Made by a program: the position numbers and the translations under genes. The notes beneath the pieces were generated by a model that worked only from the letters and a program-made list of their open reading frames with translations, was not told the origin of the DNA and searched no databases. A stretch of DNA of 64,000 nucleotides from Phycisphaerales bacterium. GTDB taxonomy: Bacteria; Planctomycetota; Phycisphaerae; Phycisphaerales; SM1A02. The stretch is from contig JABAAL010000013.1 of assembly GCA_014238785.1 (NCBI GenBank), positions 1 through 64,000 on the forward strand, given 5' to 3'. Within the stretch, counting starts at the first letter, position 1; each line of letters starts with the position of its first letter. Below are positions 1-64,000 of the stretch, piece after piece.

Positions 1-518
1 AAAAGAGGTTCTAAAATTGTATTTGCTTCCCACTCTGCTCTGCACTCTTCCATTGTGTGTTCGCCTTTGTGGCTTGGGCAATAAAAAGTTTTAGGTTCAG
101 CGCAGTAATGCCATTTAAACAGGCGACCCAAGCCATCCCAGTGAGAACCCTCAAGCGGTTCTGGAATTGTGTGATTCGCTAATGAAGCAAACCGTCGACC
201 ATTTGCTTGGACACCGTTGCGCACAATCGCGAGCATGCCTGGGTTTGGCTCGGGTAGATCAAGAACGCTTGCAACAGGGAGATGACTACGGCGATCGCCG
301 CTGTACATTGTTATGGATTGTCCGAGTTGCCTCTGATTTGAACCACAAAGGACTCGATGCGCATTTTCTCGAACCGATGAAAGTGTTGGCATCAGCAAGC
401 CCATCAATAGCGATGTGATGCTTATGACAACTATTAATTCAAGCAAACTAAAGCCACGGCGTTTACTCAAAGAACAAGTTGTAGTACTTGGGCAAGATGT
501 ATCGTTTGTAGGAGCCAT
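1..518 (-). CDS. Type II pseudopilin-like protein (prepilin N-terminal methylation domain), 3' end outside window
   Basis: Reading the minus strand from an ATG at 518 gives an open frame of 172 complete codons that runs off the left edge. Residues 21-33 read RRGFSLLELIVVI, the prepilin peptidase site: cleavage after Gly, Phe at +1 and Glu at +5, followed by a hydrophobic helix. The rest (NQRQLGQSITMYSGDRRSHLP, then WDGLGRLFKWHYC) resembles the extracellular part of the pseudopilin-like proteins that are abundant in planctomycetes (DUF1559 type). It would be cleaved at the inner membrane and built into a pseudopilus or stay anchored. The gene is divergent from the sigma factor gene at 682. The C-terminal domain is not visible, so the subfamily is open. 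Confidence 0.85.
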   Translation of the reverse strand, partial: MAPTNDTSCPSTTTCSLSKRRGFSLLELIVVISITSLLMGLLMPTLSSVRENAHRVLCGSNQRQLGQSITMYSGDRRSHLPVASVLDLPEPNPGMLAIVRNGVQANGRRFASLANHTIPEPLEGSHWDGLGRLFKWHYCAEPKTFYCPSHKGEHTMEECRAEWEANTILEPL

Positions 519-597
519 TCGTTTCTCGGCAGCTTTAGTATCGCCACCTCATACAGGATAGTGTTTATTTGAAGAAATGCGATAATTTTCTGATTTC

Positions 598-665
598 TTC
601 TGTTAAAGATTGCTACACTCTTCTTTGATTATAACAGAACCAGTTAGTTTGTTAGGTTTCTGTTA
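598..665. promoter_or_regulatory. Three copies of TTCTGTTA upstream of the sigma factor gene, two forming a hairpin
   Basis: The octamer TTCTGTTA occurs at 598-605 and 658-665 and as its reverse complement at 632-639. The last two form an inverted repeat, TAACAGAACC (632-641) against GGTTTCTGTTA (655-665), interrupted by one bulged base. A Shine-Dalgarno-like TGGAG follows at 671-675. The repeats lie in the divergent promoter region between the pseudopilin gene and the sigma/anti-sigma pair. They could be an operator or a 5' UTR hairpin. That they are regulatory is inference. Confidence 0.4.
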
Positions 666-681
666 GTATCTGGAGTATACT

Positions 682-1245
682 TTGCCAAACGAAGAGCCAG
701 ACTATAGATTGATGAGAAGAGTTGCCCTTGGCGAAGAGGCCGCTGTAGAAGAACTCTACGATCGCTATTGTGCACTCGTTTTTAAACTTTCAATTCAGTT
801 TTTATCAAATAATGCAGAAGCTGAAGACGCCGTCCAAGAAATTTTTGTTCGCCTCTGGAAGACGGCGGATCGGTTTGATTCAAGAAAAGCCAAGTTGGTC
901 ACTTGGGTGATGCTTATTACCAGACGTCATTTAATTGACCGAATTCGCAAAAAAACAGTCCGACCAAAACAACAAGAATTTACGGAACAGCACGAGGTTT
1001 CTGCAACCGAGAGTCCAATTCCATCGAATATATCAATAGATGAACGTAATGCACACCTCTGGGAGGCACTTCAAACACTTTCAGAGATGCAAAGAACCGT
1101 TATCGAACGGGCTTATTTTCAGGGCTTTACTTTACGAGAAGTGAGCCGACAACTTGACGCACCGCTTGGAACAGTGAAATCGGCTCTCAGCCGCGGACTT
1201 CTTCGCTTACGAGAGCGCGGATTAAAGGATGCCACATCCATTTGA
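682..1245 (+). CDS. ECF-type RNA polymerase sigma factor
   Basis: This 187-residue protein has the two-domain ECF sigma layout. Region 2 is at about residues 20-65 (AVEELYDRYCALVFKLSIQF, then AEDAVQEIFVRLWK, which contacts core polymerase and the -10 element). Region 4 is at about 132-182 (LQTLSEMQRTVIERAYFQGF, then a helix-turn-helix ending GTVKSALSRGLLRLRE). It lacks regions 1 and 3 of housekeeping sigma. The start is a TTG with TGGAG six bases upstream; the next candidate is an ATG at codon 11. It overlaps the following gene by 17 bases, the usual sigma/anti-sigma coupling. By length and motifs it is close to SigK-like ECF factors. The regulon cannot be told from the window. Confidence 0.93.
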   Translation: MPNEEPDYRLMRRVALGEEAAVEELYDRYCALVFKLSIQFLSNNAEAEDAVQEIFVRLWKTADRFDSRKAKLVTWVMLITRRHLIDRIRKKTVRPKQQEFTEQHEVSATESPIPSNISIDERNAHLWEALQTLSEMQRTVIERAYFQGFTLREVSRQLDAPLGTVKSALSRGLLRLRERGLKDATSI

Positions 1246-2065
1246 CGAAACTGCTACGAACAACACTATGACACACGAAACTACTTACAACCCAAAGCGA
1301 CTCCTAGAACTCGCAGTTCTTGATGCCTATGGTTTGCTTGAGCCAATCGAAAGCGATTTGTTTAACCGTTCGTTTCATGATGCCCCAGCTGCAATTCAAG
1401 ATGAAATAAAACTACTGCAAGAAGATCTTGCACTTGATACTTCACTCTTACCAACAGATATGCCACCCCTATCACTTCGCAAGAAGGTTTTAGATGCTGT
1501 TGCCGAAACTGCTGACAAAGAGGCCCAACGACTTGCTCCACTAGCACTTATTGGCGCTCGAGCGAGCGCTGCACAAGCCAAATTTGGTTCTTCAAAACAG
1601 GATGCACTCTGGAGAACTGCCGCAATCGTGCTTTTTGGAATATCTGTTGTACTTGGAGTGATTACTCTTGATGTGCAACGCAAATCAAACCAAAACGCAA
1701 AGATAGCTATTAATACTTCTACAAATAACGCCTTATTTAAAATGGCTGGATCCGAATTTGTCAAATATGTTGGCAATCCATACTGCCAAGTCTTTCGATT
1801 AGAAAGAAAAGACGGCAACGCCAATGGCTACCTACGCGTTGCGGTAAATGAACGGTTTGGAAACGGATACGTCATTGGTATTGACCTCGAAGATAATGAA
1901 GAAATTATCATTCAAGGCACAACCCAAAGTGGTGTAACCTTTGAACTTACGCGAATCACTGCCGACAGTCCGATCGTTGGGCGCGAGTTCGACCTCGACC
2001 CCTCACTCGTTGCTGGCATGACCATCACTGCTATTGATGCGAAAACCGGCAAACGCTGGGTATAA
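1229..2065 (+). CDS. Membrane anti-sigma factor (RskA-like)
   Basis: The 278-residue protein has a cytoplasmic helical N-terminal half (about 1-125), one transmembrane helix at about 130-150 (AAIVLFGISVVLGVITL) and a periplasmic C-terminal domain of about 125 residues. This is the anti-sigma-K (RskA) arrangement. No Cys/His zinc-binding anti-sigma motif is present, so sequestration would be by the zinc-independent fold. Its start overlaps the end of the sigma gene, so it is presumably translationally coupled to its target. An internal ATG at 1268 is an alternative start. It probably holds the partner sigma factor at the membrane until a periplasmic signal releases it. The signal is unknown. 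Confidence 0.8.
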   Translation: MPHPFDETATNNTMTHETTYNPKRLLELAVLDAYGLLEPIESDLFNRSFHDAPAAIQDEIKLLQEDLALDTSLLPTDMPPLSLRKKVLDAVAETADKEAQRLAPLALIGARASAAQAKFGSSKQDALWRTAAIVLFGISVVLGVITLDVQRKSNQNAKIAINTSTNNALFKMAGSEFVKYVGNPYCQVFRLERKDGNANGYLRVAVNERFGNGYVIGIDLEDNEEIIIQGTTQSGVTFELTRITADSPIVGREFDLDPSLVAGMTITAIDAKTGKRWV

Positions 2066-2091
2066 AACTATCCCGCGGGTCGTTTATTTAT
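2062..2091. terminator. CCGCGG-cored hairpin after the anti-sigma gene
   Basis: ATAAAAC and GTTTAT flank a 13-base segment containing CCCGCGGG, and TTATTTATT follows. The left arm overlaps the stop codon of the anti-sigma gene. The A/T arms on both sides would let it work on either strand. Two similar elements occur at 20313 and 46273. Confidence 0.6.
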
Positions 2092-2117
2092 TCAATCATT
2101 ACTTACAATAATCGGGT

Positions 2118-2309
2118 GGGTTGCCGTGCGATGCATACACAGTAGGTGAGCTCAAACCCGGTACCATAAAGGTGGGTTCGTTAGTCATCATTCCAAGTCT
2201 TCCACTCCAGCAACGCTGTGAGGCATGACTATCGATGCAACTATAACGATCCCTGAGGGTTCGATAGGATCGAGCACAAACACTCTGCGTATACATCGCA
2301 CGGCAACCC
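2118..2309. other. Intergenic element with 21-nt inverted repeat ends; possible structured RNA or MITE-like element
   Basis: GGGTTGCCGTGCGATGCATA at 2118-2137 (plus C2138) is the reverse complement, at 20 of 21 positions, of 2289-2309. The 192 bases between and including them contain further complementary segments: AACCC..ACC/GGT..GGGTT around 2154-2178, GTCAT/ATGAC, CAGC/GCTG, and CGATCC/GGATCG near 2251-2276. The one mismatch in the long stem is C versus A on the plus strand, which becomes a G-U pair if the minus strand is transcribed. In that direction it would end at the 2062-2091 hairpin. I recognise no known RNA family, and no clear target-site duplication is visible. Confidence 0.5.
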
Positions 2310-2363
2310 TAGTACAAGTCATCCATACAATACCATTACCGCCATGTGTCGCAAGGAATATTT

Positions 2364-3629
2364 TTGAAAACAGAACACAAAACCCAACATACGCGTGAAT
2401 TAATCGCATGGGCATTTCTTCCAATGATGATGGGAGCAATCGAAGGTGGCGTTGTAGGCGTACTTACGAAACGGATGTTCGATGGCGTTGTTGATGATAG
2501 CATCCTTGACTGGTCCGTTGCTTCACTTGCTGCTGCGCAGGGCTTCGCTAGTATTTCTAGTTTCCTTTGGGCTGCATTCAGTCATGGGCGCCACAAGATT
2601 CGATTCATAACTGCGCTAAAAATTGCCTGCGTTCTTTTGGTTGGCGTAGTTTCATTTGTCCCACAATCACCGTTTGGACTCGCCCTTCTTTTGTTTTGCG
2701 TTATTGGAACAAGGGTTTGTTACACCGGGATCGTAACATTAAGAACTACCGTTTGGCAAGCAAATCACCCTCGTGCAAGCCGAGCGTTTGTTGCTGGACG
2801 AATCGCAACCGTCCAAGCACTTGTACTTGCTGCTGTTGGATTTGGTGTTGGCGAAGCAATGGATTTAAATGAACAGGCAATTCGTTGGGTCTATCCTGTT
2901 GCGGCAAGTTTCGGCATATTGGGAGCTTGGATTTACAGCAAAATTCGTGTTGAAGGGCACCAAGAAATTTTACAAGATGAACGTAAGTCACCTCAACTTG
3001 TCTCGTTTTTTCCATGGAAAACACTTCATCTTTTATTTGAAGATACGCAGTTTGCAATGTACATGGCATGCCAATTTATTTTCGGCGTAGGCAATTTAAT
3101 GCTCACCGCTCCACTTGTCATTATTCTGAGTGAACAGTTTGAACTAACGTATCTTGGCGAAATATTAATCGTCTCAACAATTCCAATTTTGATGATTCCA
3201 CTAAGCACGCTCTTTTGGGCAAAGCTACTACGGAGAATGCATATTCTTTCTTTTCGCTCCATTCACAGTTGGTTCTTTGTAGCCTCGTCAATATGCATCG
3301 GCGTGAGCATCGCAACGCATAGCATCGCTGGGCTCTGGGTAGGTGCGGCAATTCGTGGCATCGGTTTTGGAGGTGGTGTACTCGCTTGGAATCTCGGCCA
3401 CCAAGATTACGCGCCAGTTGAACAATCAGCAAGATACATGGGGCTTCATGTGACGTTGACCGGAATACGTGGCCTCCTTGCACCTGCTTTTGGCATGGCT
3501 CTGTATTCAATACTTATGAGCAAGGGCTACCAAGCTGGCCCACTTGTCTTTTATGTTGGTGCAATGCTCTCGGCAATTGGCGGTATTGGCTTTATTTTGC
3601 TTGCAAAAGCCCGTTTATCAAGTAATTAG
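2364..3629 (+). CDS. MFS-type membrane transporter
   Basis: About 421 residues with roughly twelve hydrophobic segments spread along the chain, separated near the middle by a charged loop (about residues 195-225). This is the major facilitator topology. The start is probably the TTG at 2364, with AAGGA six bases upstream. The frame can be read from a GTG at 2346, but nothing like a ribosome binding site precedes that. Short basic loops such as SHGRHKIRF after early helices fit the MFS pattern. The substrate is not predictable. A weak hairpin, CCAAAA/TTTTGG at 3635-3655, follows the stop codon. Confidence 0.75.
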   Translation: MKTEHKTQHTRELIAWAFLPMMMGAIEGGVVGVLTKRMFDGVVDDSILDWSVASLAAAQGFASISSFLWAAFSHGRHKIRFITALKIACVLLVGVVSFVPQSPFGLALLLFCVIGTRVCYTGIVTLRTTVWQANHPRASRAFVAGRIATVQALVLAAVGFGVGEAMDLNEQAIRWVYPVAASFGILGAWIYSKIRVEGHQEILQDERKSPQLVSFFPWKTLHLLFEDTQFAMYMACQFIFGVGNLMLTAPLVIILSEQFELTYLGEILIVSTIPILMIPLSTLFWAKLLRRMHILSFRSIHSWFFVASSICIGVSIATHSIAGLWVGAAIRGIGFGGGVLAWNLGHQDYAPVEQSARYMGLHVTLTGIRGLLAPAFGMALYSILMSKGYQAGPLVFYVGAMLSAIGGIGFILLAKARLSSN

Positions 3630-3721
3630 CTATTCCAAAAGGTGTGCCGTTTTGGTAGGATGTATGGCTCGCCTGTGTTTTTCAGCAGGCATGTGAAAAC
3701 CCGCTTTTTTTAGATTTGAGC

Positions 3722-5560
3722 ATGTTGTTCAAAAGGAAAGTGGCTCACACCAAGCAACTGCGCCAGCGACCCCGCAGCCAAGCAAGAAATACCGTCGCAA
3801 CCCACATGGTAGACCACAATCTAATCGCGGATATTGGAATTGATTTTGATGATGTCGATGCACTTATTCTCTCTGCTCTTGGTGAAGATGTTGCAGCAGG
3901 AAATATGGACACCCTCATCTCAGACGAAATCCAACAACTCATCCCCGGAAATATGCTCAAGGGCAAAATCGTTGGTAAAGCTGGCGATGATGCTGTCATC
4001 GACGTAGGCCTTAAATCGGAGGGACTCATTCATAAGAGTGAGTTTGACGATTGGGATACACTTGAATCCGGCGTTGTCATCGAAGTTATTCTTGAAGATA
4101 TTGAAGATGCAAATGGCATCATCAAGTTATCTAAGCGTAAAGCAGACCGAATCCGAAACTGGGAGAAGGTACTTGAAACATACAACGAAGGTGACATCGT
4201 AGAGGGCAAAGGCATTCGACGAATTAAAGGTGGAATCCTCGTCGACATTGGCGTCCCTGCGTTCCTCCCTGCTTCGCAAATAGATGTGCGCCGCCCTGGT
4301 GATGTGAATGAATTCCTTGGCAAAACAATTCGTGCCGAAATTCTAAAAATCGACGAGCCACGTCGAAACATTGTTATCAGTCGTCGAACGCTTATCGAAA
4401 ACGAACGAGACGAAGCTAAACAACGATTACTCAATACAATCAGCGAAGGTGACATCATCGTGGGCAAAGTCACAAACGTTGCTGAGTTTGGTGCGTTTGT
4501 TGATCTTGGCGGTATTGACGGATTGCTTCACGTAACCGACATGAGTTGGGGACGTATCAAACACCCAAGTGATATCTGCAAAACTGGCGATGATATCGAA
4601 GTAAAAGTATTGAAAGTAGATTTCGATACCGAAAAAATTGCACTTGGGCTGAAGCAAAAAGAATCTTCTCCATGGGATGATATCGAGGGTCGATTCCCAA
4701 TTAAAACAAAGGTAACTGGCAAAGTTGTAAACCTTGTGAGTTATGGTGCATTTGTACACCTCGAAGATGGCGTTGAGGGTCTTGTGCATGTTTCCGAAAT
4801 GTCCTGGCGAAAACGAATCAACCATCCGAGCGAAATTGTTTCGCCTGGCGATGAAATTGAAGTAATCGTACTTGACATTGACAAAAATAAACATGAAATT
4901 TCACTTGGCATGAAGCAAGTTGAAAACAACCCATGGGAAGTTGTTGCAGAGAAGTACCCAATCGGAACGATTGTTTCTGGTGCCGTACGCAACTTGACGA
5001 ACTATGGCGCATTTGTTGAAATTGAACCTGGTATTGATGGCTTACTTCACGTGAGTGATATTTCATGGACTGAGAAAATCGCTCATCCAAACGAAAAGTA
5101 CAAGAAGAGCGATGTTGTTGAATGTATTGTTCTAGAAATTGACCAAGAAAAACAACGCATCTCACTTGGCATGAAACAAATGCAAGAGGATCCGTGGCAA
5201 AATGCTATTCCTGAAGCATACAAACCAGGCATGGTCGTTCACGGAAGTGTTACCAAAATTACAAACTTCGGCGTCTTCGTTGAACTTGAAGACGGGCTGG
5301 AAGGGCTCCTTCACATATCCGAGCTTGCTGACAAGAAAGTGGATAACCCACAAGATATTGTTAAACCAGGTGAAGAAGTGAATGTTAAGATCCTTCGCGT
5401 TGACCTTGAAGATCGAAAGATTGGCCTTTCACTCAAGCGGGCACTGTCCGGCGAAGATGTGGAAGAAGATTGGGAATCACATGTATCAAAAGGTGACACC
5501 CCAGAACGTGGCGGTATGGATGATCATGGCGCACTTGGCACTGATAAAATCGAACTGTAA
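3722..5560 (+). CDS. rpsA: 30S ribosomal protein S1
   Basis: About 612 residues with six consecutive S1 RNA-binding domains from about residue 70 to the end. The repeats carry the typical pattern G.V...T.FGAFV.L..G..GLLH.S....W, for example VTNVAEFGAFVDLGGIDGLL and VTKITNFGVFVELEDGLEGL. The protein recruits mRNA to the small ribosomal subunit. The start is uncertain: an in-frame TTG lies at 3716 and an ATG at 3809, and none has a clear ribosome binding site. The first 30 residues are unusually basic (KRKVAHTKQLRQRPRSQAR) for S1, so the ATG at 3809 is a real alternative. A strong terminator follows directly. Confidence 0.95.
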   Translation: MLFKRKVAHTKQLRQRPRSQARNTVATHMVDHNLIADIGIDFDDVDALILSALGEDVAAGNMDTLISDEIQQLIPGNMLKGKIVGKAGDDAVIDVGLKSEGLIHKSEFDDWDTLESGVVIEVILEDIEDANGIIKLSKRKADRIRNWEKVLETYNEGDIVEGKGIRRIKGGILVDIGVPAFLPASQIDVRRPGDVNEFLGKTIRAEILKIDEPRRNIVISRRTLIENERDEAKQRLLNTISEGDIIVGKVTNVAEFGAFVDLGGIDGLLHVTDMSWGRIKHPSDICKTGDDIEVKVLKVDFDTEKIALGLKQKESSPWDDIEGRFPIKTKVTGKVVNLVSYGAFVHLEDGVEGLVHVSEMSWRKRINHPSEIVSPGDEIEVIVLDIDKNKHEISLGMKQVENNPWEVVAEKYPIGTIVSGAVRNLTNYGAFVEIEPGIDGLLHVSDISWTEKIAHPNEKYKKSDVVECIVLEIDQEKQRISLGMKQMQEDPWQNAIPEAYKPGMVVHGSVTKITNFGVFVELEDGLEGLLHISELADKKVDNPQDIVKPGEEVNVKILRVDLEDRKIGLSLKRALSGEDVEEDWESHVSKGDTPERGGMDDHGALGTDKIEL

Positions 5561-5587
5561 CTTCAGTTCTTAGTTATACAAAAGAGC

Positions 5588-5618
5588 GCGGCCCGTCTCA
5601 GTGAGACGGGCCGCTTTT
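5588..5618 (+). terminator. Rho-independent terminator of rpsA
   Basis: A perfect 12-bp stem, GCGGCCCGTCTC paired with GAGACGGGCCGC around an AGT loop, is followed by TTTTCTTCT. It starts 28 bases after the rpsA stop codon. From here to 5851 (about 230 bases) I see only an AT-rich upstream region for the next gene. Confidence 0.95.
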
Positions 5619-5851
5619 CTTCTCTCTTCTCCATACATCGGGGGAGTTGAAGTTAGCACAGTGCCAGAAAGGTCAACACAGTCAATAAAACAACTTTTCG
5701 TCTATGTCGTGTCAATTCTGTTGCATGCTTCAACATTCGCATCTCTCTTTATCCTCTTCTCTGTTTATCTATCACTTTGCCCCGCAGACACCGTTATCAT
5801 GCAGCAACTTTAGATAGATGCAAGTACTAATTCCAAATTTATGAAAGAACA

Positions 5852-7564
5852 TTGATTTTGCACCATTTTTGTACATTCCTGCTTCTTCTTGCTTCCGTTT
5901 GTGCGGATTGTGCTGGTTCCAATTTGCCAAGTCTTAAGGAGACCACATCAGTATTGGACTGTATCAGAGGTTGGCTTCACAATGATTTGCAAATACAACC
6001 AACGGAATCTGCATCGCTCGTTCCACCAGATTCCTCTGTCTGCGTGATTCTCCGACATCATGGAGCAGTCATTGGTGTGGGCACTGCAAGTGTAGGCTCT
6101 AGCAACCCAGTAGCAGAGAGCGCTCGAAATGCATTTAAAGAAGTTTCCGACAACAACATAGTACGCCGCCTTGATCCAGAGTTACGAAAGTTTGCGATGG
6201 CAACAGTTTCTATAGAACTTGAACTCGGAGCGAAACCGGAACCATCTCCGAGCAAAAATCTAGACCGCATTTCGCAAAGTATTAACAAGGGTATCGATGG
6301 TGTTGCCGTACGCAAACGAGAAAAGTGGGCACTTCGTCTACCCTCAGAGCTACGACTTGCACCAAACCAAAACGCAGCGATTACCTTAGAGTCTTTGTGC
6401 ATTGAGGTTGGCGTACATCCTGCAACAGCCCTGTCTCGTCACCTATCTCCAAGTGATGACGTAACACTTTACACATTCCCAACTATTACTATAGTGCAAG
6501 ACAGTGTGGGTCAGCCTATCCGTCGACTCGTTCGTGGAGATGAAATTGTTGACGCAATAGAAATAACCATGACAACAATTAACCACACTGCAGATCTAAT
6601 TGCAACACATTTAATAACGTGTACGAATGACGCAGGACTTGTCGTTGGTGGGTACCAACCAGAAACAGACTCGCTTGCCCCGCCGCATGCCACAGTCTTT
6701 GTACAGGTTTTAGTTGCAACAGCATTAAATGCGTACCTCTCCAATGAATTTGCTGCAAACAAAGATGATGCCATGGCCACCACTGCAAATATTCTGGCAA
6801 ATATTTCAAACCGATTTTCGGATGATTCAATAATTGCAGATAGCGTTGCGGCAGCAATTGTTGTTTTAGGAAACTCGAATAATCAATTACAAAAAAAAAT
6901 GCATACACTTTACGACCGATGCGAACAGCAAGTACTTGATGTTTGTCATCAACTAGTTCATGAAAATAATGTGATAAAGAAGCCACACGTAATTTCTATG
7001 CTTGCTGATGCTGCTGCATCAATCGCAGTAAACGGTAACGACTCTACCGTTAATGAACTTGCTCAAAAGATGTGCGATACATGCATTCGCACTATTCCGC
7101 TAGAATCACAAATAGCAACGATTCCATGGCTTGTTGATGCCGTAAGCAAAGTCTTCGATCAGGGACTTCAAAAAAATTCTATGCAACAATTATTGAGCCT
7201 TGCAATTTCTTCCCAAATAAACGAAGAAGGAGATCTCTTTGGAGGTTTTTCCCTTGTATCGGGTGACTCGACGGTCGCTGACGCAAGAGGAGTACGTATG
7301 TTGCCGATGCTTGCGCTCTTTGCTCAATTACCAAATCCTAGTCAGTCAAAAGCAATACCAGCACTCAAAAACTCACTTCGATTTGTCATGCAACTTACAA
7401 CAAGATCGCAACGAGCAAGTAGATTTAGTAATCCAACATTATCAAAGGGCGGCGTTCGTGCGGCAACGTGGGATGCATCAATGCCAACCGAAGCGTCAGC
7501 AATGGCTCTCCTAGGTGTATCAAGAGCTATCAAAGCTTTTAAGGTTGCCTCAGGGGCACGTTAA
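5852..7564 (+). CDS. Secreted protein of unknown function, possible AMMECR1-like N-terminal domain
   Basis: A 570-residue protein starting at a TTG, with a signal peptide at residues 1-20 (HFCTFLLLLASVCADC). Residues about 55-260 contain SVCVILRHHGAVIGVGTAS, a following helix NPVAESARNAFKEV, and a later TFPTITIVQD strand. This layout reminds me of AMMECR1-fold domains. Residues about 280-570 are helical and alanine-rich with GGF and PTEASAMALLG segments, as in alpha-alpha barrel proteins. Both assignments are tentative. The Cys in ASVCADC could make it a lipoprotein, but the box is poor. It is followed 16 bases later by another exported protein, probably in the same operon. The substrate and role are unknown. 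Confidence 0.6.
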   Translation: MILHHFCTFLLLLASVCADCAGSNLPSLKETTSVLDCIRGWLHNDLQIQPTESASLVPPDSSVCVILRHHGAVIGVGTASVGSSNPVAESARNAFKEVSDNNIVRRLDPELRKFAMATVSIELELGAKPEPSPSKNLDRISQSINKGIDGVAVRKREKWALRLPSELRLAPNQNAAITLESLCIEVGVHPATALSRHLSPSDDVTLYTFPTITIVQDSVGQPIRRLVRGDEIVDAIEITMTTINHTADLIATHLITCTNDAGLVVGGYQPETDSLAPPHATVFVQVLVATALNAYLSNEFAANKDDAMATTANILANISNRFSDDSIIADSVAAAIVVLGNSNNQLQKKMHTLYDRCEQQVLDVCHQLVHENNVIKKPHVISMLADAAASIAVNGNDSTVNELAQKMCDTCIRTIPLESQIATIPWLVDAVSKVFDQGLQKNSMQQLLSLAISSQINEEGDLFGGFSLVSGDSTVADARGVRMLPMLALFAQLPNPSQSKAIPALKNSLRFVMQLTTRSQRASRFSNPTLSKGGVRAATWDASMPTEASAMALLGVSRAIKAFKVASGAR

Positions 7565-7580
7565 TACGTATACTCTTCAT

Positions 7581-8372
7581 ATGAAACTAGTTTCTTTTCT
7601 AAGAGTGATTGTGATTTCGTCCTTTTACGTCACCGCCCATGCGCGCGCCGAACACCCGCATGCGAAAATTCTGGGAGCACTTATTTACACGGATATTTCT
7701 ATTACAGCTGATGGCAATCCAGCAACAGCTGTTATAAGCCAACTCCATAAACAACTTGGTGTCCTTATGCAGGTGTATTGGGAAAATTCTCATTATGAGG
7801 GTATAAGTCGAACCGCACCAATTTTTCTTACACTAGAAAATAAACCTGCGGTTGTTGTGCTTGAACGGATTTTGCAACAATTAAGCGGAGAAGAAGAAAT
7901 TGCTTGGCAGATAAGGGATGGCGTTCTTGAAATTGGATTCAAATCTCGTTTTTCCACAAAAGCATCACTGCAACTTATTCAATATCCAATTACTGACCTG
8001 CTGTTTACCATTCGTGATTTTGATGAAGCACCAATAATGGGCAATGGTGGAAATTCTGGTTCTGGAAATGGCCCATCTATTAATTTTGGTTCTGGGGGGA
8101 GTGATCCAAAAAAACAATCTAAAGATACGAGAGTTGATAAAGTTATTCAACTCATTACAAAGTTTATTGAGTCAGAACAATGGGATATCAATGGTGGTGA
8201 ATGTTCAATAGATAGTTTTCGAGATACGCTGCTTATCAACGCACCCGATTACGTCCATCGCCAAATCGGTGGTTATCCATACGAACCAATTCGACCTTCG
8301 GACGTCAGAGTACGGCGAGTTGATTATTCCAAGGGCCGAACCACCGTCCAGGTACCGCCATCAATACAGTAA
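7581..8372 (+). CDS. Secreted STN/secretin-like planctomycete protein
   Basis: About 263 residues from the ATG at 7581, which begins a clear signal peptide (MKLVSFLRVIVISSFYVTAH). The frame stays open upstream into the preceding gene, but that start has no signal peptide. Residues about 30-120 look like an STN or secretin N-terminal module (VISQLHKQLGVLMQVYW, then VVLERILQQL). A glycine/serine-rich linker at about 158-178 precedes VIQLITKFIESEQWDINGGE, which matches the 'W-D-x-x-GG-x-x-SI' segment found in many planctomycete secreted proteins related to secretin domains. It is likely periplasmic. It ends 17 bases from the convergent peptidase gene. Confidence 0.65.
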   Translation: MKLVSFLRVIVISSFYVTAHARAEHPHAKILGALIYTDISITADGNPATAVISQLHKQLGVLMQVYWENSHYEGISRTAPIFLTLENKPAVVVLERILQQLSGEEEIAWQIRDGVLEIGFKSRFSTKASLQLIQYPITDLLFTIRDFDEAPIMGNGGNSGSGNGPSINFGSGGSDPKKQSKDTRVDKVIQLITKFIESEQWDINGGECSIDSFRDTLLINAPDYVHRQIGGYPYEPIRPSDVRVRRVDYSKGRTTVQVPPSIQ

Positions 8373-8389
8373 GGTGACGCAGCATCGCA

Positions 8390-10423
8390 TTACTTCTCGG
8401 GTTGTTTTTTAACATAGTAATCAAGCCATGCTCGATCCCACTCTATTTTTGCTCTTCGGTGAGACATTTTTGAAAGACCGTGCCCTGTACCCGGATAAAT
8501 AATTAATTGTGCAGGAACGTCAAGATAATCATGCAACGCTCTAAATAACGCTTTTGATTGCTCTGCCGGTACACGAGCATCTCCAGCACCAACATGAATA
8601 ATCGTTGGAGTAGTAATGTTATCCGCCTCAAACAAGGGTGACATTCGTTGGAGTTCTAAGGGAACTTCCCACGGTAAACCCTTTGCATAATTAACTACGT
8701 GTCCAGGTGTATCTTCGATTGACCATTGCATCGTTTGCTCAAACACACCCGCGCCACTACTTGCAGCTTTGAATCGGTCGGTCTCTGCAATGAGGCAATT
8801 CGTTAAATATCCACCGTTACTCCATCCACCAACTGCAAGTTTGTCTGGATCAGCAATCCCAAGTTCAACCATCGCATCGACACCTGTAAGAATATCTTGC
8901 ACTTCAATGTCGTTCTCTCTCCCAACCAAATCGGTTAAAAACGTATCACCATAACCCGTTGATCCCCGATAATTTGGGCTAAGGATTGCCCAACCATCTG
9001 AGGTCAATAAGCCACGTCCATAAATGGAAAACGCTAGTGCTTGTGTCACCGACGAAGTCGGTCCACCGTGCAAATGAACATACATAGGGAGAGGTGCATC
9101 CTGACCAATCATATGCCCCTGAGGAAGTTCTAAGACTCCCTCAACAATTGTTCCATCTTCTGCCTTCCATTGCACTGTTTGTATTGTTGGCAGTTTCCAT
9201 TCGCTGATATGGTTATTCGGATTTGCAAGTATCCGCACATAATTTGAATCTTCAGTTATATGAACTACCGAAGTTAACGTAAATTTGGATCCAACAAGTG
9301 CAACTATTTCGCTTGTGTTCCTCGCGATACTAAAACTCCAACAAATCAAACTATTCGTAACAAGTTCATTCGTTTCGCCTTGCTCTCCGTTTCCAACATC
9401 AGAAATTTGCAGCAATGGACGAATTGTTCCGCGTTCTGCAACATAGACTAGGTCGTGTGAATTGGGTGCCCAAATTGGCGAAGTGCCCAGGGTGTCGTTT
9501 TGAACACGACTAACTTGTTGAATCGCGGTTTCGGCCTCACCAAAGGTTGCGACAAACATGTTTCTTGGGAATCCATCAAAATCAACCGAGAATGCCAAAC
9601 GTGTTCCATCCGAAGACCACTCGGGAGACTCGACCCATCCATACGGAGAGGGTGCTTCGGCGCGCCAGAGAGTATCGTCGAGTAACGTAGTTTCAGAAGT
9701 TTCTATGTTATAAATTCCAATTGTGGACAAACCTTCATTGGTAATTAATCTTGTATCTGGAGTAGTAATAATTGCAATTTCTTCATTAGATGGCGAAGGT
9801 GAAAAATAACGAATAACCCTATCTTCATCCCAAAGCAATTCATGTTTCCAACTTTCGAGATTTAATTTCCATAAATCTGAGTATTCAATAATTCCGTGAC
9901 CATACTCAAGATCATCGTGTTCCTTGCGGAGCGATTTCCATTCGTCGGCCACTTGAGACGCATCACTCGTGATGTAATACATTAATTTCCCGTTATCGCT
10001 CACCATCCAATCTTCAACGCTTTCAGCGAGACGAGTGACAGCCATGAGTTGCGTCCCGTCTGGTTTTATTCGCCACACTTGATTTTTTCCATTTCGCGGA
10101 AGGTCGTCTCCTGTGCTTCCTCTTCGGGAAGAAAAATACAACCACGATTCATCTATTCCCCACTGCAACGAACCATCATACGATTCATCGAAAGTCAAAC
10201 GCAAAGGTATTGCATTTGGATCGTTAGTTTTAATAATCCAAATATCTGTGTTCCGTTTATCAAGAGTTTCATCCCACCGCCCTTCAGTCCATGCTGTATA
10301 AACACCATTCGGTGAGACTGCACAACTCGAAACATATGACAACGAAAAATAATCATCAATCGTAATGCTGTGATTACTCTTTGCACCTTGAAAACAAAGT
10401 ATCAATAACGTACAAACAAACAT
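8390..10423 (-). CDS. Exported S9-family serine peptidase (acylaminoacyl/dipeptidyl peptidase type)
   Basis: A 677-residue protein with a signal peptide at 1-16, a TolB/DPP-like beta-propeller at about 20-400 (repeated strands such as SPEWSSDGTRLAFSVDFDG) and a C-terminal alpha/beta hydrolase domain. The nucleophile is Ser535 in GGWSNGGY. The likely acid is Asp615 in GAGDARVPAEQS and the His is His648 in PGTGHGLS. The oxyanion segment HLHGGPTSS is present. It would cleave short peptides in the periplasm. It lies 17 bases downstream of the MacB-like permease gene, so it is probably the last gene of that operon. Its exact specificity within S9 is not clear. Confidence 0.92.
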   Translation of the reverse strand: MFVCTLLILCFQGAKSNHSITIDDYFSLSYVSSCAVSPNGVYTAWTEGRWDETLDKRNTDIWIIKTNDPNAIPLRLTFDESYDGSLQWGIDESWLYFSSRRGSTGDDLPRNGKNQVWRIKPDGTQLMAVTRLAESVEDWMVSDNGKLMYYITSDASQVADEWKSLRKEHDDLEYGHGIIEYSDLWKLNLESWKHELLWDEDRVIRYFSPSPSNEEIAIITTPDTRLITNEGLSTIGIYNIETSETTLLDDTLWRAEAPSPYGWVESPEWSSDGTRLAFSVDFDGFPRNMFVATFGEAETAIQQVSRVQNDTLGTSPIWAPNSHDLVYVAERGTIRPLLQISDVGNGEQGETNELVTNSLICWSFSIARNTSEIVALVGSKFTLTSVVHITEDSNYVRILANPNNHISEWKLPTIQTVQWKAEDGTIVEGVLELPQGHMIGQDAPLPMYVHLHGGPTSSVTQALAFSIYGRGLLTSDGWAILSPNYRGSTGYGDTFLTDLVGRENDIEVQDILTGVDAMVELGIADPDKLAVGGWSNGGYLTNCLIAETDRFKAASSGAGVFEQTMQWSIEDTPGHVVNYAKGLPWEVPLELQRMSPLFEADNITTPTIIHVGAGDARVPAEQSKALFRALHDYLDVPAQLIIYPGTGHGLSKMSHRRAKIEWDRAWLDYYVKKQPEK

Positions 10424-10440
10424 GTCAGCCCTCTCTATTG

Positions 10441-11772
10441 TTAATCGTGGCGCAATGCAACGATTGGATCTTGCTTACTCGCAATAATTGCAGGATAAAT
10501 GCCAAAGACAAGCCCTGTGCCAGCAGCCACTAAAAATGAAACGATAATTGACCAGCCCGTAATTTGTGTCTCTAAACCAACCCCAACATCCCCTATGCCA
10601 CTAAATATTTGAAAACTCAATATCCACGGTAAAAATGATTCTAAGCCAACTGAAATACCAACTCCAAGGACTATCCCAAGAAGACCGCCAACACAGCTTA
10701 TGCTTCCTGTTTCAATTAAAAATTGAATTGCTATATCGTTTCGCGAAGCACCAACTGCTCTTCGTATACCAATTTCTCTTGTTCTCTCGACTACGGTTGC
10801 GAGCATAATGTTCATGATTCCAATTCCACCGACAAGTAAGCTAATGGCCGCTATCGCGGTAAGAAGAATGTTCATCGTTGCTGTGGTTCTTCTTACATTT
10901 TCAAGCAATTCCCATGGAACAATTATTTCAATGTCTTTCATACTCGGATGCCCAACCTTCATCACGCTACGAATATGTTCTGCCATAGGGACAACTGCGT
11001 CAGTAGATGGTGCGGTCAGATAGAGTTCTGAAATTTCAACTTCCTCTCCACTAAACGAACCTGATTGCCTGCGAACAACAATATCTCCAAATTCTAATTT
11101 CGCAGTTGTTAATGGAATGTGAATGTCCTTATTAAGGTCTCTGCCGACAAGCGCTGAGCCCGCACCTCCAGCAAGGCCAACTGGTTCAAGCACACCAATT
11201 ATTTTAAATACTCTTTGATCAATCCTTATATTTTGACCAATAGGATTAGTAAGAGTAAAAAACATTTTTTCGATTTCAGAACCAATCACAGCTACAGGCG
11301 CTCTTCGCGCCATGTCTTCAGCAACCAAATATCTCCCACCTGCTTTTACCCTCAGATTAGCGGCTGTTTTTAATTCAGGAATAGTTCCAAAAGTTTGACT
11401 CGTCGTCCGAGATGCTCCTTTTGACACCTCTGAACCAACCGCTTTAAGTGGAATAATTGTATCGGCTGGAATAAATTTTTCTAAACGACGCAAATCTTCC
11501 GCTGTCATTCCGAACATAGCAACAAATGATCTTCGTTGAGAGCCAACCTGTTGTGATTCTGGGGGTCTTTGGGAACGAACAATTATGTTTGTTGCACCTA
11601 AGGATTGAATTGCCCTTAAAGCACTTTGTTTATTTCCCTCTCCTATAGAAACCATAACAATAACAGATGCAACGCCTAAAATTATTCCCAAACTTGTAAG
11701 TACAGAACGAAGTGCATGGAGTCTCAGGCTTTTCATGCCTAGTAAAAATGTTTCGAGTGATAGGTTCATCAT
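10441..11772 (-). CDS. MacB/FtsX-family ABC transporter permease
   Basis: The 443-residue protein has the MacB-type permease layout. One transmembrane helix lies at about 20-45 (VLTSLGIILGVASVIVMVSI), then a periplasmic MacB_PCD-like domain at about 46-270, then three helices at the C-terminus. The FtsX core includes IGIMNIMLATVVERTREIGI and RRAVGASRNDI. Such permeases pump or signal across the envelope with a separate ATPase and often a periplasmic adaptor. Neither is encoded nearby. The start overlaps the end of the histidine kinase gene by four bases (ATGA), so the two are coupled. Confidence 0.9.
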   Translation of the reverse strand: MMNLSLETFLLGMKSLRLHALRSVLTSLGIILGVASVIVMVSIGEGNKQSALRAIQSLGATNIIVRSQRPPESQQVGSQRRSFVAMFGMTAEDLRRLEKFIPADTIIPLKAVGSEVSKGASRTTSQTFGTIPELKTAANLRVKAGGRYLVAEDMARRAPVAVIGSEIEKMFFTLTNPIGQNIRIDQRVFKIIGVLEPVGLAGGAGSALVGRDLNKDIHIPLTTAKLEFGDIVVRRQSGSFSGEEVEISELYLTAPSTDAVVPMAEHIRSVMKVGHPSMKDIEIIVPWELLENVRRTTATMNILLTAIAAISLLVGGIGIMNIMLATVVERTREIGIRRAVGASRNDIAIQFLIETGSISCVGGLLGIVLGVGISVGLESFLPWILSFQIFSGIGDVGVGLETQITGWSIIVSFLVAAGTGLVFGIYPAIIASKQDPIVALRHD

Positions 11773-13337
11773 GGCATCAAGGGCTCTGGAGATTGAGATG
11801 CAAAGACTTCTTGAATGTCGACATAAAACGAAGAACCTTTTCCTTGCACCGACTCAACTCCCAAAGTAGCGTGCAATAATTCCGCAAGTTCACGACAAAT
11901 AGCAAGTCCAAGGCCCGTGCCAGAGTGCTCTCTTGTGTGGGTCGCATCAACTTGTCTAAATTTTTCAAACACCATCTCCATCATATCCTCTGGAATTCCA
12001 GGACCACTATCCTTTACTATGATTCTTATTGTATTCGATGCCCCGTATTCCCTTAGCCTACTTGCACCCAGAGTTACCACTGAATTGTCTGGTGCAAATT
12101 TAAGTGCATTGGAAAGATAGTTATACAATATTTGCTGTAGTTTTCCGGCATCTGTCTGAATTGGAGGCAGTTCTTCTTCAATCTCAAGAACCAGGGTTAC
12201 ATTTTTCCCTTTAGTCTGCGGGCGCATAATTACAGCAAGCCCCTCGAGTATATCTTTTATGCTTGTTTGTTCAAGATTCACTTCCATCCGTCCAGATTCT
12301 ATTTTTGCCATATCCAGCAACTCATTAATCATGTCCAAAAGTGATCTTCCACTTGTGAGGATATTCTGTAAATACCGGAGTCTCTTTTCTTTTTCTTTTT
12401 CCGTATCAATAGGCATTGTTTCAAGCAATTCGGCAAAACCAATAATAGAATTGAGTGGCGTTCGTAACTCATGGCTTACATTTGCTGTGAATTCGTTTTT
12501 AAGACGACTTGATTCAAAAAGCCCTATATTTACTTCTGCAAGTTCTTCTACTTTGAGATCAAGAGATTTATTCATTTTTTGCAAACGGAGTTGATCTTCT
12601 TCCATACGATCAAGCATTTCATTAAATGACTTTGAAAGTTCTTCAAACTCATCTCCTGTTTGCAAAGAGGATCGCGCGGTAAGGTCGCCCTTCTGCACTC
12701 GTTCGGAGACTCGGCGGAGTTTTCTAACCGGGGAAAAGATGAGGCGTTTAAAAATGAAGTAATACACTAAAACAGAAAACAATCCGCCAACAATCCCTGC
12801 AACTATTATCAATGTTCTACTGCCGACTAATTGGATTCTTGCAAAGTCTGTCTTTCTCTGTATTACTAATACCGCAACTATTGGATCCAAAAAACTTGGA
12901 TCAGAAACACCTGAGCCAAAATCTGTCAAGCCCTTTTTTCGAATGGACATCATTTGCGATTTTGTGATTGGTTTTGCATATTGAAAGTAGTTATGAAAAT
13001 CACGGTCATACGCAACGTAAAACTCTTGTTCACCCCCGCTTTGCCTTCGAAATGAAGCTAAAGCACGATCTACAAAACCATCTTCATTATGGTCTGCTTC
13101 ATGAATCATCACCAACTGAATTCTTACGTCCTCGTCTTCAAATACATCTGTTTCGATCTTTGAAGTAAACCAAAGATCGGCTAACTGCCTTGCAACTTCA
13201 AGTTGATACTCTTGAACAACTGCAGCTGAATTCATCCATGGAACAGCCAAAAGACATGCAATAATAATTACATTGGCAGTACCAAAAATAGCTATACATT
13301 TGTTTGCAAGGCTGACGCGGGATCCCATGCCACCCAT
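11769..13337 (-). CDS. Membrane sensor histidine kinase with HAMP domain
   Basis: A 522-residue hybrid-free kinase. TM1 is at about 12-32, a periplasmic sensor at about 35-172, and TM2 at about 173-196. HAMP follows at about 197-250, a short coiled coil at 245-275, then HisKA with the phosphoacceptor His289 in NVSHELRTPLNSIIGF. HATPase_c contains the N box (Asn410, LYNYLSNALKFAPD), DSGPGIP at 443-449 and GTGLGLAICRELAEL. All catalytic motifs are intact. No receiver-domain gene is in the window, so its response regulator is elsewhere. It is translationally coupled to the permease gene downstream, suggesting it controls or senses through that transporter. Confidence 0.95.
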   Translation of the reverse strand: MGGMGSRVSLANKCIAIFGTANVIIIACLLAVPWMNSAAVVQEYQLEVARQLADLWFTSKIETDVFEDEDVRIQLVMIHEADHNEDGFVDRALASFRRQSGGEQEFYVAYDRDFHNYFQYAKPITKSQMMSIRKKGLTDFGSGVSDPSFLDPIVAVLVIQRKTDFARIQLVGSRTLIIVAGIVGGLFSVLVYYFIFKRLIFSPVRKLRRVSERVQKGDLTARSSLQTGDEFEELSKSFNEMLDRMEEDQLRLQKMNKSLDLKVEELAEVNIGLFESSRLKNEFTANVSHELRTPLNSIIGFAELLETMPIDTEKEKEKRLRYLQNILTSGRSLLDMINELLDMAKIESGRMEVNLEQTSIKDILEGLAVIMRPQTKGKNVTLVLEIEEELPPIQTDAGKLQQILYNYLSNALKFAPDNSVVTLGASRLREYGASNTIRIIVKDSGPGIPEDMMEMVFEKFRQVDATHTREHSGTGLGLAICRELAELLHATLGVESVQGKGSSFYVDIQEVFASQSPEPLMP

Positions 13338-13389
13338 GATACCATTGTGGTTGTCCCATTTTTGGAGAGAGACCCTCTACAGAATAGTA

Positions 13390-13734
13390 TTAACTCTCGA
13401 TTGGTTTCGACCAATCCCACTTTTTTGATTTATTCAAAGCCGCGGAGGATTGCTTGGTACAGCGACGGCAAATGGAGGCAATTGGATCGATGGCTCCCTG
13501 CCAAACTGGCTCTTCGCGATGTTCGAGACACATTCTGCACTTTTCCTCTGTTGGAGCACCTGCTCCCGCTAGCACTAGCTCAGAATATGCGACTGATAAG
13601 CAGTTTCCGCACACAATGCTTCCCTGATGCCCCTCAATACATGCCACATCGTTTGCCCATGCCGCTTTTCCGCAAAAATCGCAGAGGATATCTTCGGGTA
13701 GCACATTATTATCATCAATTCCTTCTCTATGCAT
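13390..13734 (-). CDS. Small multi-cysteine zinc-binding protein, function unknown
   Basis: A 114-residue protein with paired cysteines: CDFCGK (18-23), CIEGHQGSIVCGNCL (about 32-46), CRMCLEH (66-72) and CRRCTK (88-93). These would form two zinc-ribbon or treble-clef sites. The start ATG shares one base with the trmB stop (TGATG), which argues for real translational coupling. A longer open frame exists on the opposite strand here, but it lacks domain character. I do not recognise the family. A role in RNA or protein binding is possible from the zinc ribbons alone. Confidence 0.7.
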   Translation of the reverse strand: MHREGIDDNNVLPEDILCDFCGKAAWANDVACIEGHQGSIVCGNCLSVAYSELVLAGAGAPTEEKCRMCLEHREEPVWQGAIDPIASICRRCTKQSSAALNKSKKWDWSKPIES

Positions 13735-14390
13735 CAGTCCATCCTTATCAAAGTTGTTGCGTGAAATGGTCGCCCTTCTCGTTTGTACTTTCTCTCAAAG
13801 TTTGTACCAACAAGTTCTCCCTCTTGTGCAGATTCTGCGGGATTAAATTCTATCCTTTTAAACAAAATTGCATTCCTTTTAAAGTGTTCCTCGCACCATT
13901 GCCACAAATCATCATGATCTGTTACAACATGAATAACGCCATCTTTTTTTAAAATACGGTGGAATACTTCAAGCGTATTGTCTTGTATAACACGCCGTTT
14001 GTGGTGCCTCGTTTTTGGCCATGGATCACTAAAGTAGAGGTGAATAATGTCAGCAACATTGCCCTCACACCAAAATTTCAAGAACTCTGTCGCATCTCCA
14101 AGCACCATTTTTACATTTTGGATGTGATTTCTGCGAAGACGATCAGCTGCATATCGATAAAATTCAGACGCCCATTCAAAACCAAGGTAGTTAGGCTCAA
14201 CTCGTTTTTTTGATTCTTGCAATAGAAATGTCCCCTTACCCGAACCAATTTCAATTTCAAATGGTTTTGATGAATCTGCAAACCAATCCCTTGGGTCAAT
14301 TCGACCTTCAGTACTTGGTGGAAGTTTTCTCATGTCGATGCCAATTTCACCAACATCGAGCATCTTACCGTTGGATAAGCCAGCGCTCAT
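13734..14390 (-). CDS. trmB: tRNA (guanine-N7-)-methyltransferase
   Basis: A 218-residue SAM-dependent methyltransferase that makes m7G46 in tRNA. The SAM site is EIEIGSGKGTFL at about 45-56, with DWFADSSKPF just before it. The acidic LGFEWASEF follows. The family signature LYFSDPWPKTRHHKRRVIQ is at about 116-134 and HVVTDHDDLWQW at about 153-164. The C-terminal TNFERKYKREGRPFH is also typical. Length is normal. It overlaps the preceding PQQ-like ORF by one base (TAATG) and the following zinc protein by one base, so the three are co-translated. Confidence 0.97.
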   Translation of the reverse strand: MSAGLSNGKMLDVGEIGIDMRKLPPSTEGRIDPRDWFADSSKPFEIEIGSGKGTFLLQESKKRVEPNYLGFEWASEFYRYAADRLRRNHIQNVKMVLGDATEFLKFWCEGNVADIIHLYFSDPWPKTRHHKRRVIQDNTLEVFHRILKKDGVIHVVTDHDDLWQWCEEHFKRNAILFKRIEFNPAESAQEGELVGTNFERKYKREGRPFHATTLIRMD

Positions 14391-14725
14391 TAACCTGCCG
14401 CTGCGGCCGCTGCGGCTGCATCCACTTGCTGCTGCGCTGCATGACCGCTCGAAGAACCGCCACGGACTGAAGCCAAACTCGATACCCCAGTTCCAAACCC
14501 CTTGAGTTCATTCTCCCAAACGACTGCACCTGTTGTTGGCTCTAGACAATACATGTAACCAGATACCGAAACTATCAACCTATCTTCATCAATAATTAAT
14601 GCGGGGTATCCAGAACCCTTAGGAGATTTCCAAGACCAACTCAGTTCTCCAGTGTATCGGTCTAAAGCTAGTATGTTTTTGTTAAAACCAACAAAAACTA
14701 AATCGTTAAGTTTATTAGTTACCAT
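14390..14725 (-). CDS. Short PQQ-like beta-propeller repeat protein with polyalanine tail
   Basis: A 111-residue protein with about two PQQ/WD-like blades: NILALDRYTGELSWSWKSP and YMYCLEPTTGAVVWENELKG, each with the (A/L)LDxxTGxxxW pattern. Full propellers need six to eight blades, so this is either a fragment or a piece that oligomerises. The C-terminus is low-complexity, ending QQQVDAAAAAAAAG. There is no signal peptide. It overlaps the hydrolase gene upstream by 11 bases and trmB downstream by one. It may be the remnant of a larger PQQ-repeat gene. The function is unknown. Confidence 0.65.
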   Translation of the reverse strand: MVTNKLNDLVFVGFNKNILALDRYTGELSWSWKSPKGSGYPALIIDEDRLIVSVSGYMYCLEPTTGAVVWENELKGFGTGVSSLASVRGGSSSGHAAQQQVDAAAAAAAAG

Positions 14726-16127
14726 CTGTTATTTCCTTAATCCATTCTCCCATAATTTGTAACGCTTCTGGGTCGAATGTAGTTTCAATTTGACTGTATT
14801 CGCTAATTGCTCCTGTAATTGCTGGTTGGAACAAATGGTTAAGTCCTTCAAGTTTAACGATAGTAATATCGTTTCCATAATCAGTTTTTAGTGATTCGAT
14901 TGCTGTTAAATTTTGGCTAGCGCTTACTTGTATGTCCTTCGTCCCATTCATTGCCAAAACAGGGCACGATACTTTTGCAAGCGTTGGCAGTGGGTCATAG
15001 AATAGAAAAAACTGCAGCCAAGGCAGGGCCATTGCCTCAAGCCCTTCTTCAACAGTTTTCGCAAACTCTGCTTCAGTAAATTGAAGTTCTTGGGCCGCAA
15101 GTTGCAATGAAACAAGTTCTTCCATTTGTTGGAGAAGGTCTACATTGTTTGCGCCATCTTGCATCATCTCGTACATTGACAAAGAAGCATGTACTATTTT
15201 ATCTGCGATTTCTTTATTTGCCCCGGCGGATTCAAAGTGCAGGCCCTGTTGGAGACCAAGAAGTTCGTAGCCAATTACGCCCGGTCCCGCGAGCATCACA
15301 ACAAATGCGAGCTTGTCATCTTGCAAAGCAACCATGGGGCCGATTAGGCCACCTTCACTGTGCCCAATCACACCAACCCTTCTGGAATCAATCTCTAGAT
15401 GTATGCGGGCAGCATGCACCATCACATTTGCATCGGTTGCAAAATCTTCTGAGGTGTCATCCTTCAAGTCATTGGTATCTTTCATTACTGAACCGCCAAC
15501 ACCACGGTCGTCGTATCGCAATACCGCTATACCTCGCCGAGAGAGATAGTCTGCGATGATAAGGAATGGCTTGTGCCCCATCAGCGATTCGTCTCTATCT
15601 TGTTGCCCTGAGCCACTAATAAGCACTGCACATGGGAACGGGCCACGTCCACTTGGAATCGTAAGCGTTCCTTGCAAAAGATGGCCTTCAGGGTGCAGAG
15701 CTGTTACCTCTCGAGTGTCATATGGAAAGGGTCCTACTGGATTCTGGGGCCGAACTAATTGAGCAATTTCGTCGACACGCGTAAAGTTAATTTCAAAAAC
15801 TAGACCTTGGTGCATTTCGCCAGTTAACAAAGTGCGGTCATCGTTTTCAAATACAACGAATGATAAACCCGCCTGTGGCAATTCTGCGGCTATCGCTCCC
15901 TCTTTTGTGTAATTCGCTGTGAGTGGAATATTTTCTGCATTTTGCGCGGGTACTGTTAAAAGCAATACAGTGCCTTCATCTGTTACAGAAACACCAAGCG
16001 TCATATTTAATGCGCCAAGACTTGGGACTTGTATTTCACCTGAGTACAAACGCGTTTCTTCTGCAGAAGCGGAGCCAATAGCAAAGCAAAGCCAAAGCAT
16101 AAATTGGCTTATCGTGTTTTGTTTCAT
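14715..16127 (-). CDS. Secreted alpha/beta hydrolase
   Basis: A 470-residue protein with a signal peptide at 1-22 (MLWLCFAIGSASA). An N-terminal beta-rich domain at about 25-120 precedes the alpha/beta hydrolase domain at about 140-465. The nucleophile elbow is GVIGHSEGG with Ser257. The oxyanion segment LISGSGQQDRDE and the YDDRGVGGS motif are typical of the YqiA/'alpha/beta hydrolase of the S9-like' secreted group. Candidate acid and base are Asp in MNGTKDIQV and His in LEGLNHLF near the C-terminus. It probably hydrolyses an ester or peptide bond outside the cytoplasm. The substrate is unknown. It sits 17 bases after rsfS. Confidence 0.85.
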   Translation of the reverse strand: MKQNTISQFMLWLCFAIGSASAEETRLYSGEIQVPSLGALNMTLGVSVTDEGTVLLLTVPAQNAENIPLTANYTKEGAIAAELPQAGLSFVVFENDDRTLLTGEMHQGLVFEINFTRVDEIAQLVRPQNPVGPFPYDTREVTALHPEGHLLQGTLTIPSGRGPFPCAVLISGSGQQDRDESLMGHKPFLIIADYLSRRGIAVLRYDDRGVGGSVMKDTNDLKDDTSEDFATDANVMVHAARIHLEIDSRRVGVIGHSEGGLIGPMVALQDDKLAFVVMLAGPGVIGYELLGLQQGLHFESAGANKEIADKIVHASLSMYEMMQDGANNVDLLQQMEELVSLQLAAQELQFTEAEFAKTVEEGLEAMALPWLQFFLFYDPLPTLAKVSCPVLAMNGTKDIQVSASQNLTAIESLKTDYGNDITIVKLEGLNHLFQPAITGAISEYSQIETTFDPEALQIMGEWIKEITDGN

Positions 16128-16144
16128 ATACCCTCTCCCGCTGA

Positions 16145-16537
16145 TTATATTGCTGTAGATCCAGTTGGAACTTCAATTCGCTTGGCATCCGACCACAAAT
16201 CTTCCAAGTCATAATACGCTCGACGTTGCGGTTCAAACAAGTGAAGTACAACTGTAACAAAGTCAACTACAATCCATGTTGCATTCGTATCGACGCTCTT
16301 ACGAAAAGCGTGCATCGAACACGAATCGCCTAAATCTGCAACTTCACCCGCAACTGATTTCATTTGCCGGTCACTCGTGCCTGTTGCAATCAAGACATAA
16401 TCACAAACTTGGCTAAGCCCAGTTACGTCTAGCAGAAGCACGTCTTCGCAATGCCTATCCCGAAGCAAGCGACCCGCTTCCGCAGCAAATGCTGCAGAGT
16501 CGGGGCGTTTGATTAGTTCAGAATTAGGCGCTGTCAT
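16145..16537 (-). CDS. rsfS: Ribosomal silencing factor RsfS
   Basis: A 130-residue protein of the RsfS/Iojap family. It contains DVLLLDVTGLSQVCDYVLIA and TGTSDRQMKSVAGEVADLG, then the signature ATWIVVDFVTVVLHLFEP at about 89-106 and YYDLEDLWSDA at about 111-121. It binds ribosomal protein uL14 and blocks subunit joining when nutrients are short. The length is slightly more than usual because of a short N-terminal extension. It starts directly after the hppA stop codon (TAA then ATG), so the two are coupled. Confidence 0.95.
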   Translation of the reverse strand: MTAPNSELIKRPDSAAFAAEAGRLLRDRHCEDVLLLDVTGLSQVCDYVLIATGTSDRQMKSVAGEVADLGDSCSMHAFRKSVDTNATWIVVDFVTVVLHLFEPQRRAYYDLEDLWSDAKRIEVPTGSTAI

Positions 16538-19066
16538 TTAGAGACCAAGTGCACCTGCAACGACTGGTCCAAAGTTAACAACTAAACCAGCGAAAACTAC
16601 GGATACGATTGCAATCAACTTGATAAGAATGTTAAGTGCAGGGCCAGAGGTATCTTTAAATGGATCACCAACAGTGTCACCAACAACACTTGCTTTGTGT
16701 GCGTCAGAACCCTTGCCACCATGCTTGCCAGATTCAATATACTTTTTCGCGTTGTCCCATGCACCACCAGCGTTTGCCATATAAATCGCAACAGCAAAAC
16801 CTGAAGTAAGCCCACCAACGAGCAAGCCCATTACACCTCCAACTCCAAGGATGAGGCCAACGAGAATTGGTACTGAGATTGCTAGAAGAGCAGGTAGCAC
16901 CATTTCTTTTTGTGCACTTGCCGTTGAGATATTTACGCATTCGCCGTAGTCAGGGAATTGGTGTCCATCAACCACAACCTTTTTAGGCCAGTTCATTGGG
17001 TCTTTAATTTCTTCATCGCTCATGCCATTTTTCTTAAATGCATCCTTCATGATGCCAAACTGCCTTCGGCATTCGTGCATCATTTCGTAAGCAGCTCGTC
17101 CAACTGCGTTCATTGTGAGCGCACAGAATACAAACGCGAGCATTACGCCAAGGAAAATACCACCAAGAACTTTGGGGTTCATAATTGTGACATTGTAGAA
17201 ATTCAACGTTTGTTTAATTTTGGATTTGTGCGATGGAACCATTGCAAAATCAATGTCGCCAATTGATACCTTGTGTGCGTTTTCAGTTTCGCTCCAAGCA
17301 AAATCAGCTGCGAGTGTGCCTTGTGCCCAATCTAAATCTTCAATGGCTCGTTTTGTAGCATCGGATGCAAGAATTAAACCACCGAAGGTTTCACCGCCGT
17401 TGTTTGCGACAAACTCACCGTTGCCGAGATAGGCAATTGTGTTTTGAGCTTCTTCCACCATGGCGATGTCGCTGGTAATTTTCTTATCAAGACTTGTTTG
17501 TACAACTGAAACGTAGGCTGCAAGCAATGCAAGCGCTGTAAGTGCTGCTGATCCGATTGCAAACCCTTTACCTGTTGCTGCTGTTGTATTACCAAGTGAA
17601 TCGAGCATATCAGTTCGTTCACGAACGATTGGTGGCTGACCTGTCATTTCCGCGTTGCCACCAGCGTTGTCCGCAATTGGACCGTACGCATCAGTTGCGA
17701 GCGTAATGCCAAGAGTACTCAACATGCCAACTGCAGCAATACCAACACCGTACAGACCAAGGAGGAAGTTTTCATTACCACCTGCGAAACCAAATGAAGC
17801 GATAATCGCAACCACGATGACGATCAATGGCGCCCATGTTGAAATCATTCCTTCCGCGATACCCGCAATGATGACTGTTGCAGCACCGGTTTCAGTCTGC
17901 TCAGCTATGCGTTGGGTTGGTGCATGTTCGTACGAAGTGTAATACTCCGTTGCGTATGCAATGATGAGACCCGCTGACAGACCTGTGATAATGGAAGCCC
18001 AAGGCCCCCACCATACGAATCCTGCTACACCTTCAACATCTTTAAAGAGCATATAGAACAATCCACCGCAAAGAATTGCAATGAGAAGCGAAGCAACGTA
18101 CACGCCCTTGTGTAGACCTTTTAGAAGTTCACTGAAAGAAGCATTTTCTTTCGCACGAACAACAAAGACTCCCACGAGTGAACAGAAGATGCCAAGGCCT
18201 GCAAGAGCCATCGGTGCAACAGCCAGTTTAATTCCAAAGCCAGTTGCACCAACTGCCATCGCTGCAGCAGCACCAAGTGCCATTGTTGCGAGTATTGAGC
18301 CGTAGTAACTTTCGTAAAGGTCGGCACCCATGCCAGCAACGTCACCTACGTTGTCACCAACGTTGTCTGCAATTGTTGCTGGGTTTCGTGGGTCATCTTC
18401 GGGAATACCCGCTTCTACTTTACCAACAAGGTCTGCGCCAACATCAGCTGCTTTCGTATAGACACCACCGCCAACTCGAGCAAAAAGTGCTTGCGTAGAA
18501 GCGCCCATGCCAAACGTCAGCATAATCGAAGTAATTTCAACCAGACCACCTTGACGTGCAGGAAGCACCTCGTTCCAAAGGTAAAACCAGACAGAAACAT
18601 CAAGAAGTGCAAATCCAACAACGATTAGCCCCATCACGGCGCCTGAGCGGAATGCTACTTTAAGACCTTCGTTAAGCGATTGCTTCACAGCCCATGTTGT
18701 ACGAGCAGATGCGTTGGTCGCCATTTTCATGCCAAACCAACCACAAAGTCCCGAGAATAAACCGGCGATTGGAACGCCCACTGCTGACCAAATTGGTTGA
18801 ATTTCTGCAAAACCAAGTAGAGCAAGTATGCCAATAAGAACAATGAAAACAACAAATACAACTTTGTATTGACGTTTTAGATATGCCATTGCACCAGCAC
18901 GAACGTGCTCTGCAATTTCAATCATTTCTGGTTCGCCTTCGCTTTGAGCCATAACATTTCGGCTAAAGAGAAATGCCATGACGAGCGCGACAATTGCACC
19001 GACTGGTGCTAAGTAAAACAGGGTAGGAAGTTCTGCTGTTGTATCTGCAAGCATAAGAATGTTCAT
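16538..19066 (-). CDS. hppA: Membrane-bound ion-translocating pyrophosphatase
   Basis: An 842-residue integral membrane enzyme that couples PPi hydrolysis to cation pumping. The PPi site is at about 203-242 (VGADLVGKVEAGIPEDDPRN, then ADNVGDNVGD). A second acidic cluster lies near the C-terminus (DAHKASVVGDTVGDPFKDTS). The motif GNTTAATGKG (492-501) has Ala496 and Gly499, where potassium-independent enzymes have Lys and Thr, so it should be the potassium-dependent type. Whether it pumps protons or sodium cannot be read safely. Residues about 526-630 are a soluble insertion between helices, making it longer than the usual 660-770 residues. Confidence 0.97.
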   Translation of the reverse strand: MNILMLADTTAELPTLFYLAPVGAIVALVMAFLFSRNVMAQSEGEPEMIEIAEHVRAGAMAYLKRQYKVVFVVFIVLIGILALLGFAEIQPIWSAVGVPIAGLFSGLCGWFGMKMATNASARTTWAVKQSLNEGLKVAFRSGAVMGLIVVGFALLDVSVWFYLWNEVLPARQGGLVEITSIMLTFGMGASTQALFARVGGGVYTKAADVGADLVGKVEAGIPEDDPRNPATIADNVGDNVGDVAGMGADLYESYYGSILATMALGAAAAMAVGATGFGIKLAVAPMALAGLGIFCSLVGVFVVRAKENASFSELLKGLHKGVYVASLLIAILCGGLFYMLFKDVEGVAGFVWWGPWASIITGLSAGLIIAYATEYYTSYEHAPTQRIAEQTETGAATVIIAGIAEGMISTWAPLIVIVVAIIASFGFAGGNENFLLGLYGVGIAAVGMLSTLGITLATDAYGPIADNAGGNAEMTGQPPIVRERTDMLDSLGNTTAATGKGFAIGSAALTALALLAAYVSVVQTSLDKKITSDIAMVEEAQNTIAYLGNGEFVANNGGETFGGLILASDATKRAIEDLDWAQGTLAADFAWSETENAHKVSIGDIDFAMVPSHKSKIKQTLNFYNVTIMNPKVLGGIFLGVMLAFVFCALTMNAVGRAAYEMMHECRRQFGIMKDAFKKNGMSDEEIKDPMNWPKKVVVDGHQFPDYGECVNISTASAQKEMVLPALLAISVPILVGLILGVGGVMGLLVGGLTSGFAVAIYMANAGGAWDNAKKYIESGKHGGKGSDAHKASVVGDTVGDPFKDTSGPALNILIKLIAIVSVVFAGLVVNFGPVVAGALGL

Positions 19067-19212
19067 TATTATGTGTCTCCAATATGCAAATGGTTTACCA
19101 TTTGAGTATTCTGCCTAGTGCGATGACTTCGCATCGCTTCATGAGTAAGTAACATCAATGACCGCATACTTGTGCCGCGACAAATCACCGATGCTTGTAG
19201 TTGATGCTGTAA

Positions 19213-19425
19213 TTAAGTGCGAGGTTTTTGTTGAGGAAAATTCAGTTCACGGTATCGCTGTGACTCTGCTTTTCGACGGGCTCGACGCTTACGTTCGGAT
19301 GGTTTTTCGAAGTATTGACGCTTCTTTACATCCTTAATTAAGTTTTCTTTTTCACAAAGTTTTTTGAACCGGCGAAGCATCTGCCCTGCTGATTCATTTT
19401 GTCTTGCTTTAATGCGAATTGCCAT
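19213..19425 (-). CDS. rpsU: 30S ribosomal protein S21
   Basis: A 70-residue, strongly basic protein. The family pattern is visible as MLRRFKKLCEKENLIKDVKK (16-35) and YFEKPSERKRRARRKAESQR (39-58). S21 sits at the 30S platform near the anti-Shine-Dalgarno region and helps initiation. It is monocistronic here, 146 bases from hppA and divergent from the NYN-domain gene. Confidence 0.96.
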   Translation of the reverse strand: MAIRIKARQNESAGQMLRRFKKLCEKENLIKDVKKRQYFEKPSERKRRARRKAESQRYRELNFPQQKPRT

Positions 19426-19576
19426 ATGTTAAGTCACCTTTTCTGCTAAAAACAGTATTGAGCCACGTATTAGAACGCATACTGGGCTTCATTGCAAGGG
19501 GTATTGTAAATATACATAAGTTGTTGTATTGCAATGGTTTGCGAAACTTCAAAGAGGTGATATTCTATCCCAAATC

Positions 19577-20221
19577 ATGGATTTGCTCATTGACACCTGG
19601 AATGTCTTGCATCAGACCGGCGTTCTTCCGCCGGATTCGGCTGGGATAGGCACATTCGGTCTTTGCAAAATGATAGAAAACAGTCGTTGGAGCCGCGATC
19701 GAGTGATGCTTATCTGCGATGGCACACCGTCAGATAATGCGCCTTCAGGCACTCGGTACCAAACGGTATTCACTGGAGGTACTCGAACTGCGGATGAAGA
19801 AATTATGGAACGAGTTTATCAATCTTCTGCTCCTCGGTCTATCCTTGTTGTCACGAGTGATCGAGAAATCATTAAATCTATTCGAAAGCGAGGATCGCAA
19901 CAATTGGGTTCTTCTGCATTCTTGCAAATGCTTGTTGAAGATAGCCATGTTCCAAAATCAAAAAAAATTCAGCGACCTTCTGGGCTTTCGCCAAAACTTG
20001 CACAGGAATGGAAGGAACAGTTTGGTATTGATGAGCAGGTAATGAAAGAATTGCACAACACTGCAATGCCAAAACACCAACAAGGTGCGCCGGTTAACAA
20101 GCCATCTATAGAAAAACCACCTTCAACTCCGAAACAAAAAAAAGAGCGCACCGGTAGATTCGATGAACCCACCCTTCCAGCTGATATTCTTGAAGAAGCA
20201 CGACGGCTGCTTGATGGATAA
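19577..20221 (+). CDS. NYN-domain ribonuclease-like protein (YacP/Rae1 type)
   Basis: About 214 residues from the ATG at 19577; the frame stays open back to an ATG at 19529. The start LLIDTWNVLHQTG carries the first catalytic Asp of a PIN-like NYN fold. Further acidic positions are MLICDGTPSD, TADEEIMERV and VVTSDREIIKSIRKRG. This order matches the YacP family, whose member Rae1 cleaves ribosome-bound mRNA. The strong GAGGTGAT at 19554-19561 lies farther than usual from the ATG. The C-terminal part (about 125-190) is a proline- and lysine-rich linker. It is next to rpsU, in keeping with a link to translation. Confidence 0.8.
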   Translation: MDLLIDTWNVLHQTGVLPPDSAGIGTFGLCKMIENSRWSRDRVMLICDGTPSDNAPSGTRYQTVFTGGTRTADEEIMERVYQSSAPRSILVVTSDREIIKSIRKRGSQQLGSSAFLQMLVEDSHVPKSKKIQRPSGLSPKLAQEWKEQFGIDEQVMKELHNTAMPKHQQGAPVNKPSIEKPPSTPKQKKERTGRFDEPTLPADILEEARRLLDG

Positions 20222-20247
20222 CGGCCACGGAAGCATGTAGACACAGA

Positions 20248-20312
20248 GGAAGCACAAGCGGTCTGGCTCATACCTTACGGAGCGCTGTGCTAGTGCCTGA
20301 CCAGGTGCTTCC
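20248..20312. other. Intergenic hairpin region between convergent genes
   Basis: GGAAGCAC (20248-20255) pairs perfectly with GTGCTTCC (20305-20312). Inside it GGTC (20260-20263) can pair with GACC (20299-20302). It lies in the 152-base gap between the convergent NYN and pdxH genes, next to the terminator-like element at 20313. I compared it with small SRP RNA because CCTGGTCAGG occurs on the minus strand, but the GGAA tetraloop and AGCAGCC are absent. Confidence 0.4.
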
Positions 20313-20340
20313 AAAAAAACGCCCCGCGGAATTGTTTTTT
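20313..20340. terminator. CCGCGG-cored bidirectional terminator-like element
   Basis: AAAAAAAC (20313-20320) and GTTTTTT (20334-20340) flank a 13-base segment, GCCCCGCGGAATT. The arms supply a U-run in both directions, suiting a site between convergent genes. The layout matches the elements at 2062 and 46273, although the inner stem is weaker here. Confidence 0.55.
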
Positions 20341-20373
20341 CTCGCAGAATATTTGGGGACTGGCACAACTATC

Positions 20374-20970
20374 TCACGGTTGCAATAGCTGCCAAGACCA
20401 TTCGCTGTTACTGCATGTGTATTGAATTCGATCGTGCAACCGACCATCGTGCCCTTGCCAAAGTTCAACAAGGTCAAGCGACACACGATATCCACCCCAA
20501 AACTCTGGCCGAGGAACGCTGCTCCCAATCCACTTTGCGGTAAGCGCTTCCACTTTTGCAAGTAAAACTGTTCGGCTATTTAGTGGTTGTGACTGCTTGC
20601 TTGCCCACGCTCCAACTTGACTTAGACGGTGACGGCTTTCGAAATATGTATCAGATTCTTCGGCCGTTACTTTAGTCGCCTTTCCCTGAATTCTGATTTG
20701 CCGTTGCATGTTATCCCAGTGAAAAAGTAATGAAACATTTGGATTTTTTTCAATGTCACTTGCTTTGTCGCTTGTGTAGTTCGTATAAAAGACTGCACCG
20801 TTTTCATCAAATCCTTTTAGTAACACCATACGAGATGACGGTGTGCCATAGGGGCCCACTGTTGACAACGCGACAGCTAGTGGGTTTGGGCTTGCGTGAG
20901 CTGCTTCAGCTTCACTAAACCAACCCTTTAGGGATGCAATAGGTGAGGTGGGTGGTAAATTAAAATTCAT
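20374..20970 (-). CDS. pdxH: Pyridoxine/pyridoxamine 5'-phosphate oxidase
   Basis: About 198 residues from the ATG at 20970 (MNFNLPPTSPIASL); the frame extends 13 codons upstream without support. It oxidises PNP and PMP to pyridoxal phosphate using FMN. FMN-binding segments are SSRMVLLKGFDENGAVFYTN and DKASDIEKNPNVSLLFHW. Later motifs are RQIRIQGKATKV, YFESRHRLSQVGAWASKQSQ and PEFWGGYRVSLDLVELWQG. The usual C-terminal RLxP is LLQP here, with DRIQY preceding it. A changed residue near the substrate phosphate is possible, but the rest is normal. Confidence 0.95.
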   Translation of the reverse strand: MNFNLPPTSPIASLKGWFSEAEAAHASPNPLAVALSTVGPYGTPSSRMVLLKGFDENGAVFYTNYTSDKASDIEKNPNVSLLFHWDNMQRQIRIQGKATKVTAEESDTYFESRHRLSQVGAWASKQSQPLNSRTVLLAKVEALTAKWIGSSVPRPEFWGGYRVSLDLVELWQGHDGRLHDRIQYTCSNSEWSWQLLQP

Positions 20971-21087
20971 TTTACTATTTAGACCTTGATGGCAGGTAGA
21001 GTACTTCACGTAGAATACTCGTGTGGAAAAAGTTCGCCGCTGAAAAATTGACTATGCAGCATGGGTTCGAATCAAAGGAGCCGCGGT

Positions 21088-21297
21088 ATGCACGAAAAAC
21101 GCAATTTCATGTTAATCCTAACGGTTACCGTTGGTTTGTTTTGGAGCGACTGGACTTGGTACTACACCTGAAGTGACGGTTTTACATTTGTAAGAATCAT
21201 CTCGACTCTCTTTACGGCTTTTATTGCTTGTTGGCTCACGTATGGGATGATCTCTGAAGATTGTCTCTCAGATACCATGATGGAACAACAGAACTGA
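21088..21297 (+). pseudogene. Small membrane protein frame interrupted by an in-frame TGA
   Basis: AAGGAG at 21075-21080 lies seven bases before an ATG at 21088. The frame reads MHEKRNFMLILTVTVGLF, ends at TGA (21169-21171) after 27 codons, and continues in frame for another 41 codons to a second TGA at 21295. The continuation contains a hydrophobic segment, IISTLFTAFIACWLTYGM. Read through, it would be a 69-codon protein with two membrane segments. Nearby genes use TGA as stop, so this is a broken gene, a sequencing error or two small frames. Recoding is possible but unsupported. The rest of 21010-21395 shows no other gene. Confidence 0.45.
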
Positions 21298-21395
21298 AGG
21301 ATCCTGTAACCCTGCATCTTGCAATGCCAAAAGTATGCTTCTCAAGCGATATCGCGATTAGAACTTGGCTAAAAAATGATTTCTTAATCAATTCC

Positions 21396-24104
21396 TTACA
21401 TTGTGTACACAATATCAAGTGCTTTTCCTAGACGGTTCCGCAAATCTTGCAAATGCGAACGGGAATACATGTCCAGACTTGATTTCTTGTCTAGAACTGC
21501 ACCAATTCTGTCATATAAGTCGCGGGTGTAGTAAAGAGCCAGCGTTTGAACAGGTCTAAACATTCGAACTCGACCGGTGCTAAGACCAATAAGTCGACTT
21601 GCCATTTCTGCCTGAAGATTTCTATCTAATGAGGAAATCATTGGCTTTCGATTAGTCCATTCACCATCGGTGTCGTCAAGCTCAGCGTAAATTGAGACCA
21701 TGAGCGTTTCAAATATTTCTGCAACGGTGAAAGCGTCTTCATCTGCTGGAACTAAATATTCATTGTCATAAACCATACGCAATCGACTAGGTGCAAGAAT
21801 AGCCGAGAGCATTGAGGCTTGTGTTCCAAGAATTCGATCGTGGATTGGCCACGTTGCTTCACCATCATCACCACCGCCTTCGTACCATTTGTCTACGTTA
21901 AAGTGTGTTAACAAGTTTGGCGATAAGCCGTATGCTTCATCCTCTAGAATTGTCTCAATAATAAAACTGAGCGCTGCTCGCTGTTGTTCCGCAGGCACAA
22001 CCTCAATTGGAGCAACATCTTCATCACCGAAGTCTCCCTTCTTATTTCGGTTTGTATGTGCGCCGCCAATCCAATCGGACATCATGCTTGCTGCGCTTGT
22101 TTGCATTCGCAACGTTGTTTCATACCCACGCCTTGCCTTCGACCAACTGTCACCATCTTCCACGAATTGTTCAAGTATATCTTCTCGCAATTTTGAAACA
22201 ATGCGCATTTGATTTTTTGCATAGTCAAGTGGATCCGAACTGAAGTCGTATCGCTTCGCGAGCGGGTCAGGGCCACCAGTATCTTCATCCGTGAGGTATG
22301 CGTGTTCTGGTAAATTTGACTTTGCTAATACTTCTTTCAAATCTCCTGATGTATAACCATATTCGATTGCCCAGAAGTCATATGGGCCAATACCAATCAT
22401 TGCAAAGTCGCCTTGAACATCGCCTGAATCCATATTAAAATTTACTGGGTTGTAGTCCATTACCGACGCGGTGAATGGTTTCTTTCCGCGGATATCATCG
22501 GAATTGATTTCTGCCATCGAATATAAACCTGAAGCTTTAAAGTTGTGACGCAAACCAAGCGTATGGCCGACTTCATGACAAACAAGACCAGACATAAGTG
22601 GCCCGATGAACCATTCAGGAATCCCATCTAATTTATCATCAGTTGCGCGATCGTTTTGTGCCGTCGCATCTAGCTCAAGAAGGTCCAACGTTTCAAGTCC
22701 AAGCCGTGCAAATGCCATTTGACTTGCAAGTTGATACGCCGCAAGACAGTGATGATCTTCATCACCTAACCAACCCGCGATTTCTGTTAGGTCTTCGTCA
22801 TTGGCAAGAATTTGGTCGTGCGTTGCGTCAACATATTCACCGTTTTTTCGTGCTTGCATTATTTTGGCACGTTCAATTGGATCCGCAAGTCGAATACGTG
22901 GATCCCACTCGGGATACTGCTCAAGCCATTGAATATCTTCTGGGTTCATAGCAGCCATAGCTTCCGCGGATTTTGGCTGGCGGTTGTACCAACGCCAATA
23001 GGCGCGAATCCAACCATCTGTGAGAACAATATCGGCATCGAGAATTTCGCCTGTCATCGGGTGTGCCCTCGAGGGACCAATTGCAGTTGCAATATCGTTA
23101 TTCAGCCACCGTAAGAAGTTATATCGAACATCTTCTGGATCCTTGTCCATGTGTGCGCCTGTTGCTGCATCTTGATAGTAGACAACAATAGCGCTATCAA
23201 TTCCGATTTTTTTAAAAGCATCGTTCCAATACAACACTCCATCGCGAACCCATCGTCGGTAACGGACAGGAACGGTGTGTTCAATATAAAAAACTATTGG
23301 TTTTTTAGGAGGGCTTAGCGATAATTTTGGGTCGCGTTTTTGTAAATCCCAACGATTTACATAATGTACCCATTTATCTTCATCATGATATTGAGCGAGG
23401 TCTCGGAATGTTGTCCCAAAATAACCAACACGCTCATCTGCTTTTCTTGGTTTATAACTACTGCGTTCTGGAACTTCGCTGATTGAGTAGTGAATTGTTT
23501 TAAACAATCCGCCTGAAGTTGGCATCTCAAACGCAACTTCCAAGTTCTTTGGAAATGATTTTGCTTTCTTTATAGTTACGAGTTTGCTATTAGCTCCACT
23601 TGCAACCGAGCCAGCAATTTTAGAGGCGTTATTCACAAGTAAATTATCAAGATCAATCACTGGTTGACCGCTTGGGCCAGTAGCAATAATTGGAATATCC
23701 AACATGACTGTATCTGTAAAAATTGTATCTACGGAGTCTTTCGAAGATTTGTCGCCTGTTGAACGGACAGAAATTTCTGGTTTAATAAAAGCAATACGAT
23801 CGTTATACTTTCGAAGGTAAATATATGCTTCGTTCCCCTGCAAGCCAGAAAATATTACGCCTGCAGAAGGTGTGACAGCAATGAAGAATTTCTTGCGTTC
23901 CCAGCCTCGCGGCAACTCTGCTAGAAGTTGTTGTTCTTTTTCATTTTTCCAAAGTCCAAATAATGGCGTTGCGCCATCAATTGTAGATATTACTTTCGTA
24001 TACCCCTCGTTTACTTCGTCAAATTTCTTTGGCTTAGCGAGCGCGGTGGTCGCGATGGATGCCATAAGCCCAGTGATACATAGGGTGATTGTTATTGATT
24101 TCAT
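21396..24104 (-). CDS. Large secreted zinc-dependent metalloprotease (DUF5117/DUF4953 type)
   Basis: About 902 residues from the ATG at 24104, which opens a signal peptide (MKSITITLCITGLMASIATT) and is preceded by TGGAG. An upstream in-frame extension of 42 codons has no export signal and is probably untranslated. The catalytic zinc site is VCHEVGHTLGLRHNF, the extended HExxHxxGxxH form, followed by SVMDYNP as Met-turn. N-terminal sequence up to about 300 corresponds to the beta-rich DUF5117/5118 part. A region near 320-340 (VPVRYRRWVRDGVLYWNDAF) is also characteristic. It is monocistronic. It should act on proteins outside the cytoplasm; natural substrates are unknown. Confidence 0.92.
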   Translation of the reverse strand: MKSITITLCITGLMASIATTALAKPKKFDEVNEGYTKVISTIDGATPLFGLWKNEKEQQLLAELPRGWERKKFFIAVTPSAGVIFSGLQGNEAYIYLRKYNDRIAFIKPEISVRSTGDKSSKDSVDTIFTDTVMLDIPIIATGPSGQPVIDLDNLLVNNASKIAGSVASGANSKLVTIKKAKSFPKNLEVAFEMPTSGGLFKTIHYSISEVPERSSYKPRKADERVGYFGTTFRDLAQYHDEDKWVHYVNRWDLQKRDPKLSLSPPKKPIVFYIEHTVPVRYRRWVRDGVLYWNDAFKKIGIDSAIVVYYQDAATGAHMDKDPEDVRYNFLRWLNNDIATAIGPSRAHPMTGEILDADIVLTDGWIRAYWRWYNRQPKSAEAMAAMNPEDIQWLEQYPEWDPRIRLADPIERAKIMQARKNGEYVDATHDQILANDEDLTEIAGWLGDEDHHCLAAYQLASQMAFARLGLETLDLLELDATAQNDRATDDKLDGIPEWFIGPLMSGLVCHEVGHTLGLRHNFKASGLYSMAEINSDDIRGKKPFTASVMDYNPVNFNMDSGDVQGDFAMIGIGPYDFWAIEYGYTSGDLKEVLAKSNLPEHAYLTDEDTGGPDPLAKRYDFSSDPLDYAKNQMRIVSKLREDILEQFVEDGDSWSKARRGYETTLRMQTSAASMMSDWIGGAHTNRNKKGDFGDEDVAPIEVVPAEQQRAALSFIIETILEDEAYGLSPNLLTHFNVDKWYEGGGDDGEATWPIHDRILGTQASMLSAILAPSRLRMVYDNEYLVPADEDAFTVAEIFETLMVSIYAELDDTDGEWTNRKPMISSLDRNLQAEMASRLIGLSTGRVRMFRPVQTLALYYTRDLYDRIGAVLDKKSSLDMYSRSHLQDLRNRLGKALDIVYTM

Positions 24105-24282
24105 GTAAATATTTACTCCAGTTGCCTTCTCTGTCTTACGTCCGTGTGTGGGTGATTTGTTCGAAATTAAATTGCTCTTTCGGTGCAGCATCGGCATCCA
24201 TTCCAATACGGCTCTAAGCAACGAACACAAGAACCCAATATTGTGGTTCTCGGACCCTCCAAAAGCAATAGAAAAATAGGAA

Positions 24283-24780
24283 TTATTCGAGAGAAGTTAC
24301 CGTTTGGGATTGTTTTTTGCGAAACGCTGAAAAGCGTTCACGGATTTCAGAATCGCTGTTTGCAAGCATCTGGACGGCGAAAAGTGCTGCATTTGTTGCG
24401 CCAGCACCACCAATTGCGAATGTTGCAACTGGCATACCTTTTGGCATTTGCACCGTAGAAAGGAGTGAATCGAGCCCATCGAGCGACCATGCCTGCATTG
24501 GGCAGCCCAGAACCGGTTTTTCGGTATGTGCCGCAACGACTCCAGCCAGATGCGCCGCGCCTCCTGCTGCACATATAAAGAGTTCAACGCCACGTTTTTC
24601 GGCACATTCAAGGTATTCTCTAAGCAAATCTGCATTTCTATGCGCTGATAACGCATTACATTCATGTGCAATACCAAATGAATCGAGCATTTCACTCGCT
24701 CTTTTCATCGTTGGCCAATCCGAAGCGCTCCCCATTAGTACCCCAATTCTCGCGTTTTCCACTGTTGTATATGTTGCCAT
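24283..24780 (-). CDS. purE: N5-carboxyaminoimidazole ribonucleotide mutase
   Basis: A 165-residue class I PurE, which converts N5-CAIR to CAIR in purine synthesis. It shows IGVLMGSASDWPTMKRASEM at the N-terminus, ALSAHRNADLLREY with the key His, ICAAGGAAHLAGVVAAHT, and PVLGCPMQ. The glycine-rich loop ATFAIGGAGATNAALFAVQM ends the active site. A partner purK is not in the window. A palindrome at 24790 lies just upstream of the start. Confidence 0.95.
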   Translation of the reverse strand: MATYTTVENARIGVLMGSASDWPTMKRASEMLDSFGIAHECNALSAHRNADLLREYLECAEKRGVELFICAAGGAAHLAGVVAAHTEKPVLGCPMQAWSLDGLDSLLSTVQMPKGMPVATFAIGGAGATNAALFAVQMLANSDSEIRERFSAFRKKQSQTVTSLE

Positions 24781-24789
24781 CCCTGCATT

Positions 24790-24815
24790 CTACAATGGGG
24801 TCAGGCCCCATGTAG
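24790..24815. repeat. GGGGTCAGGCCCC-type palindrome
   Basis: CTAC (24790-24793), a bulged A, ATGGGG, loop TCAGG, CCCCAT and GTAG make a 10-bp stem between the divergent purE and aspartate-semialdehyde-dehydrogenase-like genes. Palindromes of the form GGGGTCAGRCCCC are, from memory, dispersed repeats in many bacteria. Only one copy was noticed in this window. It could also act as a regulatory hairpin. Confidence 0.5.
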
Positions 24816-24912
24816 GTAATCCACAATTACAAAAAACTACAAATCGGTGCTAAAAACGTGCTTTTTAAATTGGGGTAAGACCACACGCAGTCTGACCACA
24901 TAAACTGTTGAG

Positions 24913-25674
24913 ATGAAAGTAGCGGTTATTGGTGCGAGGGGTTCGGTAGGGAGGGTGTGTGTTACGGAAATCGAGTATCTGGGGCACGAAGCTATTCTGC
25001 TGAGTAAAGAGGACGAAGTACCATCGAGCGTAGATGGTGTGATTCTTGCTGCGCCAATTGATGCGTTGGAGTTCGCAAATCGAGTTGTTGATTGCAGTGG
25101 CGAGCTTCCAAACACCTCTCTCGTGTTGCCAAACATCAAGACGTCCGAATCGACTCGTCTTCGAATTCCTAATTGCATGGCAACACTCATTGCTAAAGCC
25201 CTAGCTACGCTCCACGAATATTGCACTATTACTTCGATTGTTGCAACATGCATGCAATCCGCTTCGGGCAGAGGTTGGCGAGGCGTGCAAGCACTTGAAC
25301 AAAACAATACTGAAGAGTTATTCGGAGGGCAACTTTTGAATAATGTGTTACAACATGAAAAAGCAGAATATGAAGAGCGTGCTATCAAAAACGATTTGAA
25401 CTCTTTGTTTGGATGCAGTGTTACTGCAACTTCATTTCGCGTTCCCGTTTTTATTGGGCACACTGCTAGTTTGCGAATTGAAACAAAAGATCCAATTCTT
25501 GCTGAATTTCTTCCTTCTGTTGATACTGTTGATCCACGTTCCATGGAAAACAAACGCGAAGTTGCCATTAGCAGAGTTCGAATACAAAAGAAAACCGCAG
25601 ACCTTGTGGTCTGCGGAGACCAATTGCTTTGTGGAACTGCTATTCCAGCGGTTGCATCAATCCTCGGCGCGTAA
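24913..25674 (+). CDS. Shortened aspartate-semialdehyde dehydrogenase-like protein
   Basis: A 253-residue protein with the order of motifs of aspartate-semialdehyde dehydrogenase (Asd), though family members are usually 330-370 residues. It has the nucleotide loop [10 protein letters not shown] (5-14), the candidate catalytic Cys88 in [19 protein letters not shown], then [16 protein letters not shown] in place of the usual QAVSGAG segment. [16 protein letters not shown] carries the candidate His183. About 80 residues, mostly from the first domain, are missing. It may be a divergent active enzyme or a paralogue with another job. Its end overlaps the convergent acs gene by 18 bases. Confidence 0.72.
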
Positions 25675-27642
25675 CTTCGCTATAACAGTAAAATCTTCTA
25701 ATGTTGTAATGTCTTGTTTTGAATCAGTTCCCGCTGCAACATCTCGAAGCAAGCGTCGCATAATCTTACCGCTACGGGTTTTTGGAAGCGCATCGGTAAA
25801 TTTCAACATGTCAGGTTTGGCAATTGCGCCAATTTCGTTTGCAACATGTTTACGCAATGTTTGTTTCAATTCTTCTGATGGCTCGAAACCACCTGCAAGT
25901 GTACAAAAAGCAGCAATACCTGTTCCTTTGATTTCATGCGGAACACCAACAACTGCTGCTTCCACTACGGATTCATGGCTCACCAAAGATGACTCCACTT
26001 CCATTGTGCCAAGCCGATGGCCAGAAACATTAATAACATCATCGATGCGACCCATAATCCAAAAGTTTCCATTTTCATCTACTCGGGCACTGTCCCCTGC
26101 AAGATACATACCATCAATACGCCCAAAATATGTATCTACAAATCGATCACGGTCACCAAAAATCCCGCGAAGTATTCCTGGCCATGGCTTTCGCACAACA
26201 AGCAACCCGCCAGAATTCGTATCGACTTCTGTTCCGTCCTCCTGCACTATCGCAGCATCAACACCAAAGAATGGTCGCGTACACGATCCCGGTGTTGTTG
26301 GTGTTGCACCCGGAAGCGGTGTTAACATCTGACCGCCTGTTTCAGTTTGCCACCATGTATCGACAATAGGACAGTTACTTCCGCCAATAATTTCTCGGTA
26401 CCACATCCAAGCTTCTGGATTGATTGGCTCGCCAACAGTGCCAAGAAGGTTTAACGAAGATAAGTCGTGTTTCTTTGGATGCTCATCGCCCCACTTCATA
26501 AACGCACGAATCGCTGTTGGGGCTGTATAAAACTGTGTAACTTTGTGTCTTTCAACTATATTCCAAAATCGATCTGGTTCAGGGAAATTAGGTGCGCCTT
26601 CGTACATCAAAGTAGGAACACGGTTTGGAAGGACACCATAAATAATATAACTGTGCCCTGTAATCCAACCAATATCTGCCGTGCACCAATAAACTTGATC
26701 AGTATCTGGTCGTAAATTAAAAACCCATTTGCTTGTTAAGTAGGTGTAGACCATGTATCCGCCAGTTGTGTGAATAATTCCCTTTGGCTTTCCGGTTGAA
26801 CCACTTGTGTACAACAAAAAAAGCATATCTTCAGCGTCCATTGATTCGCATGGACACTCATCCTCTTGGTTTTCGCATACCTCGTGCCACCAAATATCTC
26901 GCTCATCATTCCATGCGATTTCGTTTTCGCAACGCTTTACTACTATGACTTTTTCAATTAAATCTGTAAGTTCTGTAGCAGCATCAACGTTGTATTTTAG
27001 GGGGACTACTTTGCCGCGACGCCATGAACCGTCGCATGTAACTACAACTTTGCTCTTCGCATCTTCAACACGATCAGCAATCGCTTGCGATGAAAAACCG
27101 CCAAAGATTACTGAGTGAGGCGCGCCAATCCGAGCACACGCAAGAGTTGCAATTGCTAGTTCCGGAACCATGCCCATATAAATCGTAACGACATCGCCCT
27201 TCTTCACGCCTTGCGACTTTAGTGCATTTGCAAATTTACAAACTTCTACGTGTAAGTCGTGGTATGTAAGTGTACGAACTTCTCCAGATCCGCCACTTCC
27301 AATCGTGGGCTCACCCTCCCAGATAATTGCGGTGTCGTCTCCATGCCCCATATTTATTTGTCTATCTATGCAGTTGTGGCAAACATTTGTTTTGCCACCT
27401 TCAAACCATTTTGCATCTGGAAATGCACCTGAGCTTACTGTGTCCCACCGTTCAAACCAGTCGAGTTGGTCGGCGACTTCTCCCCAAAAACCGTCTGGAT
27501 CTTCCATTGACCGAGCGTACATCTCGTCGTACTTTTCCATCGAGTTAATATATGCACCGCCGATTCGATCATTAAATTTTTCTGGTGGTGGGAAGATTCG
27601 ATCTTCGTGGAGAATTGATTCTATGTTGCCATTGTCACTCAT
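25657..27642 (-). CDS. acs: Acetyl-CoA synthetase (AMP-forming)
   Basis: A 661-residue acyl-adenylate enzyme making acetyl-CoA from acetate, ATP and CoA. The N-terminal [20 protein letters not shown] is typical of Acs. The P-loop-like [20 protein letters not shown] is at about 285-304. [11 protein letters not shown] is the A5 motif. [20 protein letters not shown] and [12 protein letters not shown] follow. The acetylatable lysine is in [14 protein letters not shown] near the end. Length is normal. It lies 29 bases after rnr and may be the last gene of that long minus-strand block. Confidence 0.97.
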
Positions 27643-27671
27643 GTTAGACTCCTATAGTTACATGATACGAC

Positions 27672-30023
27672 TTACTTGCGCTTCCTACCCTTCCCTTTTC
27701 GATTAGATTTATTATTTTTGGAGCCAGATTTATTACGGCCACCTCGTTTTGATTTACTACTAGGCGCGGTTATCTGTGCAATGTCTTCAATATGCCGAGT
27801 AGGCATTTTGATGACGTGTACTTCCATCTGTCTCGTAGGCAAATCAATTGCGGTTATCTGCACAGTAACACGGTCGCCAATGGATAAGACCGCGCCGCTC
27901 CTTTCCGCAACAATTTGACCGGTGCCGTCTAACTTTTTCCACCGCCCAGCAGATTTAGATGATTGTTTTAATGTATCAAAACGACAAAGACCTTCGACAA
28001 GAAACCTCTCAAGTGAAATGAAAAGTCCAGCAGAACTAAAGCCAGTGATAATTCCGGAAAATTCATCACCAAGATGGTGCTCACTTAAAAACTGTAGTAC
28101 AAGAAACATCCGAAGCGAACGCTCTGCCTGTTCAGCGTTTCGTTCAGTAGAAGAACAGTGCGCTCCAACTTCCAGAAGCGTTCCTTCATCAAGCACACGG
28201 TCATCGTTGCGTATGTTTCCAATTATTGCGCGCTTTGACTTTCCACCTTTCATAGTTGCCCCATTATTCGTGTGGTCAATATACGAAGCAATTGCACGGT
28301 GCACGGTCAAGTCTGGGTACCGACGAATTGGGCTCGTAAAATGTGCGTAATGCTGGCTTGCAAGCGCAAAGTGTCCGACTTCCGCTGGACTATAAATAGC
28401 TTGTGTCAACGTCCGAAGAACAGCAAAGTGGACCGCTCTTGATGATTCACCATCTTTGGTTGCTTGTAGAATTCGCTGCAAATCCTGACGAGTTGGCTCC
28501 TCTGAAATACCAATGCCAACACTTCGAGCAAATAGCCGCAGTTCAATCATGTCACCAAATTTTGGTTCGGGGTGCACACGCCTAAGTAATGGGATATCAA
28601 TTCCAGCGAAAGTTCTTGCTACTGCTTCGTTTGCTTCAACCATAAACATTTCAATAATCCGGTGCGTGAATGCGCCGTCTTCCGGATGTGCATCTTTCAC
28701 GTGCCCCTCGTCATCAAACTCAAGCACAACTTCTGGGAGTTGCAGTTCAATCATTCCGTCACGACGTCTTCTTTCTAATAGTTTTTTTGCGAGAGTATTC
28801 GCAAGTTTAAGGGTACTGATTAATTCTTCAGAGTAAGTACCGCCGGCAACTGTATTTTTCCGCGCCTCTTTTTCATCGCCATCAATTAATCCTTGCGCTT
28901 CAAGATACGTTAACCGTTTTGCTGAGCAAATTACCGTGTTTTGTAGCCGGTTACCTAACACACGGCCTTTATTATCAAAGCGAATAAAAACTGACTTTGC
29001 CCATCGGCGCACACCCTCTTGCAATGAACAAACACCATTTGACAAGACTTCTGGCAACATTGGAATGACACGCCTTGGCAGATAAACACTGTTCCCGCGC
29101 TCGATTGCTCCCTTGTCTAGTGCACTATCTTGCGAAACAAAACTTGCTACATCAGCAATATGCACACCTAGTTCCCACTCGTTCGTTTCTTTATCAAAAG
29201 TAATATTGATTGCATCATCAAAGTCACGAGCGTCTGGGGGATCTATGGTAAATATAAAGTCGCCCGTTAAATCTTCACGACCTTCATCGCCTGTTTCTTC
29301 AAAATGCGTTGCTGCATTTCTTGCCTCTTCCTTTGAATCTTCATTGAATTCTTCAAACAGACCATACGCAAGCATGACCGCTTGTGTTTCGACGTCGGGA
29401 CTTCCTGCATCGCCAAGCACACGCGAAATAACACCTTCACCGTAATTATCTTTTTCTGGATACTGCAACATTTCAAAAACAATTTTGTCGCCCTGCTTCG
29501 CGTCCTTTGCGCCAACATCCCTAATTATTATTGGATCGTGCAATTCTCTGCCGTCTGGTTGCGCAAACCACGTGTTACCGCGCTTGTTGAGCGTTCCAAC
29601 ATATTCTCCGCGACCACGTTCAAGAACCTCAACAATTTTTCCAGCATCCCCCTTCCCTTTCCAACGTCCACTTCGCGCAATAGCAACACGAACTGTGTCT
29701 CCTGAAACCGCATCTCCCTGTGCACCAGCACCAATATATACATCGCCCTCACGAAAACGTTGTGTTGGTTTTACAAAACCAAATCCACGTTTATTCGATC
29801 GATACGATCCAACAATTTCATCTGGTAGTGATGGTAATCGAAGACAATCATCACGACCAAGTTCGACCATTCCATCTTCCTCTGCCTTCAGAATTGCTTC
29901 GTCAAATACATGGCGATCCTCATGACTAATACGCAAGTCCTTGACAATATTTCTAATTGTCGTTGGCCGGTATCCTTCATGTGAGAGGTGATCTAAGAGA
30001 CGATGAATAAAACGCAGAGGCAT
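27672..30023 (-). CDS. rnr: Ribonuclease R
   Basis: About 783 residues from the ATG at 30023 (MPLRFIHRLLDHLSHEGYRP). The frame is open further upstream, but there it lies over fmdB and is not translated. The order is a winged-helix N-terminus, two cold-shock domains at about 80-220 (YRSNKRGFGFVKPT), the RNB catalytic domain at about 250-590, an S1 domain at about 630-720 and a lysine-rich tail. The catalytic aspartates are in FTIDPPDARDFDDAI. HYAHFTSPIRRYPDLTVHRA closes the RNB domain. It degrades structured RNA from the 3' end. It lies 10 bases after fmdB. Confidence 0.96.
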   Translation of the reverse strand: MPLRFIHRLLDHLSHEGYRPTTIRNIVKDLRISHEDRHVFDEAILKAEEDGMVELGRDDCLRLPSLPDEIVGSYRSNKRGFGFVKPTQRFREGDVYIGAGAQGDAVSGDTVRVAIARSGRWKGKGDAGKIVEVLERGRGEYVGTLNKRGNTWFAQPDGRELHDPIIIRDVGAKDAKQGDKIVFEMLQYPEKDNYGEGVISRVLGDAGSPDVETQAVMLAYGLFEEFNEDSKEEARNAATHFEETGDEGREDLTGDFIFTIDPPDARDFDDAINITFDKETNEWELGVHIADVASFVSQDSALDKGAIERGNSVYLPRRVIPMLPEVLSNGVCSLQEGVRRWAKSVFIRFDNKGRVLGNRLQNTVICSAKRLTYLEAQGLIDGDEKEARKNTVAGGTYSEELISTLKLANTLAKKLLERRRRDGMIELQLPEVVLEFDDEGHVKDAHPEDGAFTHRIIEMFMVEANEAVARTFAGIDIPLLRRVHPEPKFGDMIELRLFARSVGIGISEEPTRQDLQRILQATKDGESSRAVHFAVLRTLTQAIYSPAEVGHFALASQHYAHFTSPIRRYPDLTVHRAIASYIDHTNNGATMKGGKSKRAIIGNIRNDDRVLDEGTLLEVGAHCSSTERNAEQAERSLRMFLVLQFLSEHHLGDEFSGIITGFSSAGLFISLERFLVEGLCRFDTLKQSSKSAGRWKKLDGTGQIVAERSGAVLSIGDRVTVQITAIDLPTRQMEVHVIKMPTRHIEDIAQITAPSSKSKRGGRNKSGSKNNKSNRKGKGRKRK

Positions 30024-30033
30024 TATGTGAATG

Positions 30034-30339
30034 CTAACCCTTCTTTGAAGAAGATGAGTTGTCTTTAGAATTCTTTTTGGATTTGCTTTGCTTTGAATCT
30101 TCTTTCTTGGGCTTGGAAGATTCATTCGCCTTTTTCGCATCTTTTTTATACGATTCACTTCGGTAATCGGTTTCGTAGAAACCACTTCCCTTGAACATAA
30201 CAGCAGAGCCCGATCCAATAAGACGTTTTAATTTTAATTTTGCACACGATGGGCATTTCTTCTTGGCCGCATCAGACATCTGCTGAAATAACTCAAACTC
30301 ATGTCCGCACTCTTGGCATTGATACTCGTACGTCGGCAT
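30034..30339 (-). CDS. FmdB-family zinc ribbon protein
   Basis: A 101-residue protein starting MPTYEYQCQECGHEFELFQQ with the second pair CPSC at about 34-37, the FmdB/'putative regulatory protein' zinc ribbon. The pattern KRLIGSGSAVMFKGSGFYET is also typical of the family. Residues about 65-101 are a lysine/serine-rich tail. Family members are often next to chaperone or translation genes, but their role is not established. It lies two bases from grpE and ten from rnr, so all three are probably co-transcribed. Confidence 0.9.
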   Translation of the reverse strand: MPTYEYQCQECGHEFELFQQMSDAAKKKCPSCAKLKLKRLIGSGSAVMFKGSGFYETDYRSESYKKDAKKANESSKPKKEDSKQSKSKKNSKDNSSSSKKG

Positions 30340-30341
30340 TA

Positions 30342-30857
30342 TTAGTTGCTCACTGCCACCTTCGCGGGGCTAATAACTATATCGCCGAGACGAAAACCGT
30401 TTTGCATAACCATCGCAATATGTTCTGTGTCCATATCTTCCGCATCTTGCTGCATCATCGCTTCATGCATTTGTGGGTCGAATGCATCGCCAACAGTAGG
30501 TTCAATCGTTTCAACGCCACACTCTGCAAGCCCTTGAAGCAGGGCATCTCGTGCCATTTGAAATCCTTGAACAACTGCATCATCGCCAGCGTGCTCAATT
30601 GCCATATTAATTTGTTCAACCGCTGGAAGAATTGAACGAATAACTCTTGCCATTCCGACACTTGTTGCACGATTTTCATTTTCTAAACTACGTTTTTGAA
30701 AATTTTTAAAATCGGCAAGTGCTCGAAGTTTAGCGTCGTTCGATTCAAGAAGGTCTTGCTTGAGTTGATCTACTTCTGAAAGCTGAACCTCTAGCTCTTC
30801 TATTACTTCGTCTGCTTGATTAATGTGTTCTTCACTTGTATTTGATTCAGTCATCAT
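30342..30857 (-). CDS. grpE: GrpE, nucleotide exchange factor for DnaK
   Basis: A 171-residue protein. The first 60 residues form a long acidic coiled coil (VIEELEVQLSEVDQLKQDLL) used for dimerisation. The C-terminal beta domain has VGDAFDPQMHEAMMQQDAED and NGFRLGDIVISPAKVAVS, which contact the DnaK nucleotide domain. NFQKRSLEN is the conserved middle segment. It releases ADP from DnaK. dnaK itself is not in the window. It follows dnaJ by 20 bases. Confidence 0.95.
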   Translation of the reverse strand: MMTESNTSEEHINQADEVIEELEVQLSEVDQLKQDLLESNDAKLRALADFKNFQKRSLENENRATSVGMARVIRSILPAVEQINMAIEHAGDDAVVQGFQMARDALLQGLAECGVETIEPTVGDAFDPQMHEAMMQQDAEDMDTEHIAMVMQNGFRLGDIVISPAKVAVSN

Positions 30858-30877
30858 ATCTTGTCCCTTTTAGCAAT

Positions 30878-32032
30878 TCAGCCACCCGTCACTGTGCCTT
30901 TTAGTTTTTCCCAAAATGATACTTCCGCTTCGTGTACCGGAATGTCTTCAGATTTTGCATACTCTTCTAGAAGTTCTCGCTGCTCACCAGATAACTTTTT
31001 CGGTACAGAAAGTCTAACAATAATCACTAGATCTCCCCGACCACTACTACGTAAATCTGGTAATCCCGCTCCTTCAATCCGAAAGATTTCATTCGTCTGA
31101 GTTCCCGATGGTATGTCCAACGAGTGCGATTCGTCAATTGAATCGACTTCAATTGTTGCGCCAAGTGCAAGTTGTGTAAAGGCAACCGATACAATGTGTA
31201 TGAGGTTGTCACCATCTCGTTCAAAACGATTGTCTTCTGTTACGCGTACAAGAACATGTAAGTCTCCGCGCGTTCCCGAACCATCGGGCGAGGCTTCTGG
31301 AACTGGCGGCTCGCCTTCACCGCCCACCCGTACGGCTTGACCGTGATGAATGCCTGCTGGAATTTTTACACAGAGTTTTCGGTGGATTGAAATACGCCCA
31401 CGACCGCGACAATCAACACACTTCTCTTTAATTATGGAACCACGTCCATTACATGTAGGACAAGCAGAAACCATTCTGAACATCCCGCCAAGACCTTGTT
31501 GTGCTACTTTCCCTTGTCCTTGGCACGTTGCGCAAGTTTCTGGGGACGATCCTGGTTTTGCACCATTCCCATCACAAGTCTCGCACACATCCAATCGGTC
31601 AAACTCGACTTCACGTTCCGTTCCAGAAATAACTTCTTCCAAAGTAATTTCGACATCAGTTTCAAGATCATATCCACGAACTTGTCTTGCCCTACCTCGC
31701 CCACCTCCGAAACCACCGCGACTTCCACCAAGAATATCGTTGAACATCGAGAAAATATCCTCAACGTTCATCGTGTTGAAGTCATGCGCTGCGTGACCGC
31801 GACCCCTGAGCCCTTCGTGACCATATTGATCATATATTTGTTTCTTTTTGGGATCAGAAAGGACTTCGTACGCTTCGGCGCACTCCTTAAAACTTTTTTC
31901 AGCTACATCATCCTCTGGATTTCGGTCCGGATGAAACTTCATGGCAAGACGACGATACGCGCGCTTAATCTCCGTACCATCCGCAGTACGGGTGACATCT
32001 AGAACTTCATAATAACAACGTGTAACACTCAT
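30878..32032 (-). CDS. dnaJ: Chaperone protein DnaJ
   Basis: A 384-residue class I Hsp40. The J domain (residues 4-70) has the HPD motif in [12 protein letters not shown] glycine-rich linker follows at about 85-115. Four CxxCxGxG zinc motifs are at about 148-210: [24 protein letters not shown] and CVDCRGRG. Two C-terminal substrate-binding barrels complete it. It hands unfolded proteins to DnaK and stimulates its ATPase. It lies 23 bases after the tail-less groEL and 20 before grpE. Confidence 0.97.
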
Positions 32033-32055
32033 AATTTAATAACCAATAAAGTTAT

Positions 32056-33669
32056 TTAAAAGATTGCTTGCTCAATAGGATCTTCATCATCATTTAAATC
32101 AGTAACTACAACACTTGTGGTTAGCAACAAACCCGCAACAGATGCAGCGTTTTGAATTGCTGTACAAACAACAAGCGCTGGATCAATGATTCCAGATTTA
32201 ATCAAATCTTCATACACCTGCGTCGAAGCGTTAAAGCCAAACCCATCTTTGCCTTCTTTGATTTTTTCAACAACAACATCGCCATCATTACCACCATTTG
32301 AAGCAATTAAAGACGCTGGTGATTCCAGTGCGCTCGCAAGAATGTCATATCCAAGCTTTGCATCGCCTTTGGCGTTCTTTCGCGCCTTCTCAATTGCTTC
32401 AATTGCACGAATATATGCAACACCACCGCCTGCAACATACCCTTCTCGAGCTGCTGCGCGAGTTGCGGCAAGTGCATCTTCGACACGATCCTTGCGTTCT
32501 TTCATTTCAACTTCGCTTGTACCGCCAACTTCAATGACTGCAACGCCACCCGTAAGCTTCGCAAGACGTTCTTGTAATTTTTCTTTATCGTAATCACTTG
32601 TTGATCGATCTATCTGAGTCGTAATTTGATTTGCACGCGAGTTAATATCCTTCTTTGCACCACCGCCGCGAATAATTGTTGTGTCGTCTTTAGTTATGAC
32701 GATGCGTTTTGCACTTCCAAGTTCATTAATCTCAACATCTTCTAAATTTCTACCAAGGTCTTCGGAGAAAAATGTTCCACCTGTTAGTGCGGCGATGTCG
32801 CCAAGCATTGCCTTGCGGCGATCGCCGAATCCAGGTGCTTTTACCGCACAAATTTTCAGGATGCCTCGAAGCCGATTGATTACAAGAGCAGCAAGTGCTT
32901 CATTATCAACATCTTCAGCGATAAGAAGAAGTGGTTTGCTTGAGGTTGCTGTTTTGTTCAGCAACGGTAGTAAGTCCGCAAGATTTGAAATTTTCTTTTC
33001 GTAAATCAGAATGTTACAGTCTTCAAGGACGCATTCGGCAGTCGTTGGATCCGTCATGAAATATGGGCTAAGAAAACCCTTGTCAAATGCCATACCCTCA
33101 ACGTATTCGAGCGTTGTTTCTGCAGTTTTACCTTCCTCGACTTCAACAACACCATCGCCACCAACCTTGTTGATTGCTTCAGCAATAATGTTACCTATCT
33201 CAGCGTCATGGTTTGAAGAAACAAGAGCTACTTTTTGAAGATCGCTTTTTCCTTTGCATTCAATTGCCATTGTGTTGATATATTCGGTTGCCACTCTTGC
33301 AGCAGATGAAATGCCGCGCTGAACAATTACTGGATTTGCGCCAACAGAAACAAATCGCAACCCATGACGAAAAATAGAATCTGCAAGAATTGTTGCTGAG
33401 GTTGTTCCGTCTCCGGCAACGTCTGCTGTTTTCTTCGCAACCTGCTGCACCATTTTTGCGCCCATGTTTTGAAAGGGCTCTGGAAGGTCAATCTCTTTTG
33501 CAACTGAAACGCCATCCTTTGTCACTGTTGGAATTCCCCACGATTTTTGCACAACAACATTGCGACCGGCTGGCCCCAAAGTAGTTCCTATTGCTTTTGC
33601 CATTTGTGCAATCCCCTCACGAAATTCTTCATGTGCGGCACTGTCATACTTCATTTGTTTTGCTGTCAT
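32056..33669 (-). CDS. groL: Chaperonin GroEL, paralogue without GGM tail
   Basis: A 537-residue group I chaperonin subunit. It has the ATP site [18 protein letters not shown] near 30-47, [20 protein letters not shown], and [15 protein letters not shown] with the catalytic Asp. [20 protein letters not shown] lies in the apical region. Typical GroELs end in a Gly-Gly-Met repeat, but this one ends [14 protein letters not shown]. It also differs clearly from the second GroEL in the same operon, so they are old paralogues. The client range is probably different. It follows groES by 20 bases. Confidence 0.96.
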
Positions 33670-33689
33670 TTTATTATCCCTTTTCTAAC

Positions 33690-33980
33690 TTAGCGGTTAA
33701 TCAACCCAAGCAATTCGCTTTCACGAACGATGAGATGTGTTTCGCCTTTGATTTCTATTTCGGTTCCTGAATATTTTCCAAAAACAACAAGGTCGCCTTT
33801 TTTAACGGCGGGCTTTGCTCGTTCGCCTCCATCAAGAAGTTTTCCAGGACCTGTCGCAACAACCTTGCCCTGCATTGGCTTCTCGGATGCTGATTCAGGA
33901 AGAAAAATGCCTGATGCTGTTTTTGTTTCTCGCTCAAGTGGCTTGATAAGAATTCTGTCTTCTAGTGGTTTCACTGCCAT
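33690..33980 (-). CDS. groS: Co-chaperonin GroES
   Basis: A 96-residue Hsp10. It starts VKPLEDRILIKPLERETKTA, with the mobile loop around residues 17-33 (SGIFLPESASEKP). The sequence GKVVATGPGKLLDGG and KKGDLVVFGKYSGTEIEIKG are conserved. It caps the GroEL ring. It is the only groES in the window and lies between two groEL genes, so it may serve both. Confidence 0.97.
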   Translation of the reverse strand: MAVKPLEDRILIKPLERETKTASGIFLPESASEKPMQGKVVATGPGKLLDGGERAKPAVKKGDLVVFGKYSGTEIEIKGETHLIVRESELLGLINR

Positions 33981-34037
33981 TGTTCTGTCTCCAGTGTGTG
34001 TTTATGTGTATATGTTTTGTGTAAGTTACTTGCTTGC

Positions 34038-35747
34038 TTAGAATCCCATGCCAGGCATTCCGCCCATGCCGGGCATTCCGCCCATGCCGGGCATTCCGCC
34101 ACCCATGCCGCCCATCGGATCCATGCCACCCATCGGATCCATGCCACCTGCTGCGGCAGCATCATCTTCATCAGAGGGTGCGTTTGTAATAATGCAATCT
34201 GTGGAAAGGAGCATGCAAGCTACTGATGATGCGTTTTGAAGTGCACAACGATCAACCTTTGCAGGAGTCATCACGCCGTCTTTCAGTAAGTCTCCATACT
34301 CAAGAGTCAATGCATTAAAGCCGTTGCTCCCTGCCATTTCCATTACTTTTGCAACAACAACCGTGCCCTTTGCACCTGCGTTGTCAGCAATTGTTCGAAG
34401 AGGAAGTGTGAGTGCATCTGCGATTACTTCAAAGCCAACTTTTTCATCACCCTTTGCAGATTTTCTCGCTTTTTTCAACGCATCAATACTTCTAATAAAA
34501 CTTACACCCCCGCCCGGAACAACACCTTCTTCGATTGCAGCACGTGTTGCATGCAGCGCATCTTCGACACGCGCTTTACGTTCCTTAAGTTCTGCTTCAG
34601 TTGCTGCTCCAACATTAATTTGAGCAATACCGCCAGCAAGTTTGGCTAGCCGTTCTTGAAGTTTTTCTCGATCATAGTCTGACGTGCTGTTTGAAATTTC
34701 AGCACGAATATGACCTATGCGTTCTTGAATAGAATTTGAAGTGCCAGCACCTTCCATGATGGTGGTTTCTTTATTTGTAATTTCAATTTTCTTCGCTTGC
34801 CCAAGTTGGGTGAGTGAGATTTTTTCGATATCAATTCCAATGTCTTTCATTATTGCTTCACCGCCCGTTAAAATTGCGATATCTTCAAGCATTGCCTTTC
34901 GGCGATCTCCATACCCTGGTGCTTTCACTGCAGCAACTTGGAGCACGCCACGCAATTTGTTAATCACAAGAGTTGAAAGCGCCTCGCCTGTAATGTCTTC
35001 TGCGATAATTAAGAGTGACTTTTTTGATTCCATTACTTTTTCAAGGAGTGGAACAAGTTGTTTAGCGGAATCGAGCTTATCCTCGTAAATTAACACAAGC
35101 GGTTTATCGAGAACTGTTGACATTGCATCAACATCGGTAACAAAGTTTGGACTAAGAAATCCTCGGTCAAATTGCATACCTTCAACAACGTCCACTGTTG
35201 TATCCAAACTCTTACCTTCCTCGACTGTAATCACGCCATCTTTTCCTACTTTGGAAAACGCTTTGGCCATAATCTTGCCGACTTCTTCATCGTTATTCGC
35301 AGAAATTGTTGCGACCGCTTCAATGTTGTCATCAACAGCTTTCGACATATCGCAAATGGATATTGCTACTGCTTCAACTGCTTTTCTAATCCCTCGAACC
35401 ATTGCGTTTGCATCGCAACCTGCGGCTAAATGCCTTAGACCACTTTTAAAAATCGCCTCAGCCAATACCGTTGCAGTCGTTGTGCCATCACCTGCATCGT
35501 CAGAAGTTTTTGAAGCAACTTCTTTCACAAGTTGTGCAGCTTGGTTTTCAATCTTGTCGCGAAGAACAATTTCTTCAGCAACTGTAACACCGTCTTTGGT
35601 GACCGTTGGGCCACCCCAAGACTTGTCCAATACAGCGTTTCGTCCGCGTGGTCCAAGTGTGGACTTCACTGCGGCAGCGAGTTTTTCTACGCCCTGCAAC
35701 ATTTTCTTGCGGGCTTCAACGTCAAATGCCAGTTCTTTTACTGCCAT
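34038..35747 (-). CDS. groL: Chaperonin GroEL with Gly-Met rich tail
   Basis: A 569-residue GroEL. The core motifs are STLGPRGRNAVLDKSWGG, DGVTVAEEIVLRDKIENQAA, DAGDGTTTATVLAEAIF and [20 protein letters not shown]. The tail (about 535-569) is longer than usual and made of MGGMDPMGGM and GGMPGMGGMPGMG repeats, which face the ring cavity. This is the canonical housekeeping GroEL by its tail. It is the first gene of the minus-strand block leading to groES, the second groEL, dnaJ and grpE. Confidence 0.97.
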   Translation of the reverse strand: MAVKELAFDVEARKKMLQGVEKLAAAVKSTLGPRGRNAVLDKSWGGPTVTKDGVTVAEEIVLRDKIENQAAQLVKEVASKTSDDAGDGTTTATVLAEAIFKSGLRHLAAGCDANAMVRGIRKAVEAVAISICDMSKAVDDNIEAVATISANNDEEVGKIMAKAFSKVGKDGVITVEEGKSLDTTVDVVEGMQFDRGFLSPNFVTDVDAMSTVLDKPLVLIYEDKLDSAKQLVPLLEKVMESKKSLLIIAEDITGEALSTLVINKLRGVLQVAAVKAPGYGDRRKAMLEDIAILTGGEAIMKDIGIDIEKISLTQLGQAKKIEITNKETTIMEGAGTSNSIQERIGHIRAEISNSTSDYDREKLQERLAKLAGGIAQINVGAATEAELKERKARVEDALHATRAAIEEGVVPGGGVSFIRSIDALKKARKSAKGDEKVGFEVIADALTLPLRTIADNAGAKGTVVVAKVMEMAGSNGFNALTLEYGDLLKDGVMTPAKVDRCALQNASSVACMLLSTDCIITNAPSDEDDAAAAGGMDPMGGMDPMGGMGGGMPGMGGMPGMGGMPGMGF

Positions 35748-36028
35748 GAAAATAATCTCCTAATCCTCGGTTTTGCCCAAAAGTCCCAGTTGGGGCTAAA
35801 AGGCGAACCCTTCCTTTGCTGCCAGAGGCACGTTGCCTCATTGGCTTCCTACCTCCTTATGCAATTCTTGCACCCAAGTGCAGCTCCAAATCGTTATTTT
35901 CAACACTTTTAAAGCTTTACACACCGCCAACGCCACATTTCTCCACCACGTATCTGCCACGTTGGCAGCCAAGTTTTTGATTGACTTGCCTCCGCCATAC
36001 TTTGGCTCAGAACCAAAAAAATGCTGTA
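35748..36028 (-). promoter_or_regulatory. Leader and promoter region of the chaperone operon
   Basis: The 281 bases upstream of groEL contain a 6-bp hairpin, GAGGCA-ACG-TGCCTC (35825-35839), and another with the same loop, CTGCCA-ACG-TGGCAG (35954-35968), both read on the minus strand. AAGGAGGT occurs ten bases before an ATG at 35841 that opens a 39-codon basic frame overlapping the groEL start. The groEL ATG has its own TAGGAG. I found no CIRCE element (TTAGCACTC-N9-GAGTGCTAA) and no clear sigma-32 promoter. Heat-shock control by these hairpins is inference. Confidence 0.45.
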
Positions 36029-36931
36029 CTAGATTTTTGAACGGAGGAGGTCAGGAATGGCTGGTGGCGGAGTGACCAACGCGCTGCGAATCCAAATAAT
36101 ATTATGAAGAAGGTACCCAAGGCCAATCACTACAAGGGACAAACTCAGGATAATCACAATCAACGCAAGAAGTGCAGTGTTTGATTCAGTCGGAGATACA
36201 GCCATCAGTGTTCTACCTGCGATGAGTACTACGAGCGCAGCAAGTAAGTCATTCATCCTCTGGCGACTACCTTGAGCCTGTCTAAATGCCCTACTTCGTT
36301 GTCCCAGCCGTGGCACCATCCTTCTAAAACCCGAAAAAACTATTCCTCCTGCAATGGCTGGAAGACAAGTATCAAACAACATCATGATCGCCTTTGAGTG
36401 TGTCTGTTGATTTAATAGAACGAAAGCAATAAGGGCCATGCTAATCGACCAAAATAATAAGCCAACAAAAGTCAATATTATTCCCCTTCGACAACTCACT
36501 AACTCCAAACGTTTGCTCATCTTCATCATTGGAACAATGGCAAGGATGGCTAAAAGTCCAAACGCAATAGACAAACAAATCAATACCATAGTTGAAATGT
36601 TTCGAAGAAAATCCGGTACAGGAAGTGATTCTGGTGCCTTCGATACTATTGCAGTTACATAAAGAACGACAGCAACAAAAAAGAATAAAACGACACATGC
36701 AATCGAATCGCCAACGGCTTTAGGTTTATGGATCGGCGTAAGCCGTTTAGACGCTGGGTCGATAACTTCAATTATTGTTAAGCGAATCGGTTCGCCACAT
36801 TCAGGACAATCACCATCGGCCATTAACTCTCGCAATTCATAGCCACATCGAGCACAAGGCAAATGTAGCGCTATTTGCATTTGACTTAAGTTTTCCGCTA
36901 TTGGAGATTTTATTATTGATTCCGTGCTCAT
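36029..36931 (-). CDS. Zinc-ribbon multi-pass membrane protein
   Basis: About 300 residues from the ATG at 36931. Near the N-terminus is LPCARCGYELRELMADGDCP followed by ECGEPI, a CxxCGY...CPxCG zinc ribbon common at the start of planctomycete membrane proteins. Six hydrophobic segments follow, for example SIACVVLFFFVAVVLYVTAI and LICLSIAFGLLAILAIV. There is no enzyme motif. It is divergent from the MoxR gene, with only 33 bases between starts. The function is unknown. The upstream in-frame extension would overlap moxR and is unlikely. Confidence 0.75.
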   Translation of the reverse strand: MSTESIIKSPIAENLSQMQIALHLPCARCGYELRELMADGDCPECGEPIRLTIIEVIDPASKRLTPIHKPKAVGDSIACVVLFFFVAVVLYVTAIVSKAPESLPVPDFLRNISTMVLICLSIAFGLLAILAIVPMMKMSKRLELVSCRRGIILTFVGLLFWSISMALIAFVLLNQQTHSKAIMMLFDTCLPAIAGGIVFSGFRRMVPRLGQRSRAFRQAQGSRQRMNDLLAALVVLIAGRTLMAVSPTESNTALLALIVIILSLSLVVIGLGYLLHNIIWIRSALVTPPPAIPDLLRSKI

Positions 36932-36945
36932 ATCGTTTCGATTGG

Positions 36946-36960
36946 TATACTCGCAGTATA
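36946..36960. promoter_or_regulatory. Palindrome TATACT-CGC-AGTATA between divergent genes
   Basis: A perfect 6-bp inverted repeat separated by CGC lies in the 33-base gap between the starts of the zinc-ribbon membrane gene and moxR. It overlaps TATA-like -10 sequences. It could be an operator shared by both promoters; this is inference from position only. Confidence 0.3.
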
Positions 36961-36964
36961 AATT

Positions 36965-37918
36965 ATGGAGGCAGCACTCATTCAAAAACTTCAACAAAAA
37001 CTTCAAGAGTTACGGCAAAACATCGCATCAGTGTACATGGGTAACGCTCTTGCAATCGACCGTGTAATCATTACTTTACTCTCAAGAGGACATATTCTTA
37101 TCGAAGACGTTCCTGGAGTTGGTAAAACTGTGCTCGCAAGCGCTGTTGCAAAATCCATCAAGGGATCATTTGCCCGAATTCAGTGCACGCCAGATCTCCT
37201 CCCTAGTGATATCACAGGTGTAAATATCCTTGACAGAACAAGCGCAGATTTTACTTTCAGACAAGGCCCTATTTTTAACAACATCGTTGTTGCAGACGAA
37301 ATAAACAGGACCACACCACGAACGCAATCTGCTTTGCTAGAAGCGATGGGTGAAAACTCTGTGACTATTGATGGAGAAACACGCGCGTTACCTTCGCCAT
37401 TTATGGTTATCGCAACGCAAAATCCTTATGAGTTTGAGGGCACTTATGTTCTTCCAGAAAACCAGCTTGACCGTTTTTTAATGAGAATACATTTAGGGTA
37501 CCCCTCGGCTGATGACGAAAGCCGAGTCATTAAGCAACAACCCGCTAGAACTAGTTTGCAAGAACTTCAGCCCCTCATGCCAATACAAGATATCGAAGAA
37601 GCGCAACGTTCTGTAGACAAAATAAAACTTGCAGACTCACTCGTTAACTATATCATCGCGCTGTCAACCGCATCAAGGCAAGCGGAAGATTTGCAAGTTG
37701 GAATAAGTACTCGGGGTGGTTTGGCGCTGGCGCAGGTTGCTAAGGCAACTGCCCTTCTTCATGATCGTGACTACTGTGTGCCTGAAGATATTATTTCTAA
37801 TGTCTTATCGGTTTGCGCACACCGACTAGTCAGTAGAACCTATATGCACGATGGGGACACAAATGCAACGAGCCGAATTATGCAACAAGTTCTTGAAACA
37901 GTTCCAAGTCCTGCGTAA
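36965..37918 (+). CDS. MoxR-family AAA+ ATPase
   Basis: A 317-residue MoxR ATPase. Walker A is ILIEDVPGVGKTVLASAVAK (about 43-62), Walker B is NIVVADEINRTTPRTQSALL (about 106-125), and sensor 1 is PFMVIATQNP. LPENQLDRFLMRIHLGYPS is a family signature. The lid domain includes GISTRGGLALAQVAKATALL. MoxR proteins usually work with VWA-domain and DUF58 proteins encoded next to them, acting as chaperones for enzyme assembly. None is here: the next gene is the convergent hpt. Confidence 0.93.
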   Translation: MEAALIQKLQQKLQELRQNIASVYMGNALAIDRVIITLLSRGHILIEDVPGVGKTVLASAVAKSIKGSFARIQCTPDLLPSDITGVNILDRTSADFTFRQGPIFNNIVVADEINRTTPRTQSALLEAMGENSVTIDGETRALPSPFMVIATQNPYEFEGTYVLPENQLDRFLMRIHLGYPSADDESRVIKQQPARTSLQELQPLMPIQDIEEAQRSVDKIKLADSLVNYIIALSTASRQAEDLQVGISTRGGLALAQVAKATALLHDRDYCVPEDIISNVLSVCAHRLVSRTYMHDGDTNATSRIMQQVLETVPSPA

Positions 37919-37923
37919 TCAAA

Positions 37924-38454
37924 TTACGGGCAAATAACAGCTATGTCAGGTAGATTCCTGTAATACCCATCGTAATCAAGACCATATCCAACAACAAATT
38001 CGTCTTCAATATCAAAGCCAGCATACTCGCACGGCACGTTCATTGCGGAATCCAATTTCTTGCGTAGTAAAACGCAGGATTGAATTGATTTCGGCTGCAA
38101 TGCTTCAAGCTCACTTCGAATTTTAGTTAATGTTCTGCCTGAATCAAGTATGTCGTCTACCAATAATACATGCATACCTTTTACGTCTGGCAACTTGCCA
38201 AGCATCGGGTCGTTGTTGCTCTTTGTACTTTTGCCAATATAACTGCTCGAAGTCATCAATTGAATTTGTATTTTCATGGGCAAATGACGCATCAAATCCG
38301 CGACAAAAATTAAACTTCCGGTCATCACTGCAACTAACGCAATTTCATGTTCGCCAACATCTTTAAGATCTTTTGTAATCTCTTCTCCAAGCGAACGAAC
38401 TCTGTCTGAAATTGCGCCACGTGCAATTAATATATGGTCAATATCTTTAATCAT
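37924..38454 (-). CDS. hpt: Hypoxanthine phosphoribosyltransferase
   Basis: A 176-residue type I PRTase for purine salvage, joining hypoxanthine or guanine to PRPP. The PRPP loop is HVLLVDDILDSGRTLTKI at about 97-114. ALVAVMTGSLIFVADLMRHL forms the first loop and TSSSYIGKSTKSN the flexible loop that closes over the active site. DEFVVGYGLDYDGYYRNLPD is the purine-binding end. It follows mgtE by one base and is convergent with moxR. Confidence 0.95.
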   Translation of the reverse strand: MIKDIDHILIARGAISDRVRSLGEEITKDLKDVGEHEIALVAVMTGSLIFVADLMRHLPMKIQIQLMTSSSYIGKSTKSNNDPMLGKLPDVKGMHVLLVDDILDSGRTLTKIRSELEALQPKSIQSCVLLRKKLDSAMNVPCEYAGFDIEDEFVVGYGLDYDGYYRNLPDIAVICP

Positions 38455-38455
38455 T

Positions 38456-39880
38456 TTAGTTTCCTTGCATCCATCTAAGCGCTATCCACGCAAAACCGAG
38501 TAACGTTGAAAATGCTACAGCATCAGTAATCATAATCAAAAATATAGCCGAAGCTTGCGCGGGATCTGCGCCGAGTCGCTTCATTACAAGCGGAATAGCG
38601 GCTCCCGTAAATGTTCCCACTCCCATTGAAACAACCATCGCACAAGCAAAAATCACACCAAGGCGGCTTGCTAGCTCGCCATCACCAAATAGCCAAAGCA
38701 ATATTGCAACCGAACCGCCAATTGTAATACCAGTAACGAGTCCGACTATCAGCTCTCGTCTCATAAGCGGAAAAATACGATCTGGACGCACTTCGTCAAG
38801 CACAATACCTCGAAGTGTCACTGCTAATGCTTGGTGCCCAGCATTTCCAGCAAGCGCTGCAATAAGTGGCATAAACACCGCAAGTAACGCGACTTCTTTA
38901 ATCATCGATTCGAATCCAAGGACAACATAGGTCGCCGGCAGCATCATAATCGCAGAGACAATGAGCCATGGCATACGACCTTTTAGTTTCTCGCCAACGC
39001 CAGAGTACACCGCTTCCCCAGCACCGGCACCAACTGTTTTTTGCACATCTTCTGTTTGTTCTTCTTCGATGATATCAATAACATCATCAACAGTAATAAT
39101 TCCAAGCAATCGATTAGATGCATCGACAACGGGGAGCATTTCATACCCGTACCTGTCAAACTCGCGCGCAACTTGTTCTCGGTCAGTGTCGCTATGTACA
39201 GCAGCAACTTTATGCTTCATGATTTCTGCAACAGTTGCGTCAGACATGCCTATGAGGAGCGCTCGTAAACTTACAACTCCAACTAGTTCATCGTTTTTAT
39301 TGATGACAGGCAAATCTTGCACATGTTCTGGCAACTCTCGCTCTCTGAGAATTCCAACCACTTCTGCAATCGTAATTTCTTCAGGAAGAGAAACAAAATC
39401 TGTTGTCATTATGCCCGCTGCAGATTCTTCTTCATAATCACACAAGTTTCGCAATTTGCTTGCAGAGGAAACTGGTATGAAAGCGAAGAGTGGTTCGACA
39501 AACTCTTCCTCGAGTCCACGAATAATACTTACTGCATCGTCTGGTGCAAGCAAAGAAAGTAACGTCGAAGCGTATTGTGTACGGTCGTCTTCAGATAAAT
39601 CCTTGATAATTGTGACCGCTAAAGGAACTTCCATTTCAGCAAGCGCATCTGCCGCTGCTTGGTCTTCCATGAGTTCAATAACTTCGGCGGCCTCAACATC
39701 GTCAAGATCTTCAAGGGTATCTGCAGCATCCGCTGCTTTTTGCTTTGTGACTGCAGTTGCTAATGCTGAGATATCAATTGTATGTGACATCAAGTCTGCA
39801 ACACGTTCATCCTCGGGAGAAACCATTTCGGTTACTTCTACCACTGGCTCTTCTTCTTTCAGATGATGCTTTTTTGTCAT
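38456..39880 (-). CDS. mgtE: MgtE-family magnesium transporter
   Basis: A 474-residue channel-like magnesium transporter. The N-terminal MgtE_N superhelix is at about 35-155. Two CBS domains follow at about 160-280 (SLPEEITIAEVVGILRERE, then AAVHSDTDREQVAREFDRYG, and LLGIITVDDVIDIIEEEQTE). Five membrane helices lie at about 310-470 with PLIAALAGNAGHQALAVTLR, the helix that lines the pore. The CBS and N domains sense cytosolic Mg2+ and close the channel. The start overlaps the stop of the LOG-family gene by four bases. Confidence 0.95.
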   Translation of the reverse strand: MTKKHHLKEEEPVVEVTEMVSPEDERVADLMSHTIDISALATAVTKQKAADAADTLEDLDDVEAAEVIELMEDQAAADALAEMEVPLAVTIIKDLSEDDRTQYASTLLSLLAPDDAVSIIRGLEEEFVEPLFAFIPVSSASKLRNLCDYEEESAAGIMTTDFVSLPEEITIAEVVGILRERELPEHVQDLPVINKNDELVGVVSLRALLIGMSDATVAEIMKHKVAAVHSDTDREQVAREFDRYGYEMLPVVDASNRLLGIITVDDVIDIIEEEQTEDVQKTVGAGAGEAVYSGVGEKLKGRMPWLIVSAIMMLPATYVVLGFESMIKEVALLAVFMPLIAALAGNAGHQALAVTLRGIVLDEVRPDRIFPLMRRELIVGLVTGITIGGSVAILLWLFGDGELASRLGVIFACAMVVSMGVGTFTGAAIPLVMKRLGADPAQASAIFLIMITDAVAFSTLLGFAWIALRWMQGN

Positions 39881-40662
39881 TTGCGCGGATGCCTTTTTGA
39901 AGGTATTCCAAGACGAGTGCCTTCACCTGTTGGTTCATCCTCATCAGTTTCAAAGCGTGGAAGATTTTCTCCAACTTTTTTTCTACCGGTGTAATGATCG
40001 GAAATTATTTTTACCGCTTCTTCTGGCGTATCAACAAGAGAAAACAGATCTAAATCATCAGGTCCGATAGTTTCAAATTCATCCGCCAACTTCGCCTTCA
40101 TCCAATCGATGAGGGAGCCCCAAAAATCTCTCCCAACAAGCACAACCGGAAATGGTTGAATTTTTAACGTCTGAATAAGAGTCAGCGATTCAAAAAATTC
40201 ATCAAGTGTTCCAAAGCCACCGGGATAAATTACAAATCCTCTGGCATATTTCACAAACATTACCTTCCGAATAAAAAAGTATCTAAAATCTAATTCCAAT
40301 GTTTGAAATGGGTTCGCATCTTGCTCGAGTGGTAATGAAATATTAAGCCCAACCGAGACACCGTCCGCTTCATATGCACCTCTATTGGCCGCTTCCATAA
40401 TGCCTGGACCCCCACCGGTGATTACCGCAAACCCTGAGTCGACCAGCAATTTTCCGCACTCTACGGCTGACTGATAGTAGGGGCTATTTTCGGCCAATCG
40501 AGCAGAACCAAACACGGTCACCGCTGGGGGAAGCTTGCAAAGTGTGTCGATTGCCTCGACAAATTCACCCTGAATTCGCAAAACACGCCAAGATTCGAGT
40601 GACAGGGCATTATTTGGCATGGGTAAAAATCCTATTTTTGAATCTAAGTTGTTATTTAGCAA
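39877..40662 (-). CDS. LOG-family (TIGR00730) protein
   Basis: A 261-residue protein of the lysine-decarboxylase-like/LOG fold. The two signatures are ITGGGPGIMEAANRGAYEAD (about 81-100) and VIYPGGFGTLDEFFESLTLI (about 144-163), the PGGxGTxxE motif. The FGSARLAENSPYY segment starts the Rossmann fold. Characterised members are cytokinin phosphoribohydrolases or nucleotide 5'-monophosphate nucleosidases, so release of a base from a nucleoside monophosphate is likely. The neighbours hpt and mgtE are codirectional; hpt would fit a purine salvage link. Confidence 0.92.
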   Translation of the reverse strand: MLNNNLDSKIGFLPMPNNALSLESWRVLRIQGEFVEAIDTLCKLPPAVTVFGSARLAENSPYYQSAVECGKLLVDSGFAVITGGGPGIMEAANRGAYEADGVSVGLNISLPLEQDANPFQTLELDFRYFFIRKVMFVKYARGFVIYPGGFGTLDEFFESLTLIQTLKIQPFPVVLVGRDFWGSLIDWMKAKLADEFETIGPDDLDLFSLVDTPEEAVKIISDHYTGRKKVGENLPRFETDEDEPTGEGTRLGIPSKRHPRK

Positions 40663-40718
40663 TGGTTTATGAGTGGCAATTTGATTTGAAATCGCTTTTA
40701 TGATAGAATAGCACGACT

Positions 40719-42158
40719 ATGGCTACCCAAAAGACACCTATTAAAAAGAAAACCGCAAAACGAACGACAAAAAAGTCGGCAACAAAGCGTAAAATCGTAA
40801 AGAGCAACACGCCAACAATTGGGACTTTCTCGTCTGCGGTTGCGTACCTCCTTGATCAAACTGACTACGAGCGATTGCGAGTCGTCCAGTATGACGATTC
40901 AACATTCAAACTTGATCGCATGCGTCTACTGCTAAAAGCACTCGGCGACCCACAAGACAAGGTGTCGCTTGTCCATGTAGCTGGAACGGTTGGCAAGGGC
41001 TCAACCGTTGCGATGCTTTCTGCAATGCTGCGTGGAAACGGGTACACGGTTGGCGAATATACCTCACCCCACCTCACCGATATTCGCGAACGGATCGTTG
41101 TTAATGGAGAAATGATTTCCGAAGAATCATTTACTGATTTCCTAAAAGAAGTTGTTGCAGCTGCAAAGAAAGAAAAAGTTACACCTACGTTCTTCGAACT
41201 TATCACTGCTGTTGCATTCAAACAATTTGCTGAACAAGCAATTGATATTGCTATTATCGAAACAGGATTGGGCGGGCGACTTGATTCCACAAATGTCATC
41301 ACCCCACTCATCTCTTTAATCACAAAAATTGACCTCGACCATACGAATATTCTTGGCAATACCGTCGAAGAAATAGCAAAAGAAAAAGCCGGAATTTTCA
41401 AATCTTCCGTACCGGCAATCAGCGCACAGCAAATAGAGTCCGTGTCTGAGGTGTTAAAAGAATGCGCCGAAGCATCGCGAACTGAAGTTAAAATCATTTC
41501 GAATGATATTGAATTTAGCGCCCGGTTTGGCGGAGGCATAGACGGTAAACAGCATACTCGTATTTGCGTCATTACTGAAGATTCGCAATACATGCATATC
41601 CCTGTTCCACTCAATGGTGAACACCAAGCGACAAATTGCGCGCTTGCAATTTCTGCAATTGACCAGCTTAAAAAAGTTGGGTACGAGTTCGACGACCTCG
41701 CACTCTACAATGCACTTGCTGAAACTAAAATTGAAGGCCGAATGGAAACCGTCTGGGAACGACCAAAAATTATCGTCGATGGTGCCCACAACCCAACTGC
41801 TCTTCAAGCACTCATCAAATCAATTGGGGCACACATTCCATACGATTCAATGGTGTGTGTGTTTGGGTGTTGCCAAGACAAAGACGTCAACGAAATGCTT
41901 CTAAAAATTTCCCTCGGTGCTGATAAAATTATTTTTACAAAAGCGCAAGGCAATCCACGTGCAGCAGAACCTAAAATTCTCCAACGTCAATTTGCCGAAA
42001 TCAGCGGAAAGATGACACAAATTGCAGACACTTTGCCAGAAGCACTGGAAATAGCTGCTCAAGCCGCAAGCCGAGATGATCTAATCTGCGTTACAGGTAG
42101 TTTTTATCTTGTTGGCGAAACCAAAAAGCATCTTAAAGCCCTCGCCGCCAAAAGATAA
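40719..42158 (+). CDS. folC: Folylpolyglutamate/dihydrofolate synthase with lysine-rich N-terminal tail
   Basis: A 479-residue Mur-ligase-family enzyme that adds glutamate to folates. The ATP loop is VHVAGTVGKGSTVAMLSAML, at about 86-105. TSPHLTDIRERIVVNGE is the folate-site segment and IIETGLGGRLDSTN and KIDLDHTNILGNT are signatures. The C-terminal domain begins around VDGAHNPTAL. Residues 2-29 are nearly all Lys, Thr, Ala, Arg and Ser (TQKTPIKKKTAKRTTKKS), a histone-like tail not usual in FolC. A lone folC with no accD nearby. Confidence 0.95.
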   Translation: MATQKTPIKKKTAKRTTKKSATKRKIVKSNTPTIGTFSSAVAYLLDQTDYERLRVVQYDDSTFKLDRMRLLLKALGDPQDKVSLVHVAGTVGKGSTVAMLSAMLRGNGYTVGEYTSPHLTDIRERIVVNGEMISEESFTDFLKEVVAAAKKEKVTPTFFELITAVAFKQFAEQAIDIAIIETGLGGRLDSTNVITPLISLITKIDLDHTNILGNTVEEIAKEKAGIFKSSVPAISAQQIESVSEVLKECAEASRTEVKIISNDIEFSARFGGGIDGKQHTRICVITEDSQYMHIPVPLNGEHQATNCALAISAIDQLKKVGYEFDDLALYNALAETKIEGRMETVWERPKIIVDGAHNPTALQALIKSIGAHIPYDSMVCVFGCCQDKDVNEMLLKISLGADKIIFTKAQGNPRAAEPKILQRQFAEISGKMTQIADTLPEALEIAAQAASRDDLICVTGSFYLVGETKKHLKALAAKR

Positions 42159-42186
42159 TCTTCCACAATGGTATCCTGCACGTCTT

Positions 42187-44949
42187 ATGCTCGGAACAAC
42201 GCCAACTCATAAATATTGTGCAGAAGTTGCCAATGAATTAGAAACCCGCTGGCAATCTAATTGGGCGCAAGACAACCTGAATACAATTGGCAATCCAGGC
42301 GATGACGGCTTTGATACTTCCAAACCAAAATTTTATTGCTTAGATATGTTTCCCTACCCAAGCGGTGCGGGATTGCATGTTGGGCACCCCGTTGGCTATA
42401 TTGGCAGCGATATTATTTCACGTTTTAAACGAATGCAAGGGTTTAACGTGTTGCATCCTATGGGTTGGGATGCGTTTGGCTTACCCGCTGAACAATATGC
42501 AATTGAAACCGGCGTGCACCCAGCAACTACAACTCGTACAGCAATTGACACTTTTCGTGGGCAACTGCAGCGCATCGGTTTTAGCTACGACTGGTCAAGA
42601 GAGTTTGCCACCATCGATCCAGAATATTACAAATGGACGCAATGGATCTGGCTAAAGGCGTACGGTTCGTGGTTTGACCCATCAACGAAACAAGCAAGTC
42701 CAATTAATACACTTATTGATGGTTTAAACACCGGAGAAATTACAGCGGACGATTGTGATTGGCAATTGATGACCGCCTCGGAAAAAACTACCTATGTCAA
42801 TGATCATCGACTTGCATACCTTGGCGAGCAAGTCGTCAATTGGTGCCCGAAACTTGGGACTGTTCTTGCAAACGAAGAAGTTATTGATGGCTTGAGCGAA
42901 CGCGGCGGGTTCCCTGTTCTCCGGCGACCGCTTCGACAGTGGATGTTTAGAATTACTGCTTTTGCTGACCGACTTCTTGAGGATCTTGATGGACTTGATT
43001 GGCCACACTCCACTTTGCGCATGCAAGCAGAATGGATTGGTCGAAGTGAAGGTGCAGATATTGATTTCAACTTGCAGAATCATGAGCCAATTCGAGTGTA
43101 CACCACAAGGCCAGACACCCTCTTTGGCGTAACGTTCATAGTGCTCGCACCAGAACACCCACTCGTGGATGAACTTTTTGCGTCTCCGCCAGAAAATTGC
43201 AACAGCGAAGCCCTTGCGGCATATGTCACCGAAGCAAAAAACCGCGCAGACGTTGACCGCATGGCGGACTCGAAAGAGAAATCTGGCGTGTTCTCTGGAT
43301 TATTCGCAACAAATCCTGCAACTGGAAAACAAATTCCAATTTGGATTGCTGATTATGTCTTGATGGGCTACGGACATGGTGCAATTATGGCGGTTCCTGC
43401 TCACGATCAACGTGACCACGACTTTGCAAAGGCACACGATATTGAAATTATCGAAGTAGTAAAGCCCGACAAAAAAACAGACGATTGCTTTTCTGGCAAC
43501 GGAACAGCTGTCAATTCATCAAGCGATCAAGTATCCATTGACGGTCTGCGAACAAAGGAAGCAAAACAAAAAATAATCGATTGGCTAGAGGAAAACAGCA
43601 TCGGAATAACAAAGGTAAATTTTCGACTTCGCGATTGGTTGTTTTCAAGACAACGTTATTGGGGCGAACCATTTCCGATAGTCTTTGACAGCGAAGGTAA
43701 TCATTATCCAATTGGCGAAGCTAGTTTGCCAGTTGTTCTTCCAGACCTCGATGACTACACGCCAGCAGAATCTGAAGATCCAACACCGCTACTTGGTAGG
43801 GCAACAGCATGGTTACACACTACGGCGGGTGAAGCTGGTGTTGACCCGTCCATTCTTTCGCCAGATACTCTCGTCACCCGAGAGGCAAATACCATGCCTG
43901 GGTGGGCTGGATCTTGTTGGTATGAAATTCGATATTGCAGCCCAAACTGCACAGAGCGGTTTGTGGACAAAGCCTCTGAACAATACTGGATGGGCAACGG
44001 AACCGATTTATATATTGGTGGCGCAGAGCACGCGGTATTGCATCTTCTTTATGCAAGATTTTGGCACAAAATGTTGTTTGACCTTGGCGAGGTTTCCTGC
44101 AACGAACCATTTCAAAAATTATTCCACCAAGGTTTGCTAACAAGTTTCGCTTTCCAACGTGCAAACAAGTCGCTCGTTCCTTCCAACAAAGTGGAAGAAC
44201 AAAATGACAAATTCATAGAAACTGAAACCGGAGAAGAAGTTGAACGCGTTATTGCAAAGATGAGTAAATCACTTAAAAATGTCGTGAATCCAGACGATGT
44301 TATCGCTGAATATGGTGCCGATACCCTGCGGTTGTACGAAATGTATATGGGGCCGCTTGAGGCATCCGCGCCATGGAACACAAGAGACATCGTTGGCGTG
44401 TATCGATTTTTACAACGCGTCTGGCGATTGTGTATCGACGAAAATAGTGGCGACATGCACGCGTCCTTGCAAGATGCGCAAGATGATTTGGTAGAGCGAG
44501 CACTTCACGCAACTATCGCAAAGGTAACCGATGATATTCCAAATCTTTCGTACAACACTGCCATTGCATCGATGATTGAATTCGTTAACACTGCAACGTC
44601 ATCTTCCAAACTCACTGCGAATCAACTCGATCGATTCGTTCGATTACTAGCTCCGTTCGCTCCGCATATAGCACAAGAAATTTACACCAAAATTGGCAAC
44701 AATGGTTACATTACTGTTGCTTCGTGGCCAACATTTGATTCAGCATTGCTCGTTGAAGACGAATTAGAGTTGCCTGTCCAAATCATGGGTAAAGTTCGTG
44801 GTCGCGTAACTGTTCCCGCAGATGCAAGTGATGAGATAGTCAAAAAGGCTGCGCTAGAAGATTCCAATATTAGCGCACTTCTTGAAAATCTAACTATTAG
44901 AAAAGTAATTATTGTTCCAAATAAAATCATCAACATTGTTGCAAACTAA
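42187..44949 (+). CDS. leuS: Leucyl-tRNA synthetase
   Basis: About 920 residues from the ATG at 42187; the frame is open back into folC. The HIGH motif is the HVGH of PYPSGAGLHVGHPVGYIGSD. The editing CP1 domain at about 235-430 includes VYTTRPDTLFGVTFIVLAPE, with the Thr-rich editing loop. FRLRDWLFSRQRYWGEPFPI is conserved after it. KMSKS is at KMSKSLKNVVNPDDVIAEYG. The anticodon-binding and C-terminal domains follow. It charges tRNA-Leu. It starts 28 bases after folC and is followed 10 bases later by the DUF2314 gene. Confidence 0.97.
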   Translation: MLGTTPTHKYCAEVANELETRWQSNWAQDNLNTIGNPGDDGFDTSKPKFYCLDMFPYPSGAGLHVGHPVGYIGSDIISRFKRMQGFNVLHPMGWDAFGLPAEQYAIETGVHPATTTRTAIDTFRGQLQRIGFSYDWSREFATIDPEYYKWTQWIWLKAYGSWFDPSTKQASPINTLIDGLNTGEITADDCDWQLMTASEKTTYVNDHRLAYLGEQVVNWCPKLGTVLANEEVIDGLSERGGFPVLRRPLRQWMFRITAFADRLLEDLDGLDWPHSTLRMQAEWIGRSEGADIDFNLQNHEPIRVYTTRPDTLFGVTFIVLAPEHPLVDELFASPPENCNSEALAAYVTEAKNRADVDRMADSKEKSGVFSGLFATNPATGKQIPIWIADYVLMGYGHGAIMAVPAHDQRDHDFAKAHDIEIIEVVKPDKKTDDCFSGNGTAVNSSSDQVSIDGLRTKEAKQKIIDWLEENSIGITKVNFRLRDWLFSRQRYWGEPFPIVFDSEGNHYPIGEASLPVVLPDLDDYTPAESEDPTPLLGRATAWLHTTAGEAGVDPSILSPDTLVTREANTMPGWAGSCWYEIRYCSPNCTERFVDKASEQYWMGNGTDLYIGGAEHAVLHLLYARFWHKMLFDLGEVSCNEPFQKLFHQGLLTSFAFQRANKSLVPSNKVEEQNDKFIETETGEEVERVIAKMSKSLKNVVNPDDVIAEYGADTLRLYEMYMGPLEASAPWNTRDIVGVYRFLQRVWRLCIDENSGDMHASLQDAQDDLVERALHATIAKVTDDIPNLSYNTAIASMIEFVNTATSSSKLTANQLDRFVRLLAPFAPHIAQEIYTKIGNNGYITVASWPTFDSALLVEDELELPVQIMGKVRGRVTVPADASDEIVKKAALEDSNISALLENLTIRKVIIVPNKIINIVAN

Positions 44950-44959
44950 CAAGGGCCGT

Positions 44960-46228
44960 ATGACCAACGACTTCAACATTATAGAATTTGCGGGGCTTTC
45001 AGACGATCAACCTTGGGAATTACAACAACCAACCCCAACAGATTTACGCGCAGTTATCTCTTGCTCCGAGCAACCATCTATGGAGTCAGTTACGCAAGCG
45101 ATTGCTAATTTTGTTGGCGAAACGATTGAAACCGAAGCGATTGATTCTCCCGAAGATGAAATCTCGTGGTCAGCGCGAGTACGGGTCGAAGGGCTACCAA
45201 CTGACATTATTCTTTGGGTCGAACCACTGACAGAAGCAGCAAAGGAAGCGTCTGAAATTGAACGCGGTTGCATTCTTGCTTTACAAACAGTTCTACACAG
45301 CGAGGATCCCTTAACGCACTTCTCAAATATAATGCGACTTCTCGCAGGCGCACAACTAAACGTACATAGCATTTGCGATTTACCAACGGGCCGTTGGTTC
45401 CCAAAAACTATTTTGGAACAAGTATTCGTAAACAATGACATTGAACCTCCTGAAGAAGTTTTGTGGATTACCCGATTAGTCGAAGCACCAGAAGACACTG
45501 AACCAGAAGACCGTTGGGCTTGGGTTTCAACGCATGGGCTCACACGTTGCGGTCGAGCGGAACTAGAAATGTTTGGTGTTACGGCAATCTATTCTTCCGA
45601 AGCAGTGCAACTCATTGACGGGCTTGCTGCACTCACTCTTGAAACTTCACTACCACCGTCTGGACAACCAATGTCCCTCGGGTCAGATCTTCTTGTTTCG
45701 TTGATGCCGTGCGACAAAGCAATTGGAATGCTTACAGAGGGTATGCCCGGTCTTGAAGACCGAAACATTCCAAGCGTTGCCATTGCAAGTTCCGATGCAA
45801 CTTTGGTTTATCCACACGATGCACTGTTTACGCTTCACCAAGGCGAGACTGCGGTCATCAAAACATTGCGCTCCACCGAACGGAGTGCAAAATTAGCGCA
45901 AGACAAATGGGAACTTTTGCTTAAAGCCGCTGTGCAAATCGGCGAAAGTGAACACGCTGGCTGCATGGTACAAGTACCTTGGGCGCAAGTTGAAGATGAA
46001 GAAGCTCCGCGAGAATATCTTTGGTTTCAAATTGTTGAAGTGAGTGGGCAAGAGGTCGTGGGCAAGCTTGCGCATAGACCTGATCTTGTAACCTCACTTT
46101 CAGAAGGTCAAAAGGAAACGATTGCAAAGACGGATGTAACAGACTGGGTTCTCATGACGCCTGTTGGTCCTATGGGGCCCTGTGATGCCGATGCAATCAA
46201 CGATTTTCTTGAACAGTTCAATAATTGA
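44960..46228 (+). CDS. DUF2314-domain protein
   Basis: About 422 residues from the ATG at 44960, preceded by AAGGG. The C-terminal 110 residues (EYLWFQIVEVSGQEVVGKLA, then TDVTDWVLMTPVGPMGPC) resemble DUF2314, which in other bacteria is found in small cytoplasmic proteins. The N-terminal 300 residues are acidic and soluble, with no motif I recognise (WVSTHGLTRCGRAELEMFGV is the most distinctive piece). No signal peptide or membrane segment is visible. It is the third gene of the folC-leuS set. The function is unknown. Confidence 0.7.
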   Translation: MTNDFNIIEFAGLSDDQPWELQQPTPTDLRAVISCSEQPSMESVTQAIANFVGETIETEAIDSPEDEISWSARVRVEGLPTDIILWVEPLTEAAKEASEIERGCILALQTVLHSEDPLTHFSNIMRLLAGAQLNVHSICDLPTGRWFPKTILEQVFVNNDIEPPEEVLWITRLVEAPEDTEPEDRWAWVSTHGLTRCGRAELEMFGVTAIYSSEAVQLIDGLAALTLETSLPPSGQPMSLGSDLLVSLMPCDKAIGMLTEGMPGLEDRNIPSVAIASSDATLVYPHDALFTLHQGETAVIKTLRSTERSAKLAQDKWELLLKAAVQIGESEHAGCMVQVPWAQVEDEEAPREYLWFQIVEVSGQEVVGKLAHRPDLVTSLSEGQKETIAKTDVTDWVLMTPVGPMGPCDADAINDFLEQFNN

Positions 46229-46272
46229 ATCGCCTCTGCGGCAAACGCCTAAACGTACGTTCACAGAACATA

Positions 46273-46299
46273 ATAAACGACCCGCGGGATTGTTTATTC
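46273..46299. terminator. Bidirectional CCGCGG-cored terminator
   Basis: AATAAAC (46273-46279) pairs with GTTTATT (46293-46299) around a 13-base inner segment, GACCCGCGGGATT, whose CC/GG pairs close a GCG loop. It sits between the convergent DUF2314 and DUF2007 genes and matches the element at 2062 over AATAAACGACCCGCGGGAT (reverse orientation). Confidence 0.75.
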
Positions 46300-46300
46300 A

Positions 46301-46675
46301 TTAAATATTAAGAATAACCAACAGTCCAAATGATAGAAGTGCAAGCACAACAAAAAAGAATGCGATTCTTGCTGTAATTGGCATCGGCATTGAAACGTAT
46401 TCTAGATTATCCTCATCTGATATTTGAAGTTCATCCCAATCAATATCTATAGAGTGGCGTCTGTTATCGAGTAAAATCTGCCTTGCAGTTTCGACCTCTT
46501 CTTTTTTCACTTGCAGTGGGACACCTCGCCATCCCGAACTTAATTCCACTCCTACCCCAATTGCGGGAGTGGCAAACACAAACGCTTCGATGCCATGTTC
46601 ACGTAATACAATTGCCAAAATGTTTGCTTCAAATTCCGTCGGCGGACAAATAAGGGTAACTAAATCTTTACTCAT
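46301..46675 (-). CDS. DUF2007-like protein with C-terminal membrane anchor
   Basis: A 124-residue protein. Residues 3-70 look like DUF2007 (putative signal-transducing domain): LICPPTEFEANILAIVLREH, then a small strand and WRGVPLQVKKEEVETARQIL. One membrane helix is at about 102-122 (ARIAFFFVVLALLSFGLLVI), so the domain would hang in the cytoplasm from the inner membrane. It overlaps the phosphotransferase gene upstream by four bases, so they are translated together. The role is unknown. Confidence 0.75.
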   Translation of the reverse strand: MSKDLVTLICPPTEFEANILAIVLREHGIEAFVFATPAIGVGVELSSGWRGVPLQVKKEEVETARQILLDNRRHSIDIDWDELQISDEDNLEYVSMPMPITARIAFFFVVLALLSFGLLVILNI

Positions 46676-47799
46676 CCAAAATTATCTCCCCCGCTTCTTG
46701 GCGGCTGCAATACTTCGATAATTCGCTCGGCTTTGTCATCAATCCAACGAAGCTTTCGTTCTACCATTCGCAAAAAATCTGAGCCTGGTATATTTCCAAA
46801 ACTGCCTGTTCTATGAACATGAAACACGCTTTCAACTATTAATGCTTCTTTCATTAACGGTGGAATAATTGATAATTCAGATGGCAACAAGGGTGAAACC
46901 GTAAAAGCGTTATACCCTTGAACCATAGATCTAATTGTATGACCACGAAAACTATCTGGCCAATTGTTCACGTCGTCAGTTCCCATTCTCATTGAAAATT
47001 GCAGAACGCCATTAGCAATGTCTGTAATTCTCTGTGCGATTCTCAGAGAATCAAAATCGATTACCGCTACAATTTCTCCGTCTTCATACAGCATATTTCC
47101 CGGATGCCAGTCACCGTGTACCACTGAGGTGGGAAGCGAAGAAAACCCAACTGAATCTGCAGCAAATTTTGCTTTGTCAAATTGTTCCCCTATATAGAAA
47201 GCCGTTTCATCCATACCTTCCAAAGTAGACTTGTTTTCATAATTGGAAAGTACATCCACAACTTCTGAAATAGTTTTCTTTGTGGTTTCAATTTGATGAA
47301 AGGACTTTTTTTTAACTGCTGGCTCTTCTGAAAACTCGCGGAGTATGTCGTGACAGTGCGCCAACACTCTCCCAGACTCAGCGGCCTCTGGTTTTGATTT
47401 GTCAAATCTGTGACCGTTAATGAAATGAAACAACTCGTAAATTCTTCCGTCATGTTCAACCAGTGTGTTGCCTTCGACTGTTTCGACAAGTCCTGCAACA
47501 GGAAATCTATGGTCACCAAGTTTTTTTTGAACGATATGAGAAAAATTCACTCGGTCAATGGCATCTCTTCCTATTGCGCGCCTCTTTAAAAGGTATTTAC
47601 CTTTTGTAGAGCCAACAATCAATTTTGGGGCTTGTCGAGACCCCTTGTTATAATTTTTTATGCGCTGAATAGCGCCGATGTCATATCGACTTAAAATCTT
47701 AACGAGTTCGTCGCCATCGATTTCTTCAACGGTTTCGCATTTGTCAGCTGGAGTCGCTGGTTGCGATTGGTTATCCGAATTGTGAAATACGTTTGACAC
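46672..47799 (-). CDS. Kinase-fold phosphotransferase (APH/HSK type)
   Basis: A 375-residue protein with the aminoglycoside-phosphotransferase fold. The N-lobe has KLIVGSTKGKYLLKRRAIGR with the ATP-binding Lys candidate. The catalytic loop is SSVVHGDWHPGNMLYEDGEI (Asp and Asn of Brenner's motif) and the metal-binding Asp is in AVIDFDSLRIAQR. Family substrates include choline, homoserine, sugars and antibiotics. There is nothing to choose between them. It is co-translated with the DUF2007 membrane protein. Confidence 0.88.
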   Translation of the reverse strand: MSNVFHNSDNQSQPATPADKCETVEEIDGDELVKILSRYDIGAIQRIKNYNKGSRQAPKLIVGSTKGKYLLKRRAIGRDAIDRVNFSHIVQKKLGDHRFPVAGLVETVEGNTLVEHDGRIYELFHFINGHRFDKSKPEAAESGRVLAHCHDILREFSEEPAVKKKSFHQIETTKKTISEVVDVLSNYENKSTLEGMDETAFYIGEQFDKAKFAADSVGFSSLPTSVVHGDWHPGNMLYEDGEIVAVIDFDSLRIAQRITDIANGVLQFSMRMGTDDVNNWPDSFRGHTIRSMVQGYNAFTVSPLLPSELSIIPPLMKEALIVESVFHVHRTGSFGNIPGSDFLRMVERKLRWIDDKAERIIEVLQPPRSGGDNFG

Positions 47800-47879
47800 T
47801 ACGATATATTACGTCAATACATGCTTCTCGTCGGTTCCAGCAAACGAACAGGTAGAAATATGCCAGGCAAATCCCGTTG

Positions 47880-48755
47880 TCACTCAGCGTTCTGAACTTG
47901 CTCTTTTATACGGTCAACAGCGCCTTTAATTTCAACAATGCGCCGGCTCGTATCTCCATCTAAACACTTACTTGCAATTGTATTGGATTCCCGCAGCATT
48001 TCTTGCGCAAGAAAATCTAGCGTTCGACCTATAGGATCAACCTCTGGGCCACCAATCAGTTCGCGAAATTGTTCAAGGTGCCCATCAAGGCGGGAAATTT
48101 CTTCCGCAATATCTGTTTTTTCAGCAAATATCGCAACTTCGCGAAGTGTGTCTGGTTCAGATACATTCGCGCCAATTTCAGAAAATAATGTTTCCATTCG
48201 TTGTCGCAAACGTTGCTGATACTCTTCAACTATTTCAGGAGCGCGCTCTTTGATGAGTAATAGATGTTCGGCTATCTTTGACAATTGTTGCTCAAGATCC
48301 GCTTCGAGTATTTGACCTTCCCGCCTTCGCATCTCAATAACTTTTTGGCAGCCGTCTTCGACCAATTCAAGTAATCGTGGCTTTACTCGAATCGCTACAT
48401 CTTCATCCGTGTCATTGCTCAACACTCCCGGCAAAGAAAGCAGCCGACTCACTTCAATAGAAACAGACGCATCGACTTTGCGCAGCGTATTGATATATTC
48501 ACGTAATATATCCTCATTAATCGTTGCTACGCCGTGCTCTGGAGAATCCATGAACTTTACATTTACTGCAACGCTGCCCCGAGAAATTTGTTTTGAGATT
48601 ATCGCGTCGATTTCTGCATCAAGCGATTGAAGTAAGTCTGGCAATCGAACGTTTGATTTATAAAACTTGTTGTTAACCGTACGTATTTCTACTTGAAGCG
48701 TAACCCCATCTTCTCGTGAAGAGGCGCTTCCAAAACCAGTCATAGACCTAAGCAT
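47880..48755 (-). CDS. yicC: YicC/YloC-family endoribonuclease
   Basis: A 291-residue protein of the YicC/YloC family. It starts MLRSMTGFGSASSREDGVTL, the typical N-terminus, and contains VEIRTVNNKFYKSNVRLPDL. The C-terminal domain has DIAEEISRLDGHLEQFRELI, GRTLDFLAQEMLRESNTIAS and KCLDGDTSRRIVEIKGAVDR, all near-universal in the family. E. coli YicC cleaves RNA and affects small-RNA turnover. It lies three bases after secG in a tpiA-secG-yicC block. Confidence 0.95.
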   Translation of the reverse strand: MLRSMTGFGSASSREDGVTLQVEIRTVNNKFYKSNVRLPDLLQSLDAEIDAIISKQISRGSVAVNVKFMDSPEHGVATINEDILREYINTLRKVDASVSIEVSRLLSLPGVLSNDTDEDVAIRVKPRLLELVEDGCQKVIEMRRREGQILEADLEQQLSKIAEHLLLIKERAPEIVEEYQQRLRQRMETLFSEIGANVSEPDTLREVAIFAEKTDIAEEISRLDGHLEQFRELIGGPEVDPIGRTLDFLAQEMLRESNTIASKCLDGDTSRRIVEIKGAVDRIKEQVQNAE

Positions 48756-48758
48756 GTA

Positions 48759-49178
48759 TTAATTTCCACCCGTTGGATGGTCTGAGTTTCCAGAATTAGT
48801 CGGATGATCAGAATTGCCAGTTGTTGGTGGGATTGCTAATGTTGCTGGATCAGTTGGTATCGTGTTTGTTGCGGGTGCAGATGCATCGTCCGTTGAAACT
48901 ACAGCAGATGGTTCCGTTGCTTCTGTGGTGTCAGTTTTACTTTCAACAAGATTTAACGCAATCGCTGTCCCTAAGAAAAGTACAAACGCAACGACCGTCA
49001 TCACGGTCAATGCATCACCAACTCTACCGCCGAAAACTGTGTCCGTACCGCCACCACCAGCACCTCCAAAAGCAGAGGCAAGCCCACCCCCTTGAGGTCG
49101 TTGGACAAGAATGATTAAAATCATTGCTACTGCAAGAACAATGAGTACGATTGTAAGGATAAGGAATGTATTGTTCAT
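48759..49178 (-). CDS. secG: Preprotein translocase subunit SecG
   Basis: A 139-residue SecG. The first helix is at about 4-25 and the second at about 55-80. The conserved loop is LVQRPQGGGLASAFGGAGGG between them. SecG is normally 70-115 residues; here the tail after residue 85 is long, acidic and low-complexity (Thr, Ala, Asp) and ends with a repeated GNSDHPT unit (TTGNSDHPTNSGNSDHPTGG). SecG binds SecYE and eases insertion of export substrates. The tail would lie in the periplasm if the topology is standard. Confidence 0.94.
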   Translation of the reverse strand: MNNTFLILTIVLIVLAVAMILIILVQRPQGGGLASAFGGAGGGGTDTVFGGRVGDALTVMTVVAFVLFLGTAIALNLVESKTDTTEATEPSAVVSTDDASAPATNTIPTDPATLAIPPTTGNSDHPTNSGNSDHPTGGN

Positions 49179-49199
49179 TTCAAAATTTCCGTACTAGTG

Positions 49200-49967
49200 T
49201 CACGACTCGCAAGCGGCCGTAACAATTGCATTAAACGAATCTGCTGACAAGGATGCGCCGCCTACGAGCGCGCCATCAATATCTGGGCAGGCAAATAACT
49301 CTGCGGCATTATCAGGTTTAACTGAGCCGCCATACTGAATGCGAAGGGTATTCGCAATTGTTTCATCATACAACCCGCGAACACATTCGCGAATTTCTTT
49401 GTGGACATTTTGTGCATCATCGGGACTTGCCGTTTTCCCTGTTCCAATTGCCCACACTGGTTCATAGGCAATCACAACCATCTCCATCTTTGAAGCATGC
49501 ACGTGTTGAAGGCCGGATTTTACCTGCCCAAGCACGACTTCTACTGTTTTACCAGCTTCTCGCTCTTCGAGGGTTTCACCCACGCAAAGAACTGTCTGAA
49601 AGCCGTCTTTGATTGAATACTCCATTTTTTGGGAGATTAACTCCGCTGATTCGCCCAAAATGTGGCGTCGCTCGCTGTGACCGATGATAACACTTGTTGC
49701 ACCAACCTCACGAAGCATTGCACCGCTGACCTCGCCGGTAAAAGCCCCACTGGGTTCGTGCCATATATTCTGCGCACCAAGGTGCAATGAAGTTTGGTCA
49801 ATCACGCTATCCACCGCTTGAATATACAAAAATGGAGGATATACGACCACTTCGCAGCACTCGCAGGTATCCGCTTGATCTGCAATAGCTCCAGCGAGAA
49901 GCATGCCCGATTCTAAGTTGGTATTCATCTTCCAATTGCCGCCAATAATAGGTATTCGTTTGGTCAT
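49200..49967 (-). CDS. tpiA: Triosephosphate isomerase
   Basis: About 255 residues from the ATG at 49967 (MTKRIPIIGGNWKMN); the frame extends upstream without support. The active-site Lys is in GGNWKMN, the electrophile His in VIIGHSERR, and the base Glu in VIAYEPVWAIGTGKTASPDD, with loop 6 intact. GGSVKPDNAAELFACPDIDG and GALVGGASL bind phosphate. It interconverts DHAP and glyceraldehyde 3-phosphate in glycolysis. It is divergent from alaS and upstream of secG. Confidence 0.97.
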   Translation of the reverse strand: MTKRIPIIGGNWKMNTNLESGMLLAGAIADQADTCECCEVVVYPPFLYIQAVDSVIDQTSLHLGAQNIWHEPSGAFTGEVSGAMLREVGATSVIIGHSERRHILGESAELISQKMEYSIKDGFQTVLCVGETLEEREAGKTVEVVLGQVKSGLQHVHASKMEMVVIAYEPVWAIGTGKTASPDDAQNVHKEIRECVRGLYDETIANTLRIQYGGSVKPDNAAELFACPDIDGALVGGASLSADSFNAIVTAACES

Positions 49968-50068
49968 CTGAGCCGCGAAGGATACCAGAAACCCACAAAT
50001 CTCTCGCGATTTGCTCACATTCTGCGAGTACAATCTGCGTTTTCAACCCCTCATGCAGGAATCTATTT

Positions 50069-52879
50069 ATGACGCAGAGCGCTGCAGACATTCGAAGACA
50101 ATTTCTCGACTTTTTTGCAACACAATGTGGTCATATTGAGGTTCCTTCAAGCCCCGTAATCCCTCACAACGATCCAACCTTGCTGTTCACAAATGCTGGA
50201 ATGAACCAGTTCAAGGACGTCTTTCTTGGTCGCGGAACAAGACCCTACACAAGAGCCGTTGATACCCAAAAGTGCATTCGCGCTGGTGGAAAACATAACG
50301 ACCTTGAAGATGTTGGTCGCGATACCTACCACCACACATTTTTTGAAATGCTTGGTAACTGGTCGTTCGGTGATTACTTCAAAGAAGATGCAATCAAATG
50401 GGCTTGGAAATTATTCACAGAAGTTTGGGGGCTTGATAAAGACCGTTTGTACGTGACCGTCTTTGCCGGTGATGACAAAGATGGGCTTGATCCTGACATT
50501 GATGCTGAAAATCTTTGGAAAGAATTAACTAACATTGATCATTCGCACATAACGCGTTGGGATCGCAAAGATAACTTTTGGGAAATGGGAAACACGGGGC
50601 CATGTGGACCATGCAGCGAAATTCATTACGACTCGACTCCCGATAAAAGTGGAGGTCACCTTGTAAATTTGGATGACCCCGATGTCATTGAAATTTGGAA
50701 CTTGGTATTTATTCAATACAACCGCGGTGATGATGGAACACTTGCGCCGTTACCAAACCAACATGTTGATACTGGCATGGGTCTTGAACGAGTCGTGCGA
50801 GTATTGCAAGGGAAAAACAGCAATTACGACACCGACCTTTGGACTCCTATCTTTGAATTAATAACAACACTCACGGGTGCTCCCGCATATGGCGGCGAGA
50901 TAGACAACCACACAGACATTGCGTACCGCGTCCTTGCCGACCATATACGCTGCCTTGTTGTAGCAATTGCGGATGGTGGTAGACCCGGCGCAGCAGGAAG
51001 AGAGTATGTGCTTCGTAGAATTTTACGTCGCGCCGTTCGTCACGCACACCAGACATTCGGCGTTGAAGGACCCCTTCTTTATAAACTCGTTCCATCGGTA
51101 GTCGGAACGTTGGGCGAAGTGTTTCCTGAAATAACAAAGAATGAAGAACATGTTTCGCAAATTATTCTTGATGAAGAAGAAAGTTTCTTAAAAACTCTCG
51201 ATCGAGGTATTGAGTTGTTTGAAAAGGCCGTCTCCTACGGTGATGGTAAAAGCATCGATGCAAAAAGCGCATTCACTCTTCATGATACATTTGGATTTCC
51301 AATTGATCTTACTGAGGTTATGGCAGAAGAACAAAATCTTACGGTTGATCGTGATGGATACGATGTGCTCATGGAACAGGCAAGAGAAACATCCCGCGCA
51401 ACAAGTGAGATTGATCAAAAAATGCATTTGCCGCCAGAGGTATTAGGGAAACTTTCTATATTAAATATACACGCAACCAACGACCATCAAAAATATGGGC
51501 GGGGCGTAGCTAACTCTCAAGTCAAAGCCATTTGGAACGGCAAAGAACTTGTTGGCAAGGCGGATGGGTCGATGGTTTTCGGAATCGTTCTCAATAAAAC
51601 GCCCTTCTATGCAGAACAAGGTGGGCAAGTTGGCGACATCGGTCACATCGTTCGAGAACATAATGGTTCGCAAAAGAGATGCGAGTTCATAGTAAATGAA
51701 ACACATCGCTACGGCGATTATGTACTTCATGTTGGAAGGGTGCTTGAAGGTGTTTTGCTTGATGGAGACCAAACAACAACAACAGTGAACGAGAAACGAC
51801 GAAAGCATACCGAGGCAAACCACACGTGCACGCATCTTCTAAACCACGCACTTCGCTCTGTTCTAGGCGAAGATGTGCAACAGCGCGGGTCGCTTGTAGA
51901 CCACGACCGACTTCGATTTGACTTTTCGTTTGCTCATGCAATGACCGACGAGCAGGTTTTTGAAGTTGAAAATCTTGTAAACAAATCCATTGAGAGTGTC
52001 CTGTGTGTTGATGCGAAAGAAGCCCCACTAGAACAAGCGCAAGAAATCTATGGTGTTCGTGCAGTGTTTGGCGAACAATACCCAGACCCTGTTCGAGTCG
52101 TGAGCATTGGCGCTTTAGTAGATGATTTACTCCATAATCCTTCAAACGAGGATTGGTACAACTGCTCCGTCGAATTTTGTGGAGGCACACATCTTGACAA
52201 CTCTCAAGATGCAAAACGGTTTGTGTTGCTACATGAGCAAGCGCTTGCTTCTGGCATACGAAGAATTATTGCCGTCACCGGCGTGACTGCTGAAGCAGCG
52301 CATCTTGCTGGGATTTCACTTATGAAACAAATTAAAGATGCGAAACAACTCGATGGCAATGACTTTGTCGACTCGTATAATAATCTTATTCGAGAAGTTG
52401 ATGAACTTCCAATTTCACAACCAACTCGTCATAAAGCAAAGCAAGAGTTAAAAACGCTTCATTCTCGTGTACGTTCGGTTCAAAAAGATGCTGCATCTTC
52501 ACGAAAGGATCATGTTCTTGAACAAGCAAGAGTCATTGCAGACTTAGATGAAAATATTATTGTTGCTACTATAAGCGGCGCGGACAAAGATTCCATGATG
52601 ACTGCGCTTGACTCTATTAGATCAAAACGTCCCGATGGCGCTGTGATATTATTTACAGCAGATATGGAAGAGAGCAAGGTAATTATTGTTGCTGGTGTAA
52701 GCAAAGCGATGATTACAAAAGGACTAAAGGCAGGAGATTGGGTCCGAGAAGCTGCTAAAAAATGCGGCGGTAGCGGCGGTGGCCGACCCGACACTGCGCA
52801 AGCGGGTGGTAAAGAACCTGAAAATGTTCCTGTAGCAATGAACCGCGCTACGCAGTACGCAAAAGAGGTAACACAATGA
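50069..52879 (+). CDS. alaS: Alanyl-tRNA synthetase
   Basis: A 936-residue class II synthetase. The catalytic domain has PVIPHNDPTLLFTNAGMNQF (motif 1 region), RDTYHHTFFEMLGNWSFGDY (motif 2) and GMGLERVVRVLQGK (motif 3). The editing domain carries NHTCTHLLNHALR and VEFCGGTHLDNSQDAK, whose His and Cys bind zinc and hydrolyse mischarged Ser- or Gly-tRNA. The C-terminal C-Ala domain ends CGGSGGGRPDTAQAGGK. The length is slightly more than usual. It overlaps the next gene by four bases (ATGA). Confidence 0.98.
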   Translation: MTQSAADIRRQFLDFFATQCGHIEVPSSPVIPHNDPTLLFTNAGMNQFKDVFLGRGTRPYTRAVDTQKCIRAGGKHNDLEDVGRDTYHHTFFEMLGNWSFGDYFKEDAIKWAWKLFTEVWGLDKDRLYVTVFAGDDKDGLDPDIDAENLWKELTNIDHSHITRWDRKDNFWEMGNTGPCGPCSEIHYDSTPDKSGGHLVNLDDPDVIEIWNLVFIQYNRGDDGTLAPLPNQHVDTGMGLERVVRVLQGKNSNYDTDLWTPIFELITTLTGAPAYGGEIDNHTDIAYRVLADHIRCLVVAIADGGRPGAAGREYVLRRILRRAVRHAHQTFGVEGPLLYKLVPSVVGTLGEVFPEITKNEEHVSQIILDEEESFLKTLDRGIELFEKAVSYGDGKSIDAKSAFTLHDTFGFPIDLTEVMAEEQNLTVDRDGYDVLMEQARETSRATSEIDQKMHLPPEVLGKLSILNIHATNDHQKYGRGVANSQVKAIWNGKELVGKADGSMVFGIVLNKTPFYAEQGGQVGDIGHIVREHNGSQKRCEFIVNETHRYGDYVLHVGRVLEGVLLDGDQTTTTVNEKRRKHTEANHTCTHLLNHALRSVLGEDVQQRGSLVDHDRLRFDFSFAHAMTDEQVFEVENLVNKSIESVLCVDAKEAPLEQAQEIYGVRAVFGEQYPDPVRVVSIGALVDDLLHNPSNEDWYNCSVEFCGGTHLDNSQDAKRFVLLHEQALASGIRRIIAVTGVTAEAAHLAGISLMKQIKDAKQLDGNDFVDSYNNLIREVDELPISQPTRHKAKQELKTLHSRVRSVQKDAASSRKDHVLEQARVIADLDENIIVATISGADKDSMMTALDSIRSKRPDGAVILFTADMEESKVIIVAGVSKAMITKGLKAGDWVREAAKKCGGSGGGRPDTAQAGGKEPENVPVAMNRATQYAKEVTQ

Positions 52880-53214
52880 CAGAAAATAACAAAAATGACT
52901 CCAACGAAAAACAAGAAGGTGTTCCCCATCTTGTAACACCGCTTCGGCCAATTGCACATCAAGTTGGCGAACACATTCTCGCCGCACTTGAACATGACGA
53001 AACTGTTGCTGTTCTTACAACCGTAACTGGTTCTAGAAATGGTGAACAGGTAGTCTCTATACCGCTCACTAGCGAACACTTGCAACAAGTGCATGGCTTA
53101 ATTAAAGAAATTCACGAGAGCGAAGAGCCTGAACGTATTCCGTGTATTGGTTTTCATTGTTATGTTGACGCAAACGAACCAGAGGAAGAACAAAATGAAA
53201 ACGAACTTGTTTAA
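52876..53214 (+). CDS. Small acidic protein of unknown function
   Basis: A 112-residue soluble protein with many Glu and Asp, no Cys pair and no membrane segment. Its core [20 protein letters not shown] is followed by [20 protein letters not shown] and a helix. I do not recognise the family. It starts inside the alaS stop codon (ATGA) and ends 20 bases inside the next gene, so it sits in one operon with both. The tight overlaps and a normal composition make it likely to be a real gene. Confidence 0.65.
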
Positions 53215-54031
53215 TATTTCTTTAGCGCAATGGTCACTGCACCGAGCCCTTCAGGGTGGCTATATCAAATCCATTGATTTTCCTCGCATAACAAAAGAGC
53301 AGTTTGGGATTAATGCCGTTGAATATGTCAACAGCTTTTTTCCTGAGAGACAGCCAGTACCAGAGTTTGTGAATGATTTAAAATTACGATGTGATGACCT
53401 GGGCGTCACTAGCCTCCTCATCATGTGTGACGGCGAAGGAAACCTAGGTGATCCTGACAATACCGCAAGGACTAAAGCAATCGAAAACCATTTTAAGTGG
53501 GTCGACGCAGCTGTTGAACTTGGATGCCATTCAATCCGTGTAAATGCGCAATCAAGCGGCACGTATGAAGAGCAACAAAAACTTGCTGCAGACGGTTTGC
53601 GTCGGTTGACTGAATTTGGTGATACAAAAAAAATTAATATCATCGTTGAAAATCACGGAGGCTTAAGTTCAAATGGTGCGTGGCTTGCCGGTGTGATGAA
53701 AATGGTGGACCGTCCTCGTTGTGGCACATTGCCTGATTTTGGTAACTTTATTTTAGATTGGGGAACACGCGAAATGTACGATCGGTACAAAGGTGTTGCC
53801 GAATTGATGCCTTTTGCAAAAGCGGTGAGTGCAAAGTCGCACGACTTTGATAATGAAGGAGCCGAACTGCATACCGATTATGAAAAAATGATTGCTATTG
53901 TTTTAGATTCTGGGTATCGGGGTTGGATTGGCATCGAATACGAAGGTGGCAAGATTGGCGAGTTTGAAGGCATCGTTCGAACGAAGGATCTACTAGAAAA
54001 AGTAAGGGCAAGTAAAGAGGAGACAGTATGA
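53195..54031 (+). CDS. Sugar-phosphate isomerase/epimerase-like TIM barrel
   Basis: About 278 residues from the ATG at 53195, where the preceding gene is still being read. The AP-endonuclease-2 fold is shown by [53 protein letters not shown] and [20 protein letters not shown], with conserved Glu, His and Asp for a divalent metal. Xylose-isomerase-like enzymes of this type isomerise or epimerise sugars or inositols. No signal peptide. It shares four bases with the dehydrogenase gene after it, so the two may act in one sugar pathway. Confidence 0.85.
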
Positions 54032-55053
54032 AAGCAGCAATCATCACCGGCGAGGGTACTCCCGTTGCACACAACGTACTAAGTACAGATGATTGGGAAA
54101 CTCCTTCTCCAAAACCAAACGAAGTGCTTGTTAAAACGGAGGCGTCTGCACTGAATCACCTTGACCTTTGGGTTGGCATTGGGATGCCAGGACTTGGTTT
54201 GGAATATCCACGAATTAGTGGCTCAGATGGATGCGGAATTGTTTCTGCTGTTGGGAAAAACGTGGATGAATCGTGGGTTGGAGAACGTGTGATACTCAAT
54301 GCTGCTGTTCGACAACAAGAAAAGATACTTCCAAATATGTGTCCTTCACCAGAAGACATTCGAATGATAGGTGAGCACGACAACGGCGCAAACGCCGAAT
54401 ATTTTGTTGCGCCGGTTTCCAATGTGTTAGAGGTTGGTGATGTTGACCCAGTGCAGGCAGCGGGTTTTGGCCTTGCGCATCTTACCGCGTGGCGAATGCT
54501 TGTTACTCGAGCCCAACTTCGTGCTGGACAAAGCGTATTAATTACAGGCATTGGTGGCGGCGCTGCGCTTGCTGCATTTAATATTTGCAAGCATTTTGGG
54601 TGTCATACGATTGTGACATCACGACATCAATGGAAACTCGATAAAGCTCTTGCACTTGGTGCAAGCGAAGCAGTGCTTGATGATGGGGAAGATTGGTCTC
54701 GCGTCGTACGAGGGTTCACCGGAAAGAGAGGTGTTGATGTTTGTGTTGATTCGGTTGGCGGACCATTGCATCTTCCATGTATTAAATCACTCGCTCGAGG
54801 TGGCAAACTTGTGACGTGTGGTTGCACTGCGGGCGCTGAGGCAAAGACCGACCTTGCACGAATATTTTGGAACCAACTTTCGGTGCTTGGCTCTACCATG
54901 GGCGACATGGACGAGTTTCGCGAGGTTCTTTCCCTTTTTAAGAATGGTATGAAACCGGTTATCGATTCTGTGCACGATGCTAGCGACGCTTCGGCTGCTT
55001 TTGCTCGCCTCGAATCTGGTGAACAATTCGGCAAAATCGTTCTGAAGTGGTAA
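54028..55053 (+). CDS. Medium-chain zinc-type alcohol dehydrogenase/reductase
   Basis: A 341-residue MDR protein. The N-terminal GroES-like domain has [20 protein letters not shown] and [17 protein letters not shown]. The Rossmann domain has [20 protein letters not shown] (NADP-type GxGxxA-like loop) and [11 protein letters not shown]. The usual catalytic Cys of zinc ADHs is not in its position: [11 protein letters not shown] replaces the GICGTD segment, as in quinone-oxidoreductase-type members. So it may be a zinc-free reductase. It is the last gene of the alaS operon and is followed by a terminator. Confidence 0.85.
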
Positions 55054-55120
55054 CAGACTTCCTTACCCCAAACACCTACGAATCACTTAAAGGGTGATAC
55101 CCAGACTACGCCCAAAACAG

Positions 55121-55146
55121 AAAAATCCTCCGAGGAGTTTTTTGTA
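55121..55146 (+). terminator. Rho-independent terminator of the alaS operon
   Basis: AAAAATCCTC-CGA-GGAG followed by TTTTTT, 68 bases after the dehydrogenase stop. The stem is short, but the A/T extension lengthens it. Confidence 0.75.
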
Positions 55147-55173
55147 GTTTCAGGGGGCATAGGAAACCATCCC

Positions 55174-55210
55174 AAAAAACAACTGCCCTCATCTCCGATG
55201 AGGGCAGTTG
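55174..55210 (-). terminator. Strong terminator of the small membrane protein gene
   Basis: A perfect 14-bp stem, CAACTGCCCTCATC (55180-55193) with GATGAGGGCAGTTG (55197-55210) around a 3-base loop. On the minus strand it is followed by TTTTTT (AAAAAA at 55174-55179). From 55211 to 55298 I see only short hairpin segments. Confidence 0.9.
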
Positions 55211-55298
55211 CGGCTAGGTATTCATATTCTGTCTAGTAGACAGGTTTTTGCCTATTCACCAATCCATCCTTGGAGTGGGAGGCAGTCAATCAGAACTA

Positions 55299-55532
55299 TT
55301 ATGCAGTTCGTCGATTGAAGAGAGAAAGAACAATAACTAGAGCGATTAAACCGACGAATCCGCCAGCACTAAATTCAGTAATAAGACCAGTCAATCGACC
55401 GACCATGCCTGAGAAAAAGTTTTCGTTTCCAGCCCAAATTACTTGAGCTAACACGCCAACAGCGATAAAGATTAGCATTAGGTCAATAAAGCCCCATGCC
55501 CATGTTTTGATAGTATCTATTGCATTTTTCAT
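55299..55532 (-). CDS. Small two-helix membrane protein
   Basis: A 77-residue protein with two hydrophobic segments: FIDLMLIFIAVGVLAQVIW (15-33) and FVGLIALVIVLSLFN (59-73). The middle loop is NENFFSGMVGRLTGLITEFS and the end is basic (NRRTA). AAGGAGAT lies nine bases before the ATG. Codon and length do not suggest a toxin in particular, although small two-helix proteins include toxins and secretion adaptors. It is monocistronic, with a long structured leader and a strong terminator, so it is heavily controlled. I do not recognise the family. Confidence 0.75.
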   Translation of the reverse strand: MKNAIDTIKTWAWGFIDLMLIFIAVGVLAQVIWAGNENFFSGMVGRLTGLITEFSAGGFVGLIALVIVLSLFNRRTA

Positions 55533-55661
55533 AATAAGAGATCTCCTTAGTTTCCTTGAACCCAGCCTGTTGTGGCCTTACTAGCCATCCCTGACAATTG
55601 GACCACAACGCGGGCCCTTGGGATTCATCATTTATCGGCTAACCGTGGATTCTCACCACAG
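55533..55661 (-). promoter_or_regulatory. Structured 5' leader of the small membrane protein gene
   Basis: On the minus strand, GTTGTGG pairs perfectly with CCACAAC (55603-55609 with 55569-55575). A second hairpin pairs 55656-55661 with 55643-55648 (one G-U). The leader is about 130 bases and ends with AAGGAGAT and the start codon. The further upstream T/A-rich stretch (55725-55773) may terminate tmk. A regulatory role is inference. Confidence 0.45.
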
Positions 55662-55773
55662 AGATAGGCCAAATAATATAAAATCACCACCAGGGCGCTG
55701 TCCTAAGTGCCTAAAACACAGTGTGTTACGTTTTTTAAGTTTTTTGCAAAAAAGAAGTTTATTTTGCGTCTTT

Positions 55774-56430
55774 TTAAGGAATATCCTTGCAAAACCGAGT
55801 CTTAATTGCGTTTTTAACAGCTAATTCTACGCTATCTTCATCCTCCGTGGAATCAATGACTAGGTAGCGCTCTGGCATGGAGCGGGCCTGCTCTAAAAAC
55901 CCCTCTCGAACCTTCCTGTGAAACGCCCTTCCCTTTAATTCCATTCGATCAAGAAGTGGGTTTAGTCTACCAACAGCCGTTTGATCGTCAACATCCAAAA
56001 TTAACGTCACATCTGGCCAATACCCAGAAACGGCCACTTCAGCCACTTGTTGAATCCATTTTATAGGCAAACCACCCGCTGAACCCTGATACGCAAGTGT
56101 TGCGCTTACGAATCGATCGGCCACAACTAACTCTCCTCGTTCTAATGAGGGAACAATTTCTTGTTCAACAAGCTGCGCTCTGCTTGCCATATAAAGGAGC
56201 ATTTCACATTGAATCGTCATCCCATCATTCTTTGGATCCAATAGCACCTGTCTGATTTGTTCGCCAATAGAAGTACCCCCCGGCTCGCGAACTTCTTTCA
56301 CAACGAGTCCCTGCTCCGTGCACCATCGCATAAAGCGTTGCATCTGTGTTGATTTTCCAGAACCATCTGGACCGTCAAATACGATAAATTTTCCTGCCAA
56401 TGAAGATGCTATATCACTCATGTGCTGCAC
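55774..56430 (-). CDS. tmk: Thymidylate kinase
   Basis: A 218-residue P-loop kinase that converts dTMP to dTDP. The P-loop is FIVFDGPDGSGKSTQMQRFM at about 15-34. DVTLILDVDDQTAVGRLN and the DRFVSATLAYQGSAGGLPIK segment (family DRY/DR motif) match Tmk. The lid region (LKGRAFHRKVREGFLEQARS) carries Arg residues. The start is ATG at 56430 or three codons later at 56421. It lies after a membrane protein gene, about 44 bases away. Confidence 0.95.
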   Translation of the reverse strand: MQHMSDIASSLAGKFIVFDGPDGSGKSTQMQRFMRWCTEQGLVVKEVREPGGTSIGEQIRQVLLDPKNDGMTIQCEMLLYMASRAQLVEQEIVPSLERGELVVADRFVSATLAYQGSAGGLPIKWIQQVAEVAVSGYWPDVTLILDVDDQTAVGRLNPLLDRMELKGRAFHRKVREGFLEQARSMPERYLVIDSTEDEDSVELAVKNAIKTRFCKDIP

Positions 56431-56474
56431 TATCGTGTACTACGCCATTCTTTGCAAGGGGGAGCATCTTCAAA

Positions 56475-57005
56475 TCAGATAATCCAAATCCCAACATGTG
56501 CGCCTATCCATAAAAGAACGACACCAACAGTACATCCAATTGAAAATAGAACTGATTCTCGAACTGTGCTTGCGAAAAACATGACCACTGCAATCGAGCA
56601 AACGACAAACTGTGCGGTTGAAATAAGTGTTACTCGGGCTAATCCGTGTTCCATCTCAACAACCCTGACAGAATCAATTAATACCACAATCGCCAAACAT
56701 CGCAGCGCTGCTAGAAATAACTTGCCAAGTGGTCTTCGCATCCGCCAACAATTAACTCGAATCGCAGCAAGGAGTAACAGAGAAAAAACGAGTATTCTGA
56801 CAAGTTCCCGCCAAAACTCATATATGCCATCTGCGAAAGTGATTTCTGAAGTATCACCATATAAGCCTGTCGAGCCCATGAAAATTCCATAGAGCACAAT
56901 TCCAAATGCAAGTGTGCCAAATATGGCTGGAAGCAAAACTCCGCCATGCTTTTCATCAGAAAATGGTTGGATTACTTGTAGTTGATCTTTGTTTGTGTCT
57001 GTCAT
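56475..57005 (-). CDS. Multi-pass membrane protein, function unknown
   Basis: About 176 residues from the ATG at 57005 (MTDTNKDQLQVIQPFSDEK). About five hydrophobic segments, for example LLPAIFGTLAFGIVLYGIFM, ELVRILVFSLLLLAAI and FSIGCTVGVVLLWIGAHVGI. No motif is recognisable. It is divergent from the DUF481 gene, with a 29-base gap between starts, and is upstream of tmk. A signal peptide is not evident. Confidence 0.7.
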   Translation of the reverse strand: MTDTNKDQLQVIQPFSDEKHGGVLLPAIFGTLAFGIVLYGIFMGSTGLYGDTSEITFADGIYEFWRELVRILVFSLLLLAAIRVNCWRMRRPLGKLFLAALRCLAIVVLIDSVRVVEMEHGLARVTLISTAQFVVCSIAVVMFFASTVRESVLFSIGCTVGVVLLWIGAHVGIWII

Positions 57006-57034
57006 TTGTGTTTCGCTGTGAGTACAGTACAGCA

Positions 57035-57964
57035 ATGACTCAAAAATTAATATGTGGTTTTATGTCAATTATTGTTTTATCTACTTATGCAAGAAGTGAC
57101 ATCATAATATTATCAAGCGGCGAGAAACTAGATGCTTCGGTGATTTCACGAACCGACTCTACAGTAAGCGTTCGTCACCCCATTTTGGGAGATTTTGATA
57201 TTAACACCAAAGACGTTGCCTCCATCGATGGTGTTGCGTTACATAAAACAAAGCCAGTTGATTCCACCTCGGAGAAGGCGCCAATTGAGGATATACAATT
57301 CGCCTGGAGCCAGTTTGTCACCCTTGGACTAGGAATACAAAACGGACAAAAAGACTCATCTAATTTTTCTACTGTCTATAACGCTAACAAGACCGTGGAC
57401 AAACACACTGTTAGCATCGACATGAGTTATAGAAGGTCTGAAAGCGACCGAGAACGAACCGAAAATAGATTTTCGAGTTCTTGGAATAATTCGTGGCTTC
57501 AGCCTAATGGTGATTGGAGCATTTTTACTACGCTTCAATTTGATTGGGCGGAATTTCAAAACTGGGATCAGCGACTAGTCGGCGACCTTGGCATTTCGTA
57601 CAATTTAATTGAGTATGAAAAGGAGGACGAGAAATTTTCATTATCCCTCCGTATTGGTAGTGGTCTACGAAAAGAATTTCAATCTGAAAACCAAGAACTA
57701 ATCCCCGAAGGTCTGCTTGGTCTCTCTGTGTTGTGGGCGCTTTCTGAAAAACAAACGCTTTCAGCTAATTCAACTTGGTATCCAGATTATGAAGATACTT
57801 CAAATTACCGGGTTGTCACAAATGCATCGTGGAACTTACAACTTAAAAGCTCTGAAAATCTACAATTTTCGTTAGGATTTCTACATGAATATGACTCCGT
57901 AGTCAGCAAAGATGTAGAAAAAACAAACCTACAACTTACTGCGGGAATTACATACTCATTTTGA
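57035..57964 (+). CDS. DUF481-type outer-membrane beta-barrel protein
   Basis: About 309 residues from the ATG at 57035, with a signal peptide (MTQKLICGFMSIIVLSTYAR). Residues about 20-60 (IIILSSGEKLDASVISRTDS, then ILGDFDINTKDVASIDG) are the short strand-rich module found at the start of many exported planctomycete proteins. The C-terminal 210 residues alternate polar and hydrophobic residues in amphipathic strands (KHTVSIDMSYRRSES, LGISYNLIEYE) and end in Phe, as expected for an outer-membrane barrel. The DUF481/YdiY assignment is from this layout. Function unknown. Confidence 0.8.
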   Translation: MTQKLICGFMSIIVLSTYARSDIIILSSGEKLDASVISRTDSTVSVRHPILGDFDINTKDVASIDGVALHKTKPVDSTSEKAPIEDIQFAWSQFVTLGLGIQNGQKDSSNFSTVYNANKTVDKHTVSIDMSYRRSESDRERTENRFSSSWNNSWLQPNGDWSIFTTLQFDWAEFQNWDQRLVGDLGISYNLIEYEKEDEKFSLSLRIGSGLRKEFQSENQELIPEGLLGLSVLWALSEKQTLSANSTWYPDYEDTSNYRVVTNASWNLQLKSSENLQFSLGFLHEYDSVVSKDVEKTNLQLTAGITYSF

Positions 57965-59617
57965 TTATCTTCTGGATCGCCAGTGTTGAATAGTTCTCCA
58001 AACACCAAGCGTGCCTGCGAATATATACCCAGCCAAACCCAGTGCAGAGCGAATATCTATTGATTCGGTTCGGTTTGCAAGCACCATGATGGATGAACCA
58101 ACAATAAGTGCTGAAATTACAAGTGCCCAACTTATATTTCTCGATGATCTGTCGATTGCTTCTGTCATGTGTTCCATAGATTCGATGTCTATATTCAAAC
58201 GAACTTTATTTCTGCGAATCCTGTCAAGCATTCGTGTTGCATCATCCGGTATTCGTTCTGCTAACTGTGCCCACAGTTGCGCGGAGAGTTCCGTCCTGTT
58301 TTTCAAGGCAGAAAAACCAAATTGACTTTTTACGAGTTTTTCAATTGTTGGTTTTGCATAATCAACCAAGTTAAATTCTGGAGAAAGTTGTTTCCCTACT
58401 CCTTCGATAGTAATAAGCGCTTTAATCATTAAAATCAAATCGCCGGGGCACTTCACGTTATGTTTTCGAAGGCCATCAAGGAATGCCGTCAACATACTTC
58501 CCATATCAACATCGCCCAGTGGCCCTTTGGTAAATCGCTCAATAAAATCTTGTAAATCTTTACGAAGTTCACGTTCATTGATGTCGTCTATCGAAACATC
58601 GCCTAGTCGCAAAAATGACTTCGTCACAGTGTCAATATTTTTTTCTGAGACACCATACAAAAGCATTGCGAGATCTTGTCGCATCGACTCCTCGACACGA
58701 CCTGTCATTCCACAATCTATGAAACATATTTTTTCGTCTTCGAGGATAAAAATATTTCCAGGGTGTGGGTCAGCGTGAAAGAATCCAATTTCAAGGGTTT
58801 GTCGAACAACTGCGTGTGCGCCGTTCCCCACAATCCTATCACGTTGCTCTTGTGTGTAATTTTGCTTTTTCCATTTTGTTAGTTCTACGCCATCGACTTC
58901 TTCAATTGCAAGAATACGCTTAGTAGATAACTCCGTAAACACTTCTGGAAATGTAGATGTATCGTCCGCTGTCAACCCTTTCAACATTTTTGTGCTGTCT
59001 GCTTCGTGGCGAAGGTCAAGTTCAGCATCAAGCGCTTGTGCGAATGTGTCTATGACTTCTCTTGGATCAAACCCAAGTTTGGCACCATGGCTATTGAGTA
59101 AAGAAGCAATTGCTTCTAGAACTTGGAGATCCGATCGGACCTTCTTCTCTATATTTGGTCGGAGAATTTTTAATACAATTTTCTTCCCCTCTTTCGTAAC
59201 GGCGCGATGCACTTGTGCCATAGAGCCATCGCCGATAGGTGTTTCTTCAATAGAAGTAAACATCGAGTCTATTTTGTCCCCATATTCCTTTTGGAGTTCT
59301 GCCTTGATCTCTTCCCAGGGCACAACAGGGCAACTGTCCTGTAAGTTTGCCAATTCCTCGGACCACAATGGCGGAACAAGGTCGGGGCGCATACTGAGCA
59401 CTTGTCCGAGTTTCATAAAGGTGGGACCAAGCTCCTCAAGTGCTAATCTGAACCGAACTGGTGCAGGTTCATGGTCTATAGCATGAAGTTTTTTAAATTT
59501 TCCAAGAAATGTTACGAGTTTTGTATTTCGTATTACCTCTCCAAAGCCGAATTTTGCGGCTACAGAGATGATTTCTTTCATTCTTGGAAGGTTTCTGATT
59601 AATTTTGTTGTTGGCAT
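57965..59617 (-). CDS. AarF/UbiB-family kinase-like protein
   Basis: A 550-residue ABC1/ADCK protein. The A-rich loop and N-lobe start with IGDGSMAQVHRAVTKEGKKI, followed by VLKILRPNIEKKVRSDLQVL. The family KxGQ motif is FMKLGQVLSMRPDLVPPLWS, and the catalytic loop is GFFHADPHPGNIFILEDEKI, with the metal Asp in FIDCGMTG. Two membrane helices end the protein (SWALVISALIVGSSIMVLAN). UbiB-type proteins support ubiquinone biosynthesis or lipid extraction. The role in this organism is not certain. The gene abuts the end of the DUF481 gene. Confidence 0.92.
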   Translation of the reverse strand: MPTTKLIRNLPRMKEIISVAAKFGFGEVIRNTKLVTFLGKFKKLHAIDHEPAPVRFRLALEELGPTFMKLGQVLSMRPDLVPPLWSEELANLQDSCPVVPWEEIKAELQKEYGDKIDSMFTSIEETPIGDGSMAQVHRAVTKEGKKIVLKILRPNIEKKVRSDLQVLEAIASLLNSHGAKLGFDPREVIDTFAQALDAELDLRHEADSTKMLKGLTADDTSTFPEVFTELSTKRILAIEEVDGVELTKWKKQNYTQEQRDRIVGNGAHAVVRQTLEIGFFHADPHPGNIFILEDEKICFIDCGMTGRVEESMRQDLAMLLYGVSEKNIDTVTKSFLRLGDVSIDDINERELRKDLQDFIERFTKGPLGDVDMGSMLTAFLDGLRKHNVKCPGDLILMIKALITIEGVGKQLSPEFNLVDYAKPTIEKLVKSQFGFSALKNRTELSAQLWAQLAERIPDDATRMLDRIRRNKVRLNIDIESMEHMTEAIDRSSRNISWALVISALIVGSSIMVLANRTESIDIRSALGLAGYIFAGTLGVWRTIQHWRSRR

Positions 59618-59638
59618 AAGGCAGAATCATAACAATTT

Positions 59639-59920
59639 ATGAAAAAAAGTTTGATTTTCGTTGACCATTTTCGTTTGGCGTGCATAGTAGTAGTAATGGC
59701 ACACGAATCTCGAAAAGAACGTCTTCAAAGCTTATTGTCTCAAAAGAGGCATAAAGTTGCTGTACGTCTCGCAAAAACACCATTGAGCGGTTTTATGGCC
59801 TCTTTCAATTGTTGCACGAAAGGCGAATGGAATCTCGCGGCAACGTATTTCACAACATCGATGAACCTAATTTGGACAACCATCGTAAATCCCAATGCGG
59901 GTGCAAATCGGAAAGACTGA
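59639..59920 (+). CDS. Small hypothetical protein
   Basis: A 93-residue frame divergent from the AarF gene and followed by a strong terminator at 59946. The start may be the ATG at 59639 or that at 59696 (MAHESRKERLQSLLSQKRHK). Neither has a ribosome binding site. The middle (LAKTPLSGFMASFNCCTKGE) is mildly hydrophobic. Being a self-contained transcription unit, it could instead encode a small RNA. I do not recognise it. Confidence 0.45.
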   Translation: MKKSLIFVDHFRLACIVVVMAHESRKERLQSLLSQKRHKVAVRLAKTPLSGFMASFNCCTKGEWNLAATYFTTSMNLIWTTIVNPNAGANRKD

Positions 59921-59945
59921 GTAAACACTCAAACTAAACACCGAC

Positions 59946-59978
59946 AAGCCCCGCCCAGCAAAGGACGGGGCTTTTTTT
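59946..59978 (+). terminator. Rho-independent terminator
   Basis: AAGCCCCG (59946-59953) pairs with CGGGGCTT (59966-59973) around a 12-base loop and leads into a run of T to 59978. It ends the 59639 transcription unit, 15 bases before the next start. Confidence 0.9.
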
Positions 59979-59992
59979 AAGTACAAATAACT

Positions 59993-60628
59993 ATGAACTC
60001 TCCACTACACAATCAAGACAACGCAAATTCATGGAACGATGCTGAACCATCGTTGGCCTCGATGGTTAGTCCTTCTCGAATTGCACTTTCAACTACCGCT
60101 GATGGATGGTGCGTCGATATCTCCTCACTCACTCCCTGCGATGCCATGATGGCACTCGCTCGAGAAGATTTGTTGGAAGATTCGACCATCCTCTGCGGTG
60201 TTGGTGCATCTCAATGGGTCGCTTGCGTAAATGGGCCTGTAGAAAAAGGTGACGCAAATGCAATCATTCGCGAAGTTTCAAAATCGCTTTCGCCCCTCTG
60301 TGCTGATTTTCGAATGCAGTCCGTGGTAACCTCAAGCGATGGCGAGAGCGTTTCAGTACACCTCCGCCAATACGATGATGCACTCATGCTCGCAGCAACT
60401 GCTCTTGCACAATACATGAGTGACTTGCTTGGCGAAAATGTACAAGCACCTGATCTTGGTGTCATGGATTCCTTGCTACACAAAACCGGAACAATTTCAA
60501 TACGACCCATTGAAACAGAAGTCTTTGCATCTTTTGTTGATGTTGGAATCTCAACCGGAAACTCAAATGAACCAGCAAACACAGCAATAATTTTTGATAT
60601 TCACTCAAATTCATGGCACTGTGATTAA
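59993..60628 (+). CDS. Hypothetical soluble protein
   Basis: A 211-residue cytoplasmic-looking protein with no signal peptide or membrane segment. It has a central LVDISSLTPCDAMMALARED-like region and ends with DVGISTGNSNEPANTAIIFD. I do not recognise a fold or motif. It has its own terminators before and after it, so it is monocistronic. Composition matches the neighbours, which argues for a real gene. Confidence 0.65.
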   Translation: MNSPLHNQDNANSWNDAEPSLASMVSPSRIALSTTADGWCVDISSLTPCDAMMALAREDLLEDSTILCGVGASQWVACVNGPVEKGDANAIIREVSKSLSPLCADFRMQSVVTSSDGESVSVHLRQYDDALMLAATALAQYMSDLLGENVQAPDLGVMDSLLHKTGTISIRPIETEVFASFVDVGISTGNSNEPANTAIIFDIHSNSWHCD

Positions 60629-60640
60629 AAAACTCCTTTC

Positions 60641-60666
60641 GTGCATGGTTAGGTAAAACCATGCAC
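60641..60666. other. Perfect 10-bp palindrome after the hypothetical gene
   Basis: GTGCATGGTT (60641-60650) pairs with AACCATGCAC (60657-60666) around AGGTAA. It has no U-run in the plus direction, so it is not a classical terminator on its own. It precedes the terminator at 60686. Confidence 0.6.
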
Positions 60667-60685
60667 ATTCCTCCTCCTTGATTGG

Positions 60686-60722
60686 ACAGGGCCGACTACA
60701 CAGTTCGACCCTGTTCTTTTTA
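60686..60722 (+). terminator. Terminator between the hypothetical gene and the hydratase gene
   Basis: ACAGGG-C-CGA pairs with TCG-A-CCCTGT with one internal mismatch, followed by TCTTTTTATA. It ends the 59993 gene. Confidence 0.7.
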
Positions 60723-60734
60723 TATACTGCTCGT

Positions 60735-61475
60735 ATGTCGATTGTAAAACACGAACAAGATGATGATGGTGTACTTCGAATTACACTTCAAGATGCAAAA
60801 AAAAGAAATGCACTTGGGGTTGAAATGTTTGATGCGATTGATGGTGCACTGCAATCACTAGGTGGTCAAACCCGTTGCGTGCTGCTTGCTGGAGAAGGTC
60901 CCGTATTTTGCGCTGGTTTTGATATGAAGGCATGTGTTGACAATATAGAGGTGTTAGAAATATATATTTTGCGGCTGAGCAAACTTATTAGAACATTGCG
61001 AAGAGTATCGGTACCAGTTGTAGTTGCAGCGCATGGTGCTGCGATTGCGGGTGGGTGCGCAGTATTAACGGGATGCGATTTTGTCATTGGTTCAAAAGAA
61101 GCTAAGTATGGTTATCCAGTACACCAAATTGGTATTTCGCCAGCAGTTACAATTCCAACTCTTCTTCAAAAAGTAGGCGAAGGCAGAGCGCGTTCGCTTT
61201 CCCTTAGCGGAGAAATTATTTATGGAAGCGATGCATATACAATTGGTTTACTTTCTCATTTAGAAGAAACAGATACGCAAGCAATCGCTGTTGCATCCGC
61301 ATTAGCGATGGAACTCTCAAAAAAACCGCCTATTGCTCTTCAAGCAACAAAGCGGTGGTTAAACGAACTCGACGGTTCGCTTGACGATGAGCGGTTTGAC
61401 TTGCCAGCTATACAATCCTCCTCTTCGCTGGGCGAAGAAACCGAACGGATGCTGCGTCAATTGTGGGAAAAATAA
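60735..61475 (+). CDS. Enoyl-CoA hydratase/isomerase-family protein
   Basis: About 246 residues from the ATG at 60735 (MSIVKHEQDDDGVLRITLQD); an upstream in-frame TTG would fall inside the terminator. The crotonase fold is shown by VLLAGEGPVFCAGFDMKACV, the first oxyanion loop, and AAIAGGCAVLTGCDFVIGSK, the second. In typical hydratases a Glu pair gives catalysis. Here the second is not obvious (YGYPVHQIGISPAVTIPTLL), so the reaction may be isomerisation or another crotonase chemistry. It is monocistronic between a terminator and thiC. Confidence 0.85.
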   Translation: MSIVKHEQDDDGVLRITLQDAKKRNALGVEMFDAIDGALQSLGGQTRCVLLAGEGPVFCAGFDMKACVDNIEVLEIYILRLSKLIRTLRRVSVPVVVAAHGAAIAGGCAVLTGCDFVIGSKEAKYGYPVHQIGISPAVTIPTLLQKVGEGRARSLSLSGEIIYGSDAYTIGLLSHLEETDTQAIAVASALAMELSKKPPIALQATKRWLNELDGSLDDERFDLPAIQSSSSLGEETERMLRQLWEK

Positions 61476-61524
61476 TTACTGAGAATTGCTGTTGCTGACG
61501 GTACCTATTATTTACTGAGTAGAT

Positions 61525-63246
61525 TTATGCACCCTGCATCGATTTAGCAGTATCAGCGTCCGTCATATCACTATGGCAAGAAGCTTTGCCTTCGGTTGTC
61601 ATCGCCACATTGCCCTTCACTTTGGATGCAAGTTTGTGCACTTCTTCAGGTGTAAGTACACCACGTTGTTCAAGGATTTCTTTTTGTTCGATTGTTAGAG
61701 CAGCAGAAACTTTTGGTTTGTCCCATGCATAGCTCTCATCTTTACCTGAAGCAAACTCTTGTATTTCTTTACTGATTCGAACTGAACACCAATCGTGTCC
61801 ACACATTGCACAAAAATCTGTATCAACATCCATGTCTTCATCGTGCATCGCACGCGCAAACGATGGGTCGAAACTTAGATCAAAATGTTTTTGCCAATTC
61901 AATGCCGCTCGTGCTTTTGTCAGTTCATCATCATTGTCACGAGAGCCGGGGATTCCAAGGGCGATGTCTGCACTGTGCGCTGCTATTTTGTACGCAACAC
62001 ACCCCTGCTTCACATCATCTTTCTTTGGAAGGCCCAAATGCTCTTTCGGTGTGACATAACAAAGCATCGATGCACCGTGGTACGCCGCTGCAGTTGCACC
62101 AATACAACTTGTAATGTGGTCATAGCCGGGGAACATATCTGTTACCAATGGACCAAGTACATAAAAAGGTGCGCCGTGACAAAGCGATCGTTGCAACTTC
62201 ATGTTGTATTCAACCTGGTCAAATGAAACATGACCCGGACCTTCCACCATCACTTGCAGGCCCTTTGCCCATGCGCGCTCAGTCAATTCACCAAGCACTT
62301 CAAGTTCGCGAATTTGCGCTTCATCGGTTGCATCAGCAAGACCGCCTGGCCGCAGGCCATCGCCGAGTGAAAATGAAACATCGTATTGCCGCATTAAATC
62401 ACAAATGTCATCAAAGCATTCATACATTGGATTTTGTTTGTTATGGTGAATCATCCACTTTGCAAGCAGTGAACCGCCTCGTGAGACAATACCAATTAAT
62501 CTATCTTTAATGTATGGAATATGCTCATGCAATACACCTGCATGTATGGTGAAATAGTCAACGCCCTGTTCTGCTTGATTTTCCAATTCTGCCATAATCA
62601 TTGCGGGAGTGAGGTCTTCGATTTTCTTATTCATGATCATCGCGTAAATTGGGACAGTCCCAATCGGTACAGTTGATTGACTAATAATTCCACTACGGCA
62701 AGCATTCAAGTCACCGCCTGTTGAGAGGTCCATCACGGTATCGGCACCCCACTTCACAGACCAATGTAATTTTTCGAGTTCCTCTTCGATTCCAGATGAA
62801 ACTGGTGATGCTCCCATATTTGCATTTACTTTAGTTAATGAAGCCCTGCCGATTGCCATTGGGTCAAGATCCATCGCAAGGTGCACTATATTTGCTGGAA
62901 TAATCAAACGCCCCGCAGCAATTTCATCTCGAACTTGTTCCGCGGTTAGATGGGGTTCGCGCTGTGCGACCCGCCTCATCTCTGGAGTAATAATGCCCAA
63001 GCGAGCATTTTCCAATTGTGTTACTGGATTAGCATTTGGTGTTGGATTAAAATCCCATGCCGTTTTTGTAGAAGGCGCTGGCATTCCGGGAGTATCCGGC
63101 GAACTGAATGTCGTTGGACCTCCGATATTTGCTTCTAATGCAAAACTTCCGGGGGCTGTACCCTGCTTCAGCGTAGATGGATTATTCGCGCCATGTACTG
63201 GCACAGAATGTTCCGCGAGACCAACAATTGTTTTAGTATCTTTCAT
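61525..63246 (-). CDS. thiC: Phosphomethylpyrimidine synthase
   Basis: A 573-residue radical-SAM enzyme that turns AIR into HMP-P for thiamine. The C-terminal cluster site is [10 protein letters not shown] (CxxCxxxxC). Family segments are [60 protein letters not shown] and [20 protein letters not shown]. The N-terminus (about 1-75) is less conserved, as usual. The 52 bases upstream to the lipoprotein gene hold no thi-box, so riboswitch control is unlikely here. Confidence 0.97.
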
Positions 63247-63298
63247 CCTCGTATTCTACCTTCGCTACAATCCACAATGACCCGATTAAAATAACCTT

Positions 63299-64000
63299 AT
63301 GAAAAAAATATGTCTCATCTCAATGCTCGCCCTCGCTGGATGCAAATCGCAACAAGTTGTTGAATTCGAAAGCGCCACCTTGGCAACAAGTGGCCCTGTT
63401 GAAGTTAACGTACGCTCCTTTGGCGGAAATGTCACGATAATCGTTGATTCAACTGTTCGCGGGACCATCGTGTCAGCAACGCAATTTGAAGACGGGGCTG
63501 GTGAATTGCCCGATGCTGTGCCTCGAATGCGATGCACGACTGAAATCGAAACAGGTGTAACTGGCCAAATAGTCCACGTCGTTGCAACCTGCAACGACAA
63601 TGCACTGCAACTTATTAGTGCCGACATCATTATTCGGGCAAAATCAATCCATGGTGTTTCGGTCACCACACAAAATGGTGATGTCACGCTCCTTGGCATT
63701 TCAGGTGCGATCGATATTCAAACAAAAGATGGAAACGTCCGTGTTGTTACGCCACTTATGATGAATGAGCGCGTTTCAATTGAAACTCGGCGCGGCGATA
63801 TTGTGTACCGAGTTCGCGGCGAGTCCTCTGGAATAATTGATGCAACCGCAATGTATGGCGCGGTTGCGCTTGACGTAAAGGAGGGCGATGCAACGATCCT
63901 TCCTGGATCGACTGGCGACCATCTTGTTTCGAGTTTCAATGGTGGTACAAATCCAATTATCATGCGGACAGTTAACGGTGACATACGAATTTATGTTGTG
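63299..64000 (+). CDS. Lipoprotein, DUF4097-like, 3' end outside window
   Basis: The ATG at 63299 opens a frame of 234 codons that runs off the right edge. Residues 1-15 are a lipoprotein signal, MKKICLISMLALAGC, with the lipobox LAGC, so it is anchored by Cys15. The rest is strand-rich with repeated short turns (ISADIIIRAKSIHGVSVTTQ, then QNGDVTLLGISGAIDIQTKD and VDGDIRIY-like), the right-handed beta pattern of DUF4097 domains. It is divergent from thiC with only 52 bases between. The full length and the rest of the function are unseen. Confidence 0.85.
   Translation, partial: MKKICLISMLALAGCKSQQVVEFESATLATSGPVEVNVRSFGGNVTIIVDSTVRGTIVSATQFEDGAGELPDAVPRMRCTTEIETGVTGQIVHVVATCNDNALQLISADIIIRAKSIHGVSVTTQNGDVTLLGISGAIDIQTKDGNVRVVTPLMMNERVSIETRRGDIVYRVRGESSGIIDATAMYGAVALDVKEGDATILPGSTGDHLVSSFNGGTNPIIMRTVNGDIRIYVV

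Follow-up and report, generated by a model that had tools for sequence, protein, structure and literature searches.

A divergent 6S RNA gene predicted beside an ECF sigma/anti-sigma pair in a Phycisphaerales bacterium

Positions 2118–2309 of the 64,000-nucleotide stretch of DNA analyzed here (the window) almost certainly hold the genome's single 6S RNA gene on the minus strand, as judged from model matches, covariation, copy number, synteny and a conserved promoter-like element upstream. The window copy is a divergent but ordinary 6S RNA and belongs to a known RNA family. Positions 2000–2450 were scanned against Rfam with an E-value threshold rather than the default gathering threshold. RF00013 (6S/SsrS RNA) was the top match, covering the model over its full length (model positions 1–187) from 2307 to 2119 on the minus strand at 43.4 bits (E = 1.4e-7); one chance-level snoRNA was the only other Rfam match in this region. 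Because the score lies 3 bits under the curated gathering cut-off of 46.4, the scan at default thresholds returned no match anywhere in the window. The copy was also missed when RF00013 was searched across the organism's own genome, probably owing to a first-look filter, and was detected by the direct scan of the region. The original prediction had been unable to match the element to 6S RNA, and in this it was wrong.

In the alignment to RF00013, the closing stem, both bubble strands (GCUC-GAUCC and CCCACCU) and the apical arm all find their counterparts in the family (Table 1). The consensus structure and pair counts gave the layout of a 6S RNA, a rod of ~200 nt with a closing stem, a central bubble and an apical arm. 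With RF00013 6S/SsrS RNAs the window copy shares the match to positions 1–187, the closing stem, the bubble strands GCUCGAnCC and CCCACCU, the apical arm, a length of ~190 nt and single-copy occurrence. Unlike RF00013 members above the cut-off, it falls 3 bits below and adjoins an ECF sigma/anti-sigma pair and an MFS transporter gene.

Table 1. Features of the predicted 6S RNA gene and its flanks (window coordinates).
Feature	Position	Strand	RNA nt	Remarks
6S RNA gene	2118–2309	minus		mature RNA ~192 nt; model matches span 2116–2311
Closing stem, 5' strand	2281–2309	minus	1–29	helix 1; 21/23 pairs changed on both sides (genus)
Closing stem, 3' strand	2118–2144	minus	166–192	
Helix P2, 5' strand GUGCUCGAUCC	2267–2277	minus	33–43	strongly conserved in 56 sequences; predicted product-RNA template
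Central bubble, 5' strand	2254–2266	minus	44–56	RF00013 alignment
Internal (apical) arm	2174–2253	minus	57–136	helices 3–6 of A1, 7–10 of A3; compensatory pairs
Small hairpin ACC-UUUAU-GGU, central bubble 3' strand	2163–2173	minus	137–147	
Helix P2, 3' strand GGGUUUGAGCUCA	2147–2159	minus	151–163	its GGGUUUG has the alternative partner CGAACCC (5' bubble)
Predicted extended -10 promoter TGGTATTGT	2327–2335	minus		recurs identically or with small changes upstream of most genus copies
Degenerate counterpart of the G005 terminator hairpin	2063–2085	minus		weak or not functional here

The element had been picked out for its inverted ends. The 21-nt ends were confirmed to pair at 20 of 21 positions; the sole mismatch becomes a G-U pair on the minus strand, and the end helix extends further through GCAG and CTGT, both as had been claimed. 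Within the 64-kb window, 2118–2309 was the only interval spanning 100–259 bases whose 21-nt ends pair at 20 or more positions, and five shuffled controls contained no comparable ends. The minus strand folds at a minimum free energy of -91.4 kcal/mol, compared with -55.6 kcal/mol for shuffles (z = -8.75); the z-score for the plus strand was -6.26.

Within the genus, two-sided changes were counted in 27 of 58 pairs against 13.0 in shuffles (0/500 shuffles reached 27), and 92.1% of cells were paired, compared with 32–41% in slid controls. Covarying pairs had been proposed as a check on the end stem, and helix 1 supplied them (Table 1). Across the order, two-sided changes occurred in 46 of 58 pairs, 90.9% of cells were paired (68.3% in shuffles) and the covariation score was 0.474 (0.146 shuffled), in an alignment that was fitted to the structure and is biased towards it. 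The closing stem tolerates sequence change, with partner bases compensating, and conservation is strong in P2 and the bubble, as would be expected if their sequence contacts the polymerase and templates a product RNA. Among the 56 order-wide sequences, the bubble motifs CCCAC, GGnUUYGAGC and GCUCRANCC were present in 51, 44 and 36, respectively. The ACC-UUUAU-GGU hairpin is invariant in the genus; order-wide, only 63.6% of its cells are paired.

Homologues were sought with DNA searches and with Rfam and lineage-specific models. DNA search detected the element a single time in its own genome (1.81 Mb, 97% complete) and in 11 of the 12 genomes searched from the same genus. At E 0.1 or better, RF00013 had matches in 30 of the 101 genomes from the order, 7 of them over the cut-off; most genus relatives, scanned whole, gave no reported match at E 0.1. 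In G013, a genome of another genus, the DNA match and the RF00013 match fell on the same locus. Model R1 was built from 12 aligned genus copies (the window and relatives) without any Rfam data, and scored the window copy at 196.9 bits on the minus strand and 39.8 bits on the plus strand. All 30 RF00013 loci from the order were recovered by R1, with position and strand in agreement. The covariance-model search of relatives advised at the outset thus returned a single R1 copy in 87 of the 101 genomes of the order, including 13/13 of the genus. Four near-complete genomes of another genus in this order (G037, G042, G046 and G050; genus g26) matched neither 6S model; loss or strong divergence of 6S RNA in them is possible.

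Model R2, built from 56 order-wide copies, also detected copies in families that lie outside the order but within its class or phylum. Seven such distant copies were checked with Rfam. Six scored as 6S RNA above the cut-off (53.5–86.9 bits) and the seventh reached 31.8 bits, so that an unbroken series of homologues leads from the window copy to undisputed 6S RNAs. The lack of R2 matches in other classes was not taken as absence, since only six candidates per genome were scored there and RF00013 finds many copies in those classes. In a sample of 392 genomes from the phylum, RF00013 had matches at E 1e-4 or better in 161 (101 over the cut-off), which makes 6S RNA common in the phylum. A match on a Doudnabacteria contig, from an exact-pattern scan of genome contigs, was set aside as chance: ~0.5 such matches are expected at the size of the collection, and R1 finds nothing there.

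Three other readings were weighed. The element is very unlikely to be a 6S-like RNA that binds RNA polymerase core rather than holoenzyme, as does Ms1 of Actinobacteria, a polymerase-binding structural relative of 6S RNA (PMC9130861): its conserved bubble and P2 strand sequences match RF00013, no Ms1-type family was among the Rfam matches for positions 2000–2450, where the only additional match was the chance-level snoRNA, and the lineage grades into copies scoring as high as 86.9 bits as 6S RNA. Still less credible is a new structured RNA class that merely resembles 6S RNA; the sub-threshold Rfam score speaks for it, but independent models reciprocally recover the same loci, and agreement with the RF00013 model in length, arm layout and bubble sequences extends from end to end. 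The near-perfect inverted ends prompt the reading of a MITE-like mobile element bounded by terminal inverted repeats; this has next to no probability and was rejected on copy number and covariation, given that the genome holds one copy with no dispersed set of others, that relatives likewise have a single copy each, in a conserved position, and that compensatory changes occur throughout the stem. The original prediction had offered either a new structured RNA gene or a MITE-like element and had proposed a copy count to separate them; the structured RNA gene, on the minus strand, was upheld, its novelty was not, and the single copy excluded the mobile element.

Members of the 6S family mimic an open promoter, sequester the holoenzyme and release it upon product-RNA synthesis (PMC8876501, PMC8414754). 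The window 6S RNA probably works in this standard way. By analogy with the family, it would mimic an open promoter, bind the holoenzyme form of RNA polymerase that contains the primary sigma factor, and keep this enzyme sequestered during slowing growth. Once nucleotides are available again, the polymerase would copy a short product RNA off the bubble and the P2 strand. Alignment to RF00013 points to the 5' strand of P2 as the putative template and places the probable product-RNA start at U44–U46 (window 2264–2266), the exact base being imprecise. The predicted product RNA is 5'-AUAGGAUCGAGCAC, or two bases shorter, in the sense of window 2264–2277. P2 would then unwind and the polymerase would be let go.

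An alternative helix of 7 bp can form between CGAACCC of the 5' bubble strand and GGGUUUG of the P2 3' strand. It is paired in 84/84 cells in the genus and in 89% order-wide, figures that come from near-invariant bases, so that covariation argues neither for nor against it. A "central bubble collapse helix" has been described for Bacillus and Aquifex 6S RNAs (PMC8876501), and the resemblance of the CGAACCC/GGGUUUG helix to it suggests that release of the window 6S RNA probably follows a route of the Bacillus/Aquifex type. In Bacillus subtilis 6S-1 and Aquifex aeolicus 6S RNA the collapse helix joins the 5' bubble strand and the P2 3' strand, as is possible in the window RNA, whereas here it is predicted only, from near-invariant bases. 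Bacillus subtilis 6S-1 also has a small hairpin in the 3' bubble strand (PMC8876501), as does the window RNA.

Transcription is expected to start near 2320, downstream of the predicted promoter TGGTATTGT. A consensus scan requiring both hexamers found no promoter in the window, and the promoter call therefore rests on conservation. Upstream of several 6S copies in other families, TGGTATAAT or GGTATAAT was found. A terminator-like hairpin had been placed at 2062, but folding there is weak (-2.8 kcal/mol, z = +0.55) and a terminator scan found none. In the close relative G005 the homologous site does form a sound hairpin (-12.4 kcal/mol, z = -3.05); in two further copies from the genus, a T run stands directly at the end of the 6S RNA.

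6S RNA has been stated to be absent from two planctomycete species, as the work of Wehner 2014 is cited in PMC5673643, and our literature search found no paper reporting 6S RNA in planctomycetes. Among the 101 genomes from the order, 7 yield 6S RNA at standard Rfam cut-offs and 87 with the lineage-specific model, which constitutes an annotation gap. Published absences in some planctomycetes may thus partly reflect model sensitivity, and the better 6S model now allows them to be re-checked. One tentative joint proposal, with somewhat less than an even chance of holding, is that Planctomycetota carry 6S RNA as a rule and that release in this order is switched mainly by a fixed bubble-collapse helix.

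The gene order around the element is ECF sigma factor (682–1245), anti-sigma factor (1229–2065), 6S RNA (minus strand), MFS transporter (2346–3629) and rpsA (3716–5560). The 6S RNA gene is linked to the anti-sigma and MFS genes in 13/13 genomes of the genus, and the ECF sigma gene is also present in the genus loci wherever the sequence compared extends far enough; across the genus, the sigma/anti-sigma pair (682–2065) converges on the 6S RNA gene. Linkage to the MFS gene reaches other genera and families. This gene lies beside the 6S RNA gene, mostly divergently, in many genera of the family (2346–3629 in the window; L043, L047, L049, L051, L053, L077 and L079), an unusual, long-lived neighborhood. 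A lipoprotein-like open reading frame of ~110 aa with a shared motif, absent from the window, lies between the 6S RNA and MFS genes in several relatives (L047:1796–2128, with the 6S RNA on the minus strand; L070; L072).
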